DNA from: Arbacia lixula
Lineage: Eukaryota; Echinodermata; Echinoidea; Arbacioida; Arbaciidae
DNA length: 64,000 nucleotides
Direction of reading: 5' to 3'
Assembly: GCA_963669155.1 (NCBI GenBank)
Contig: OZ022585.1
Span: forward strand, 12,109,149 to 12,173,148
In this document: one piece after another, positions 1-64,000 of the stretch
Layout: each line of letters begins with the position of its first letter
How positions within the stretch are numbered: position 1 is the stretch's first letter
Notes under the pieces: model-generated
What the model was told of the DNA's origin: nothing
The model's input: only the letters and a program-made list of their open reading frames with translations
Databases searched by the model: none
Program-made: the position numbers and the translations under genes

Positions 1-133
1 GACATACAAACACCTTAATTTCATAGCTTAAAAGATCAAAATATTTCTTGGCATCGTCTGCTTTGGAAAAGCTTCCTGACCATAATGTCAATGTTATACT
101 AGTCTGTGCAATGCTCCGTAAACATGCATGGTC

Positions 134-2620
134 CTATTTAAAGAGCACATGTCGTGGAGACAGATAAGTGCACTGGCTTTGGTCTGACAGATTTGTCAGT
201 AAATCCAGTGGTTGATAATCAATCAGTTCATCTTGAGCAGTGACAATAAAACAGTTTGAACTATTCGTAACTGCATAAGCATGGTAATGGCGATTGTAAC
301 ACATTGTTTCCCACACATGGAGAACAAGTAAAATGTTGTCTTCATGCACCAAGATATGATGGATTTTACCAAATACTGGTAGTTCTTCAACATCAAAGCA
401 AACAAACATTGAAGGCTGATACTTTGTCCCACACATCACGATCCAATTGGTATCAAACACTTGGGTGGAGTAATCAGACATAGGTATTTTCTCCATGACC
501 AGATGAATGCAGTCCGCAGTCAAACTACTTACATGACATTGTTTTCCTGGTCCAACCTGTAACTCCTTCAATGGTTTATTTGCAAGCATGTGATATGCTT
601 GCATCACTTGGTGACGTTTTCCAAGAGATTTACAAATGTTCTTGTAATTTCGAAGGGCATCTGCAACTCTAGCAAAGTAGTCATGCTTTCCTTCGAATCT
701 CATACACCATACATGAACTAAGGGACCTATTTTTCTCAAGCATGTTGGATAATGGATCATCAAATGATGCTTTGGTAAAAGTCCATCATTAGGGAAGATC
801 GTCCGAAAATGAGCATGATGCTCTTCTATCAAAATTCGCAACTGGGCGATAAGACCCGGAGTTAGGCGAGGGGAAAATATGATGTCCATGCACTCTAATA
901 GTTTCAGTATCAATTCCCAGTAAGGGTCATCTTCCTCTATCTTATCTGCGATTACAAATGGGATATGTCTCAAGAGACACCAAGCCTGCATTGCTTTTTG
1001 ACCCAAAGTGTTACCTGCATCTAGTTTGATGTGCGATGGTTTATTTTTCATGTCGGTCTTGCCATAATCATGACTCTGTAGGTTCCAACGCAACTCATTC
1101 AGTGACAATGGGGGATCCATCTCTTGGGTAAGATAACACAATACTAGTTTCAGTTCATACTGTGCCACTCCCTCGAGAATGTCATGCATTATGTCTAACG
1201 AAAAGTTGACAAGAACATGGAAATACATGCATTCATTTAGCATACAACTGTTCTTTATGCCAAAGACATGACCAGCATTTTGTAGCTGTCCAGCTTCCTG
1301 AACATGAAGACTGTATGATTCTCTACTTCTCATCTGATTGATGATTTCTGTAAAGATTTCTTGTGCATCATGTTTGTTTGTCACACACAGACGACAGAAG
1401 TATAAAGCTGTGAAACTTTCCACAAATCCAAATAATGAATTAGCCCCAAGATTGTCAGCACTAAACTGTGTGATTGTTCCCTTCTTAGGAGTACCATCTG
1501 GTAGGCGTATTCCCTTTGTAGAAAGTGTATTCAAATCTTCTACAAGGTGTTGCAGAATTTTACTAAATCCATACTTCTTAATATCAGCTGAATAACAAAT
1601 GGCAGCAAGATGGATATTGTGAAGAGATGAATTAAATTTTGGCGGCAAATTTTTAAGAACAAAATAAAATGCACCCAGCTTGTGAATTGTTTTAGATCCA
1701 AGGGGATTGACGGTAACAAAGTCATCGTAAAAGAAATGTAGTTGTAAGGCGTTTGGATCTTCCTTAAAAAGATCGATTTCACCATAAAGTTCACCATCAC
1801 AAAAATCTCTGATTATACCATCATCACTTTTATGACTATGTGTAACATGGTGCAGCACATCAGGATGTTTTACCAGAGACTCTAAAGATTCCAGTATAGG
1901 TACATAAGTGAAAGTATCACTAACAGCTACCTCTTCAACTTGATTGGTTTCTCTGTTTAGCCGATTTTCATATCTATTACCCAGTGCTATTTCATAAGGT
2001 TTAACCATTCCTTTTCTGCATATGTACTTCATTCTGTGGTAATCTGATTTAAGATTTTCAAATGGAGTTTGAAGAGTCCTTAAATGTGCCTGGATTTCTT
2101 GTAAAGCTAACGAGTCAGGTGGAAGTTCATTACTTTCAAATGCTACTGAAACAGCTGCTGAAGCACTACTAACAATATTTTCTATGAAATCATTAGCAGA
2201 GTCTAGAATGTCATTAACATGTGCTTCTGACATGTTTGGCTTACTACACAATTTTGAAACAAATGCAGAAGCATGTTCTTCAATCTCCTGAGGAGAGAGA
2301 ATGGATGATTCTGGACCTTCTTCTCCTGCATCAGGTTGATCCATATCATCAACTTCAGTATCATCAAACTCATTATCCTCCACAGGTAGCGGTCTTTCAG
2401 GTAGTTCAGGTAATTCATGCTCAAAATTACATGTTACTTCGCGATGACGTAACTTCAAATGTCGTCTATATCCACTAAATGATGAAAACGTTTGGGCACA
2501 AACCCCTTGCCCACACCTGTATATTTGTCCAGCTGAATCACACAATCCATGTGTTTGCCGTAAGTGAGAGAATAAACTATTTATAGTTCTTACTTTTCTG
2601 TGGCATATGTAGCAATTCAT
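134..2620 (-). CDS. C2H2 zinc-finger, transposase-like protein (828 aa)
   Basis: A single open frame of 828 residues with an ATG start. The N-terminus has two C2H2 zinc fingers (C3, C6, H19, H24 and C36, C41, H54, H59), probably DNA-binding. An acidic D/E-rich linker follows at about residues 70-110. The remainder carries motifs I associate with multicopy transposon-derived proteins of fish and invertebrates: DIMHDILEG near 1170-1196, HHLMIHYP near 750, and MRFEGKHDYF near 677-706. The assignment to a Tnp2/CACTA-like or KDZ-like transposase is inference from these motifs; I cannot place the catalytic acidic residues. The frame is intact, so it is a young element or a domesticated gene. The ATG lies only 16 nt after the stop of the exon at 2637-2957, suggesting both belong to one element or transcript. 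Confidence 0.7.
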   Translation of the reverse strand: MNCYICHRKVRTINSLFSHLRQTHGLCDSAGQIYRCGQGVCAQTFSSFSGYRRHLKLRHREVTCNFEHELPELPERPLPVEDNEFDDTEVDDMDQPDAGEEGPESSILSPQEIEEHASAFVSKLCSKPNMSEAHVNDILDSANDFIENIVSSASAAVSVAFESNELPPDSLALQEIQAHLRTLQTPFENLKSDYHRMKYICRKGMVKPYEIALGNRYENRLNRETNQVEEVAVSDTFTYVPILESLESLVKHPDVLHHVTHSHKSDDGIIRDFCDGELYGEIDLFKEDPNALQLHFFYDDFVTVNPLGSKTIHKLGAFYFVLKNLPPKFNSSLHNIHLAAICYSADIKKYGFSKILQHLVEDLNTLSTKGIRLPDGTPKKGTITQFSADNLGANSLFGFVESFTALYFCRLCVTNKHDAQEIFTEIINQMRSRESYSLHVQEAGQLQNAGHVFGIKNSCMLNECMYFHVLVNFSLDIMHDILEGVAQYELKLVLCYLTQEMDPPLSLNELRWNLQSHDYGKTDMKNKPSHIKLDAGNTLGQKAMQAWCLLRHIPFVIADKIEEDDPYWELILKLLECMDIIFSPRLTPGLIAQLRILIEEHHAHFRTIFPNDGLLPKHHLMIHYPTCLRKIGPLVHVWCMRFEGKHDYFARVADALRNYKNICKSLGKRHQVMQAYHMLANKPLKELQVGPGKQCHVSSLTADCIHLVMEKIPMSDYSTQVFDTNWIVMCGTKYQPSMFVCFDVEELPVFGKIHHILVHEDNILLVLHVWETMCYNRHYHAYAVTNSSNCFIVTAQDELIDYQPLDLLTNLSDQSQCTYLSPRHVLFK

Positions 2621-2636
2621 TGTTATTTGTAACTTT

Positions 2637-2957
2637 TTACTCAGACATTAAAAGAGCTCTCATCTCCGTCATTTTCGGGGTTTCATGTGTTGTTGCCTTG
2701 TCAATTCCATAGATGGATGTTTGGATGAACGTGAAGAAACTATGCAGGGGCTTGGCATACATCAGCCCGAAGATATAGTGAAGCTTGAAAAGCACATCAA
2801 ATGCCTGGATGATGTTGGGTTCACATGGGATCGCTCTATGGTCCACAATGACGAAGATTTGTGTAGGGTCACTTTTTCTCACCCCCTTGACGAGGAGGAA
2901 TGGCTGCCACTGCTGGTTCATTGTGGATTCTAGGAAGAGCTCTAAGCTTGCACCAAC
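2637..2957 (-). CDS. Terminal exon of a TE-associated protein of unknown function
   Basis: On the minus strand a pyrimidine-rich acceptor ending in CTGCTCAG precedes an open frame starting V-G-A-S-L-E-L-F and ending at a TAA at 2637-2639. The 106 residues include VDHRAIPC and FKLHYIFGLMY followed by FFTFIQTSIYGID, a C-terminal signature I recognise from many uncharacterised fish and invertebrate proteins linked to transposons. No function is assigned. Exons 1-3 of the likely same gene lie at 8622-8700, 5718-5824 and 4434-4570. Exon 3 ends two bases into a codon while this exon starts in phase 0, so at least one exon between them is missing or was not recognised. The next ORF starts 16 nt downstream. 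Confidence 0.6.
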   Translation of the reverse strand, partial: VGASLELFLESTMNQQWQPFLLVKGVRKSDPTQIFVIVDHRAIPCEPNIIQAFDVLFKLHYIFGLMYAKPLHSFFTFIQTSIYGIDKATTHETPKMTEMRALLMSE

Positions 2958-4433
2958 CTGAGCAGCAAAAAATAAATAAAAGCAGATCTATGCAACATTA
3001 CAATGTAAATTTTTATATTTTCATGGATTTGGGATTAAGACAATTTCATCATCATTGGTATTATGATTCTATTTAAAAAAAAATCACCAATTAGATAAAT
3101 TTAATTGTAGGTGTGCATGATGACAGGCTAAAAAGTTCTATTAAAATTTTAATTGAAGTTTGGACCTTCTTGGAAAGAAATACTATAACATTTTCCAACT
3201 GAGACTTCTTTGAAGTCTTACAAAATGTGATCTAGCTAGTACAATATGTGGAAAAAGTTTCCTCTTTTACAGAATATTCAACATTTAATCTTTTCTAAGG
3301 CCTGTGAATCACTTCTGGTTGCCGCTTTTAAAGGCAATGGTTAGAATTGTGTTCTGTTAAAAAAAAAATCTGAGTTGCATATAGTCCTAAATGTTATGAT
3401 AATTGATGGGATGCAAAAATTAAACTGTGACAAAATTATGCTTCAAAGTTATCAAAGTTATTTAGTGCTTTAAAAAAGTGAAAACTTGAAATATCACCTC
3501 CATAGGCTACTGTGCCAGAATTATTATAGTAGGTGATAATAAATACAATTTTCATAGATATCTTTATATTGAATGTGTTTCTTTAATTATTTTTTTTTTC
3601 TTCTGAATTTCTATACATGTCATACACTGTCGGTTAACCATAATGTTAAATGCATACAGGAGTACTTGCAGAACATAAGAGAACCATGCTAAAACCATTG
3701 TAATTAAGTTATCAATCTGCACAAAATGATTTTTTTTTTGGATATAATTAATGTATGGATCAGTAGCTCTACCAGTCCTGATATAACAAAAATATATCCA
3801 AATAAATCATCACGCGGATATAAAACTATAACACAGAAATGCATATGTGGGACAGTGTTAATGGTATATGCTTGGTCATTTTTTGACATCCCCCAAAAAT
3901 TATTGAACCTTTTAATAGCTTGTGAATGTGATTCTGTTAAATTCAATATATTTCCATACTACGGTGAAAATGCGATATAATGTCAACTGAAAATCAATCA
4001 GCAAGGGCCATCACTTTCACATTTTTTTCCACCATTGACCAGTACTCCAGATTACCTTTTCATTGTGGCTTTTATCTTCAGAAAGAACTGGACACGGAGC
4101 TGCGTGGTGACTTAGGCTGGAACTCATGATTCAACCATGATCATCATACATCACATACATGTATGTGACCTGTCACCACAATATCCTGATAAAGTTGCAC
4201 ATCTTATGAAACTTATGAACATAATAAACATAGAAAGAAAAATACTTTGGGTGAAAAACACAATTTTCAAACTTTTGTAACATCATAACATGTGAAGGTC
4301 ATGAAGACACTTCACTTTCATTTTTTATATCATTAATTATTACAATATTTTGCACTTTCCTGACCTTTGGGTTGCGTGACTTTATCCGTGTATCATGGTG
4401 ACAGGTCACATCACATGCATCTTCTTAACTTAC
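2958..4433 (-). other. Intron or exon-loss interval, no coding seen
   Basis: An AT-rich interval between the last recognisable exon and exon 3 of the TE-associated gene. The homologues I remember have further coding sequence here, but no frame in this interval resembles it. It may be a plain intron with an unrecognised small exon, or a deletion. Open frames at 3704-3980 on both strands are overlapping chance frames. Confidence 0.4.
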
Positions 4434-4570
4434 CCATGCTTTTCCTTCATATGTGCTACGAGCAGGTTCACTAGTATTTTTCTGGTGGTTTCAGTCAATT
4501 TCTTGTCTCTGTCATACTCTGCTAGGACTGCTGCCCCACCTGGTGATGTAGTTAGAATGTCATTCACCAT
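4434..4570 (-). CDS. Exon 3 of TE-associated protein
   Basis: A 137-bp exon bounded by acceptor TTTCCCCAG and donor GTAAGTT. It encodes MVNDILTTSPGGAAVLAEYD and continues through a basic segment to NLLVAHMKEKHG. This DYDR-K-L-x-x-x-R-x-x-LVNLLVAHM pattern recurs in uncharacterised transposon-linked proteins of fish and invertebrates. The exon starts in phase 0, agreeing with the phase-0 end of exon 2 at 5718, and ends two bases into a codon. Confidence 0.6.
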
Positions 4571-5382
4571 CTGGGGAAAAAGTTTTAATTGGAGTAAAGT
4601 CATTGTTTAACATTGTGGTGGAGTGATTTTAAAAATTGTAGAATTGTAACATCTAAGATGTATAATAATGTTCAAATGGATGAATAAACATCAAAGAATG
4701 CAAAAGTTTTGAAAACTATGCCTTTACTATGAAGATATCTATGAACTAAACCGTCAGGGGGATGGTTTACTCCAACACTGTAGTCAATGGGGAAAAGTTA
4801 GCATGGTAAAACCGGTCATTACATTTTCCCTTTTTTTCAGCACTAAACGATCGTTTTGAACCACAATTTTTTTAGGGCTTAGTTTTTACACTAATATGAG
4901 ATCTACTAATAGCATGTAGGACCAGGTATCTTAGATTTTTTTAAACTGGAAATCATGTTAAACAATCACTTTAAATCCAATTGTAGAACACAGTACCAAA
5001 TTGAAGAAAAGAGGACTTGAAAAGATCTCTGACTTGCAAATGTATTTGTCTTTTGACCTGTTTATGTGAAACTTAATTGACGTAATATGGAGTTTGGTTT
5101 CAATCAGGGGGATGTTTCAAGAAGATTAAAGTGTGACTTAAAGTCATGCTAAAGTCATGCTAAAAAACGAGTATATGAAAAATGTAGTAAATCATAGTTT
5201 GTATCTAGTTTTCTTGAGTTCCCTTAATCAATGTAAGCATAAACCACACAATTAAATTTAGATGTTAGTTTGGTTAGTAATTGTGTCCTTAATTGTCTCA
5301 TGAAATTTCTTTCAAAGCAGAATCCGCACCACTGGACTGACACACTCACAGGCAGGACCGTCCTCTTCTTATAGATTTAAGA
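4571..5382 (-). other. Intron 2, distal part; nothing recognised
   Basis: AT-rich intronic sequence between exon 3 and the hAT-type MITE. No ORF, RNA gene or repeat family was recognised. Confidence 0.4.
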
Positions 5383-5390
5383 CTTTAAGT

Positions 5391-5677
5391 TAGGGGTACT
5401 CAACAGTTTTGCAGTGTGGGCCAGACTGTAATTTAAAAATAATGTCGCGGGCCAAGTGGACTAATAGAGCGAAGCGTAAAAATGGGTGGGGTCCAGGGGC
5501 CCACCTTAGGGCCCCTGATGGGATGGGGGTCGAGGGGACGAAGCCCCCCGAAGCTCAATGGTTTTAAGGACATTAACACTGAAAAATCAAGCCACAAGAA
5601 GTCATTTTTTATTTAAAAAAAAAAAAAAAAATCGCGGGCCGGATCTGGCCCAGCGGGCTGCCTGTTGAGAACCCCGG
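5391..5677. mobile_element. Non-autonomous hAT-type MITE with 8-bp target duplication
   Basis: The element is about 287 bp. Its ends are TAGGGGTACTCAACAG and CTGTTGAGAACCCCGG, imperfect terminal inverted repeats. It is flanked on both sides by CTTTAAGT (5383-5390 and 5678-5685), an 8-bp direct repeat typical of hAT target-site duplication. The interior contains the GCGGGCC / GGCCCAGCGGGC words common in hAT-Charlie-like non-autonomous elements, and an A-rich run. It has no coding capacity. Confidence 0.85.
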
Positions 5678-5717
5678 CTTTAAGTCATGAGATCAAAGTG
5701 GACATACATGTACGTAC

Positions 5718-5824
5718 CTCTGCATTATTTGTAGCCCTCCTTTGCACTGCCACAGGTGCAGGGTCATCACTAGCTCCACTTGGTATTTGTACAACTTCTG
5801 TACTCACTGCAGTCATCTTGATTG
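5718..5824 (-). CDS. Exon 2 of TE-associated protein
   Basis: A 107-bp exon bounded by acceptor TTCTCATATAG and donor GTACGTAC. It reads A(split codon)-I-K-M-T-A-V-S-T-E-V-V-Q-I-P and ends ATNNAE. It starts with two bases that complete the one-base overhang of exon 1 and ends in phase 0, which matches exon 3. The consistent phases across three separate exons support a real spliced gene. Confidence 0.55.
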
Positions 5825-6808
5825 CTATATGAGAAATAAAATTACGACAAGTGTGCAGAGTGTTAAAGGGGAAGTTCAGTAGTGGGTGAGAGGGCGCTTC
5901 AGGAAGAAAATTACTTCAGCAGTTGGAATGGAACCACTACGAATATTGATGCATAATGATAACTTACAAATGAAATTAATCTTTGTTTGAGGAAAATCCA
6001 TTCAGAAATGGCTGAAAAATCAATAAATATATTAATCGAGTAAAAGACGCGGCCGTCGTTTTTTACTCGAATTCGAATGACCCATTTGAGAGAAAATCTT
6101 CACTATTTACGCGTATTTAGTTATCCTAGATTGATTTCAATACTACTTTTGTGTCAATATATATTATCAATCATGCCATTCAACAGCAGATATCTTTTTT
6201 ATACTTTGAAAAAGATTGTCATTGAATCGATCATAGATAATCGATTACGAAAATATTTGATCAGTTTTGGCCCATACATCGCTTAGAAGGAAAAATTTCA
6301 GTTAAAGTTTGCTTTCACCCTTGACAACGTTAACAAGTGCTATCTATGGTAATTGACATAGAGATTGTGTGCACCAGCCATAAGTTCCCCACTGTAGACC
6401 TTGAGCCAGCATGCATCATTATTTCAATGGGGCAACAGACCGTCGAGTGTTAGGAGTGAAATATTTCTGTATAAATTATATTACACTGTACCAAAACCTA
6501 CATACCAATTCTAAAATTACTTGATTGACCTTAGTATAGACACTGGTAGCATGAGGAATACTAGTACTAGTAGTAATGTAGCTCACATTTTTTAAATGAA
6601 GATATTGTTATATGATGCCCTTTAATATAGGCTTAACCTCTTGAGTCTTGATCCAAACATTTAATCAGATCACCACATCAATATGCATAGGGGAGAGGGG
6701 GGTTAGTTGGAAGGGTTTTTTTTTTTAGAAATATGTGTATAAAACACAAACAGGTTAAATTTCAGAAACAAATCATATACCAGTGAAAGGGTGGACATCT
6801 ATGTTTGT
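5825..6808. other. Intron 1, proximal part; nothing recognised
   Basis: AT-rich sequence between exon 2 and the MITE at 6809. A 69-codon plus-strand frame at 6077-6286 has no recognisable features and is taken as chance. Confidence 0.4.
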
Positions 6809-7122
6809 TACTGTAAATGCTTTTATTTTCTCGCGATTAAATTTTCGCGCTGAGCGGGTCAAAAACATGTTCGCGGGTTTAAAATTTGTGCTGCACGAGT
6901 ACACACTGGTATTTTTTTATCCAGTGCAAAAAGTGACATGAATTAAACTGACATTTTCAAGCATGGAAATCGCTATATTATCCTAAAGTTATTGAATTAT
7001 AGCATGAAATTCAAAACAGACTTGAAGAAGATGTTTTTTCAGGTTTTAGAATTCGCGCTTGCTGGAGGTAACACGAAATCCGCAGAAATTAATGTACCAC
7101 AAATATTTCCACCTTTACAGTA
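6809..7122. mobile_element. TACTGTAAA-ended MITE
   Basis: A 314-bp segment beginning TACTGTAAATG and ending CCTTTACAGTA, an inverted-repeat pair of at least nine bases that includes a TA at each edge. The subterminal CTCGCGATTAAATTTTCGCG and ATTCGCGC words are typical of short marine-invertebrate MITEs. TA edges would fit a Tc1/mariner-type target, which is inference. Confidence 0.6.
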
Positions 7123-8621
7123 CTAGTTCCACCTTCAAAAATTTCGGTTATTTCAGAAATCCACCATGAACATGAGTCATGACCATATCACAATTTCCAA
7201 CTAACTCCACCTGTGGGGTTAGTTGGAAAATAGTGGTTAGTTGGAAAAACGATACATTGACATGTATATGGCTGAAATATTCACATAAATCCTCATTTAA
7301 TATTTTGTAGGTATGTTTATTTGGTGCCAGGAAGATGACAAATATCAAACAATTTAGGCACCATTAAAAACTAAAAATTAGGCATGCTGCGTGACTTCCA
7401 TGGATTTGTACATACCCTTAAGAGTTCTAAGTCTTAAATTGTAAAACAATGCCATTCACGTGCATTTCAATATTTAGACTGGGAAGAGTAGGCCCTAGCT
7501 GTTTTGTGCAAAGTCATATGCAAATTGCTCCGTTATTATATAATGAGGTTCACCCCAACACAAATATCAGTATGTGGGACCATTTTACTGAGGAAGTACC
7601 CAGGAGTGCTCCCCCCACCATACGAGTCTAATCATAACTTAAGAACGGCATGGCATGTCTGCGAAGCGCCTGGCCCTAACGTAACTTACTGACTCGTTGG
7701 GCCCCTGACCTTGGCCTTGTCTGTCTGCGAATCAAACTCAAAGCACATGCGCGATTCAGTGAGAACAAATGAACTCTAGGCACTAGTTAGTCTCATCATT
7801 TGTGATTTTGTCAGTTTCATACAGAGAATACTGTAGTCTACATGTAGACCTATTCTAGATCTAGGCTATAATGTATCTAGATCTAGGTCGAGAGATCTGC
7901 AGTCATGATTCAGTAATCTATACTGCTGCAAAGCAAGCCAATATACTGAGAAAAGGTCTTTCTACCATTTAATTTGGAAGGCTCAAATGTCCTTCACAAA
8001 ACGCTACAAACTCCGATGCATGTTCGCAGACAGCTAGGGGGTACACTGTCCGGACAGGTTGTAGATCTAGGCCTATATCCGGACAGTCGATTTTAAACAG
8101 CCAATTGAAAAAGTTCACAAGCAAATCTCTTAAATGTTGTAGCACAAACTGTTACACAATATTATAGTGAACAAATATTGATGAGGATTAGCACAAATCA
8201 ATGCATAGTTTTTGTTTAATTTAAAGACAAAAAAGAAGGCTTCATTTTTGTTACGTGTCCCGACACCCAAACCCCCATCCTACTACACATTCATTTTTCC
8301 AATGTTGGACTTGGAATGACACGGCTTTCTCTTTCTAAAACACAATGTTGTAAAAATTTTCACGATATTTTCGGTATGTACTTACTCTTTAGAATATTAG
8401 GAATAACATGAGCAATCACAGAAATAATACAAATATGTCTAGCCCCACTCTTTTTAAATTAAATTGCTTAAGTTAGGGTCGCAGAGTACACAGATCTAGC
8501 TACACACAACAATACAATGCCGTGTACACACGTACACCGCATTGGTCCACAGTACATGCACGTCTGCACTAGCTGACATTAACTGCCTTTTTTATTATCA
8601 ATAATCACAAAAATGGCTTAC
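7123..8621. other. Intron 1, distal part; no gene
   Basis: No coding exon was recognised. Short frames at 7449-7692 look like chance. There is a cluster of AGATCTAGG-type words at about 7850-7890 and again at 8063, with no known function. Confidence 0.35.
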
Positions 8622-8700
8622 CATCTCTTTCAAATTCCTCATAGCTCCCACTAAAGGAAACAATTTTTTTTATTCCTCCAACAACGACACGAACAATCAT
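8622..8700 (-). CDS. Exon 1 (start) of TE-associated protein
   Basis: ATG at 8698-8700 opens MIVRVVVGGIKKIVSFSGSY followed by EEFERD, then donor GTAAGC after one extra base. The basic/hydrophobic beta-hairpin-like start resembles PB1/ubiquitin-like N-termini of transposon-linked proteins (inference). The frame is also open upstream, so an earlier start is possible. The one-base overhang fits exon 2 exactly. The GC-richer sequence immediately upstream (8720-8790) could hold the promoter. Confidence 0.5.
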
Positions 8701-8853
8701 GATGATCTCTCTGGATTGGATGGATTTCGCAGATTTTAAGCGCGGCAGGAAAATGGCGGATTGGCGGCGCAGCCTTAAAAAAAAAATAGCTGTTCCAACT
8801 TTCAACCAATCATGAAGCTGGATTCTTTGCGCATGCCCAATTTTTACTTTTCT

Positions 8854-9153
8854 AACACCCGTTCGGGTGTTAATCGATAACCGGTCTGACAACTTCTACG
8901 GAAATGACACCCGTTTGGTGTTATTTTACCCCAAATTTACACCAAAATACCCGACACCAAATTTGGTGTTGACTTCCGCCCTATAGTGACACCCACTGGT
9001 GTTAATCTTACATTAAAAATAACATCACAATGCTTAACACCAGCTCGGTGTTGAACATTTAACACCCTCTGGTGTTAATCTAACACTGAAAGTAACACCA
9101 CATGCTTAACACCAGCTTGGTGCTGCACATTTTACACCGGCATTTTTGCAGTG
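8854..9153. repeat. Clustered ACACC...GGTGT palindromes (putative MITE)
   Basis: At least six short palindromes of the form AACACC-n(3-5)-GGTGTT lie within 300 bp, for example around 8854, 8907, 8951, 8988, 9040 and 9067. Those from about 8990 onward recur in a loosely tandem unit of roughly 60-70 bp. The segment ends TTTTTGCAGTG, like the end of many DNA-transposon fragments. No coding capacity. Confidence 0.6.
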
Positions 9154-9821
9154 TATATATATATTCTGTCCTTTCCCCGAAAAAGCAGAGTATCTGAAAG
9201 TTTGTAGATGTTCACATTTTTGCAGGAAAACAGTAAAATGTGCATGTTTCTTTATTTCAATGGTCAAACTTGGAAAACCCACTTTTGCATACATGTAGAT
9301 GTTTAGTTATACTGTGTAATGTATACTTTGTTTTTCTTGGGGGGGGGGGGCAGTTTTGCAAATCGTACACCATGTTCACATCACAGACTTTTCCAGGACC
9401 TATTATTCATACGACCAACTGACATTTACATGATTTCATAATCTTTCATAATCGTTCTTAAGTTCAATTTTTTTTTTTTAATTATTGTCCTCGGGAACTT
9501 CTTTTTAATTTTGTCCTTTGACTGGGTAAACCATACATACGCACACACGCATAACACGCAAACACATAATAGACATGGTAGCACTGGAACTGTTTCGATA
9601 CACAAAGCTTTTGGGCGGGATTGTAGTCCTTGAACAATAGTTTGTCATCCAAAAACTGTGTTCAACATGTTCCCGTGCCACAGAATAGACGCACAGTATC
9701 ACTCTCTAGGTAGAAAAAAATGGAATTTAACACCATAAAATTCAGTAAATTGCAAACTTTACTTCTACAAGAATCATTTCATATTTACAAAGGGTGACTG
9801 AAGCTGACAGATCCATGAATA
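9154..9821. other. Intergenic; no gene seen
   Basis: Contains a G10 run at about 9341-9350 and T-rich stretches. No exon was recognised. Confidence 0.35.
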
Positions 9822-9973
9822 CAATAATAATAATAATAATAGAACAGTTCTTGTATAGCGCATTATACCTTTGAAAAAGGTCTCAACGTGCTTAAAAGGA
9901 AAAAGAAAATTAAGAAGAAGAAGAGAGGGAAAGTTGCTGCGAGGTGAATGTCTTGTACTAAGTAAAATGTAGC

Positions 9974-11770
9974 TTAATTAAATAAGTATGTTTTCAGAGC
10001 AGTTTTAAATTGCTCAACTGTGTTAGCTTGCCTCACACTGCATGGGATACTATTCCACACTTCTGGCGCAGCATGCGCAAAGCCCCTTTTACCATACCAC
10101 TTTGTTCTGACTACAGGTACATTGTAAAGGTCTTTCTGAATTGACCTTAAATTCCGTACAGGTTCATGCTTTACAACTAACTCTGATAGATAAGAAGGAG
10201 CTATGTCATGAAAACAGTGGAAAGCAAGTAGCAAGATCTTAAACTTAACACGTGATTTGATGGGTAACCAGTGGAGGGCTCTTAGTACAGATGATATAGA
10301 TTCACGTTTGTTTGTTCTTGTCACAAGCCTTGCAGCCGAGTTTTGAATGACCTGCAGTTTCTGAAATTGAATATCCGGTACTCCATACAACAGGCTATTG
10401 CAATAGTCTAGGTGACACATGAGAAAAGCATGTACTAATTTTTCAGTGGTACCTTTGTCAATAAAAGGCCGAATTTTGCTAATTTTTTGCAATGCAAATG
10501 ATGCAGAACGACATTTAGAACTAACATAGCTGTGCATTGTAAATTGATCATCAAACAAAACACCAAGATTTCTCACATTCTTGACAGGGACAACCTCTAC
10601 ACCATCAATTTGAAAAGGTGGCAAAGGAATATGAGACCGAAATTTTGATTTGATATGCAGAACTTCCGTCTTTGAACTATTCAGCTTAAGGCCATTCAAC
10701 CTCGACCACTCTTTAATTTCCTTGATACAACTCAACACTCTAGGAATTAAATCTCCGATGTCTGATGATTTACATGATACATAAATTTGAGTATCATCTG
10801 CATACAACATTTTAGAAAATCCATAGGAATCAATAATGTTTTCTAGAGGTGATGTATACATAGTAAATACTAAGGGTCCAATAACGGACCCTTGCGGCAC
10901 GCCTTGTGTTGGCATATGAACCGATGACTGCACACCATTGATCAAGACAGTTTGAGTACGAGATGTAAGATAGGTACGAAACCAGTCCAGCACCCGATCT
11001 TGAATCCCAAACCAATCTGACATTCGTTGCAAGATTGTGTCATGGCTTATCGTGTCAAATGCGGACGAATAGTCAAGAAGGACTAAAATCACCTCATGGC
11101 CTTTGTCCAAGGACATCAAAATATCATTAGACACACGCAAGAGTGCCGTCTCGCAGCTATGGAAAAGTCTATACGCTGACTGAGTTTTCGCAAGCAGTTG
11201 GTTTTTAGCCAGGTAACTCCGCAGTTGCTGAGCAGCTGCTCTTTGTACAGTTTTTGCCAAAAACTTCAAATTGGCGATTGGGCGATAGTTCTTTAACTCC
11301 TCACTATCCAGCTTTCGATCTTTGATGAGAGGACAGATGTTACACTGTTTCAGAGCCTTAGGGAAGCAGCCTGCTTGAAAAGATTTGTTGATGATGGAAG
11401 TTATAACAGGAACAAGATCATCACAACATTTCTTCAATAAACAAGTTGGAATAGCATCAAGGTTGCAGGTTGTCGTCGAAGAATTCTTTATTATCTGTGC
11501 AACTTGTTTTTCGGAGACAGCTTCAAAGCTACGTAGTGAAGTCCCAAGCTGTCTTTGGCATGGAAACTCAAATGTTGTAGCATCAGCAGGACCTAAGCTG
11601 AGAGATTCTGAAATCTTCTCAAGTTTATTTACAAAAAACTGCTGGAACCGCTCAGGAAGAGAAATCTCTGAGCCATCATTGTCTGGCAAGGACTTTGGAA
11701 GAATTTGGACGAAAGAGTCTATCAATTTTCTGGAACAACTCACGAGCACTGCAATCGGCCAGCTGGTCAC
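9974..11770 (-). pseudogene. LINE reverse transcriptase (ORF2 part, 598 aa)
   Basis: An open frame of 598 residues containing the RT palm motifs in order: LLDYSSAFDTISHDTIL (motif A), QGVPQGSVIGPLVF (motif B), YADDTQIYVSC (motif C, catalytic YADD), then LNGLKLNSSKTEVLHI and NLGVLFDDQ. The C-terminal LHWLPI and VWNSIP words are typical of CR1/L2-like elements. The RT catalyses target-primed reverse transcription of the element RNA. The frame is itself open, but the upstream portion continues in another frame (overlap 11676-11770), which marks a frameshift. Confidence 0.85.
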
Positions 11771-12504
11771 GATGGTACATTGTCTTAGCAGTTTCTAGTG
11801 CCTTCTTATACTCAGTGCATTTAGCCTTGAAAATCTGCCGATGAATCTCTTGGCCAGAATTGGATGGGGATAATGCAATCCGTTCCAACCTGCGGAGTTC
11901 TCGTTTCACTACCCGAAGTCCATCATTATACCACAGCGAGTTTGGCTGACACCTTACTGTGCGAGACAACAGAGGAGCATGTTTGTCCAAAAGGTTATGA
12001 AGAACCGATTCATACTGAAGTACTAGATTGTCCTCATTATCTTAAGGATTAAGATACTGTTCAGACTGCCGGATATCCTCCACAAAAGATTCAATCTTGA
12101 TTTCACGCAATTTCCGCATCTTAACTTCCATCTTTACCGGTTCTGGTCGACCAATCTTCAAAGCACATTTCACTGCAGCATGGTCTGAAGGAAGATAAGC
12201 AGTTGTACCGATGAAATCTACAACATCATCAGTGTCACGCGATAGAATCAGATCAAGTGTATGTCCACCATGGTGAGTGGGTAAGTTTACATGCTGCTTT
12301 GAGATTCAGAGAGTTAACAAGGTCAGTAAATCTTGCAGCTACTGTGTCTGTCTCATCATCAACATGATAGTTGAAGTCACCCACAATTAAAACACGATGT
12401 CGGACTGAGGCTATCATTTCCAGAAAGGAAACGAATTCAGTCAAGAAAGTATAATGCGTCAGGTCCCCTGTATGAGTACGCTGAGGGCGATAGATGACTA
12501 CCAA
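11771..12504 (-). pseudogene. LINE endonuclease and linker, frameshifted
   Basis: The endonuclease part shows VVIYRPQ and VLIVGDFNYHVDD (the GDFN motif of EEP endonucleases) near 12380-12504. A frame change near 12300 leads into THHGGHTLDLILSRDTDD and LPSDHAAVKCALK, the conserved SDH end of the domain. A stop interrupts near 12040-12050, and then HAPLLSRTVRCQPNSLWYND and RRLER (11676-11990) lead into the RT. The N-terminal half of the endonuclease is absent. Confidence 0.75.
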
Positions 12505-12525
12505 CTTAGTGGCACATGATTACTA

Positions 12526-13883
12526 GAAGACAGCAACAAATCAATATGTTCAAAAGAAGAAAATGGATCAATGGAGTGACAATGTTTACATAAGAACAGT
12601 TAATCTTTTGGCAAAAGCAATGTCATTTCTGGGAGAAAGAACCATTTTCACTGGCAGATCTAGGATTGAGCAAAAAGGGGGGTGTAGAAAAATCTGGCAA
12701 AATTTTGATGACTATAAAAAAAAGGTTATCAGAAAAAGCAAAAGGTATGTACAATAAAAATTTTCCGGTGATAAATACAAAAAAAGAAAAAGATCATCAC
12801 TGACCGTGATTTTTACCTACAGTTGTCATTATATAAAGGTCATCAGCCGTCAAAGGTGGGGAGGGGGGGGGGCTGGATCCGCCACTAATTTTCAGGCAAG
12901 AGCACAGCTCCAATAATGATCTACGCTACTTATGGCTAAATTAACGACACAATATCTATACTATTGTACATTACATTTGAGAGAAGTGCATCTACATGTA
13001 CACTTAGTGTGAACAAATATATTTAAATACCCACAGGTTAAAGGGCCATGTGTGTGAAGTAGATTGGCAACATATATATAAGTATGAAATAGGCTTGTTC
13101 ATTTGTGATACACCTTTCAAAACTCTGAAGCAAGTAAGAAATATGTACAGGCCATGCAGTGTACACAAGTGAATACATGTGTAACATACATGTAGTTTCC
13201 ATTCTGCTTCTCTTCAGCCTTTGCCCTTTTAACAATGTACAAATACAAACCAACCAGTATTTTTACATAAAATAGATTTCACAAAAAATCTTCATGTTCA
13301 TTTAGGAGACAAAGCACATACTTCATATATTATCAGCCAGCAATATCAGGCAACCATATAATAAATACATGGCATTTAGACATGTGGATATGTTGCCTTT
13401 TTGAAAGAATTGCTCATAAACATGTCATACATAGGAAATGTTCATATTTGCATAATTACTGGGTAGAATAAAATCAGAGTGGCAAATAATTGCAGGTGGA
13501 TGTACTGGTACCATTATAACATCAATAGCATTTCTACCTAAAATAATTTCACAAGCATACTCAATGAGTAGGACATATTACACTTTACAGTATAATCGGA
13601 TGTATCCGATTTGTAGTGTAGTGTAATAATATAAATTGCAGCAGAGTAAATTTCAATCTGAAAATTTATACCTGCACTCCAGTTTACACGTATATCGCAT
13701 TGGAAACTGCAGCACCTGAAGTTGGGTAAGTTAAAAAGAAAATGAAAACAATCTAACATCACCATAAAATATTAATACATAATGACCTACCTATGGAATA
13801 TTATTCATGTATATTTAATGTACATTGTACACTACCAATTGCAATACAACTCTGAATGTCCACCTCCCATTACATAATAATCT
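12526..13883. other. Intergenic; no gene seen
   Basis: AT-rich, with a G-run near 12861-12870. No coding exon recognised. Confidence 0.35.
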
Positions 13884-16055
13884 TTACCTTTTTGGACAGG
13901 TCTGTTTGTTATGGTCCTTTTCGCCACATTGCCTACAAGTCACTCTATACATAACCTTTTTTTGACAAGTTGGTTCAAGGAATTCTATACTGTTTTGCTT
14001 CTGCATAATTTGTTCTAAAGCAGCTATCGGCCGATGATTCGATCCTTTGAAATACCAATTTGTTATTCTGTCGTTAAGTTTCTCAAAACTTTGCTGTGAA
14101 AAGGATGAAATATTTCCATGAATTTGTATTGCTTTGCTGACATGCTGAGCAAAAATGTGCATATACAGCGTTACATCCTTTGCCAAATAGACCTTGGCAT
14201 AGTCAGAGACCCATTTCTTGGTACCTTTCTGAAAAGCTTGAAGCTCTTCTGATGACATGTCACGTTTCATTGTGTCTGTTAACTCCCAAAAAGTTTTCCA
14301 AAGTTTTTCAATGTGCTCGAGTTTGGGGTGCCAAGGCATTAGGTCTTTCAAAGAAATTGATGATTGAATTCTGCGGTGTTCTGGGCCTGTAAAATCTCGA
14401 TGAGTCAGAAAGCCGGTTTGTTTGTCCATCCCAAAATGCCACAGAATCCCAATATCTTTGATAAATGACTCAAATCTACTAATGTTTCTACACTTATCCA
14501 TGTCCACATTTTTCGAATTTTTATTAATATTGTCTCTTGTTTTTAATTCAGTAATGACTTTGTTAACCAACTGGTCAGAGATTTGAAGGTACATGTGTAG
14601 TGGATCCGGTATGTAATGAGTTATTGGTATAGATAGTATAATTGGTGGACGTTTACAACCATACGGCTCATGTTTATTTGACTTTTTTGCCGATGACATT
14701 TCAACCATTTTTTCAATTGTCTGAATCCCAAAGTCAAGGTGTACATCAGAAAATTTAGAAGATGGGCACTTACACCATGCACATGAATAGGTTCCACAAC
14801 ACCCATTCATCCCTAGTATTTCATTGGTAAACTTCAGATCAGCACAAACAATGAAAGTGGTTGGAACTGTCTTTCCATGTACAAGTATACCTCTTTTACC
14901 AATAGTAGCAATTTCAACTTTCAGAGCATTAAAAGAACGATTCATGCAATCATATTTCTCTGATGTGTTTGAAATGACCAAAATTAAATCATCTGATTTC
15001 CAGTTGTCTGTAAATACACAAAACGCATAGTTTGTGACATGGCATCGCTTGCCCATTGTAGTACCATCCCCACTAAGTTTCACAGTTACTTTCTCAATTC
15101 TATTCTCACAGTCAAATATATTTTCCAACACACTGACTAGTTTCTTTTCAAGACTTTCAAACACACCCTCCCCATTTGGGAGATATTTAATTTCGAACAA
15201 TGAGTTAAGCTCCTGTCGTTGATTATTTACTGCATACAAGGACGGATATCCTGATCCGTCCTCACTGGCAAATTCTCGATAGGCAAGATCACTGGTTAGG
15301 GTCTTATCCTTTTTATAAAGTGCTTTTTGAACAGATATTGTTACCTGCTCGGCACATTCACTTTTCTGAACAGTAACCCCGGAACTGTCTACACATTTAT
15401 ATTGTGGCATTCTGATGCCTTCGCCTGCCAAAAATTCTCTTGCAAAATTAATGTTTTGCTTCATTCGCTCCTTTCGGAAACGTTTCCAACTTCGGCTGTA
15501 TGAAGGTTTGTCTTTAACATTGCATCTTGGTTGTACAGGCCTTTTCATAAGCCTTCCAAGTAACACATAGGCTTCCTTTGTTTTTTTCCAGAAATTTTTC
15601 ACCATTTCTTTCTTTTCCTGTACTTTCTCCTCTGCTAAACGGCATTTTTTCTTTTCACTTTCTAGTTCATGATTCAGCTTGCGTTTATACCCACCTAATT
15701 TCAAGCTATAGGATGATGATTTTAATTTCTCTATCATTGATTGACTTTGACGTCCCCCCTTTCGCACAGCATTTTTGGCAGTTGACATTATATTGATAAT
15801 TTTTTTCCGGAGATTATCACACACTTTTTCAGCGTCTACATGTTCAATTTTTACTTTCTCTTGTTCACAAAGAGTTTCCAAAATTGATCTTGCCTGGTCG
15901 TGGGTGTTTAAATCGCTTTTCTCTTTAATCATTTCATACAGGACAAACTGATTGACAAGGATAGACCAGTCATCTTGCCTATTGCCACATATTAGGGAGC
16001 TCCCCATGAGAATAAATGTAATGTACACGTACATGTATGCAGTGAGTAATGCCAT
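13884..16055 (-). CDS. Transposase-like protein with C-terminal CCHC knuckle (723 aa)
   Basis: An intact ATG-initiated frame of 723 residues. A hydrophobic segment near residues 5-22 is probably just the start of the frame; a lysine/glutamate-rich coiled-coil-like region lies at about 90-165. LSGDGTTMGKR (about residue 328) offers an aspartate in a beta-strand context like the first DDE acid of RAG1/Transib-like enzymes. A Cys cluster CCGTYSCAWCKC follows at about 420-432, and then ITHYIPDPLHMYL. Near the end FSQQSFEKLNDRITNWYF precedes a zinc knuckle C707-C710-H715-C720. Part of the family is repeated at 36542-36830, so it is multicopy and most likely a DNA transposase. Which superfamily it belongs to is not settled; RAG1-N-linked elements (N-RAG-TP) are one possibility. 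Confidence 0.6.
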   Translation of the reverse strand: MALLTAYMYVYITFILMGSSLICGNRQDDWSILVNQFVLYEMIKEKSDLNTHDQARSILETLCEQEKVKIEHVDAEKVCDNLRKKIINIMSTAKNAVRKGGRQSQSMIEKLKSSSYSLKLGGYKRKLNHELESEKKKCRLAEEKVQEKKEMVKNFWKKTKEAYVLLGRLMKRPVQPRCNVKDKPSYSRSWKRFRKERMKQNINFAREFLAGEGIRMPQYKCVDSSGVTVQKSECAEQVTISVQKALYKKDKTLTSDLAYREFASEDGSGYPSLYAVNNQRQELNSLFEIKYLPNGEGVFESLEKKLVSVLENIFDCENRIEKVTVKLSGDGTTMGKRCHVTNYAFCVFTDNWKSDDLILVISNTSEKYDCMNRSFNALKVEIATIGKRGILVHGKTVPTTFIVCADLKFTNEILGMNGCCGTYSCAWCKCPSSKFSDVHLDFGIQTIEKMVEMSSAKKSNKHEPYGCKRPPIILSIPITHYIPDPLHMYLQISDQLVNKVITELKTRDNINKNSKNVDMDKCRNISRFESFIKDIGILWHFGMDKQTGFLTHRDFTGPEHRRIQSSISLKDLMPWHPKLEHIEKLWKTFWELTDTMKRDMSSEELQAFQKGTKKWVSDYAKVYLAKDVTLYMHIFAQHVSKAIQIHGNISSFSQQSFEKLNDRITNWYFKGSNHRPIAALEQIMQKQNSIEFLEPTCQKKVMYRVTCRQCGEKDHNKQTCPKR

Positions 16056-16080
16056 TGTGAAATAAGACTTCAGTACTCGC

Positions 16081-16741
16081 TTAAACTATCTCTAATTTAT
16101 CTAACTCAGGACCATTTCCCAAAGCTTTAACAAATCTTAATGACAGAACAAATCCTCTGTAGACATCTTGCTGCTTCAGTTCCGATCTCACTTTGACAAA
16201 CTGAGTCAGACACTTGCGCTCGTGAAGCCAAAACTGGATCGTGCCGTCGACAATATATGCATGATCCCCATGCTCATTGCACAAACGGTACCACCAATGC
16301 TCGTCACCAAAGTACTTTGAAAGGTTCCGCAGTGTGGTGCGATAAAAAGTGTCTGACTTTTCTTGTTGTGAGGTCGGTGATGCTAGATTCAGAAATTCCT
16401 GAAATGTGTCATACTGAACAGGGATACGTATAGTTACTTCAGAATCATGACGTCTTTGAATGTGAAGGCTCTCTTTTATTTTGACTCTCAAATCAAATCT
16501 TAAGAGGGCTAACGCATCTGATACACGCACATCTTGGGAACGAGAAACGTCTTCCGCAGGTCACCATTCATCGTAGCTACTTCTCCATCCCCGGTAATGA
16601 ACAAGCACCTCCTTTCTGCCGTTAAACACACGTTCTCCTGCTATCTCGATTTCCCACAGCTTACTAGTCGACCAAGTTTCAAAGGCTTCCCATTGTGCAG
16701 TTCTACATAATCCACATGCGGTTTGGTACGAAGATTCATCA
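16081..16741 (-). pseudogene. Chromodomain-like ORF interrupted by one TGA
   Basis: After acceptor TTATATCACAG at 16742 the frame reads QWEAFETWSTSKLWEIEIAG then ERVFNGRKEVLVHYRGW, a chromo-like pattern (hydrophobic strand, V-H-Y-x-G-W). It stops at TGA 16561-16563 directly after SSYDEW and continues in the same frame PAEDV... to a TAA at 16081. A CGA-to-TGA or TGG-to-TGA change would explain the stop. The second part ends 25 nt before the ATG of the 723-residue ORF. Upstream exons are implied by the acceptor but were not found. Chromodomains bind methylated histone tails and could target integration (family knowledge). Confidence 0.5.
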
Positions 16742-17694
16742 CTGTGATATAAGAAACAAAAGGGTAGGGCCAAATTTAGAAAATAATAATAAAAAAACAA
16801 GGTTCATTTTTAAATTACGCTTTAAGAAGTCTAGGTTGAACTTGATCTGCATTAAACTCCTCAGACTTAGATCAAATATTCTTGATTTCTTTATATGGGA
16901 TCAACAATTTCAAAATTATTGGCAGTGTGACAGGGAATGTTATGCTGTCACAAAACTGATAGCATATTTTTTTAATGTGCTACGTATATTCTACATTTTT
17001 TCTTAATCTTATAAAACTCTGGTTTCGTAAAAAAAGGGGAGAAAACAGACATTGTTATCAACATTTTTTCTCTCGGTCATATATGGGTAGCCTACAGCTA
17101 CAAATAAGATTCTCATGTTTTGATCATGATCACGTTTACAAATATGACAATCTAATTTTTGTAACAAAAAAAATGAAATTAAGAAAACCACCATTTAATG
17201 TTAGACTCACAAGTCTGTCTTAGTGACTTCATTATAGTATTTTTTTTAGTATAGATCTCCACATTAAAAAAAAGGTCTAACTAGTAGTGACTTAGAATTT
17301 GACAAGGAAGGTTAAACTTTTGCTATTAACACACACCATGTTCAACACAATAGGAAGATTTTCAATTAACAAAACTAAAATCAGATTATTGTAATATCCT
17401 GAACATTGTTTTGAAAATCAGTGCACGAGTCAGGTAAACACGCACAGGTACACCCCCATATATCAAATGGTGTGGTCTGCTATGAACCGAGCTCTAGTAC
17501 CGCTGCTCGCGACATTTCATTTTCTATTAATTTCGATCAGAGGGTCAAATGTTAACTGAATTTCATGAACTTATTATTCATTTCAACAATTGTAACAAAA
17601 TAGCAACCATCCATAGTAATCAAATCTTTAATTTTTAAAGTTAGATTTAAATGAAATAGGTAAAAACAGCTTATTCTTACCATGGATGTGCGTG
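16742..17694. other. AT-rich interval, no gene
   Basis: No exon recognised. It presumably includes the intron upstream of the acceptor at 16742. Confidence 0.35.
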
Positions 17695-17872
17695 GAACGT
17701 CGGAGGTCGAACTTCACCTCCTAATACACACACATGCCATGTTTCATTAGGATACCTGAAAAGGTTTTGATAGTTACCCTGTCCACAAAATTCATTACAG
17801 ACGGACGGACGGACGGACAACCCGAAAACATAATGCCTCCGGCACCACTTCGTGGCGGAGGCATAAAAACAA
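17695..17872. mobile_element. Short interspersed element with terminal GCCTCCG hairpin
   Basis: The segment contains GACGGACGGACGGAC and ends in ATGCCTCCGGCACC / GTGGCGGAGGCAT, a hairpin-forming end. I recognise this sequence type as common in marine invertebrate genomes. A Helitron-like or SINE-like nature is possible; it has no coding capacity. Confidence 0.45.
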
Positions 17873-17926
17873 TATTTAAATTTCATTCTCCCAGTAAACG
17901 TCTGTAATGAAATACCAATCAGGCCT

Positions 17927-19023
17927 TGCATTTTTGTCTCGCCCACCGGAGGTGAAGGCGAGACTAAGGGATCCAAATGGCGTCCGTCCGTCGTCCGTCC
18001 GTCGTCCGTCCGTCGTCCGTCACAAATGTTAAAGTTTACCTGCAAGACTCTCTTATGATCCATAACTTGGCAACTGTTACAGCAATGGCAGCCACACTTG
18101 GTTGATAGAAGCACTAGGGGTATCTTCATGTTATGGTGTTGTCAGAGGTCATGTGATGATGTCAAAGGTCATTTGAGGTCATATATTAAAGAGTATGTGC
18201 AAGACTCTCTTTTTCTATGTTAAAGTTTACCTGCAAGACTCTTTTGACAAATAACTTCACATAGGTTGCTTGGATTACAACCTAACTTGGGTCATAGATG
18301 CACTGGGGGTACCTTCATATTATGGTACCGTTGGAGGTCACAGGATAAGGTCAAAGGTTATTTGAGGTCATACGTTAAAGTTTACCTGCAAGACTCTCTT
18401 TTGACAAATAACTTCACATGGGTTGCTTGGATTACAACCTAACTTGGGTCATAGATGCACTGGGGGTACCTTCATGTTATGGTGTCGTTGGAGGTCACAG
18501 GATAAGGTCAAAGGTCATTTGAGGTCATACGTTAAAGTTTACCTGCAAGACTCTCTTTTGACAAATAACTTCACATAGGTTGCTTGGATTACAACCTAAC
18601 TTGGGTCATAGATGCACTGGGGGTACCTTCATGTTATGGTGCTGTTGGAGGTCACAGGATAAGGTCAAAGGTCATTTGAGGTCATACGTTCAAGTTTACC
18701 TGCAAGACTCTCTTTTGACAAATAACTTCACATAGGTTGCTTGGATTACAACCTAACTTGGGTCATAGATGCACTGGGGGTTGCACTGGGGTAACTTGGT
18801 GGAGGCTTTTTATTCCATCTCAAAGAAGGGGGAAGGTGGGGGAGGGGGAGTAGATAGAGGAAGTAGCATTGCGTGAAATAGCCCTTCTCATTTATGGAAT
18901 GTTACACTCTATGGCAGATATTTCACAATCAGCCAGGGATACAATTCTTTTGCGTATAGCATCGGAGATCGCGATATTTCTGGTTATTTTCGCAAGTGGG
19001 CGAGACACAATATTGCTAATGCC
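17927..19023. mobile_element. GTCTCGCCCAC-ended transposon, copy 1
   Basis: The ends are TTTTTGTCTCGCCCACCGG on the left and GTGGGCGAGACACAATATTG on the right, inverted repeats with core GTCTCGCCCAC. Both ends and the first 300 bp (CGTCCGTC repeats, then CCTGCAAGACTC units) match copy 2 at 21846-22405. This copy is longer because its internal 157-bp unit is repeated about four times, and it has an extra 150 bp around 18795-18940. It ends inside the coding frame of the F-box-like gene, supplying its present stop codon at 18984. Confidence 0.8.
18223..18795 (+). repeat. 157-bp internal tandem repeat of the transposon
   Basis: CTGCAAGACT recurs at 18231, 18386, 18543 and 18700, a period of 155-157 bp. 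Each unit carries AAGGTCATTTGAGGTCA, that is, AGGTCA half-sites in tandem. The sister copy has only about one unit, so copy number varies between insertions. Confidence 0.85.
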
Positions 19024-20080
19024 ATGTTTCTTGTATTTCTGGTCACCCTTATCCAAGCATCCCTCCATCTGGGATTAGAGCCCATCCACCTCTCAAGTTC
19101 TAAATAAATCCCTCTTGCAGGTGAATTAGCTATTTTCTGAACACTTATCCTACCTCTGTCTAACAAGTCATAAGCCCGAGCTTCATTCATGTGAATTTCC
19201 TTATAGTACGAAGATGCTAAATCTCTAAAAACTGAATCAACTCTGACTATTTGTCCCAATGCTGAATAATCCATATCTAACACATATTTTATGATTATAT
19301 CACACATCTCTGGTGGGAGAACACATGTACATGTATCATCGTGATCATCATCATTAGATGAACAGTCCTCATGATCACTTACATGTACACCAAAAGAGAT
19401 ATTTTGACTGCATTCAATAACTTCTTCAATAGCTGCCACATTAAAATCTGAATAATTTGCAGTAAAGTGATTACCATATATACTGAACTCTGCATGTTCC
19501 TGGTTTGAAATCATGCCTGACTGCTTATGTTGCAGCTGGCATGAGTCAAGCACAGATTTCTCAGAAGCCTGAATGCTGCAATAATCATGATCACACCTAA
19601 CTGTCTCAATGTTAGCCAACCTAAAGTTATTATCATTGCTTACTGAGTGATCATCAGACCTGTGGTAAGAGCGGCCATATGGCCTAGAGCTGCTGTTGTT
19701 GTGGTCAGTGGGTCTGTGGACAATCTCACTGTTTGTGTCATCAGGCCCGTGGTGAAAGTAGTCATCAGGGTCGTCACTGTGGTCATGTTGGTCCGAGAGG
19801 TTTGCATGAAAACCAAGAATCGATTTTGTCATTAATTCATAAGCCATGCACTTGCGGAAGTTCTGTAGGAAACCAAGTGTATTTGGAAATTTGAATTTGC
19901 ACTGTAACAGAATGCATTTACAGTACAGAGCAACAAACACTCCACAATTGAAACCATCTTTCTGCCTAGGAAACTCAGCTTGAGAAGTTGGGGAGGAAAT
20001 AGTCCAAAAGAAATCATGAAATGATTCAGAAGTGTGTATTGCAGCCAGCTGGATTGACAAATAACCAACAGCTTTTTTTT
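19024..20080 (-). pseudogene. Ulp1 catalytic-Cys segment, acidic linker and F-box-like C-terminus
   Basis: Continues the frame broken at the T8/A8 run 20073-20080. FPRQKDGFNCGVFVALYC (about 19920-19980) holds the conserved Gln and catalytic Cys of Ulp1/SENP (C48) proteases, whose His and Asp lie just upstream. A His/Asp/Ser-rich low-complexity linker follows (about 19340-19830). Then LPPEMCDIIIKYVL and IVRVDSVFRDLAS (about 19190-19320) match the F-box pattern of hydrophobics, which would bind SKP1 in a ubiquitin ligase; this last call is tentative. The frame ends in transposon copy 1, so the original C-terminus is lost. Confidence 0.65.
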
Positions 20081-21845
20081 ATTATGCCGTCATACCCGTC
20101 AAGAGACTGGCCTAATGAATCAAAGAAAAGAATATGGTGGTCCTTAAGGAGAGCAACAAGAAGAACCCAGTGTTTCCCTTCAAAATCATTAATTGGCATG
20201 ATCACTGTGTGGCTTTTTGATACCTGCTCCCTCTGTTTCTTCTTCCGTAAGGTTTCCCTAACTAGACTTTCAACTTCCTGGTCTACATTTCTTATTGTAA
20301 AGGAATTTAAGTATGTAAATCCTTTCTTGTCAAGGAACAGTAGTGTGATATATGAATTTATGACCTCGTCATTTAACCATTCATCCTTAAGCAACCTCCC
20401 CAATGACTCTGTTGATAGCTTTTCACTTCCAATCATTACATCACCTTTGTGACTTTCCAAAATGTCTATCATTGTCTGTGTAGTTTCATATGTAAGTGTC
20501 AGAAAATCTTTATTTCCAGGGTATGCTTTGTCCACATTTTCTATTTCAAGATACTGCTTTTGTATTGTGCTGAGATACGTTGGATCTTCTATTCTATCAT
20601 ACAGACCAATTACATGTTGACATTTTTTACAAACTTCTTGTATGACTGAGAAAGCTTCTTCAGTCTCTGTTTTGCCTATCACTTTATCCCATATACCACT
20701 GTTATTGCACCTATAGAACTGAACTGAATTTTCCCACTGTGCTATAAATGTATGTAACCTGTAGCTTACTTGTTTATATTTCCCATGGATTTCATTTTGT
20801 TTCACTGATATTACTTCCTCTAGCTCTGGATTTCCACCATGTAAGATCATAGTTGGTGGAAACTGAACAGGGTAAGACGGGTCTGACTGTTTCAGAGAAC
20901 ATCTGCATCTCTCACATGTCCCTTCTGAATGTAACCCCAGAGACTGCGTCAAAGCAAGTGTTGTGAAGTTAATTGCTTCACTTTTAATTTCACTAGAAAT
21001 TTTCCATTGAGGTATCCCTGAACATTTACTACATTTAAAGAATGTAGCCAAACCTATGCTAAATAAGTGTGCCACACCAGATTTCACAATTTTTTCAACT
21101 ATTTTTGCAATATCATAAGAAGGGTTTTCCAGAACTTGAATAAAATGCGTGTACGACACATCATCATCCCTCCATATGCTACTTGTTGATTGGTGGTACT
21201 TTTCGGACATGACTTTCTTACCCCCTTCTGTTGATTTGATCATTGACATTAATGTACAGAATTGTTCTCTGTTCAAAATAACATCAGCCTGTGTCAATCT
21301 GATATATGCAACAATGTATGATTCCCCACTAGTGTCCCCAATTGGACGTTTAATTATGTGTCTATCATCTGCAAAGATCATGCCACTCGATGTAAAGATT
21401 GTTGCTGTGTAGTGTCCCCTGTCAGTATCATGACCATGGTGGTGTACAATACCATGCAGGTTATATTTTACAGACTGAATGGTAATGGCCTGAGGTATAT
21501 CAATGGGAGTCATTATTTTCACGCTTTGCTGATTAATTCGGCTGCAGACTCTTGCAATATGGAGCAGCAGGAGTCTGGGGAATGAAACAATATCCCTGTG
21601 TTCTTCAATTGTTTTGTTCACTGTTATTGCAGACTTTCCTACAACACCCATCCTTTGTTTTTGGTTCCATATACTCCAAGATAAGTTCAGACAAGCTGAC
21701 CTTACTTCCATTATGTGAGACTGTCAATGTAAGGAAATTGTGCTTTTCATTTTCTGTTTTTGATTCCAGACATTCTGTGCAAGTTTGTTTACACGCCATC
21801 GTGATTTGTAAATCTATCATGTTAGTGTAAAGGTACGTTTATGCT
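20073..21845 (-). pseudogene. USP C-terminal half and Ulp1 N-terminal half, frameshifted
   Basis: From 21820 down, ACKQTCTECLESK and CC at 21640 look like the zinc-binding fingers of a USP. A frame change occurs around 21605-21620, near a run of four A on the coding strand. The next frame reads FPRLLLLHIARV and then HGHDTDRGHYTATIF with ADDRHI (about 21340-21430), the His box and Asp of C19 ubiquitin proteases. A cysteine-containing domain follows (about 20880-21050). Then SLGRLLKDEWLNDEVINSYI starts an Ulp1 fold with its catalytic GKHWVLLV (His) and FFDSLG (Asp) near 20105-20180. Only the Cys is in the next frame. Ulp1 enzymes process and remove SUMO; USPs remove ubiquitin. Confidence 0.75.
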
Positions 21846-22405
21846 ACTTTTTGTCTCACCCACCGGAGGTGAAGGCGAGACTAAGGGATCCAAATGGCGT
21901 CCGTCCGTCGTCCGTCCGTCGTCCGTCCGTCCGTCGTCCGTCACAAATGTTAAAGTTTACCTGCAAGACTCTCTTATGATCCATAACTTGGCAACTGTTA
22001 CAGCAATGGCAGCCACACTTGGTTGATAGAAGCACTAGGGGTATCTTCATGTTATGGTGTTGTCAGAGGTCATGTGATGATGTCAAAGGTCATTTGAGGT
22101 CATATATTAAAGAGTATGTGCAAGACTCTTTTTCTATGTTAAAGTTTACCTGCAAGACTCTCTTTTGACAAATAACTTCACATAGGTTGCTTGGATTACA
22201 ACCTAACTTGGGTCATAGATGCACTGGGGGTACCTTCATGTTATGGTACCGTTGGAGGTCACAGGATAAGGTCAAAGGTCATTTGAGGTCATACGTTAAA
22301 GTTTACTTGCAAGACTCTCTTATCACAATTCTTTTGCGTAGCAACGGAGATCGCGATATTTCTGGTTATTTTCGCAAGTGGGCGAGACACAATATTGCTA
22401 ATGCC
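21846..22405. mobile_element. GTCTCGCCCAC-ended transposon, copy 2, inside the USP domain
   Basis: 560 bp, nearly identical at both ends to copy 1 (17927-19023) and in the same orientation, with one 157-bp unit. It interrupts the USP frame directly after the QCADAHEY box, where the coding sequence changes from HEYLTQ into transposon-derived GISNIV. No clear target-site duplication was found by eye. The insertion divides two halves of a protease that otherwise keeps its active-site residues. Confidence 0.8.
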
Positions 22406-25400
22406 TTGTGTTAAATATTCATGTGCATCTGCACACTGACCCGACGATACCCCCATAGCTTTCTGTGCTGCGGTGAGAGATGGAATGATATGTTGTCTTT
22501 TAAGATGAGTAATGGTCTTGTTTGAATGAATAAGTGAAAAAAGTTTGTGGATAGTGTCTACAAAGTTTCCATCTTCATCCCTATCAAAAATCACATACTG
22601 ACTGGTACTGGTGTTTTTGCTAAAGATTGATTGTAGAGGTGGGAGTGTAACAATCAGCTGGTTCACTGAATTAAACCAACAATTGTTATCAAAATTGTCC
22701 ATTGGAAGAATTCTGGTATGATCTGATGAGAAGCTTTGCTCCAGTGATCTTTTCCCCCCAAAAGAGAATGGCTTCTTAGGAGCCTCTTGATAGGACAATT
22801 TTGTGTGCTCGGGTTTTCTTTTCTTGTCCCATTTCTCTGTTACAGGTTTGGTAGCTGTAAAAACATCCTTCTTGAAATAGTTCACAAATTGGCGTTCAAT
22901 ACCAGGTATGTCACTCATAAATGCATTAAAAAATTCATCTGTCCTCAGTTTTTTCCGCCTATGAAGTTGGATATTTTTCAATACAAACATCCTATGTTCT
23001 GAAATGCCATTTGTTTTGTCTTGGTGTGAAATTATACTTAAAGATTGAACAGATGACTTGTGGCGTGTCAAATCTCCTAACATCAACATTGACCAAAGGG
23101 GAGTTGATGAAAGGTAGAGACTTTTGATTTTCTGCCAAAATTCAGGGCCATACAAGTCGTTTTCTTCAACTGATGAAGAGTTTTGTATTTCTTTCAGCAC
23201 ATCCATAATGAAAGGTTCAAAGAAGGTCATGAAAGAAGACTTTGTTTTAGCCAAATTTTCCTCTTCATTTAACATAGTAATTTCATCTTTTTCTTCTGTG
23301 GTCTCAGTTGAGGAGAATTCTGTTTCTTCAACATCAGCATATACTTCTTCCTTGTTTAAAGTGGTAATTTTCCGATCAAGATCTGCAATCGCTTTGTGAA
23401 CAAGGTATGTTTTTTTCTCTGACATAGTGACAATGATAATATTTCTCAATCTTGATGTGAACTCGGCCCAGGACTGTGCATTCAAAAGCATGCTAAACAT
23501 GAACATCCCTTTCTGTATTCTTCTTGTATAAAATTCTTTGCACAGCTTCTTGACATCTTTCATTATGTGTGCTGTGCAGTGATGTATTACTGTCTTATCA
23601 AGATCTCTTTGGCAGCCTCTCCCTATTACAATTTTGTAGCATCTATCAAGATATTCTTTGTAGCTTTCCCTATTGAAAACAATGATGGCTGCTAGAACAA
23701 ACACCCATGCCCTATCAGAATTGAATTGCTGAGGGACACACAGATTGCTATTTCCCCCGCATAATTTCCCTTCATGAAAGCGCAAGATATTGAGAAAGTT
23801 GATGATTGTTGGTAAACTGTGGTCACTTGAGATCATCACAGCTACTGGAAGAGGTGAACAGCCAGGAGTAGGGTTTCCTTTTGTTAATTCATAATAAAGT
23901 ATTCTTTTAGAAGTCAATGATGACTTCATGAATGCCCCAGATGCATCTATGTGCACTTTCTGTTTTGGACTCAGAGAATGGAAAGATTTGACCCCACCCA
24001 CCGAAAATCCTATGGCATATAAAGGCTTCATAGAAAAATGTCTAATGAATTGGCTTTCAAAATCATCCTTGGGAGCCACACAGTATCCCTCCATCCCACA
24101 CATTGCTGCCCAACTGTCTAATTCCTTAGCATGCCTACATAAAGGATTATTTGCCTCACTAGATATTTTCTGGAGTACACTGCGTGTTGCTCCAATGCCT
24201 AACCTATTACCTGCCATAAAAGTTTCTGGGTCTTGGCTTCCTAACCCACTACAAAACTTCTTATTTGGTTTTATTCCGAAAGTGAATTCTTCCCTGATTT
24301 GATCCCGCTTTTGTCCTGTTATTTTTCTTGCCTTTCTTTCCTGTATATCATGTGTTATTTCTCCACAACACTCTGCAACACATACAAAAGTTGGAAGCAT
24401 TTTAACAGAAAAGGAAAATGAACAATCTGTAAACGTGCATTTTCCACTACACGAGAAGCCTATCTTGCCCTTTAAAACATAATGATATTTGAATTTTATG
24501 ACACAAATATTGTTCCTTTCCATGATCTTATCAGCAACATAATCTCGCCATTTCTTATTAGTGAATTTCTGTTCTTTTTGGGTTGCTGTCAATGCATCCC
24601 ACATCTTCAAATCAAATGAAAAGGTGAATTTTTTTGGGAAATCATACATGAAATAGTTGCCAGAAAGGTATTTTGAGACAGGACTTCCTACTAATGCATC
24701 CAGAGTGTCATTCTCCAACTGTGTGCTATCTGAATAAGGTGTATCATTGAGTCTCTCTTCATCACACATTCTATCATTACCAAAATTCCTATTCCCCCCA
24801 TTCTTGTCTAAGTTTTTATTCCCACCATCCTCGATTGAACTTTTATTCCCCCCATCCTTGTTTGGGTTCCCATTCCCCCCATCCTTGTTTGGGTTCCCAT
24901 TCCCCCCATCCTTGTTTGGGTTCCCTTTCCCCCCATCCTTGTTTGGGTTCCCATTCCCCCCATCCTTGTTTGGGTTCCCATTCCCCCCATCCTTGTTTGG
25001 GTTCCCATTCCCCCCATCCTTGTTTGGGTAATTCCTATTCCCCCCACCCTTGTCTGAATTCCTATTACCTCCATTTTTGTCCAAGTTCATATTCCCTCCA
25101 TCCTTGTTTAAGTTTCGATTTCCACTATTCTTGTCTGAGTTCCATATCCCTTCATCCTTGCTTAATTTCCACTCCCTCCTACCCTTGCCCATGTTAATAT
25201 TCACCCCATCTTTGTCCAAGTTATTCATCTCACCATTTTTGTCGATGCTACTGCTCTCTCCACCTATGTCTAAATGACTGTTCACCCCATCCTTGTCTAT
25301 GTTAATTTTCCACTCATCATTTTCCAAGGCATCCCTGCACCCATTTTTGTCAAAGTTAATACTTCTCACATCTTTGTTGAAATTGCCATCATCTTTGTCC

Positions 25401-26590
25401 AAGTCAATAGTCCCTCCATCTTCATATGATTTACTACTCGCCCCATATCCATTCAAGCTACCAGTCCCCCTATCTCTGCCTGAGATACTACCTTGAACAT
25501 TATCATCTCCCGAAACATTTCTTCTGCTCAGATCATACCCAGACTCATTTCTATTTCCATCCCTAACCCCCAGCTTAAGCTCATGGGAATAAATGTCACC
25601 TAATCCTTCTCCCTCCCCATGTACTTCACATTCAGAAGTATCCACTTGCTTATTGCTGAATATGTCTGTCTTATCACCTCTATTCCCATATGATGCTAGT
25701 ATCTCGTCCAATTTGCATTTTGTACTTTGAAAAAGGTCTGACGTATCCTCATCGCTATCACTAATAGAAACTGAATCATTGTTACTGCAAATATTACTTT
25801 TCAAACCACCCATCCTATTACAATGTTTTGCATTATCTTCTACATTACTCCTAGGTGATAACTCATAGTCATTACTTCTGGACGAAGGTTCATTTTCTTG
25901 ATCACTAGTTCTACTATCCATCAAGACATCACTATCATTATCCCATTCTTGTTGATCATGTCCATCCTTATCACTGGGACACTTGTTGCCACCTTTGTCA
26001 GAACTATTTCCCACGGTGTTTCTTTCTTCTGTCGAACAGAGATTTCCCTGATTTTTTGGTAGTTTTAACACTTTATTTCCATTATTACATCCATCAACCC
26101 CACAAATGAATTGAACTTTATTACCCCGTTTCAATGATTTTGGAATCCCAAGGCATGAGTAATGGTACCAACTTTCGCATGCCATGCACTGCATGTATTG
26201 GACTTTAGAGTCGTATTGAGTCTGGCAAATGCAATATAGTGGAATATTGCTATTATTGCCCTCCCTTGATTTCTTGACCTGACCCAGCATATTTTGAATA
26301 TTGTTTTTATTTTGATACCATAGTGCTTTCAGAGTACGACTCTTTTGAGAAATCCTTCTACGTGGATACCTCATCCGCTTTGCGACATCCTCCCAGAAGT
26401 TGTTTGTGGCGAAATACTTTTTAGGTTTACCTACCATTGCACTACACATTTCATTTGCAAACAGGTCATAATTAAATTGACTTTTCTTGGGAGCCTTGCT
26501 ATACTTTCTGCCGCTTCCCTTAAGTCCTTGAGTGATGTGTACTTGATGTGTAGTCCTGGATTTTCCTTCCTCCTGCTCCTTTTGATCCAC
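22406..26590 (-). CDS. PHD-transposase-USP(N) part of multidomain TE protein
   Basis: Open for about 1,395 host residues, then 38 transposon-derived ones (stop at 22289). Its first codon is GTG directly after acceptor ATATTTTTAG, so this is an internal exon and the real start lies upstream. In order: a basic N-terminus; a PHD finger at about residues 118-170 (C120, C122, C135, C138, H143, C146, C163, C168); a Ser/Asp/Asn-rich region with GGNGNPNKD repeats; a WRDYVADKIM / CTFTDCSFSF zinc-ribbon-like module; and a transposase-like core with HIDASGAFMKS and NSDRAWVFVLAA as candidate catalytic aspartates. Then NFDNNCWFNSVNQLI supplies the USP catalytic Cys (about residue 1304) and QCADAHEY the second USP box. 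Known PHD fingers read histone H3 tails. Confidence 0.75.
24835..25031 (-). repeat. 27-bp coding minisatellite (GGNGNPNKD)n
   Basis: About seven near-identical 27-bp units (CATTCCCCCCATCCTTGTTT-type on the plus strand) encode G-G-N-G-N-P-N-K-D. Degenerate units (NLDKNGGN, INIDKDGVN) extend to about 25420. The frame is preserved throughout, so the array is a disordered linker between the PHD and transposase modules. Confidence 0.9.
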
Positions 26591-27959
26591 CTAAAAATAT
26601 AATCACAAGTAATCAGAGGATTACTAATCTACATATTTCGAAAGATATTTCTCATTAACATTAACATGAATTGAGGTGTGCATGGGGGTGGGGGCTACAG
26701 ACCCCATAACAATTTTGAAAATGCCAATATTTGGGAAACAGCCCTCTTATATGTGTTGCAGTAATCATATGCCCAAATTTATGATATCTGATTTCTTTTT
26801 TTTTTACACTAATGGCCCAAAACCACTAAAAATGTACAATTCAGGTTTCGGAATTTTGAAAAAATAAAGTTCCCTAAAAATTATCCAGACAACAAAAAAA
26901 TGAAAGAAATGACATTGAATTTGAATTAAAAAATTTATAGGCAACAAATGTCGCGAACTTTTTTTTCTATGATATGTTAAGTTGAACATGGTCATTTTAC
27001 CTCTGTAACTTACGTTACTGTGCTTATTTTTAATTAGCCACATTCATTCTTTGAAGAGCTGGACAATGCCAATATCCTACCATTATCGGATACTTTCAAA
27101 CATCTGACCATTCTAATTTCAAAGTAGCTGACTATACTTTCTATTCATTTTAATGAGTTATTGTTACCGTCAATTATTGTATTGTAATTTTGATCCAGGT
27201 TGTAAACTAGGCAAGCTAGATTGTTCTTTATATCATTCTCATTCTATTACATATAACTTTCATATGCCTACCAAAAGTTATTAGTTGGATTTGTCAAACA
27301 TATATTCTAAAAAAAATTCTATCATCAATTGACAAATGAAGAAGCGAGTGTTCAAACCTTGGTAACGTATGTTACGTATATGAGTCACGTATGTTACAAA
27401 TATTAATCACTAAGAAGAAGAGTGATTTTAAGAGCTTTTCTAAATATCAACAATACCAACATTGCACGAATGCGTCAATACTTCTGGCAGAAGATTTGTT
27501 TAACTGTTATCCGATGTCACCGTCTTTAGAGTGATCACACATTTGGCCTAAAAGTGGAAAATGTGAATAAAATCATTAGATTCCAAGAGCATATATTACG
27601 TCTCAATATGACGAGCTCCACTGCAAAATTACTTGTTAATGTGACCTGTTTAAAACCACAATAATACATTTATACAAAAGTCATAAAAGGCATTATCGAG
27701 TAACCCAAAGTGTATCAGTGTGTAGTATAAATAATGATAACGTATGTTTCAATTATTTCCGGATTGAAATAGTAATCTCTCGAAAGTAGAGATGCGTTGA
27801 AAATGCAAGAATTATGAATCATAAATCTTAAAAAAACCCACATCAAATGTAAATGTACAAACTGGTCAGTATTTAACCTTCAGATATTTTTATAAGTATG
27901 CATCATTATATCTGGCTTTTAACGTAAAAAAACATGAAGGATATCACGCGAGCCTGTGA
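26591..27959. other. Upstream non-coding region with GGTAACGTATGTTAC words
   Basis: No exon recognised. Copies of a 14-15 bp word (GTAAC-n4-GTTAC type) occur at 27005, 27361, 27385 and 27736, and continue further upstream to 30136. It may be the intron preceding the acceptor at 26590. Confidence 0.4.
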
Positions 27960-27978
27960 ATTTATGAGAACATCATTT

Positions 27979-27984
<6 letters not shown>

Positions 27985-28040
<56 letters not shown>

Positions 28041-28064
28041 TATGCGCGCGTGTGTGTGTGTGTG
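27985..28064. repeat. (TA)n(TG)n microsatellite
   Basis: TATATA followed by TGTGTG repeats interrupted by GCGCGCG. Confidence 0.95.
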
Positions 28065-28678
28065 TACGCATGAATATCACAAGTTTCATTAAAACAAATA
28101 CCAAGAAATGTTTACGTCTTTCAACAACAATAATGCATAGTTTGCATAATAGTCACAACATAAAGAATTGTGAGCTATATCGAAAGAGTAATTCAACTAC
28201 AGTCAATGTATATACGTATATTTCGTAATTGAAGCATTCAAAAGTGGGTACGTGAATACACATTTTCTCACAACTTTGGGGTTGAGAGTAAAACTAACGT
28301 ATAACACCTTGTTATAAATGAAATGCAACAATGATAAACACACAAAGAAAGGCATGCCTGTCGTACTTTGCTAGCATTTTTTTTCGTTTCTGAAACAAAT
28401 GTAACTTTGCATGTTACACTTTTGAAAAATATAATATGCGCACAATCCATTATTTCCATTGCAAACGTTAAGCAAATGTACAAAAAACAACAATTAAGTG
28501 AAAGTTGTAACTGAAAAGTTCAGTTACATAATTTCCTCAAACACTTTACTTCGAAGATCATGTGCTCCTTTTTGATTGTAGTGGCTTGCTCAGGTGAAAT
28601 ACAGAACAGTCTTTTTGATAGACGCCGTGTGGAGCTTCAATGTGACAAAGTACCTGGTCACGTGCCACCTATAGTTTA

Positions 28679-28852
28679 TTTTCTCTGACCGGCCAATTTA
28701 AGAACGTGTTTTCTTTCACCTTCCCACTCCCTGTGACCATAAAACTGATGTGAATATCTTCGTCATCTGCTTCAAGAACTTGACCCACATACCAGTCCTC
28801 ATCGTACATAAAGCCGCGACCCAGTCTTCTGTCTGATATACTGGCTTCACAC
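28679..28852 (-). pseudogene. Protein fragment of a TE-linked DWYVG...WP module
   Basis: The minus strand reads KCEASISDRRLGRGFMYDED then WYVGQVLEADDEDIHISFM and ends FLNWPVR. The pattern (L-G-R-G-F, D-W-Y-V-G-x-V, I-S-F-M, F-x-W-P) is a module I know from C-termini of several invertebrate transposon-associated proteins, possibly a Tudor/chromo-like barrel. A stop lies just upstream in frame and no partner exon was found, so it is treated as a relic. Confidence 0.45.
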
Positions 28853-30626
28853 TTTGGTCAGAGGACTGTATCATCTCTTTGTTTTGATAGACTTTTTGTC
28901 TCCGGTAGTCAGCCTGAATCTCGGCTCTTGATTTCCCTATTTTTACCTTTTGGATCGAAGGAGTAAAGATACAATTCTCGCATCAGTGAAATCAGAAATC
29001 TCACATTCTCAGTTGGTGATATAAAACACTTACATAATACGTAACCTATGTTACCTCAATTTACGGGGAATCAAGAGTATCGTAATTGATTTGAAAGATT
29101 GTGATTGCTTTAACTCTGAAGTAAATAGTATGATAATTGAAATCAAAACATAATTGGCATCATTAATATAATATTTAACATGCAAAGTTAGGATTGATTT
29201 ATAGTCATTGAAACCTACGTTACCACTGTATTCAGGGCAACATTGACATTATTTAACCCCCCAAAGAATGCTCAGTACAAGCCTAAAATTGTAATATGTA
29301 CTTCCTTCTGCTTACTTATGGATAGTAGTCATATTCAGGATAAAACTTTGGCGCTAATTACCACGGTACAGATGCAGATATAAAATTGAAACCTACGTTA
29401 CATGAAGTGAAACCTACGTTACGGTATTGTAAGTACCCTACAGTTACATCAATTTCTAAATAAGATGTAAACTTTCCATTCTTCTCGATAAAACAAACAT
29501 TGAAGAATTTGATTTTATCAAAGGTACCAACATTTGAATGCTATAAGCTGAAACATGATATTGAAAACATTCGTACCTTTGCTAAGAAATATCCCGTGCA
29601 CTCTGTTCACGACGTGTCATCATTGCAATGCGCCCTCTTGTCGTTTTGACCGTTTCTAAGCAATTATGATGAGAGATGGAGCTAGATAGCACATGTTAGC
29701 GATGATTCCTTGTAACGTTAGCGATTTTGATTCATATTATTTTTTCAGGCGGTAACGTATGTTGCGGTAACGCAGGTTACATCTGACATTCGATGTGATT
29801 CTCTCAAGCGATTACAAATGACTCATGAAATAAAAACTCGGTACAGAGGTAGGGGTACCAAATGCCTCTGTTTGGTAACATCTTGTAGCATTTCCATTCT
29901 TAACTTCCCATAACGGTGGCAACGTATGTTTCATTCCTTAACCATACGGTCTGAAACATGCTTGTGTATGAAGCTTTTATTCTTCATTGGATGCTCATGT
30001 GGCATAACCCCGGGCATAATTAATTTTCACAAGTAATATACGAGATATTTTCTAAGTTTTTAGGATGGATAATGAACAAATCTAATACCAAGGAATTTCT
30101 AAAACTGGGAATATAAATCACGGTAACGTATGTTTCACATACTTTGCGACAAATTTGATTTGTAAAATAATCAAATTGAATAGTTTTCAAATATATTAAG
30201 TCTTATCTTGCATTGTAGGCATATGACCTTAGTTGTTTTAGAACCAGTTGTAATACGAAAAGAACTTGTTTTTAACTGCATAACATAACAAATCTATATA
30301 TATTTTTGATTTGCGACATGCCGTTTTCGTCGGGATTGCCGTGTTTATGTATTCATAACTTCCGAAAGAATCAAACCTGAAGGTTGAGATTTTCGGCAGA
30401 TATAGTTAACAATATACATAAGGTGACTATTAACCCTGAAATACGTTAATTGGGCAATGCTTTATTTTTTCCTTGGTGGAATCATTGCGACACGTTTTTC
30501 ACTGAATTGTACATATTTAGTGGTTTTGAGCCTAATAAGCTGAATTGTTTTTTGGGTGCGATACTACCTAGTCACGATTATGTATGGTAGGCCTACAGTC
30601 CGCAGCCCCATTACGCTATGCATTAA
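28853..30626. other. Non-coding region, dense in GGTAACGTAxGTT words
   Basis: No exon recognised. Eight of the twelve copies of the GTAACxTAxGTTAC-like word lie here (29041, 29211, 29388, 29409, 29751, 29766, 29918, 30122), in both orientations. Confidence 0.45.
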
Positions 30627-30990
30627 AGGGCATATACTGTACTGGGAAGGCAAAAAAGCCTTCAAAATGTAATTGTTAGCTATCTTCTTGCCAATGGTCT
30701 GAAATTCATGTATTGTATATTTTATAAGCTTGCTGAAAGTTATTTGCTTTCAAATGATCTACATTTGGAGTAATGAGTGATTAAATCACAAATCCTCAAA
30801 ATGTTCGGGCCGAACATTTTGAGGATTTAATCATTAATCATTAAATACTCCAAATGTGGATCATTTGAGGGCAAATAACTTTCAGCAAGCTTGTAAAATG
30901 GACAATACATGAATTTAAGACCATTGGCAAGAAGATTGTGCATGATCACCTTTTGAAGGCATTTTGTCTTCCCAGTACAGTATATGCCCT
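30627..30990. mobile_element. 364-bp foldback MITE with TTAA target (T2/Kolobok-like), copy 1
   Basis: Flanked by TTAA on both sides (30623-30626 and 30991-30994). It begins AGGGCATATACTG and ends its inverse. The two halves are almost perfect reverse complements, meeting at AATGTTCGGGCCGAACATT near 30805. A TTAA target with AGG-type ends fits the T2/Kolobok group of MITEs; piggyBac also uses TTAA. The sister copy is at 60374-60737. Confidence 0.85.
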
Positions 30991-31348
30991 TTAATGGGGC
31001 TGGTCGCTGTAATGCGTATGGGGCTGGTCGCAGTAAGTGGTACCCCTACCATACTCTAGTCACTTTAATTGACATTAGGGTAGTGTTAATTTTACTTAAG
31101 TGTTTAATACTACTACTAGTAAAGGAATTACTAGTCGTTAGTACATGTATTAGTAATTTGAGTACTACTAGTACGTAGTAACGTAACAGTGTTAACGTGT
31201 AGTAGCCTACTGACAGTCTAACCGTTAGACTTAGACTAGAGTTAGAGTAACCAGACTGTGTCTGTGTGCTTTGAGATCTACTCGTAGGCCTGCTGAAAAA
31301 AAAAAACAATAATGTCATAGATCTACTGGTAGATATTTTTGTACTCAC
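30991..31348. other. Non-coding interval, no gene
   Basis: AT-rich, with TACTACTAGTA words. No exon was recognised. Confidence 0.35.
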
Positions 31349-31536
31349 TGGTTTATCCTGATGTCCTGGTGGCACCCTTACTCCAACTTGCTTGCCAGAA
31401 GCTCCCTTGGTCCACTGTTCTGCCTCGCATCTGATCCCAGTGCCAGTCCATCCATCCATCCATCCTCGAAGTCCCTTCCGTCCCACGTGGCCCTGCCATC
31501 TCCCGCGCGCATCCAACTCCACAGACGCGTAGCCAT
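31349..31536 (-). CDS. Candidate coding exon, product unknown
   Basis: A GC-rich minus-strand frame reads VELDARGRWQGHVGRKGLRG and later KQVGVRVPPGHQDKP, then a strong donor GTGAGT at 31348. The frame ends in phase 0, and the exon at 26590 starts in phase 0, so it could be the first coding exon of the PHD-transposase gene. The start codon is not decided: ATGGCTACGCG at about 31538 is in another frame. The bases upstream are GC-richer, with CGCGCG near 31810, as in a promoter. Confidence 0.35.
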
Positions 31537-31549
31537 CTTCACGTAGATA

Positions 31550-32988
31550 TTAGGGAAAATTCTAAAACTTCGAAAAAGGTTAAATCGGCACAAGCAACAA
31601 TCAAGGAATAGATTATCAAAATTGCAAAAACAATCGAATAGTGTAAAAGCCGCGTCTCGCCCCTTGAAGTATTAAGTTAGATCACGAGAAATCGATGAGA
31701 ACGGTGCTTCTTCCGAATGAACGCGCAAACGACTGTTTGCAAACGTACGTACCATACTTATACGCGAAGAATGATTGAACCGAAGCGCGCTAGCGACGGG
31801 AAGTGCGCGCGCGCACCTGGATACAGTTATGACAGGACCGCTAGGGTAGTGATGCGTCGCTAGGCCGTGTTTCGCGCCAATTGCGTTTTGGCGGGAATCC
31901 TCGCAAAGTCGCAAAATGAGTTATGTTTGTTGCAACGTTGGGTGAGATGAGTAGATGGGGAGTCGATGGAGTGTAAAAGTCGCGTGTATAGACCATTTAA
32001 GAACAAAATTCTAGGGAATTAAACAAAGTAAACATAACTGCAAAACCCCATCCCTCCCATTTTTTGTTGGGGGGGGGGGGGGGGGGGACAGTGGACATTT
32101 TTACGTAAATGTGTGTAAATCGAAATAAGATGAAGGATGGATGTGTCGTAGAGCATTATAATTATATAAGCGTAGAGCTATGAGCTGGGGTGGGGGGAAC
32201 TCGAAGGAGGCAAGTAATATCTAACAGTCAATGTGAGATCTTCGGCGAGGGAGCTAAGGGTGTGGGACTTTTTGTAAAAATGAAATGTTTTATAAAAAAT
32301 GAAAGTCCTGTTTATAGACCGCTCAAACCAACTTACTACCTGTTCTCATCTATTTGTTGTTGTATATGCAAAGATATATTACCACAGTGCTTCCGACTCC
32401 TCTCAGAAATTTGTTATTAATGTTTATGCAAAAATGTGTCACCCTAGTGTATCTGACTCCTTTGCCACCTAACCTGAGCAAACTGTTATCCTTGTGTTTA
32501 CACAAATGTGTTTCTACGGTGTTTTCGACCACCCCCAATAATTTATTGTCTGTTTGCCTTTGCAATTACCTCTCTGCACTGTTCAGTGCAATATTGTCCC
32601 CTTCTATAGACTAGTAACAACCACATTCCCTACGCATTATGCTCACGCAGATACCATTGAATTTTTGACATGCCTTGTTTTGCGTATGGAAACAGAACAT
32701 TCCTTAACCGTCTATTATCAGGATAAATGTTCTTTCACGTATTTTCCTTTAAAATCCAACAGCAGATGTATTTTTGAGCACATTATTTTCTGTTAACAGC
32801 CTATCTTTATATTCACCTATTCTGTATCATGCACAATGATGATGAAAAATACCACTGTTAACTCGAACGCCGCTGCTGTTAGCATGCTTTATCCTCAGTC
32901 ACCTGCTGATAATTATGACACCAGTAATTTCAGTTAACAGCGAACTTAGAAGAGGGCGAAGATTTCGACATCGTCACTTTCTTAAAAT
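31550..32988. other. Possible promoter region and non-coding sequence
   Basis: GC-rich CGCG words occur at 31780-31880, a G-run at about 32069-32087, and tandem-like AATTTATTGTC / ATTTGTTGT words near 32350-32560. No gene was recognised. Confidence 0.3.
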
Positions 32989-33350
32989 ATGCAGACTTCT
33001 GAATTGAGACTAGATTTTGACTGTAACAATGCCGCAGTCCAAAATGTATTCACTCACTATCACACAGAGGATGAACTTCTTTCAACCACTCATAATGACG
33101 TAACTCAACTTTTTATTTCACATTTTAATATCAGAAGCTTAAATAAAAACTTTGATCAATTTCTTTCTCTTGTGAGCACGTTGAAAACCGAATATAATAT
33201 TATCGGGCTCAGTGAAATTTGGTTAAACGAGACATCACCCTCTTCGCTGCTTACAATAGACGGCTTTAGAGTCATTACAATAGAACATGGAAGAAAGGAG
33301 GAGTCGGATTTTATGTGTCACAGAATTTAGATTGTGTGTTTTTTTTTGGA
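32989..33350 (+). pseudogene. LINE endonuclease N-terminal fragment
   Basis: The plus-strand frame contains LFISHFNIRSLNKNFDQFL and NIIGLSEIWLN, the first two motifs of the EEP endonuclease of CR1/L2/Rex-like LINEs (Asn and Glu of the metal site). A frame change near 33290 leads into GGVGFYVSQNLDC, after which the homology stops. It is a 5' relic without RT. Confidence 0.7.
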
Positions 33351-33843
33351 AAAATATAGCGTGATGTCAGATTCATCAAACACTCGAAGAATCACTATTG
33401 AGCATAAATACACAAATGTGTATCCAAAGCAATATGGTGTGAAGTCGTGGTTCAATCATGGGATGAAATGTTGTAAGGAAGTGTCGTGAAGATTTGAAGT
33501 GTTGGGGTGAAGTGGTTTGCTGTAACAAAGGATTAATATTATACACACTTTAATTATACTGTAAATTCCTACTGCAAACCGAATGGTACATAGATAAGCG
33601 TCGTTATCGCTCACCTTGTGTGTACTTGGCTAGTTACTTATAAGCATTAATTGATTGTAGCGCAGTAATTAATGAACATAAACATAATATTTCAACTGAA
33701 TGATATTTACAATGTAATCGGTCAAAGTCTTATAACTTCATCATTCTGGATGGTTCACTACATAACCTTCTAATACCTGTCTAGGTAGTGTAAACGGAGT
33801 GTTTATAATCATTGCATAACACAGTAATAACGAGGCATGAAAT

Positions 33844-33877
<34 letters not shown>

Positions 33878-34085
33878 CGAATCTCCTTCAAAATAATAAC
33901 TGGGATTTTGACGTACAAACTGCTGTAAAGCTTTACTACAACATTACTGAACAACTGAACACGCCTTTAATCATACCAAATTATGACAACAAAAATTTCT
34001 TCATGTATCACAGTAATCGGGGCAATCATTGATGTGTGGCTGAAACAAGTATTAAACTTCTATCTCAACTTTAATACAAGTGTTT
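33351..34085. other. Non-coding, with a (GT)n microsatellite at 33846-33876
   Basis: No gene recognised apart from the GT tract. Confidence 0.4.
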
Positions 34086-35690
34086 GAGAACCCGAGTCAT
34101 TTTGTTGACGTTATACAGTGCGCCATCTCCGGCAGACCCGTCCGCTGTGTATAATGCGCACAAAGTGTAAGGATTGTGAAAATGAGTGATCAATAAAAGC
34201 CGTCCGGCTGACTATCAAAGCCACTTTTTCCCCCAAATTTCTTGTTTGGTTTGTTAGAAGAACTCCATAGCTACTTCCCATCAAAAGATTATATGAGGTA
34301 ATTTCGCATTAAAGTACTTCAATTTAACAATATGTAATACCTTGTCATACACCGTGCGCCATCTCCGGCAGACCCGTCCGCTGTGTATAAATGCGCACAA
34401 AATGCGAAAATTGTGAAAATGAGTGATCAATAAAAGCCGTCCGGCTGACTATCAAAGCCACTTTTTCCCCAAAATGTCTTGTTTGGTTTGTTAAAAGAGC
34501 TCCATAGCTATTTCCCATGAAGAGGTCATATGAGGTAATTTCGCATTAAAGTACTCAAATTTAACAATATGTAACACCTTGTCATACTCCGTGCGCCATC
34601 TCCGGCAAACCCGTCCGCTGTGTTTGCATTAATGCGCACAAAATGTGAAAATTGTGAAAATGAGTGATCAATAAAAGCCGTCCGGCTGACTATCAAAGCC
34701 ACTTTTCCCCCCAATATTTTTATTTTGTTTGCTAGAAGAACTCCATAGCTACTTCCCATCAAAAGGTCATATGAGGTAATTTCGCATTAAAGTACTCAAA
34801 TTTATCAATGTGGAATACCTTGTCATACACCGTGCGCCATCTCCGGCAGACCCGTCCGCTGTGTATAAATGCGCACAAAATGTGAAAATTGTGAAAATGA
34901 GTGATCAATAAAAGCCGTCCGGCTGACTATCAAAGCCACTTTTCCCCCCAATATTTTTATTTTGTTTGCTAGAAGAACTCCATAGCTACTTCCCATCAAA
35001 AGGTCATATGAGGTAATTTCGCATTAAAGTACTTCAATTTAACAATATGTAATACCCTGTCATACACCGTGCGCCATCTCCGGCAAACCCGTCCGCTGTG
35101 TATAAAAATGCGCACAAAGTGTGAGAATTGTGAAAATGAGTGATCAATAAAACCCGTCCTGCTGACTATCAAAGCCACTTTTTCCCCAAACTGTCTTGCT
35201 TGGTTTGTTAGAAGAACTCCATAGCTATTTCCCATGAAGTGGTCATATGAGGTAATTTCGCATTAAAGTACTTCAATTTAACAATATGTAATACCCTGTC
35301 ATACACCGTGCGCCATCTCCGGCAGACCCGTACGCTGTGTATAAAAATGCGCACAAAATGTGAAAATTGTGAAAATGAGTGATCAATAAAAGCCGTCCGG
35401 CTGACTATCAAAGGCACTTTTTCCCCCAATATTTTTATTTTGTTTGTTAGAAGAACTCCATAGCTACTTCCCATCAAAAGGTCATATGAGGTAATTTCGC
35501 ATTAAAGTACTTCAATTTAACAATATGTAATACTTTGTCATACACAGTGCGCCATCTCCGGCAGGCCCGTGCGCTGTGTAATGGGCACAAAATGTGAAAA
35601 TTGTGAAAATGAGTGATCAATAAAAGCCGTCCGGCTGACTATCAAAGCCACTTTTTCCCAAAAATGTCATTATTTCTGCTTTCTTTGAAG
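34086..35690. repeat. Tandem satellite, about 7 units of 238 bp
   Basis: GCGCCATCTCCGGCA recurs at about 34120, 34356, 34593, 34834, 35071, 35310 and 35549, spacing 236-241 bp. Units share CGTCCGGCTGACTATCAAAG and AGTGATCAATAAAAG, and differ by a few substitutions and indels. Minus-strand frames of 71-89 codons run through it but carry no conserved protein signal. Confidence 0.95.
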
Positions 35691-36541
35691 TTGTTTCACC
35701 CATCTGAACATAATCATACAGGTCAGGCAGCCTAGTTGTAGATTTTTAAAAAAAAATCATTCCACCACATTTTATATTGTCTCTTTAATAGATAAACTCA
35801 TATGAATGAAAATAGATATATAGTTAATCAAATAAAGACAAATAAATTATTTGCAACACTGTATTAATCAAGACCGTTAAATTCATCCACATTTAAAATT
35901 GGCAACAGCATGCGCGTTGCGAAATAGTAGCTAGTCTCACGCACGTCACGCTTCACTTATTCCGGCGCTTCGGCTAGGATCAGCGGAGTGATATATGCTA
36001 GTGCAGTGATTGCAGGATTGCAGGCCGAATTGAACAGCGCGGTCAATTTTCAGCCGATTTTGAGCTGTGATTTCTCTCAGACCTTTTGATTTGATATCAA
36101 TAATGACGGCTCTTTTTTCAACCAATCAGAAAGACCTTTACATCAAATCTAGACCAAGGATGTATAATGTGATCTGGCGATGGTACCAAAATTTTAGCTG
36201 GCGCCGTTTTCATTTCACAGCAAGTTGAAAACGCGGGAAACAAATGAAAAAGGGATTATCGCCCAAAAGTACGCTCAGATTGGTAAAAAAACATGGAAGT
36301 TTTCTTTGGAAATATGCAAAATTATGATTTTTTCCAACAAATATAGTTCCAATGTACATCATTCATCAGAGAAAACATTCATGATTTCAAAGATGAAGGT
36401 ACCAAAGTGATTTTCAGCGCAAAGCTAACGCTATTGGTAAATATAAGAAATACAGAGCGATTTTGCTCCATTGACTCAACGTTAAAGAATTTGACCTACG
36501 GGACGGATTTGACCGGCGTTTGCTTAACTGCACATTGAAAT
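35691..36541. other. Non-coding, no gene
   Basis: AT-rich; no recognised feature. Confidence 0.35.
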
Positions 36542-36830
36542 TCATATGTCCAAAGCTGTCAAATTCTGGTGGTTCGTTCCTTTGAAATACCATGTCGTTA
36601 TTACGTCATTCATTTTCTCAAAGCTCTGCTGTGAGAAGCAAGCGATGTTACCATGGAGTTTTATTGACGTATCAACATGTTTGGCAAAAATATGCATATA
36701 TATTGTAACATCTTTCGCGAGATATGTCCTAGCATAATTTGAAACCCAAGTTTGCGCATCCATCTTGAATGTAGTTATTTCAGTTTCAGACATTTCAGCT
36801 TGCCACTGTTTGACCAGCTTCAGCATGCAT
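36542..36830 (-). pseudogene. Second, degenerate copy of the CCHC transposase family
   Basis: WVSNYARTYLAKDVTIYMHI and FSQQSFEKMNDVITTWYF match the C-terminal third of the 723-residue protein (WVSDYAKVYLAKDVTLYMHI and FSQQSFEKLNDRITNWYF). The match is limited to this segment; stops and frame changes follow upstream. The region after it to 37242 may hold further remains, for example DYRRQNGHDECAQWLQSTYP. Confidence 0.75.
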
Positions 36831-37787
36831 AACATCATCAGCATGTTTACGTTTTCTTGTAGCAGCCTTTTTTCTAGGAAACTCGTAAGGGGATGACAGG
36901 AAACTGTCATGCCCATCTGTTATGCGGGATTTATTTTTATTTTCTTTTTGAAATGAACGATTCAGGCCCCCATTGGTTTGGGTAAGTAGATTGCAACCAT
37001 TGGGCACACTCATCGTGACCATTTTGCCTTCTGTAATCTAACACTTGACCTTTAGTTAATTTAAAATCTGGGGGATGGGGCTGGTTTAATTCCTGAGGAG
37101 CTAGCACTGGTTGGGAATAAGGAGGGATAATTGCCAAGATGTAGTAAGCATGCCAAGGCAGGACAGAGAAAAGATTTAATAGCAAGATATTAAAGGTAAG
37201 CACACCAATGGAAGATTTGAACAAAGGATGGTTGTGAAGCATGCCCAGGCAAGATGTGGTGCAGGAAGAGGTAATGTATAGCCAAGGAGTAGGTGAGAGT
37301 GAGGTTCAAGAATGATTAATGGTGGGTAAGAAAGAAATGGATGAGCATGAGCATTAGAATTAGGTGATGTTAAAATGAGAGCTAATCAAGCACCGGGAGG
37401 ATTTTGGTAGGGATCCTCAGCCAAAAGCAAATAAGAATGAAAAATATTCCTTTTTTGACTTCCGGTACCCACAATTCCCCCTAAAAAGGGAAATTACCGG
37501 AAATCAGGAAAAAACATAGCTACCCCATAATCCTCAAATTCAAAATGGCGGATCGGCAAAAATTGTCGACCGCTCGTAACGATGTAAAAAAGTCACCAAA
37601 TTTACCGATAAACCTTCATTCAACCCCAAAATAATGCTTATACTGAGAAAAGGTAGGATGTATTCATAGTAAAAATGTTTTCAAAGATATTTTTCATGCT
37701 CGCATCTCTTCGATTATCGTCGATTTCTGAGCATCATTAGTACAGTGACAGATACGAAGTTTGCTCGGTGTACGTATTGTGACATCG

Positions 37788-38880
37788 CTAATTATAGTTT
37801 TCTTCACATAATAATAAATCGGACAACATTTTACTTTGAAAAATAAAAACATAGCGACCATGGAAAGCCGTAGTGGTCATACTTCGGCAATGCTTCAAAA
37901 CGGGAATTTGCTGCGTCTTCAGGAGGTGAAAAAGCTGATCGCTTAACTGAACTAATTTTTCCATATGAATTGCATGTGAAATGTTTCGATTTTTTTTTAA
38001 TATACCAAATCCCCATATTTCGCTTCCATAAAGCAAAATAGGTAAAACAAGCTGATCAAATAACTCCAAGAGAATATCAATAGGTAAATTAAAGTGGTAT
38101 GTTTTTGAGAAAAGACTGTACATTGCCCTTCTTGCTTGATTCAGCTGTTTTATTTTTGCTTTGCGAAATGAATTGTCATAATTACAGGTGGTACCGAGAT
38201 ACACATATTCATCAACAACTTCAACTACGTTATTATCGAACATAAAAATTGGAATCTTCCTTACTTTCCCACGAGAAAAGATGATGACTTTTGTTTTCTC
38301 AGTATTAACCTGCAACAACCATTTTTTACAGTATACAGATAATGCATCCAGTGCAAGTTGAAGGTCACTTTCAGATTTTGCAAGAACTATTGTATCGTCT
38401 GCGTAAAGTAGAGTTAACAGCTTGAATTATATATCAACACTTTTTACATATGCAGCTGCATCAATTTTACGAGGAAGAATATCTATCCCTTGAAATTTCT
38501 CAGAAATGAACTGTTCAAAATCATTTAAAAATAACGCGAAAAGAATAGGAGACAAATTTTCTCCTTGACGTACACCAATGTTGCACTCAAACATACTTGA
38601 TTTAACTGATCCAGTACTCACACATGACTTCGCTTGATTGTACATGTGATTGATTATTTAAAAGAAACCATCGATATTATTTCTTAAAAGTTTGCTCCAA
38701 AGAGAAGTCCTGTCAACGAGATCGAATGCCTTTTTATAATCAATAAATGCACAATAAACTCTCTCTTTTTTTGAAAGGTATAAATGAAATACAAATATAA
38801 ATATTATGATCGAGCGTAGAATGACCATTACGAAACCCGGCCTGTTCATAACCGATTATATTGTTATCATAGTCAGTCAG
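37788..38880 (-). pseudogene. LINE reverse transcriptase relic
   Basis: Fragments in several frames keep RT order. From 38850 down: YKKAFDLVDRTSLWSKLL (motif A), VRQGENLSPILFALFLNDFE (B), LYADDTIVLAKS (C, YADD), then QVNTEKTKVIIFSRGKVRK and YLGTTCNYDNSF. It ends with LPILLYGSEIWGF. It has stops and frameshifts and is of a different clade from the LINE at 9.8-12.5 kb. It lies between the transposase relic and the RING relic and may have inserted into them. Confidence 0.75.
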
Positions 38881-39464
38881 TGGCGACGGGGATGAATGAA
38901 ATTTCATGCCAGACCTACCACTGGGTTTACTTCAAGCCAGGTTGACTCTATCTAGAGCCCGATTCTCCTCATAGTTGAGAAAAGGGCCGGCCTATTGTCA
39001 ATGCAATCATGCATAATGCGTAACTTATGCATTGTCTCATTATCGATCTGCATTAAATATCGTATGAATGCAGTAAGTTTTCAATTAAGTTGATATGTTT
39101 AACCATTTTTGAATAGTAGCGTCTTATTTTCACAACTTTCTTACAATTTTCTGTAAGAAAATTGAAGTAGGTCAAGTATGAAGCATCTTTTGATATATCG
39201 CGCTCGTATAGGTTATTCAGGATGGTCGACCGCATGGGTCTAGTGACCCACTTCCTCACTTCCCGCGAGACAAAGTTTTATACAAAACTTACTGATAATG
39301 TTTTTGGTTTACTGTGAGATGCATAAACCGGCCTTACATGTGTTTAAACTATTTAAAACAAACCCTACAATACAACAGAAAATGTCGCTTACAGAAAAAT
39401 AATAATTATAAGGAAATAAGATTACCTACTGCATGACTGGGAGCGCGGCGACCAATGTGGATTG
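38881..39464. other. Non-coding, no gene
   Basis: No recognised feature; a 68-codon minus frame at 39053-39259 is taken as chance. Confidence 0.35.
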
Positions 39465-39612
39465 GTTACAGGCCCTAGCTAGCCTATAACCGATTATATT
39501 GGTTACTGGTTGACCAACGAATTGGTTAGTTTATAACCAGTACAATGGCTGAAACAACCAATATTGGATTAACCAATGAGATTGATTTTTTTAACCAATC
39601 TGTTTTTAGTGT
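39465..39612. repeat. Clustered AACCAAT/ATTGGTT words (putative MITE)
   Basis: About nine ATTGGTT/AACCAAT words alternate in orientation within 150 bp, and the segment ends GTTTTTAGTGTG. The layout mirrors the ACACC/GGTGT cluster at 8854-9153 but with another word. Confidence 0.5.
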
Positions 39613-39635
39613 GTGGTGGTGCCAATATAGTCCTT

Positions 39636-40030
39636 TTACTGAGGGATGAGATGTGATATGAGGTTGGTGGTATTGTTATGAAGATTGTAATCATGGGTTG
39701 ATGTTGAACGATGGCTGTGTTGTGTTGCTCTGTCATATGTGAGGTTTATTTTGCATTGCTTGCATGATACGATTGATTCGTTCAGAATGTTATGAAAGTA
39801 TGTGGTTGCTGGAGTGAGAGACTGGAAATGTACTTGTGAATGGCAGATGGGGCATGGAATATGTACATGAAGATCACACATGAACAAGCCCTCTATACAA
39901 GACATGCAAAACAAATGTTCACGTGGTGTTGACAAGGGATCAAACAAGGACACTCTCACGCACTACAAGAAAACTGGCTGTCATTGCCTACCCCAAACCT
40001 TTCTTTGAAGGAATCTTCAATGTCAATGTC
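39636..40030 (-). pseudogene. RAG1-like N-terminal RING/zinc-finger relic
   Basis: The minus frame reads FDPLSTPREHLFCMSCIEGL, then PCPICHSQVHFQSLTPA, then FHNILNESIVSCKQCKINLT ending in QHSH. This reproduces the order C-x2-C ... HxFCxxCI ... CPxC ... S-P ... ILN ... C-x2-C ... H of the RING and following finger of RAG1. The first Cys pair (FSCSA) lies in another frame near 39980, separated by a TGA or frameshift. I infer a RAG1-N-like transposon relic; similar domains on transposons (N-RAG-TP) have been described from molluscs and other invertebrates. Confidence 0.55.
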
Positions 40031-40996
40031 AGCCAACTTGAATTTCTTTTCAGGGAATCCAAGGTGGCACGGAGGGAGCGATTTATTTTGGGACAACCCA
40101 GTCCCAGGCTTTTTTTTGGTGGACGCCCCCCCCCCCTCCCCCGGGCAGATGACCAGCCCACCTCCATTTCTTTGATTTAATTTCCTGTAGGATGTCCCGC
40201 ACTTCGGTTTTCTTTCTCAAATTCTGGTTTCTAACTTTGTCCCTCTTTGTAACTCCAATCATAATTTTTTTTGCATAACCCTTTCGGTTACTCTAAGTTT
40301 TCTATCCAGTCTCTTAGTTGTGGTCCATGTTTCTGTTCCAAAAAAATAGCACAGGTATGATGCACTGGTTGAAAAATGGGGTAATACAATAGATTTATAA
40401 ATAAGTTTCATTACGTGAATTACATGAAATGAAAGAGTATATCTTTACATTATGACTGGCCGTCTTCAAAGATTCAGGACGTGAGATAATGTTGTAAGAT
40501 ATTGCAAAGTCTGATGAATTGTCACATTTTAATATGAATACCAGCATTTGTGTTTTGAAAACAAAGTTTGATTTGGACTTACGTCCTTTCCGATCATAAC
40601 TGTTATCGGCCCATTATCTCAGTTTTTGACTTGAGTCATTTTGCCGAATACCAACTGAATTACATGTACTATGTACTGTAATAGCTTGGCAAGATTTGGA
40701 CTCGAAACTATTTCAGAATACCACTTCAGGAGGATTTACGGTTCTTTATGCTGATCTGCAATTTAATCAATCATGAAGACCAATAATGAGTGTGGGATCT
40801 TCATTGCAGATTGATCATTTTGTACTTTTACATACTTTTACGGTTACTGTAATTATAAGATTATTTATTGTACATTGTATTGATTATCAACTCATACTTC
40901 TGTATCATGGATTCAACTGAATGTTTATATGCAGCAATAAAGCTTAATTATTTAGATTGTCCTTTATCTCGTGTCTGATTTATACTTTACTCTTAA
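40031..40996. other. Non-coding, no gene
   Basis: Contains a C-run near 40126-40142. No recognised gene. Confidence 0.35.
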
Positions 40997-41552
40997 AGGG
41001 TTACTAAATTAGAAAAATAAGTTCCCACTAATCTATGTAAAATTATCCACTAAAAACGAATTTTACATTTGTTTGCCGCAATAAAGTGACATTAATTTGA
41101 AAAAAAAAAAAAAACGCGCGCCTCCAGTGACGTCAGAGAAGTCAAAATGCCATAGATTGTACGGAAGTCAACAATAGACCATTTTCGTAATGTATTCACA
41201 ACTTTCCCCCTAACTGCGTAGTAACGCGTTATTGCATTCACCTGTATTTTGTCATTCAGATTCAATGGATGGAATGCACTTTGAATCTATTAGTTGTTGC
41301 TACTCGGAAAAACCTCGGACAAGCTTTGGGGTTCTTATTGGTAACGTATTGTTTGAACGGCGTGAATAAAATATTTTATTCACGCCGTTCGCATTTATGG
41401 CATTTTGACTTCTCTGACGCGACTGGAGACGTGCGTTATATCAAATTCTCGTCAAAATGAGACTTTATTGCGGCAAACGAATGTGAAATTCGTTTTAGTG
41501 GATAATTTTACATACATTAGTCGGACCTTATTTTTTCTAATTTAGTAACCCT
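40997..41552. mobile_element. 556-bp MITE with TTAA target and long inverted repeats
   Basis: TTAA flanks (40993-40996 and 41553-41556) enclose ends AGGGTTACTAAATTAG and CTAATTTAGTAACCCT. Nearly 100 bp at each end are inverted copies, including CTTTATTGCGGCAAAC. It belongs to the same TTAA-AGGG class as the 364-bp MITE, with a different sequence. Confidence 0.85.
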
Positions 41553-41883
41553 TTAATGTAACACCTTACATGTAACGCTTACAACTTCTGACTATATGTT
41601 GTAGACCAATTCATTAACTCACATGTCGCTTCCAAGCGTTGCCTTAGGTTACCTCTTTCTGTCATCTATAGTTTATTTGTATGTGTTTGAAACAACATAA
41701 ATATCATGGCAGGATTGTTTCTTCACCCATTGTGAGAACATGAGATTGATCCGTTGAATCATAAAGTTGGTGTCTTTTTGGAGGTCTGTCAAACAAGATT
41801 TTGGTGAATAATATTTCTGGCGTATATTCAAGTGACGCTGTTTGATAATCCATTTTCTGGCCCCCTCAAAGCAAAATTCATTC

Positions 41884-41931
<48 letters not shown>

Positions 41932-43016
41932 CATTGTACAAATAATAAAATAATAATTTCCCCTCATGTCCCGCTTGAGTGGGTACACATGAGATCAAAC
42001 TGAACATACGAAAAAGAGATCAAATGTGATTCGAGGAAGAGAAACTAAGAACATAGACCCTCGATAAAAAGTTCCGCAACTCAATTTTGAGAGGATAATA
42101 TATCGCTTGCTGCTTCATCATCGTATGTGACTGGGGTATCATTAGAACGCTTGATTATTCCTCTTCACATTGGTGTGTAATTTGCTACGATTATGCAATC
42201 ATGGAATGTGCAGTATTCCCGAATATGGGGTAAAGTCACAAATGAAATGCATTGTTTTCAATGTCTCCATTTCATTGGAAGATGCCATGTGTTCCGAATA
42301 GTGTCGACGGGACAATAAACGCATCGCCGTATCATCATCATTCAAACCCATTCCATGTGAAAAACAAACGGAAAACAGCATTTTGCAACCTTTTATTTTT
42401 TACCTTGCTGCATGTTCAGAAGGTCTGCGCGTTCCATGAGTGCGTGAGCATTACAAACGATACATCATTGTACAGATGAATAGTCAAGCTGTCTGATGAT
42501 ACCACATTTATGTACGATAATGAAACAACTAAAGGTGAGTTGCAAAGCTTTTTGTGAGGGGTTTACATAATGTTTGAAAAACATTTTTTTTTAGATTGGC
42601 TTTTAGATTGGCAACACTATTTTTTTAAATCAGAATTTCAACATTAAATGGAACCAACACTCCAATATAAATCAACATAACGTCAAAAACAACATTTAGA
42701 GCAATAATATTGGGCCAATTTTAAGAGCAAATGTGTGATATCGACCTTTACAGCGCGATGTTAATTTGAAGATTAAGTGAACATATGACCCATATTTTGC
42801 TTTGAAAATAATTACGAAGATGATACATAGCAAAAAACGCATCTGCTGAAGAACTTTATGCTGTTTCATGTGATGCATCTTGTATTATATTTGATAGTTG
42901 ATATCAACATATATTGTCCCGAACCACATTTTGTGGTACTTGGTCCCTTATGGATTATTAAATACGACATCAACATGTCACATGTCACAACAAATCACTT
43001 TGTCCAATACATAGCC
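41553..43016. other. Non-coding; (TA)n tract at 41886-41928
   Basis: No gene recognised; short frames are chance. The TA tract is the only clear feature. Confidence 0.4.
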
Positions 43017-43158
43017 ATCTATATACAGAGTTTGACCAACTCGGGTTCATTCGGTTACAACATGGCGCACATTCTTTTGTTATTTACTTGCCCAACAAAG
43101 CAACACGCGCCATGTTGTGACCTATTGAAACCGAGTTGGCCAAACTCTGATTATAGAT
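43017..43158. repeat. 142-bp imperfect inverted repeat
   Basis: ATCTATATACAGAGTTTGAC on the left pairs with the reverse complement of the right end (CAAACTCTGATTATAGAT). Inner ACAACATGGCGC / GCGCCATGTTGT also pair. It is probably a small MITE. Confidence 0.75.
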
Positions 43159-44231
43159 TGCTCTGCGTCCAATATGTTGAAGAGCGCCATCATCAGAAAG
43201 CAATAAAGGACATAAATATGAGTCTGTAAAACAGCCACGACGCTACCAAAGCAACCCAACTACCGATACCTAGTTAGGTTAGTTCATTCTTTATTTTGTA
43301 TTCTTCAAGACATTTCCCATTGAATACATGTTTTTAAATATTAAGAACAGGTAAAAAGATAATGATACATATTTATATAAACATGAGAACAAACTACAAG
43401 CTCACTGAAATAAAATAACACTACTAATTAAATAATACATGTACATTGGTGCTGTGGAGAACAGAGATGAAGTTCAGCCATTTAAAACAAACATGCCCAG
43501 ATTCGAATTTGCTAACATAACGTGAAATCCTTGAAAATTAGTACGAACTGAAGGGCCATATAATGGCAATGTGTATGCATATGCGTTCGTGTGTGTTTGG
43601 AAGGGGTGGGATTTAGTACCTCAAAATACAATATATACCAGATAATCTCCACGTACAAGTAATTTGAGGTTGTATCGTAGCAACAAAATAAAGTAAAAGC
43701 CTAATTTCAATAATGTCAGGAAAATCTGAAACATCATACAAAAGTAAACAGAAACAAAATTATGAACTAAATCAAATGAAACCAAACAAACAATTCAAAA
43801 CGATGTAACAAATAAGTGGATAGTATGAATATTTCATTAGGGAATGCTCAGAGTGTCTTCAATAATAACATGTAGTCAATTATCATACACATAAACCTAT
43901 AACTAATAATCTCTATTTCATGGTTACCGAATAACAAAAGATATTCGAACATTATTTAAGTTCAAACTCGCAAAACGGGTTAAGACAGCATATGTGTTCC
44001 TTCCTTTTCACTTTTTGATGTTTCATTACAATGATACTTTTATACTGCCATAATAAAAAAATCCCACTTTTGTCAAGTATAGAATGCCAAAAAGAAATCA
44101 CTACATACCCCTTAATGCCTGCTGATATTTCCCGTCACTGACTACGGGAATATTATTATGACCAAAGAAAAACGAAGTTAAATCTGATTCAAGAAATACA
44201 CATGTGCGCTTTCATTTTGGTCTTGAAATCC
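43159..44231. other. Non-coding, downstream of the five-exon gene
   Basis: No gene recognised. Confidence 0.35.
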
Positions 44232-44237
44232 TTTATT
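44232..44237 (-). terminator. Candidate poly(A) signal of the five-exon gene
   Basis: TTTATT on the plus strand, AATAAA on the coding strand, about 760 nt after the stop codon at 44997. If used, the 24-bp minisatellite is in the 3' UTR. Confidence 0.3.
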
Positions 44238-44357
44238 ATTTTCTTCTCCGGAATAAAACAACTCGTGCACGTTAACACTTATTGTTCGATACCGTGAACA
44301 ACTTTCAGGAATGAAAGGCATATTGTGGTAGTGAACATAATACATTTAATTTACTAA

Positions 44358-44960
44358 GATGGGGGCATATGTTGGTACTAGGATGGGGGCATGTGTTGGT
44401 ACTAGGATGGGGGTGTATGTTGGTACTAGGATGGGGGCATGTGTTGGTACTAGGATGGGGGTGTATGTTGGTACTAGGATGGGGGCATATGTTGGTACTA
44501 GGATGGGGGCATGTGTTGGTACTAGGATGGGGGTGTATGTTGGTACTAGGATGGGGGCATGTGTTGGTACTAGGATGGGGGTGTATATTGGTACTAGGAT
44601 GGGGGCATATGTTGGTACTAAGATGGGGGCATACGTTGGTACTAGGATGGGGGCATGTGTTGGTACTAGGATGGGGGTGTATGTTGGTACTAGGATGGGG
44701 GCATGTGTTGGTACTAGGATGGGGGTGTATGTTGGTACTAAGATGGGGGCATGTGTTGGTACTAGGATGGGGGTGTATGTTGGTACTAGGATGGGGGCAT
44801 GTGTTGGTACTAGGATGGGGGTGTATGTTGGTACTAAGATGGGGGCATATGTTGGTACTAGGATGGGGGCATGTGTTGGTACTAGGATGGGGGTGTATGT
44901 TGGTACTAGGACGGCGGCGTATGTTGGTACATGTACTAGGGCATATGTTGGTACTAGGGT
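44358..44960. repeat. 24-bp minisatellite with higher-order pattern
   Basis: About 23 full units of GGTACTAGGATGGGGGCATG-type sequence, followed by degenerate ones. Three variants (core GCATAT, GCATGT, GTGTAT) alternate, and the first ten units follow the order C-A-B-A-B twice (120 bp). The array lies immediately downstream of, and is similar to, the last coding repeats of the minus-strand gene. Confidence 0.95.
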
Positions 44961-44996
44961 GGGTCCATGCTAGTATGGTGGAGGTCCGAGTTGGTA

Positions 44997-47113
44997 CTAG
45001 GTCAGGGGTGTCTGTTGGTACGGGGGTGGGGGTCCCTGTTGGTACGGGGGTGGTGGTCCCTGGTGCTGCTGGGGGTGTGGCGGATGCACCATCCTCATTC
45101 CCTGCCTGAAACCAGGGTGCATCTGCATGGGGTGTTGAGCAGGTGCAGGAAACGGGAGGCGCTGGTAGAACCCCGGGTGGTGGGCGCCCCGAAGCATCTG
45201 GTGCTGTTGTTGGCGTTGGATGAATAGATGGTGCTGGCGGTTGTAGTAGTGGTACGCTGCCGTTCGAAGTGCCATCTGGTGACGATGGTACATCGAGACA
45301 GCCGCTGGGTTTTGTCGCGGTCCCTGTTGCTGCTGCTGCTGCTGTGGATGAGGTTGTGGATGGGGGTAGTAGTTTCCATTCCCCGGTCCATGCTGCGCAT
45401 GCTGGTACATGTGATAAGCGTTCGGCTGTGGCTGCATGCGTTGATGATGATCTGGAAAGAGCGGCTCCGGCGCCTGCAATAGTGGTTCCCGGACGTTGGA
45501 CCTGTCACCGACTCGATTTGAGGAGCTTTGATTGCTCTCCACAATATTCATCGATGGTTTCATATTGTTCCCAGCTCCGGAAGCCGATGACACGCGAGAT
45601 AAATCATTGGTACATGTATTCCCACCTTGCCTCAGAGGGCAGTTTGATGATGGTTGGTCATCATTAATGGCATTGACCACAGTCGCTGGTGTATTCTTCA
45701 CTTTACCGGCTGCACCATCTGCAGCATTGCGAGATTCAACAGTGCGTCCCCCATGGTTCGTCGTTGAGGGCGCTGGAGAGAGTGGTTGGTTCCCGTAGCT
45801 CTGCTGCAGGAGGGCAATCCTCTCCTGCATGAGAGCTTGTTGTCGGCGAGCGTTTTTCTCCATGGTGGCCATGCCTTGGGTAACCTGTTCTAACTTCATA
45901 TCTTCGGAGGTGGGACGCGTCTTGTCTTGGATGGTCGAGGAGGCGTGACTATCCCCTCGAGTGTTTATCTCCTTGCTAGCCCCGTCTTCATCTTCCATAC
46001 AATTTCCGTCAAGGACGCCGGGCTCTTTATCACTCTTCAACCTCTCCACCCGGTCATCGGGTATACTGCTAACGGGCAGACTAGCGTCGCCGTGCTGGAT
46101 CTCAATACGACGGAGTTGCGGAATCCTCTGCGGCACCACACCGCCATTGTCGTCATCACCAGACCCGGGCGTCCAGGGAAGCACCTGTTCCTTGCGGTCT
46201 GCTCCCGCAGTGTCCTTCCTCTCACTGGATGGCTTCGCTGGTCGCCTCCCCATCACAACAGAGATCCTGTGAGGCATGGCTCGCTTCCCCTTGACTTGGC
46301 CTTTCGAAGCTCGAGGTATTGGTACTGGTAATGGTGTTGGTGTCGGTATTGGTGTCGGTGTTGTTTCAAGAACCTTAGGGTCTCTTTGTTTTTTCTCGAT
46401 CTTCCCTACATCCTCCCTCTCTAGCTGTCCAATTGCTGTCTGTTGGTCCTTTTCCTCTAGATGACGCAACCCCCTGGCTCTCTCAGACTTAACGCCAGTT
46501 TTCGCTTTCTTTTCTTCAGCGACGCCGGTGTTTTCGGTTTGTTTCAAACATTGTTTTTCATCACGGTCAGCATTTTCAACAGACTCCTTTATTGACTCCA
46601 AGTTGTTCACGCCTTGTATTTGAAGCTTTCTATCATCTTCATGTGGTCCAGCTGCAAATTCTCTGTTGATGTTGCTTGCAGAGACCTTTTTGAGACCAAC
46701 TCTGTGTTTTGTCTTGCCATCAGTACTGTCCGGGTCTGGCGTCACCCGAAATTCGACCACTCGGCGATCTGGCTTTTCTAGATCCCCGACAGGGTCTCGG
46801 ACCTCGCGGGCAGGCCAGCGGGCTTCGGGTCCCAACCTTTCAGAGGCTGCTGATCTCCTAGGACGTGGTGGACGGGTTGCGGACCCAGCGCGATCTGCGA
46901 ATCCCGCGCGGAAGTAATCCGGTGGATACATGGGGTTGATGTCGAGACTCTCTAGGATGCTGAACGTGGTGTCGGTGAGGAGGCCGTTCGGACGGTCGTC
47001 GGGATGGCCGAGCTCCGTGCTCACCATCCTGCAGATGTCATTCACATCCTCTTCATTCACCTCATCATCTAGGTAGATGGTTAAACGATAGAGGGGCACA
47101 GTGTCGGTAAATA
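44997..47113 (-). CDS. Exon 5 (last) of unidentified host-like gene
   Basis: A 2,117-bp exon starting after acceptor ATGGTAG with two bases that complete the one-base overhang of exon 4 as a Val codon. It encodes about 705 residues. A compact-looking start VPLYRLTIYLDDEVNEEDVN (with RMVSTELG, SILESLDINPMYPPDYF) is the only region that looks folded. The rest is charged or Pro/Gln/His-rich: a lysine/glutamate middle part, an HPQQQQQQQ tract near 45340, a His/Gln/Met-rich tail, and a final YQQGPPPP octapeptide repeat ending in TAG at 44997. I do not recognise the family. Pro-Tyr motifs (PPPYQQ) could bind WW domains (inference). Confidence 0.7.
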
Positions 47114-47496
47114 CTACCATAACTCATGCAGACAACGAAACAAATAATGTCAAAAACATATTGTACTCATCATGCTTGTTATTGTTGCTCCGTTTATGTT
47201 GATTTCATTTCAATTATATTAAGCTTGAACATTTAAAAGGATGAAAAGACGAAAGAAAATATGACGGTGGTGACGGATGTTGTGATGACGATGAACAAGA
47301 TGTGGCTTCGCATTTGGACCTTATCATGGATTTTAAATCACCTTGCCCCAACACTTCACTTTTCCATAAGTACAATCGGTGTTTATACTACTCTTGGAGC
47401 TCACTTTTCAAAACTGATATTGATAGTTTTGTATCAAAACTTAATCCGACGACACATGTGGGATGGTTTTGATTAGGCGCTTGATTAAACTCTTAC

Positions 47497-47644
47497 CACG
47501 TTCATCGCGCACCACGGGCCTGGCCTGCGTCTCGTCATCGCTCAGGCTGATATCGGATAGTTCACTGGGATCCACTCTGTCAGGTTCTCCCATGACGTCA
47601 TCAAAGGGCAATTCCCCGGATGCTGTATCCCGTGGTGTACATTC
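47497..47644 (-). CDS. Exon 4 of unidentified host-like gene
   Basis: A 148-bp exon, acceptor TTAATAAAG and donor GTAAGAGT. It encodes ECTPRDTASGELPFDDVMGE and then SELSDISLSDDETQ, an acidic, serine-rich stretch that would suit CK2 phosphorylation. It enters in phase 0 and leaves with one base. Confidence 0.7.
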
Positions 47645-48734
47645 CTTTATTAAGATTAAAGTACATTGTAAGTGGCAAGAAATTAGATATACTGCTTAAC
47701 AGTCATACGTGTGTTTTTATGGTACATGTATGATGGGGTGACCATATTTTGCGCACATTTTGGTTTTCGCAATGATTCCAAGACACCTAGATTATTACAC
47801 ATAACGTCCAATACCTCAAAAGAACGAGAATGTGTTATATAATCCCATATCATGGACCTAGAATTCAAATTTTAGATTAAAATCAATGTAATTTCGAGAA
47901 GTTTGCAATACTTACTGACTTCGCCGTCCGCTCACATGTGTGACCTAATTTTGCGCGGTAAGTTCGTTGCCCTCTTGTGGTAGACAACGAGTGTCAAAAC
48001 TTTCAAAAACAACCACTTATTGTCAAACACATACCAGTAATTTGAGTAAATACTTCGAAATTGGTAATACTATCATTTTTTATTGTATTCATGGACGTAC
48101 AGTACCTTAGTCCCACGTATGCATTGTGTATCCCTCTCTCGTTTAAGTGTATTTTACTATTTAGTGTTTAGTGCGCAAAATGAGGACGCGCGAGAAATTA
48201 GGTCACACCACCATATATGTATATATGCCGCAATATGACAAACACAAAATAAAAGATACGATGGCAAAAATGAATGAAATGTTCTTCAAAATTGCGCCCG
48301 TAATAATGACGTTGCATATCCACGAATCATATAACAATACGTTTCCTTCATATCCGCGTTGAACTAAAAAGTTCACTGAAAAGTAGTTCACTGAAATTAA
48401 AAGCTATTGTCAATAATACAGTGTAGCAGAATGACAGAAAACTCCATTTATTCATTTATTGCTTTGCATATTATTTTGAAAGCAGCACAAATTCAGTGTG
48501 AAATACCTCCTTAACCCAGTATAGACCAAGTGCAACGTGGTTTGGGGCTATTACCTCTGCACGAGATGAATCAATTTTTGGCGATTGTTGAATAATGTGT
48601 CACATTCGCAATGATTTTACATTTACAAAACGAAATAAAGCTGGCAATGATCAGTTTTGCTAATGAATGAGTTGAAAGATCGGTAACCAGTGAAAAAAAC
48701 TCTAAATCATGATGGGCAAACTTATTCTGCGTAC

Positions 48735-48917
48735 CTCCCTGATGGCACGAATCCCCAGTCCAATGCGGTCCACGACGGTAGTGTCGCTAGTCGGTGACGT
48801 CAAGGTCACGACAGATCGCTCATCGTCATCCGTATGGCCGTCACGCCGTGTTGTCGTAGTGACGTCACATGGTAACATGGGTGTTATTTGGAGAGGAGAT
48901 TTGAGGATGCCTTCCCT
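48735..48917 (-). CDS. Exon 3 of unidentified host-like gene
   Basis: A 183-bp exon (61 codons, phase 0 at both ends) between acceptor TTTTCTGTTTAG and donor GTACGC. It encodes REGILKSPLQITPMLPCDVT, a Thr/Asp-rich middle and DRIGLGIRAIRE. The other two frames contain stops, supporting the exon boundaries. Confidence 0.7.
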
Positions 48918-49148
48918 CTAAACAGAAAATCACAATTTGAGCAGATTACAGTAGGCTTATTCCATGTTATTATAAATATCTTTTTTGTCTTCAGGTTTAC
49001 AACTGGATATCTTATACTTTTTCTGAATCTATGGAAAGGTGTGAATATGTTAAAAAAATTGATGTATTCATTTCGACAAAGTGCATGAATGGTATCGCTT
49101 ATCAATAATATTGAGTAAAACGCTTCAGGAAAAAAAATGGTAACTAAC

Positions 49149-49632
49149 GTTTAACATGTCATCAAGGGAACTCCATGAAACCTTCAAACTCTTTGGAGTC
49201 GATGGTCTTCGTATTTTCCCGGAAGATTTTCGACTCCTTCCAGAGTGTCTCGTCACTACTTTTTGATGACTTCGTCTCCAAGACCGCGACGGATGCTTCG
49301 CACCGACGTACGATCGGAAGAGGATCGGGTCCTGGGACATCACGTAATCGGTCCATTCCGAAGACCTATGGGCGCGCTTCGGCGGGGAATCTTCACTCCA
49401 TCGGTACTCCTCGGAAGCGTTCGGCGTGCTGGTTCGAAACTCGTCTGGAGCGAATGTGTGCTCGGGCAATTCGGGTGTGGATCGTGAATGACCCGGTGAT
49501 CCCCGGCGAGAGCTCAGGGCGTCTGACGGGGATGTCAGCTCTAAGCATCGCGCAGCCCTGCTGCCATCAGGGTCTTCAGCCTCCAGCCACGTGTTTAAAG
49601 CGGCTTCCTCATCAGAATAAGCCATCTCACTC
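49149..49632 (-). CDS. Exon 2 of unidentified host-like gene
   Basis: A 484-bp exon between acceptor ATGTTGTAG and donor GTTAGT. It starts with one base completing an Arg codon from exon 1, then SEMAYSDEEAALNTWLEAED. It is serine- and arginine-rich (SSRRGSPGHSRS, SRKSSGKIRRPSTPKS) and ends VSWSSLDDMLN in phase 0. Known domains are not apparent; the composition suggests a disordered, phosphorylated nuclear or cytoskeletal protein (inference). Confidence 0.7.
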
Positions 49633-49866
49633 CTACAACATGTTAAACACATCGGTGATTTAGTGAAGAAAGTGGGCAAATCATACTCACCGTTGACACA
49701 AATGATATTCGAAAGCAACCTACTGCACGCCTGTAGCCACAGCTAATAAGTTGGATTATGTGCAACCAATTTAAATTTAAATCCTATGTTATTTACATGT
49801 ATGGGGAACCCTTCTCAATATTTGCTAAGGGTATTATGCAGTTTACCGACTTGCCTTAGAAACGAG

Positions 49867-50055
49867 TTCAAGGTTTGGGGGCGGGGCCTACGGCCCCGCC
49901 CCCAAACCTTGAAGGAGGCCGGAGGCCTCCTTATAAAGGATTTGAGCCCGGCAGGGCTCAAAATCGGGGAAAACGGCAGGTTTGGGGCCTCAAAAGTGGA
50001 AAAAACGGTTCTACAGCAAAACAAACCCTACTATACTACAGCTTTAGCTGTAGTA
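49867..50055. repeat. Array of four perfect hairpins
   Basis: Hairpin 1: 22-bp stem 867-888 / 892-913 (of 49xxx), loop TAC, with GGGGGCGGGGCC core. Hairpin 2: GGAGGCC-GGA-GGCCTCC at 49914-49930, directly abutting. Hairpin 3: TTTGAGCCC-GGCA-GGGCTCAAA at 49941-49962. Hairpin 4: TACTACAGCT-TT-AGCTGTAGTA at 50034-50055. It lies in intron 1 of the five-exon gene. No known family recognised. Confidence 0.9.
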
Positions 50056-51259
50056 GGTTTGAAAAATCAGCCCACGACAACAATTAATTAATTAGTGAGG
50101 AGCTAAAAACATTATTTGTGCATGAGAGTCCGGAACTATTTTCAGGTGAAAAAGCATGAAAAATAATCAAAGTCCAAAGTTTACACGTGAGTCTATGGAG
50201 CTTGGCATCAGCGCGTCTATGACAAGCGTACTACGCGCGTAATGCGCACTTTTTCCCATAGTAGTTGACTGCGATTGCGCGCTATGCGCGCTATGTTTTC
50301 CACTGCATAGACTCCTGTATTAAAGCCCTATAAGGAAGCTGCCAGCAGTTAACTGTATACTAAACGGCAGTTCGAGAATCGTAGCGATCGTCCAGGAATC
50401 ATGTTGACATTTTGTTGTTATGGTGAAATTGTGTTGTCGTTTATTGCAATTGGATCACATCGATGAATATCGCGGAGAGAACAATGTTTGAGGATAACTT
50501 GTGGGATCATTTTGTTTTTGTTCTAGTGGTTTTTAACCGCCGGCGAGGAGATAATGGATTGGATAATTGATTGGATTTAATGTGTGAAAGACGGATTTAC
50601 AATTGAAGGTAAATGAATCGTTGGCTCGACCTTAAAAACCTAGGCATAACCCTAACCCTAAACCTAAGACCTAGAATTGGCTATCCTAACCCTAATTTTA
50701 AGGTATTTAGGACAGTTTGTAGATGAGAATCTTAAGGAACTAGATGTTTCAGCGGATGGATATCGTCGCCCAAAACACTCTGGATATTAGCGAGTCGCTG
50801 TAGAAACCCATGGCAATCGTATCTCGACCTAAAACTTGTAGGGACCCAATCACTCAAGTCAGTTCACATCGGGGATTGATCTAGATGACGTCAGGCACTC
50901 GTTGCTAACCTTCTTAACCTCGTTGCTAGAGGTGGGACTCAAGTCGGTAAAGTGCATAATACCCTTTGCTAAAACTGAATGAATATTTAATTCGTGAAGG
51001 TTCTATTCATTATTCAAATTAGGAGTGCGGGTCCTCTCAATTTTGATTGTCTCCTCTTCAGTCTTATTGGCCCTTATATCCCCCCCCCCCAAGCCTTTTA
51101 CCACTTTTCCACCTTCCTCCACTCCCTCCACCTGTTTCATGTCTTTCTACCCTTTCTAGCGTCCGCCCTCACTCTCTCCCTTTCTCTTTCTGGAAGCTCT
51201 CAGGAAATTGTATGATTCCATGATTTCTTTTCAGAATTTGATTTTGGGGAGCCCTATAC
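50056..51259 (-). other. Rest of intron 1, no coding
   Basis: Contains palindromic GCGC-rich text at 50205-50300 and imperfect CCCTAA units at 50648-50695 (interstitial telomere-like, too short to mean much). Confidence 0.4.
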
Positions 51260-51609
51260 CTTGATCTCTTCCGATTGGCTCCAGTCCTGACCACCGGACT
51301 CCTTCCGTTCCTTCCTCTCTCGCGCGTGTCCTTCAGGGCCGTCACCATCTCCGAGAGCCGATCGGCCGTCGAAGTTTTCCGAAACCTTTTCTCCAACTTC
51401 CGATGATGCTTGACGAGCCACTCGCAGTGGTTCTGCCATGGGTCCAGCATAGGAGCCCATCTCCGGGAGTCGTCCACCCGTCTGGCCAAGCGGGACAGCG
51501 GGGAGAGTGTTGGTGAACGAGGTGGAGGCCGGTTTTCTTTGTCGGCCCCATGGTGGAGGTGGTGGTGCCGACAGTCATTCACATTATCGGTCCAAAGTCG
51601 ACGTGACAT
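51260..51609 (-). CDS. Exon 1 (start) of unidentified host-like gene
   Basis: ATG at 51609 opens MSRRLWTDNVNDCRHHHLHH, then ADKENRPPPRSPTLSPLSRL, and a helical basic segment CEWLVKHHRKLEKRFRKT with a leucine/arginine pattern (short coiled coil). It ends two bases into a codon at donor GTATAG, which matches the one-base start of exon 2. KEN and RxxL-type words could act as APC/C degrons (inference). The start is the first Met after a CpG-containing upstream region (51760-51850) that may hold the promoter. Confidence 0.65.
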
Positions 51610-52150
51610 CTTGGACTGCTTATGAGGCTTGTAACGTTGCTTTATCCTTAAAATTCACGATGTTGTCTTTATCAATTTAACGTTATAACGTAGACGTTAA
51701 GAAAATTAACGCCTTGATCACCTTATACGGTATACATGTACTGGTAAAATCTCGTCCTTTGCATGTATTTCAGCGCGTCACATAATTTCTGTGAGCGCGT
51801 TTAAGTTTGTTTCCTTGGAAATGCGCGTCATATCCCAAGCAGTTTGAGGCACGTGACATTTGCGTCATAATGATGGTTTGCAACTTGTACGCTTATCTAG
51901 CATGCCATAACAGGCACATATCAAACGTGCATACACACACACACACACACTCACACACACACACACACACATACAACACAAACAAACTATCATTATAATG
52001 ATTAGAGTGTGCCCCGTCGAAATAAACTCCCAAACCACACTGGCCACTAGAGAAATGGGCGCTTTCCCAAATAAAAGTAACATGCTCAAGAGAAACTTAT
52101 TCGTCAAAATCTTTAATGCTCTTCTTGCAATACTAATGTAGAGCGCCACC
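51610..52150. other. Upstream region of the five-exon gene, with (CA)n tract
   Basis: CpG-containing GCGCGTCA words at 51770-51850 may belong to the promoter; a CA-repeat lies at 51931-51971. No defined TATA element is assigned. Confidence 0.3.
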
Positions 52151-53990
52151 TCCCTTGCATTTGCTTTTCATCTCCCATATTAATTTTTTAGCGATTCATT
52201 TTGATTGAGTTTCGCGATGTTAAGATATTATGAAAGGAATCCCTTAAAAGAGATTAGTCGAAAAAAAAACTTAGGCCTGTGAGTTTTTCACAAAGAATTG
52301 CCACTTTTAAAGATCCATTTTCTATTATAATAAAAGGACAAATATATCAGTCAACATTTAACATTTCACATTCTATATTGGTTTGAGCTGAAATAGCAGC
52401 ATACAAAAATTACATGACAAAGTATCATTAACAACAAAATCACCTTAAAAAATATACACCAACATGGCAACGGCCAATGAAGTCATATCATTATATATAT
52501 TACCATAGTCACGGTGGCAGTTACACGCTAGTTACGTTTCAATGAGGCTACATTGTCCTGGATATCATAATGTCAAATCGCACGTCACGGGAAGGGAGTA
52601 CTCGCGACATTGGTTATTGGTCCCGTATGCTGCTTTAAGGGTGCTCTACGAAACAAGCTGGACTTCATTCCATGATATCCTGAAGAACATTAGTCCTAAG
52701 TTCCAATTGATTCCAGATTTGTTATGAAGCAGGGCTGGTGGATCATGTACGATATTTAAAATAAAATGTTGACCTTCTCTATAACGTATACAATATAAAC
52801 ATTCTTTTTTTTTTGGGGGGGGGGATCAAACTCACTACTACAGTCTCGATGTCATCCAAAATTTCTGCAATGTTTAACATTTTCAGTGAATTTGAATGAA
52901 TTCGTTTTGCTCCCCCCCCCCCCCCCCCCCCGAATTCATGCTAAGGTTTATACAGGTCTCAATGATAAAGAGCGAATCAGCATGCGTTTGCCAACAGGGC
53001 GTTGACTCGAGTGTGGGGGTATAGATAAAGCGACACGAGGGGTTGGGAAAAACATCTTGGAAGATGCAGATGGCAGGGGAAGACGACAGAGGTCGTCCCA
53101 TGACTAGTTGGCAAGACACCATGGAGGAGTGGTTTGGATGCGGGAAGGTTGGCGGGAGGAAGACAGCGTTTCCGACAAGCTGATAGGTGTATACGTAGAC
53201 TGTTTTCTCCGGGCAGGCAGATTCTCGGTCCTTGCCGCTCACCGATCGCTCCCGCGCAACGATCGCTCGACTAGCATGACGAGTGGCGCACAGTTTCACA
53301 TCACGTTATGTACTCGGATTCAAGGTGAAACATGTCGTCTATAACGTATTAACAAGGGTATGAGAAAAGATGAATGAGAGAACAATGTCATCATGTATGA
53401 AGTATAGACTCGGAAGTCAAATTACGGTAATTGGAATTGGAACAGTTCTTCTTTCCGAAAACAATTCAAACAAACAGGTATTACCGTTTGACATAAATAT
53501 GAGAGATTCGTGATCAGTCATCACGGGCCACAATCATAACCAATCATAACCACGGCGAGTATTTTCGTTTGAATTAAGTTGAATACAGCTGGCAGAACGG
53601 GCACTATTAGTTTTACCTCTTGGACGTTGGTCATGCGGTATCTTTCAGGTCAAGCGGAATCTTCTTATTGGGGACATCCTATTCATAAAGTTTGGTTGGT
53701 ATGGTTTTAATTTCAACGTCTTGTCCCTCTCTTTTATGTGAAATAGCGTAGTGCACCCTATGTAGTTAGGTAGGTAGGTAAGTAGGTAGGGGAAATGTGT
53801 GATATAGCGGGCAGTGGTTTCGGGGAGGGGGGGGGGGGAGAATATGAAGAGAGGGGAAGGGGAGGATCTGTAACAAAGTTTTTAGATGAGGGGGAAAGAG
53901 GAAGAAAATGTATGTGGGGAAACATTAAACAAGAACAACAGATAGCAAGTTAATTTTGTTGTATCATTGAACCATAGAAAAGACAGACTG

Positions 53991-54021
<31 letters not shown>

Positions 54022-54510
54022 TTACAATATTGCTGCAATGGCCAGGAGTTTCGCGACCATGGCCACTGCATGATGGAAGGAAGCCGGAATCAGTCAACTA
54101 GTATAGATCCTAAGGCAGGGACGATCCCGGCATCTCATTTCCCTGATGTCCGTTCAAATTTCTCCCCGCAATGACAGCCATGCATAACAGCAGACCTACC
54201 AAGTCATGTGATGATGTCGGGGAAAAGATCAGCAGATAGTTACCCTATTTAGGGCAGATAACACCGATTCTTGTAGTCCCGATAAGGGCACGGTGCTTTA
54301 CCCATCACGACATCTACCTCCCCCCCCCACCGTTCTCTATACATGTATTCTCATTTTATTCTAAATATATTTCCCCCCCCCCCCTTATCTCTCTTCGTAT
54401 CGATGTTATCGGAGTCTTTGTTCTATAGCAATTATCCGCAGACTAAATATTCCGTTATTCTTATTATAAGTTAATGCACGTTCTCCATCCACGAGCAAGT
54501 GCCGTTCTGT
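52151..54510. other. Intergenic; G/C runs and (CA)n, no gene
   Basis: Long homopolymer G/C runs at about 52817-52825, 52913-52931 and 53828-53839, and a CA-repeat near 53993-54018. Frames at 52883-53344 on both strands overlap each other and look like chance. Confidence 0.4.
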
Positions 54511-54646
54511 GCCATGTTGCATGTAGGTTTATCAATTATTGTAACTTACCATGAATGGTAACTACCATGGAAACGGGTGCAAAATGAGATCTCATTGGCT
54601 GTTGCCATGGTAGTCACAATTATTGAAAATCTGTATTCAACATGGC
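54511..54646. repeat. 136-bp imperfect inverted repeat
   Basis: GCCATGTTGCATG at the left pairs with CAACATGGC at the right, and the centre is the palindrome AATGAGATCTCATT (54583-54596). It is probably a MITE; a related CATGGCAACGGCCAATGA stretch is present near 52464. Confidence 0.7.
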
Positions 54647-56599
54647 CCTGAGTTCAAAACATTAGCACTTAAAATGCTTTTCTCTCCTTCCCTCTCTAAT
54701 GCTGATTCTCTTTGAGCTTTATCCTTTTCGTCTCCTCCCTCCTGATCTTGTTTTCCCCCTTCTGGTTCTCATCGCTACTGTCGCATGCTCTTCTTCGCAC
54801 TCATGTAATATTTGTTTTTCCTCTTCTATTCATTGTAATTCTGATAATGCGTGCTTGCTCTTATTGTCCTGTCTGCCTGTTGCTCTCGTTCTCGTTCTTG
54901 TTCTGGCCCTTCTCCTTTTCCTTCTTCTTATACTTTTGGTGCTTTAAGCTCTATATAGCTATCGATATCTCCATGGTAACATCCAAGTTGATGTGACTCC
55001 ATCATGTATGTATAATTATTGTTAATGGCAGCAATGGTTAACTATTTTTTCTCATGATAGTCAACTTTCACCCCAAATATGATAAGAAAGAACTCTCGCA
55101 GTCACAATCACATTAACAGTCGTTGCAATCATAAACTCTTTTTTGTTATCAGCTTGTTGCTCTTTCCCCTTCTTTGTTCGCCCTATCCCGGTTCTCGTAC
55201 GTCATATTCCATTCGCTCCTTCGCCCCGTCTTCTTTTCTCTCCATAAACACGATGAAGGTTATGTCACACCTGGTCACGTTCGTCACCCTCCATTAACCG
55301 CGATACCCGGTTCATCGTGCCTGGAAGCAACGGCCAAAGTGTGACATGCCCGCATGCAGCTGTGTCGTCCAATATCCGTTACGCCATGAAGCACCCCCGA
55401 GGTAGCAAAAAACTCGTGCCAATGAACGAGTTTCCTTCAAACATTGAGATTTCTTAAAGCCATCTCAGACGACACGATATTACCACGATTCTTCCATCCT
55501 CAGGGCATACGACTGGAAATGTGACGTCACTTTCTTGTACAAATTACATGACCAGGTCCTGCGATTCAGCCAGTTGCGGAAATATAAGACTAATCGAATG
55601 GTCTTCGGTGGCCCATATAGATGAAACAGACACTTAGTTCATTACGTACAAATTAATTCATGTAACATGTTGAGCTTCTCAAGACTGACAGATGTTCTTT
55701 TTAATAAACTTGTTTCGAAGTTTGATTGTCCTTTAACACGCTTTTACAGCACCTAATTACTGTAATTAAAATCACGCTGTGTTCGCCCACGACAACCACT
55801 GCTGACGGCGAAAAGGCGGTTTCTGTCCGCCGGACGCTCTAGGTCATCGGGCTGTGTATGTAGCTACACGGCTATCTGGCATATTAACACATTTGATACC
55901 ATATGAAGAGATATTCCATAAGATTTTCACATATGTAGCTGGGATATAATTTCGTCCTTTGCATCAAAAGTGGTGAAGTTGTTGCAGGTCAAGTTTTTGA
56001 CTGACCGTTTTTTGATGTGGTATTACCCACAGACTAACAGTTACAGAGACATGAGAGAGCGGCTGTTCGTCGTGGAAACCTTAGTAATCTAATTGATTAT
56101 GAAGCTTCTTTGACAATAATTATGTCACGTTTAGAATTAAAAAAGTACAAATAAACATTTGATTTATATTATAAAGAATTTATAAAATAAGTTTATAAAG
56201 AGTGAATACGTCATGAATATGTACATAACAGAGCGCTTTACGTAAACACTTCGTTTTGACAACCATGACCAATATCTTCTGAAATATCGATGTTATGAAA
56301 ATTGCAAGAATACTTTCAAATTATACCACAAAATGACAAAGTATCGCGCACCGCCTTTGCTAGGGGCTCGTGTAAAGGTCGAATACGAAACATTTTAGAA
56401 TTTGTTGTTTCTCTTATTGAATCTTCTTTCTTTCCTTTGCACAACCATGACACAACCTTTTCATCGTCTCCCCGCATTGACAGTTAGGGACTCTTCTATC
56501 CTCAGAATGAAACACGAGCACAGTACTTCACTGTGTGTTTCCGGAGCTCTTATTGAATCTATCCTCTGAGACTTGTATAATACAACTTCTAATGTAAAT
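54647..56599. other. Intergenic, no gene
   Basis: Pyrimidine-rich stretches give chance plus-strand frames (54699-54996). No exon or RNA gene recognised. Confidence 0.4.
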
Positions 56600-56856
56600 G
56601 TCTGAACTCATCATCCTATACCAACTCCTTCCCCCTCCAACCCCCCTCTCACCCTCTCTCGTTCTCTCTCTCTCTCTCCCTCTCTCTCTTTCACTTTTGC
56701 TGTCTCCATCTGTCTCTCTCTCTCTCTCTACCTGTTTCTCCCCTTGTCCTCCCATTCTCTCTTTACCTATATTCCCATCCCTCTTTCCACTCTCTCTTTC
56801 TCTCCCTTGCTCCCCCTCTCTCTCCCCACCTCTTTCTATCTATCTCTCTCCCACTT

Positions 56857-56922
<66 letters not shown>

Positions 56923-57010
56923 CTCTCTCTCTATTTATCTATATTTCCAACCCTCCTCTCTCTTCCCCTTCTCCCCTCTCCCCCCCCCCCCCTCTCTCTC
57001 TCTTAATCAC
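56600..57010. repeat. Polypyrimidine (CT)n/(CA)n microsatellite block
   Basis: A 400-bp stretch with CTCTCT, CACACA and C-runs. Long frames in it encode only Ser/Leu/Pro low complexity and are rejected as genes. Confidence 0.95.
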
Positions 57011-58062
57011 CCCCCTCTTTTCACATCTCTTCGTTACCACTTTGGCCCAGTCTTTTAGACACATACCACCGCAACGACGACGACAACAACAACAACAGCA
57101 AACAACCAAACAAAATATATAATACCCGCACACAAGCCAACTAAGCAACCAACTCACAGACAAACACACACAAACAAAATAATGAATTGATATAATTATA
57201 CGCATACAAACCATTGCCAATAATGCCAAGAAAGATAACGCAACTATAATACCTCGAATGATACGATAAGACTACCTTAACAATCATTAGAAAAAATATG
57301 GTAGTGGTTTATGTTTGATAACATTCACTCTCCTCCCCTTGATAATTATGAGCCTCTTGCTACACCTAGATTCCTACTCTAGCTACACCACAACAGTTGC
57401 GCCCTCCGACACCGTGTTCTCACCGCCCCACCCCCTGCGCGGGTGTAGCTAGTTCAAGGGGCTACATGAAATGGGTCACGCCATTTCCTATTATCATCAT
57501 TATGGCTGATCTAAACGACCGCTACATCCGATCTTAATCATGACAATCTGTCTGAATAGGCACGGCAGACAACATGACCCCACATCCCCTCCCCCTTAAC
57601 CCCCCCCCCCCCCACACACACACACACGTACTTCAACTTCCCATCAACACCCTACCCTATATACTCCCTCCCTTATGGGAACAGTGATGTCGCTTGGTTT
57701 CCGTCCTTCCGGAGTTTTCCTTCTGCACCTTTTTTTCCAGATCCAGCAATTCCACTGTCTTGCCTCGAAATTGCGCATGAACTCTTCGCCCTTAACTTCC
57801 TCAGGTTATAATAATTTGTGTTTAATTTGGGATTATAGGCAATTGACAAAATTAATGTGTCTTGCTGATTTTCATTGCGATTAGAGGGATGTGATAGTAA
57901 ATGTTTCGGTGGATTCAGTGGTGACATGTCATGAATGAGATTGAATTTGACATTCGTCAAAACTCTGATGTGCCAATGTTTTTGTTAAATCATAAACTAC
58001 ATTATTTATCAAGTTTCAAGTTTATTAGTTTCCACAACTCATACAATAAGAACATGTTGTGA
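57011..58062. other. Intergenic, no gene
   Basis: A C-run with CA-repeat near 57599-57627. No coding exon recognised. Confidence 0.4.
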
Positions 58063-58291
58063 GCAATTCCACAGGTTTGGTTAAAGTCATGTAACGTGAG
58101 TAACCAAAGCATCTTTATTTTATATTCTGTTATAGTTTTGCAGAAATTATGTAAATAATTAATTAGGAAGCAAACAGACCACCTTTCCATGACATGCAAT
58201 CATATCCTCAGCACAGAAACTTCGTTTTCAATCAAATAAAGAAGCTTTGGTTACTCACGTTACATGACTTTAACCAAACCTGTGGGATTGC
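58063..58291. repeat. Foldback with 57-bp arms
   Basis: GGTTTGGTTAAAGTCATGTA and following bases to CAAAGC (58072-58110) recur inverted as GCTTTGGTTACTCACGTTAC to AAACCTG (58243-58282), separated by about 115 bp. It is a MITE-like hairpin. Confidence 0.85.
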
Positions 58292-59444
58292 CCTTATGTA
58301 TTTTGAAACACAATTTGGAAATCACAAATCAAAGAACTTTTAACCATACTGTGACATGTTGACATATTACAATGGACTGAGAGAGTGGATGGGTCCAAAG
58401 ACACATGAAAGAAACATTCTTGTCAACTGGACCCCTTTGATAACACGTGATATTTAACGAAGAAATTAATTCATCATTTATTAACGTAAGCTAAGAGAAA
58501 CTAGGATTTAAACATTCCATGTGTATGCATCGTACTACATACACAAAGATTGTGCAAAATATACGTGGGTACGGGCATTTCCATTAGGTCCATCTGTCCA
58601 TGCACACCTTCTCCGTAACTTGTCCGTACAACATTCCGCCTGGTGTTTCGCCTTCCCGTTACTATATTGCCCGAAACATTTTGGCCACGCCCACCACTGC
58701 AACGCCCACTTTCCATCCACATGAACTTTGTTCTAAATGGGGCCTTTAATGTGATTTGTATCTGATGCACAGTATAAATTGTGCTTTGTCAGGCAAGACA
58801 AGACAAGCAAGAATGGCAACAAGCTATCCCGTCTTCTCGAAAATAGTTCGTTCTTGAAAATATTCATACCAAATATAAATTATTGTCGGCAAGCTAACAT
58901 GAGCATCTCAAGGGATAAGTAAGTGGCTATTTATGAGCCACGGTTATGTTGGCAGGATGAATGACACGAGCAAAAATGCCTTATGTAACGTCTTAATCAG
59001 AATGAGATATGAACTCAAGATGTCCATTGCTATTGTGACCTCGGTCCGTTCATCCGATCAGACGGATTCACCAAGGAGATGACAAAGCAAAGGTGCAGTC
59101 CTCTGATCTCTTATTTTTAAAACAAAATTCCCGGAATGGAAGGGAATAAGGAAATAGCCTCCCGAAGATGCATTTAAAAATGTGGGTGGTTGATTGAAGG
59201 AATCAAGCATCTAAAAATAAAGATAAATCTGGGTTAACTTCCCCGTCACAATCGGGAAGTACCTGAGCATTCTACGCAGAACAGCAATACGTTTCTAGTT
59301 CCGCGGAATGTAAAGCAGAATATTATTCAAATATCCTTGTAACTTTTCCAGTATGATGGTGCGTTCATACATACATGTATGACATGGCACTTAATCTTAA
59401 CAAGGAATGTTGAGGGCTGTGATATTGCTTGAAATGTGCGTATT
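58292..59444. other. Intergenic, no gene
   Basis: No feature recognised; short overlapping frames at 58501-58770 on both strands are not convincing. Confidence 0.4.
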
Positions 59445-59496
59445 TTCTTCTTCTTCTTCTTCTTCTTCTTCTTCTTCTTCTTCTTCTTCTTCTTCT

Positions 59497-59543
<47 letters not shown>

Positions 59544-59640
59544 TTCTTCTTCTTCTTCTTCTTCTTCTTCTTCTTCTTCTTCTTCTTCTTCTTCTTCTTC
59601 TTCTTCTTCTTCTTCTTCTTCTTCTTCTTCTTCTTCCTTC
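59445..59640 (+). repeat. (TTC)n trinucleotide tract, about 195 bp
   Basis: Roughly 64 TTC units with one CCTC interruption near 59520. Purine/pyrimidine asymmetry allows triplex (H-DNA). The resulting poly-Glu, poly-Ser, poly-Phe and poly-Leu frames are not genes. Confidence 0.95.
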
Positions 59641-60295
59641 TCAGTTTCCCTTTTTTTCATATATTCCCGTTGTGGTCTTCTCCTTGTTCTGATTCTATAT
59701 TGTTGTCGTCTTTAATATTTCCTTCTCCCGTTGCTCTGCTCTCTCTACATGGACCTCACGGACGTCGTTAATCCCAACTCAGATTATTGCCTATGGGACT
59801 GAGGGTGTTAATCACTAGAATACGTCTGTTCATACTTTATTCTGCTTCCCTCTTTGCGTGTCACATGTGTATTTATTTCATTCACACGTAATACACAGAG
59901 CGACATTTTTGTCTGGGAAAAAAAGGGTTAAGTTATTCATCACATCAGGCGTGTACATACTAAATGGTCCGTTCATACCGTTCATACCTTTGTACTGAGA
60001 CGGGTGAAGTAGTGAAAACAGTAAAAGAGTGAAAATAGGCAATCTACGTCAGCGGGTCTTTTTGAAAATTCATGATAATTGTGAGTCGCACCGTTTGAAC
60101 TCCGCTTCCTTGAGTCACCAGACGGAGCGGATATGAGCAGATTTCGTATATTGTCAGAGATTGTTGTCGAAAACGCGACTTGAAAAACAAGTTTTTGTTG
60201 TATTGTTATGAATCCTGTTTTGGCAAGAAGACTGCTCTAGCCAATCCTCCCGTCCCCTCCCTTGTGTCTCCTTCTCCATCTCTCAACTCTCATCT

Positions 60296-60337
<42 letters not shown>

Positions 60338-60373
60338 CTCTCACTTCTATCTCTAATTTCATGTTCTGCTTAA
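59641..60373. other. Intergenic; (CT)n tract at 60303-60335
   Basis: No gene recognised. Confidence 0.4.
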
Positions 60374-60737
60374 AGGGCATATACTGTACTGGGAAGGCAA
60401 AAAAGCCTTCAAAATATAATTGTTAGCAATCTTCTTGCTTATGGTCTTAAATTCATGTATTGTCTATTTTAGAAGCTTGTTGAAAGATATTTGCCCTTTA
60501 ATGATCTACATTTGGAGTAATGAGTGATAAAATCACAAATCCTCAAAATGTTCGGCCCGAACATTCTGAGGATTTAATCATTAATCATTAATTACTCCAT
60601 ACATGGATCATTTGAGGGAAAATAATTTTCAACAAGCTTCTAAAATAGACAATAATTAATTTAAGACCATTGGCAAGAAATTTGCTAACAATTACATTTT
60701 GAAGGCTTGTTTGCCTTCCCAGTACAATATATGCCCT
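60374..60737. mobile_element. 364-bp foldback MITE with TTAA target, copy 2
   Basis: Same family as 30627-30990: starts AGGGCATATACTG, has the central palindrome around AATGTTCGGCCCGAACATT, and is flanked by TTAA (60370-60373 and 60738-60741). Same length as copy 1, with only scattered substitutions. Confidence 0.85.
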
Positions 60738-60811
60738 TTAAACGTTTTCGTGGTTCTCTCCTCATTCCTGTACGTGCGACAGTAATGTATTTCCATAGCA
60801 ATGTGACGAGG

Positions 60812-60866
<55 letters not shown>

Positions 60867-63558
60867 GGTGCGGGTGTGAGGGTGGTAGTGGTGGGGTTAA
60901 GATAGATACATGGGACTGGAAGTTTCTATACTGTCACATGGCTGGACGCCCCGCCCCTAAGCCATGACAACCGTCGTGCTTCCATCAACTCTTTGCGCAT
61001 TGACCGCAGTCAGCACACCGAAGACACTGGTGCTAAGTGATGTGATTTCCTTGTGTCCACCGACAATATCAATGGAAACATGCATGATGGTTACCAGCGG
61101 GACAGTAACGTTTTTTTCTCTTTTTTTGTTTGTTTGAGGGGGGGGGGGGGGTATTTCTTTTTCTAATGAACTGATTGTATGACTCGCTTTCCGAAACCTG
61201 TTAAACGGTTACGTTCTCATTTTGGTCTAATCCCATCTGGTCTACAAGCAAGTATGGGTTGGAATAAGGATTATGACATTAGCTTTTGCTTCAGATAAAT
61301 TACTACAAAAGGGCAGATTCAAGGTTTTCCTTCGAGAAGAAATGGTTATTATGTGAAATTGGCCAGGAATAGCTTGGAACCATTGTTGCTCATAACTACG
61401 TTGCAGACATCTTTAAATGTGACACTGCAAATGACAATGGTTGAGATTTCTTGAAGCCGTAAATTAAGAACGAGCTATTGACCACCTCTTTGAAGTCTTA
61501 TTTGAGAGTTTGGAAATCCCCTGCAGCAAATCACGGACAAATTCAATCAGGAAAGGTGTACCGACAGATGCTACCGTTATTAATGAAGTTACGAGAAGTG
61601 AGGAATTACGATAAGATGGAGGAATGGATTGGGGCACAAATTAATGAATATGTTACAAATGCCTACTGACGGATACACCTATTAGAAGAACGAGCGTATG
61701 GACAACTGCAAAGCTTCAAAGTAATCTTTTTACATAATAATGGAAATGTAACGCATCTAATAATAATTCGCCCCAAGATAAAAAGTTTATTAATCTCTTG
61801 AGAAATCGTCAAATACATGACGTGCATGTTGTATTCAAAGTGTAAAACTAAAATCAACATCATCGAGTTTGCTCCAGATAGATTCTAAAAGTGGTGATTT
61901 TAACCCAACTTACGATTTAAGAGAAGTCTATTGAGACAGTGATGACATGTTAAGGAAGAGGGTTTCAAGATGAGGGAAACAAGACTAAATTGGTGGGGAT
62001 ACAGACATAATGATAATGGAGAGTTTGGGGAGATTTAGGATGAACCCAAAATAAACACCATTATATAATTGTTGAGTGATCGACCACTGTAACCATGGTA
62101 ATGGGAGTTTATTGAAGAGAGAATGTTGAAAGAGTGAGTAGACTTATCTGTTTTCTTGTAGTAAATTGCTCACAGATTTGATAATAGCACACCTCGGCAT
62201 AATGTACATAAAGGTGCATAGGGAGGCCGGGTAGGGTTAGGGGGATTGGTGGTTAGGGAGGGGGGGGGGGGGGGGTATGTCTCTTGTTTTGCACGCAGGT
62301 GTGCACTTAATACCAATATACTCATCCATACACAGATACAGAATGGTCGAATATATCAGAGGAATGGAATATACAAGTGGGGGATCCAGGGGCGGAGACA
62401 ACTTTTTTTTGCCAAGGAGGTAGGGGTAGGGGTAAGGGGTGGGGTGGGGTGTATGGGTTAAGAAATGCCAAGTTCAGAGACCAGCAAAGCTTGAGATTTT
62501 CCGCATGGGTTTTTGAGGCCCCGGAGGGGGGGGGGGGGGTCATCCTTTAAATATTCCCATTTTTACCCAGTCTTTGGTAATTCGAAATCCCAATTTCATG
62601 TCTATTTGTCTTTCTTTAGACTACAACTTAGCAGATGAACAACGAGTGACAAAGTACATAAAAGTAACAGTTTTAATTTTGCATCGGAGTGAAAATCTTT
62701 CGACGAGGAGACGTTGTGAAAGCATACTGAATAAAGTCAGGTGCCTCATGGCAATACATGTATAATATAAACAGACAACCAGTTCAACTTTTTAGTACAT
62801 AACCTGAATGCAATATCTACTACATATATTTAAAAAAAAAGCGCTTTCATTTCACCCGTGAGGCCATTTAACCCTTCCTATGACATATAAAAGCTAGTCT
62901 TTGGGATTCTCGTGCATTACTGGTGAAAACACATCCATGGCAGAAGAAGAATTAATCGCTTCATGCTTCATCTGTTACCTTGCCGTCTGGACATTATGCA
63001 CTACACGACAATGGAAAACGGGGAATCATGCCAAGTCCTCGTTGTTTACCACATAAAAATACCCCCCCCCCCCCCCTCATAACCCAATCAGTGGAGTCTG
63101 GCCTGCGCTTTTTATTTGGCTAATATGGTGGGAAAACATTTCAATCGATATGTTTAGTGATCATTGTGGGCAAATCGGCAGTATAACATCCCCTCCCCTC
63201 AAAAACAACAACAACAAAAAACCGTCCATCTAATTCTCACCATATAAGTTTAAGAAAAAAATATTGACTTCTTCTTTTAGACAGGTCTCTAATGACTATC
63301 TCCGCTCACTGCCCTCTTTTTAATTATAGGTCAGGTCTGCCCTTACTTCCTAGGAGTCCGAAATCGGTCTAAAAAAAGATCAGATGACCATGTAAAATCA
63401 ACACATTCACATCTGACCGCAAAATATGACCAACAGTGGGTATTAATCTTATAATTAGCCGCTTGTTATTTTTCATTTTAATCTGTATGCTCTCTTCATG
63501 ATAATGTGAAAAACAACTTCAGCAACCAAGATGAGTCGATTCTGAGGCCTGTGTGTGT
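60738..63558. other. Intergenic, no gene; AG tract and G-runs
   Basis: (AG)n at about 60812-60856, with G-runs at about 60857-60867, 61139-61151, 62260-62274 and 62527-62539. No coding exon recognised. Confidence 0.4.
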
Positions 63559-63597
63559 ATATATGCGCGCGCGCGAGCGCGTGTGTGTGTGTGTGTA

Positions 63598-63675
<78 letters not shown>

Positions 63676-63703
63676 TGTGTGTGTGCGTGAGTATGTATGT
63701 GTG
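63559..63703. repeat. (GT)n microsatellite
   Basis: About 120 bp of GT repeats with short GTAT and GCGC interruptions. Confidence 0.95.
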
Positions 63704-64000
63704 CGGGGGGCGCAGGTATCCCCAAATGAATTTGTGAGGAAGAACATATAGTTTTACCACCCACCCCCTCCCCCAAATAGAAAGAAATGGACAAAAAAAT
63801 AAGAAGACAAATCATGAGGTGTAGTAATAGTAGTAGTAGCAGTGGTAGTAGTAGTAGTAGTACTAGTAGTGAACATGTTATCATCATAATCATCATTAAG
63901 ACATTGTACAGAATGAATGTACGCATTTGAACATTAATTAGATATCGTATCTCATCATCTCATCGTGAAACATCCTTCAGCTCATTGGAGCATCGGATGG
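63704..64000. other. End of window; (TAG)n tract at about 63822-63870
   Basis: Only a GTAGTAGTA-like trinucleotide tract is visible. Confidence 0.5.

Follow-up and report, generated by a model that had tools for sequence, protein, structure and literature searches.

The window, a stretch of 64,000 nucleotides from Arbacia lixula (GCA_963669155.1, contig OZ022585.1, positions 12,109,149 to 12,173,148), contains the coding remains of a multidomain transposase gene on its minus strand, at 18.99-26.59 kb. Profile matches and motifs confirmed the modules from the PHD finger through the minisatellite linker, the transposase-like core and the C19 ubiquitin protease (USP) to the C48 SUMO protease (Ulp1), in the order given by the original prediction. 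The features are as follows.

17710..26813, minus strand: full region of homology with the C1 copy (blastn of the window against C1)
22292..26590, minus strand: open stretch of 1433 codons with the PHD finger, linker, transposase and first USP half (ORF)
26081..26236, minus strand: PHD finger (PF00628, E 2e-6, above the gathering score)
24786..25160, minus strand: coding minisatellite in the linker, a tandem array with a 27-bp unit
22766..24652, minus strand: DDE transposase core (D-D-E residues)
23936-23953, minus strand: first transposase D, HIDASG
23699-23722, minus strand: second transposase D, NSDRAWVF
23561-23584, minus strand: transposase CxxH
22985-23008, minus strand: transposase E, GISEHRMF
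22397..22699, minus strand: first half of the USP (C19) domain (PF00443, E 3.2e-6)
22667-22687, minus strand: USP Cys box, NNCWFNS
22415-22438, minus strand: USP QCADAHEY box
21851..22405, no strand: repeat insertion interrupting the USP domain, with a 189-bp tandem pair, missing from C1
21355..21636, minus strand: second half of the USP domain (PF00443, E 1.5e-10)
21394-21420, minus strand: USP His box, RGHYTATIF
21352-21375, minus strand: USP FADD
20098..20382, minus strand: first half of the Ulp1/C48 domain (PF02902, E 1.9e-9; PDB Ulp1 1euv, E 1.1e-4)
20158-20178, minus strand: Ulp1 His, GKHWVLL
20107-20127, minus strand: Ulp1 Asp, FFDSLGQ
19827..19976, minus strand: second half of the Ulp1/C48 domain, after a frame change (PF02902, E 0.015 alone, under the cut-off)
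19935-19973, minus strand: Ulp1 Gln and Cys, FPRQKDGFNCG
19029..19322, minus strand: F-box-like C-terminal segment (LPPEM...VFRDLA...), its C1 counterpart conserved in the relatives P0010 and P0012
17935..19027, no strand: second repeat insertion relative to C1, close to where the reading frame ends, with a 157-bp tandem array

The outer limits, 17710..26813, mark the copy as far as it is common to C1, which lies at another place in this genome; repeat sequence makes up part of the first 226 bases. Identity to C1 by blastn was 96.9% over 17710-17935, 98.5% over 19027-21851 and 93.5% over 22405-26813, the last with gaps in the minisatellite, whose length differs between the two copies. The two insertions (17935-19027 and 21851-22405) are related repeats. 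Measured against the intact C1 frame, the window frame carries one stop and three frame-shifting indels outside the minisatellite, and the indel at codon 24, which the window has in common with two other copies, may be a peculiarity of C1 itself. Neither Rfam nor tRNA searches of the window gave a match. We read the locus as a dead copy of a large DDE transposon, probably one inactivated recently.

The three C19 boxes that had been predicted are all present, and PF00443 matched on both sides of the insertion. The predicted C48 domain was recovered by its first half, while the second half by itself stayed under the cut-off; an NCBIfam search with the C48 half returned only one Ulp1-family bacterial protein (E 3.8e-4, 19.3 bits versus a cut-off of 700). 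The uninterrupted copies sought by the original prediction were found in the same genome: C1 has a 2317-codon frame in the order PHD, linker, transposase, USP/C19, Ulp1/C48 and F-box-like end, and a sister lineage, which is without the F-box-like end, has two copies of 1948 codons each. The PF00628 match exceeded the cut-off in the window, C1 and C16 copies; PF00443 (UCH) matched with E 4.5e-17 in C1 and 2.7e-29 in C16, and PF02902 matched the whole C48 domain with E 1.5e-14 and 1.7e-16, respectively. The dN/dS between copies is based on few changes. Since USP and Ulp1 lie in uninterrupted frames of 2317 and 1948 codons, they are not neighbouring genes but belong to one frame with the transposase, which agrees with the single protein that the original prediction considered.

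The F-box of the original prediction was confirmed at no cut-off. PF00646 matched one of the three C-terminal pieces scanned, that of P0012, with E 0.14 and 12.5 bits versus a cut-off of 20.5, and Pfam found no match on the C1 C-terminus and nothing besides C48 on the 364-codon stretch of the window; three other Pfam families that had been named (PF00443, PF02902 and PF00628) all matched. The AlphaFold model of the F-box-like end had a pLDDT of 62.6, its structure comparison contained no F-box among 8 rows, and a profile search of PDB sequences returned one unrelated chain (E 0.92). The resemblance of this segment to an F-box is only suggestive.

The best matches to the model of the transposase were the IS256, P-element and hAT transposases. 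The transposase is read as an RNase-H-fold DDE enzyme of the IS256/Mutator-P-hAT kind, and it shares with the Rehavkus/Mutator-like superfamily a DDE transposase of the Mutator/IS256 kind. None of 10 transposase cores gave a KDZ-named Pfam match at E 1, with a library that may hold no KDZ profile. A viral origin was considered and rejected: with the transposase alignment no relative turned up in the viral contig collection, where 20 stretches matched a pattern and none was confirmed.

Ten database proteins combine the same transposase with USP, Ulp1 or both. The named relatives are one from the sea cucumber Holothuria leucospilota and one from the pearl oyster Pinctada imbricata, and the pairing of USP and Ulp1 on the transposase is found in the pearl-oyster protein as well. 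Although these proteins share only 20-41% identity with P0001, the catalytic residues are kept throughout: C1269, H1506 and D1522 of the USP in 12 of 12 aligned, H1920, D1937, Q1989 and C1995 of Ulp1 in 11 of 11, and the DDE residues in all 10 cores aligned (P0004 and P0010, which begin inside the transposase, were left out of this alignment). P0012 alone lacked a UCH profile (PF00443) match among the seven relatives scanned, P0009 is without C48 and P0008 without the front, and the F-box-like end and a BAG domain are lineage-specific. P0011 was kept in the counts although its first part looks like an unrelated gene that the gene model has joined on. Trees of the transposase, USP and Ulp1 domains have four clades common to all three. 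Because the catalytic residues are unbroken at 20-41% identity and the three trees contain the same clades, the three enzymatic domains have descended together under constraint over the long term. A search for the transposase without proteases, using the 10-row transposase alignment at E 0.001, found none among 4606 candidates of 308-981 residues, which makes protease-free forms less likely, though they may exist.

The original prediction had also spoken of a mobile element. For the sister lineage this is well supported: 40 scored places contain its subterminal sequence, and the flanks differ at 11 of 11 readable termini. Mobility of the window lineage is indicated by the copies listed, two long (C1 intact, the window broken) and two 5' fragments, which lie at different places. 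Inverted 214-bp tandem arrays frame four of six partial copies of the sister lineage (C82, L005, L006 and L030), and at the other two, and at C16 and C18, an array lies on one side within the stretch examined. At C1 neither the edges of the shared stretch, judged by eye, nor an inverted self-comparison of the region revealed terminal arrays or repeats. Target-site duplications were not found, either of 7-12 bp at C82 or of 8-12 bp within 5.1 kb upstream of C16, the 5' end being provisional. Outside the C82 array, 12 bp match the 3' terminus of the sister lineage exactly; shuffles reached the score of this match in 7 of 2000 cases locally and, with the whole flank, in 57 of 500, so that it is only a candidate for the 5' end.

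In the open-licence literature we found no description of a USP and an Ulp1 on one transposase. Rehavkus, a Mutator-like group of insects and annelids with a 9-bp target-site duplication, resembles the present element in its single reading frame, its DDE core and the PHD finger carried by the transposase protein, while USP, Ulp1 and F-box go unmentioned for it in the accessible text (PMC6446971, PMC10218199). The tandem-repeat inverted termini described for it (164-bp unit in Rehavkus-1_TC) have a likely counterpart in our sister lineage (214-bp unit), but no terminal arrays were seen alongside C1. This comparison is by description only; known Rehavkus sequences are in Repbase alone, according to the text available (PMC6446971). 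Ginger1 transposases carry a C-terminal Ulp1 or OTU domain, joined in one family by a PHD finger, and the paper's authors suggest that the ubiquitin and SUMO pathways take part in transposition; OTU and Ulp1 never occur together there, no C19 is listed in the portion seen, and the Gypsy-integrase type core of Ginger1 would be a further difference (PMC2836005). The same source mentions that in Trichomonas a C19 domain occurs together with a transposase_11 protein and notes Mutator-like elements with Ulp1, which resemble ours as Mutator-kind DDE transposons with C48 but for which its available sections describe no C19 partner (PMC2836005). Helentron-type Helitrons encode VTD or OTU deubiquitinases, of which VTD is enzymatically active, although SUMO probes gave no reaction with those helitron VTDs that were assayed; these elements are rolling-circle and, from the sections available, use other protease families (PMC9741609). 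That an F-box can go with the protein of a DNA transposon is already known from Zisupton/KDZ elements, but their transposase is probably a different one, and the pair of USP and Ulp1 is unmentioned in the text available (PMC12062965).

Taken as a whole, we consider it probable that the locus is a dead copy of a DDE transposon that encodes its proteases fused to the transposase in a single polypeptide, where they would act in cis. The transposase gene would give one polypeptide of ~2,300 residues, with the PHD finger at its N terminus, followed by the repetitive linker, the DDE transposase, C19, C48 and, in the window lineage, the F-box-like end. The transposase would cut and join the element ends, and both proteases would strip SUMO and ubiquitin off the transposase or DNA-bound proteins nearby, so that the transposition complex may escape degradation and SUMO-dependent silencing. 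Placing or regulating the complex may be the task of the PHD finger and perhaps also of the F-box-like segment. A narrower version, which we regard as speculative, is a built-in counter to SUMO-targeted ubiquitin ligases: Ulp1 would take off SUMO and USP the ubiquitin built on SUMO, the transposase and nearby chromatin would escape degradation and SUMO-dependent small-RNA silencing, and the PHD finger and F-box-like end would choose the site or target.

In DNA viruses, proteases related to C48 carry out the maturation of viral proteins, and C48 (or C19) might likewise free the transposase from its neighbours in a large polyprotein. The great length of the single frame, its long linkers of low complexity and a weak Peptidase_C5 (adenovirus endoprotease) similarity of C48 (E 0.033 in P0005, 0.1 in P0006) speak for this, but C48 matched far better as Ulp1 (9.3e-14 and 3.3e-16), and processing needs no pair of different ubiquitin-type and ubiquitin-like-type proteases kept together, so that we think it unlikely. 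Similarly unlikely is that the window lineage is a domesticated, transposon-derived host gene family spread by segmental duplication, as its single uninterrupted copy (C1) beside one broken long copy and two 5' fragments, and the failure to find terminal repeats around C1, might suggest; against this, the window and C1 are on different contigs at 98.5% identity over 19027-21851, their flanks diverge past the shared stretch, the window copy is dead, and insertions of the sister lineage lie at many sites.

Mutator-like elements tend to pick up host gene fragments, as the part of the source available states (PMC6446971), and the lineage-specific F-box-like end and BAG domain would agree with captured USP and SENP pieces that are useless passengers. 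That they should be such is very improbable, given the unbroken catalytic residues at this divergence from P0001 and the concordant trees. From the window alone, which has only broken frames, one could imagine that neighbouring genes or pseudogenes had come together by chance; single uninterrupted frames elsewhere in the genome rule this out, and database proteins have the same fusions.

Transposons with one ubiquitin-type or SUMO-type protease were known already, and the benefit of a protease to a transposon is a question raised in the Ginger1 paper, in the portion available (PMC2836005). With proteases of both types fused to, and co-descended with, the same transposase, this question becomes testable, because uninterrupted copies exist, the active sites can be removed separately and the readouts (transposase stability, SUMO at the insertion, and excision) are standard. 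Such a family would be one more case in which a selfish element may alter the marks on host proteins where it is itself inserted.

The original prediction read, on the minus strand, a PHD finger and a coding minisatellite, followed by a transposase-like core and then two proteases, C19 before C48, and we found this arrangement, followed by a C-terminal segment, in three stretches of the window.

18.99-26.59 kb, minus strand: three long stop-to-stop stretches of 1433, 565 and 364 codons

Each protease is split in two in this copy. Pfam matched the PHD finger (E 2e-6), both halves of UCH (E 3.2e-6 and 1.5e-10) and Peptidase_C48 (E 1.9e-9; the second half, at 0.015, was under the cut-off), while the 13 PDB matches of the 565-codon stretch were Ulp1 and sentrin-specific proteases 1, 2 and 5. 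The proposal that the modules form one protein was borne out by an uninterrupted copy elsewhere in the genome. A C48 search of the 607-Mb assembly gave 17 matches, including frames of 2317, 1948, 1948 and 1633 codons, and the 2317-codon frame on contig C1 carries the modules seen in the window, arranged identically and with no stop. The 1948-codon frames on contigs C16 and C18, members of a sister lineage, contain PHD, transposase, USP and Ulp1 and end after Ulp1. Whole-domain E values for UCH, C48 and PHD (Pfam) were 4.5e-17, 1.5e-14 and 9.3e-6 in the C1 copy and 2.7e-29, 1.7e-16 and 1.3e-5 in the C16 copy. Near codon 24, a 2-base indel sets the C1 frame apart from the window copy and from two fragments on contig C12; the start codon is therefore provisional, and a 5' exon is possible.

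The window copy aligns with C1 across 17710-26813 in three pieces of 96.9%, 98.5% and 93.5% identity. Compared with the C1 frame, three indels outside the minisatellite shift its reading frame (the difference at codon 24 is one of them), and a single stop codon falls in frame; dS is 0.017 after the minisatellite and 0.038 before it. Two related repeat insertions are absent from C1: one splits the USP domain and the other sits close to the frame end. From its sequence, we read this copy as dead but recent. The insertions (window 17935-19027 and 21851-22405) represent one repeat family inserted twice in one element copy; both start GTCTCGCCCACCGGAGGTGAAGGCGAGAC, with one base different in the second, and each contains a tandem array (157- and 189-bp units). 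Related stretches lie at ~21.8-26.1 kb of the C1 region.

Other features were recorded in the window and near the sister copies.

Window 13884-16560, minus strand: a further pair of stop-to-stop stretches (733 codons and 159 codons), located downstream of the element frames
Window 34118-35675: tandem array, 237-bp units
Window 44352-44963: tandem array, 24-bp units
Window 59445-59641: tandem array, TTC units
L013:6041-7717, minus strand: 559-codon open stretch, upstream of the C16 transposase frame on the same strand

The 733- and 159-codon stretches gave no Pfam match above the cut-off; the former ends in a CCHC-like knuckle, and the two are possibly another mobile element. The 559-codon stretch has a coding minisatellite and a weak GDSL-lipase match under the cut-off (E 0.0031), and the C18 copy is likewise preceded by a similar stretch.

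Two protein searches yielded 9 + 1 relatives (P0003-P0012), all tabulated with UCH and/or C48. Whole-protein Pfam scans covered seven (P0003, P0005, P0006, P0007, P0008, P0009 and P0012, leaving out P0004, P0010 and P0011), and UCH and C48 were each above the cut-off in six of these. P0012 had no UCH match in Pfam even at E 5, though its Cys and His boxes align. Modules are shuffled within the family: BAG matched twice in P0007 (Pinctada imbricata), where PHD gave no match, while the order in P0009 (Holothuria leucospilota) is PHD-USP-transposase without C48. In domain alignments, the USP residues C1269, H1506 and D1522 were kept in 12/12 sequences, the Ulp1 residues H1920, D1937, Q1989 and C1995 in 11/11, and the transposase residues D847, D924 and E1163 in 10/10 aligned cores. 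With P0001 and P0002 added, all three FastTree domain trees contained the groups {P0001, P0010, P0012}, {P0002, P0003, P0004}, {P0005, P0006} and {P0007, P0008}, the last with a support of just 0.56 in the USP tree; branching within and between groups varied among trees. A search with the transposase alignment among 4606 candidates of 308-981 residues (E 0.001) found no transposase without proteases.

The predicted C-terminal F-box fared less well. The C1 segment is 35% identical to that of P0012 and 31% to that of P0010, and all three share an LP-x-E-[IM]...F-x-x-LA pattern, but across the three pieces PF00646 matched P0012 only (E 0.14, under the cut-off; ~6e-6, times three pieces, if taken as a single family named beforehand rather than one of 24,736, which leaves it under the cut-off), and structure tests were no help. 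We call the segment F-box-like, no more.

The sister lineage comprises three long copies and at least 10 other places with protein parts (67-99% identity). Flanks were examined at six truncated or partial places (C82, L005, L006, L030, L036/L045 and L039). At four of them, inverted 214-bp tandem arrays flank both sides; at the other two, a point near codon 485 is joined directly to the array, seen on one side within the examined stretch. For C16 and C18, the stretch examined showed an array at the 3' side and none at the 5' side. A 186-base subterminal sequence scored at 40 places (102 candidates; 93-100% identity). Of 12 inspected, one had a masked flank, and the 11 readable places share a common outer terminus with the same start point (first triplet variant in one), next to flanks that differ by eye. 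Two of the sister-lineage subterminal sequences, C14:456894-457079 and C14:457305-457490, lie on opposite strands 225 bases apart, each with its element body facing outward, which suggests adjacent insertions. The window lineage consists of C1, the window copy and the two C12 5' fragments, which belong to a separate duplicated unit.

Rehavkus is described with a PHD finger, a minisatellite and a 9-bp duplication (PMC6446971) and with inverted termini built of tandem repeats (PMC10218199). It is the nearest element in anatomy, compared by description, and its Repbase entries might carry USP or Ulp1 unremarked. Foldback-type termini are found in other superfamilies too, the P-group element Galileo being one case. 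Ginger1 differs in carrying either Ulp1 or OTU but not the two together, and a role for the ubiquitin and SUMO pathways had already been proposed by its authors (PMC2836005). Helitrons have been shown to encode active deubiquitinases (PMC9741609). The open-licence literature searched gave no description of a USP and Ulp1 pair on one transposase.

One chain in this family joins a DDE transposase, a ubiquitin-type protease and a SUMO-type protease. Because the active sites are conserved and the domains descend together, the comparison argues that each of the three is important for the element. The main rival explanation of the fusion is polyprotein processing by the fused proteases. Most economically, the proteases would instead act in cis at the transposition complex. 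SUMO takes part in small-RNA silencing, and SUMO-targeted ubiquitin ligases exist. Proteases acting in cis could shield the complex from ubiquitin-dependent turnover or from SUMO-dependent silencing, or they may counter SUMO-targeted ubiquitin ligases, which would combine both threats.
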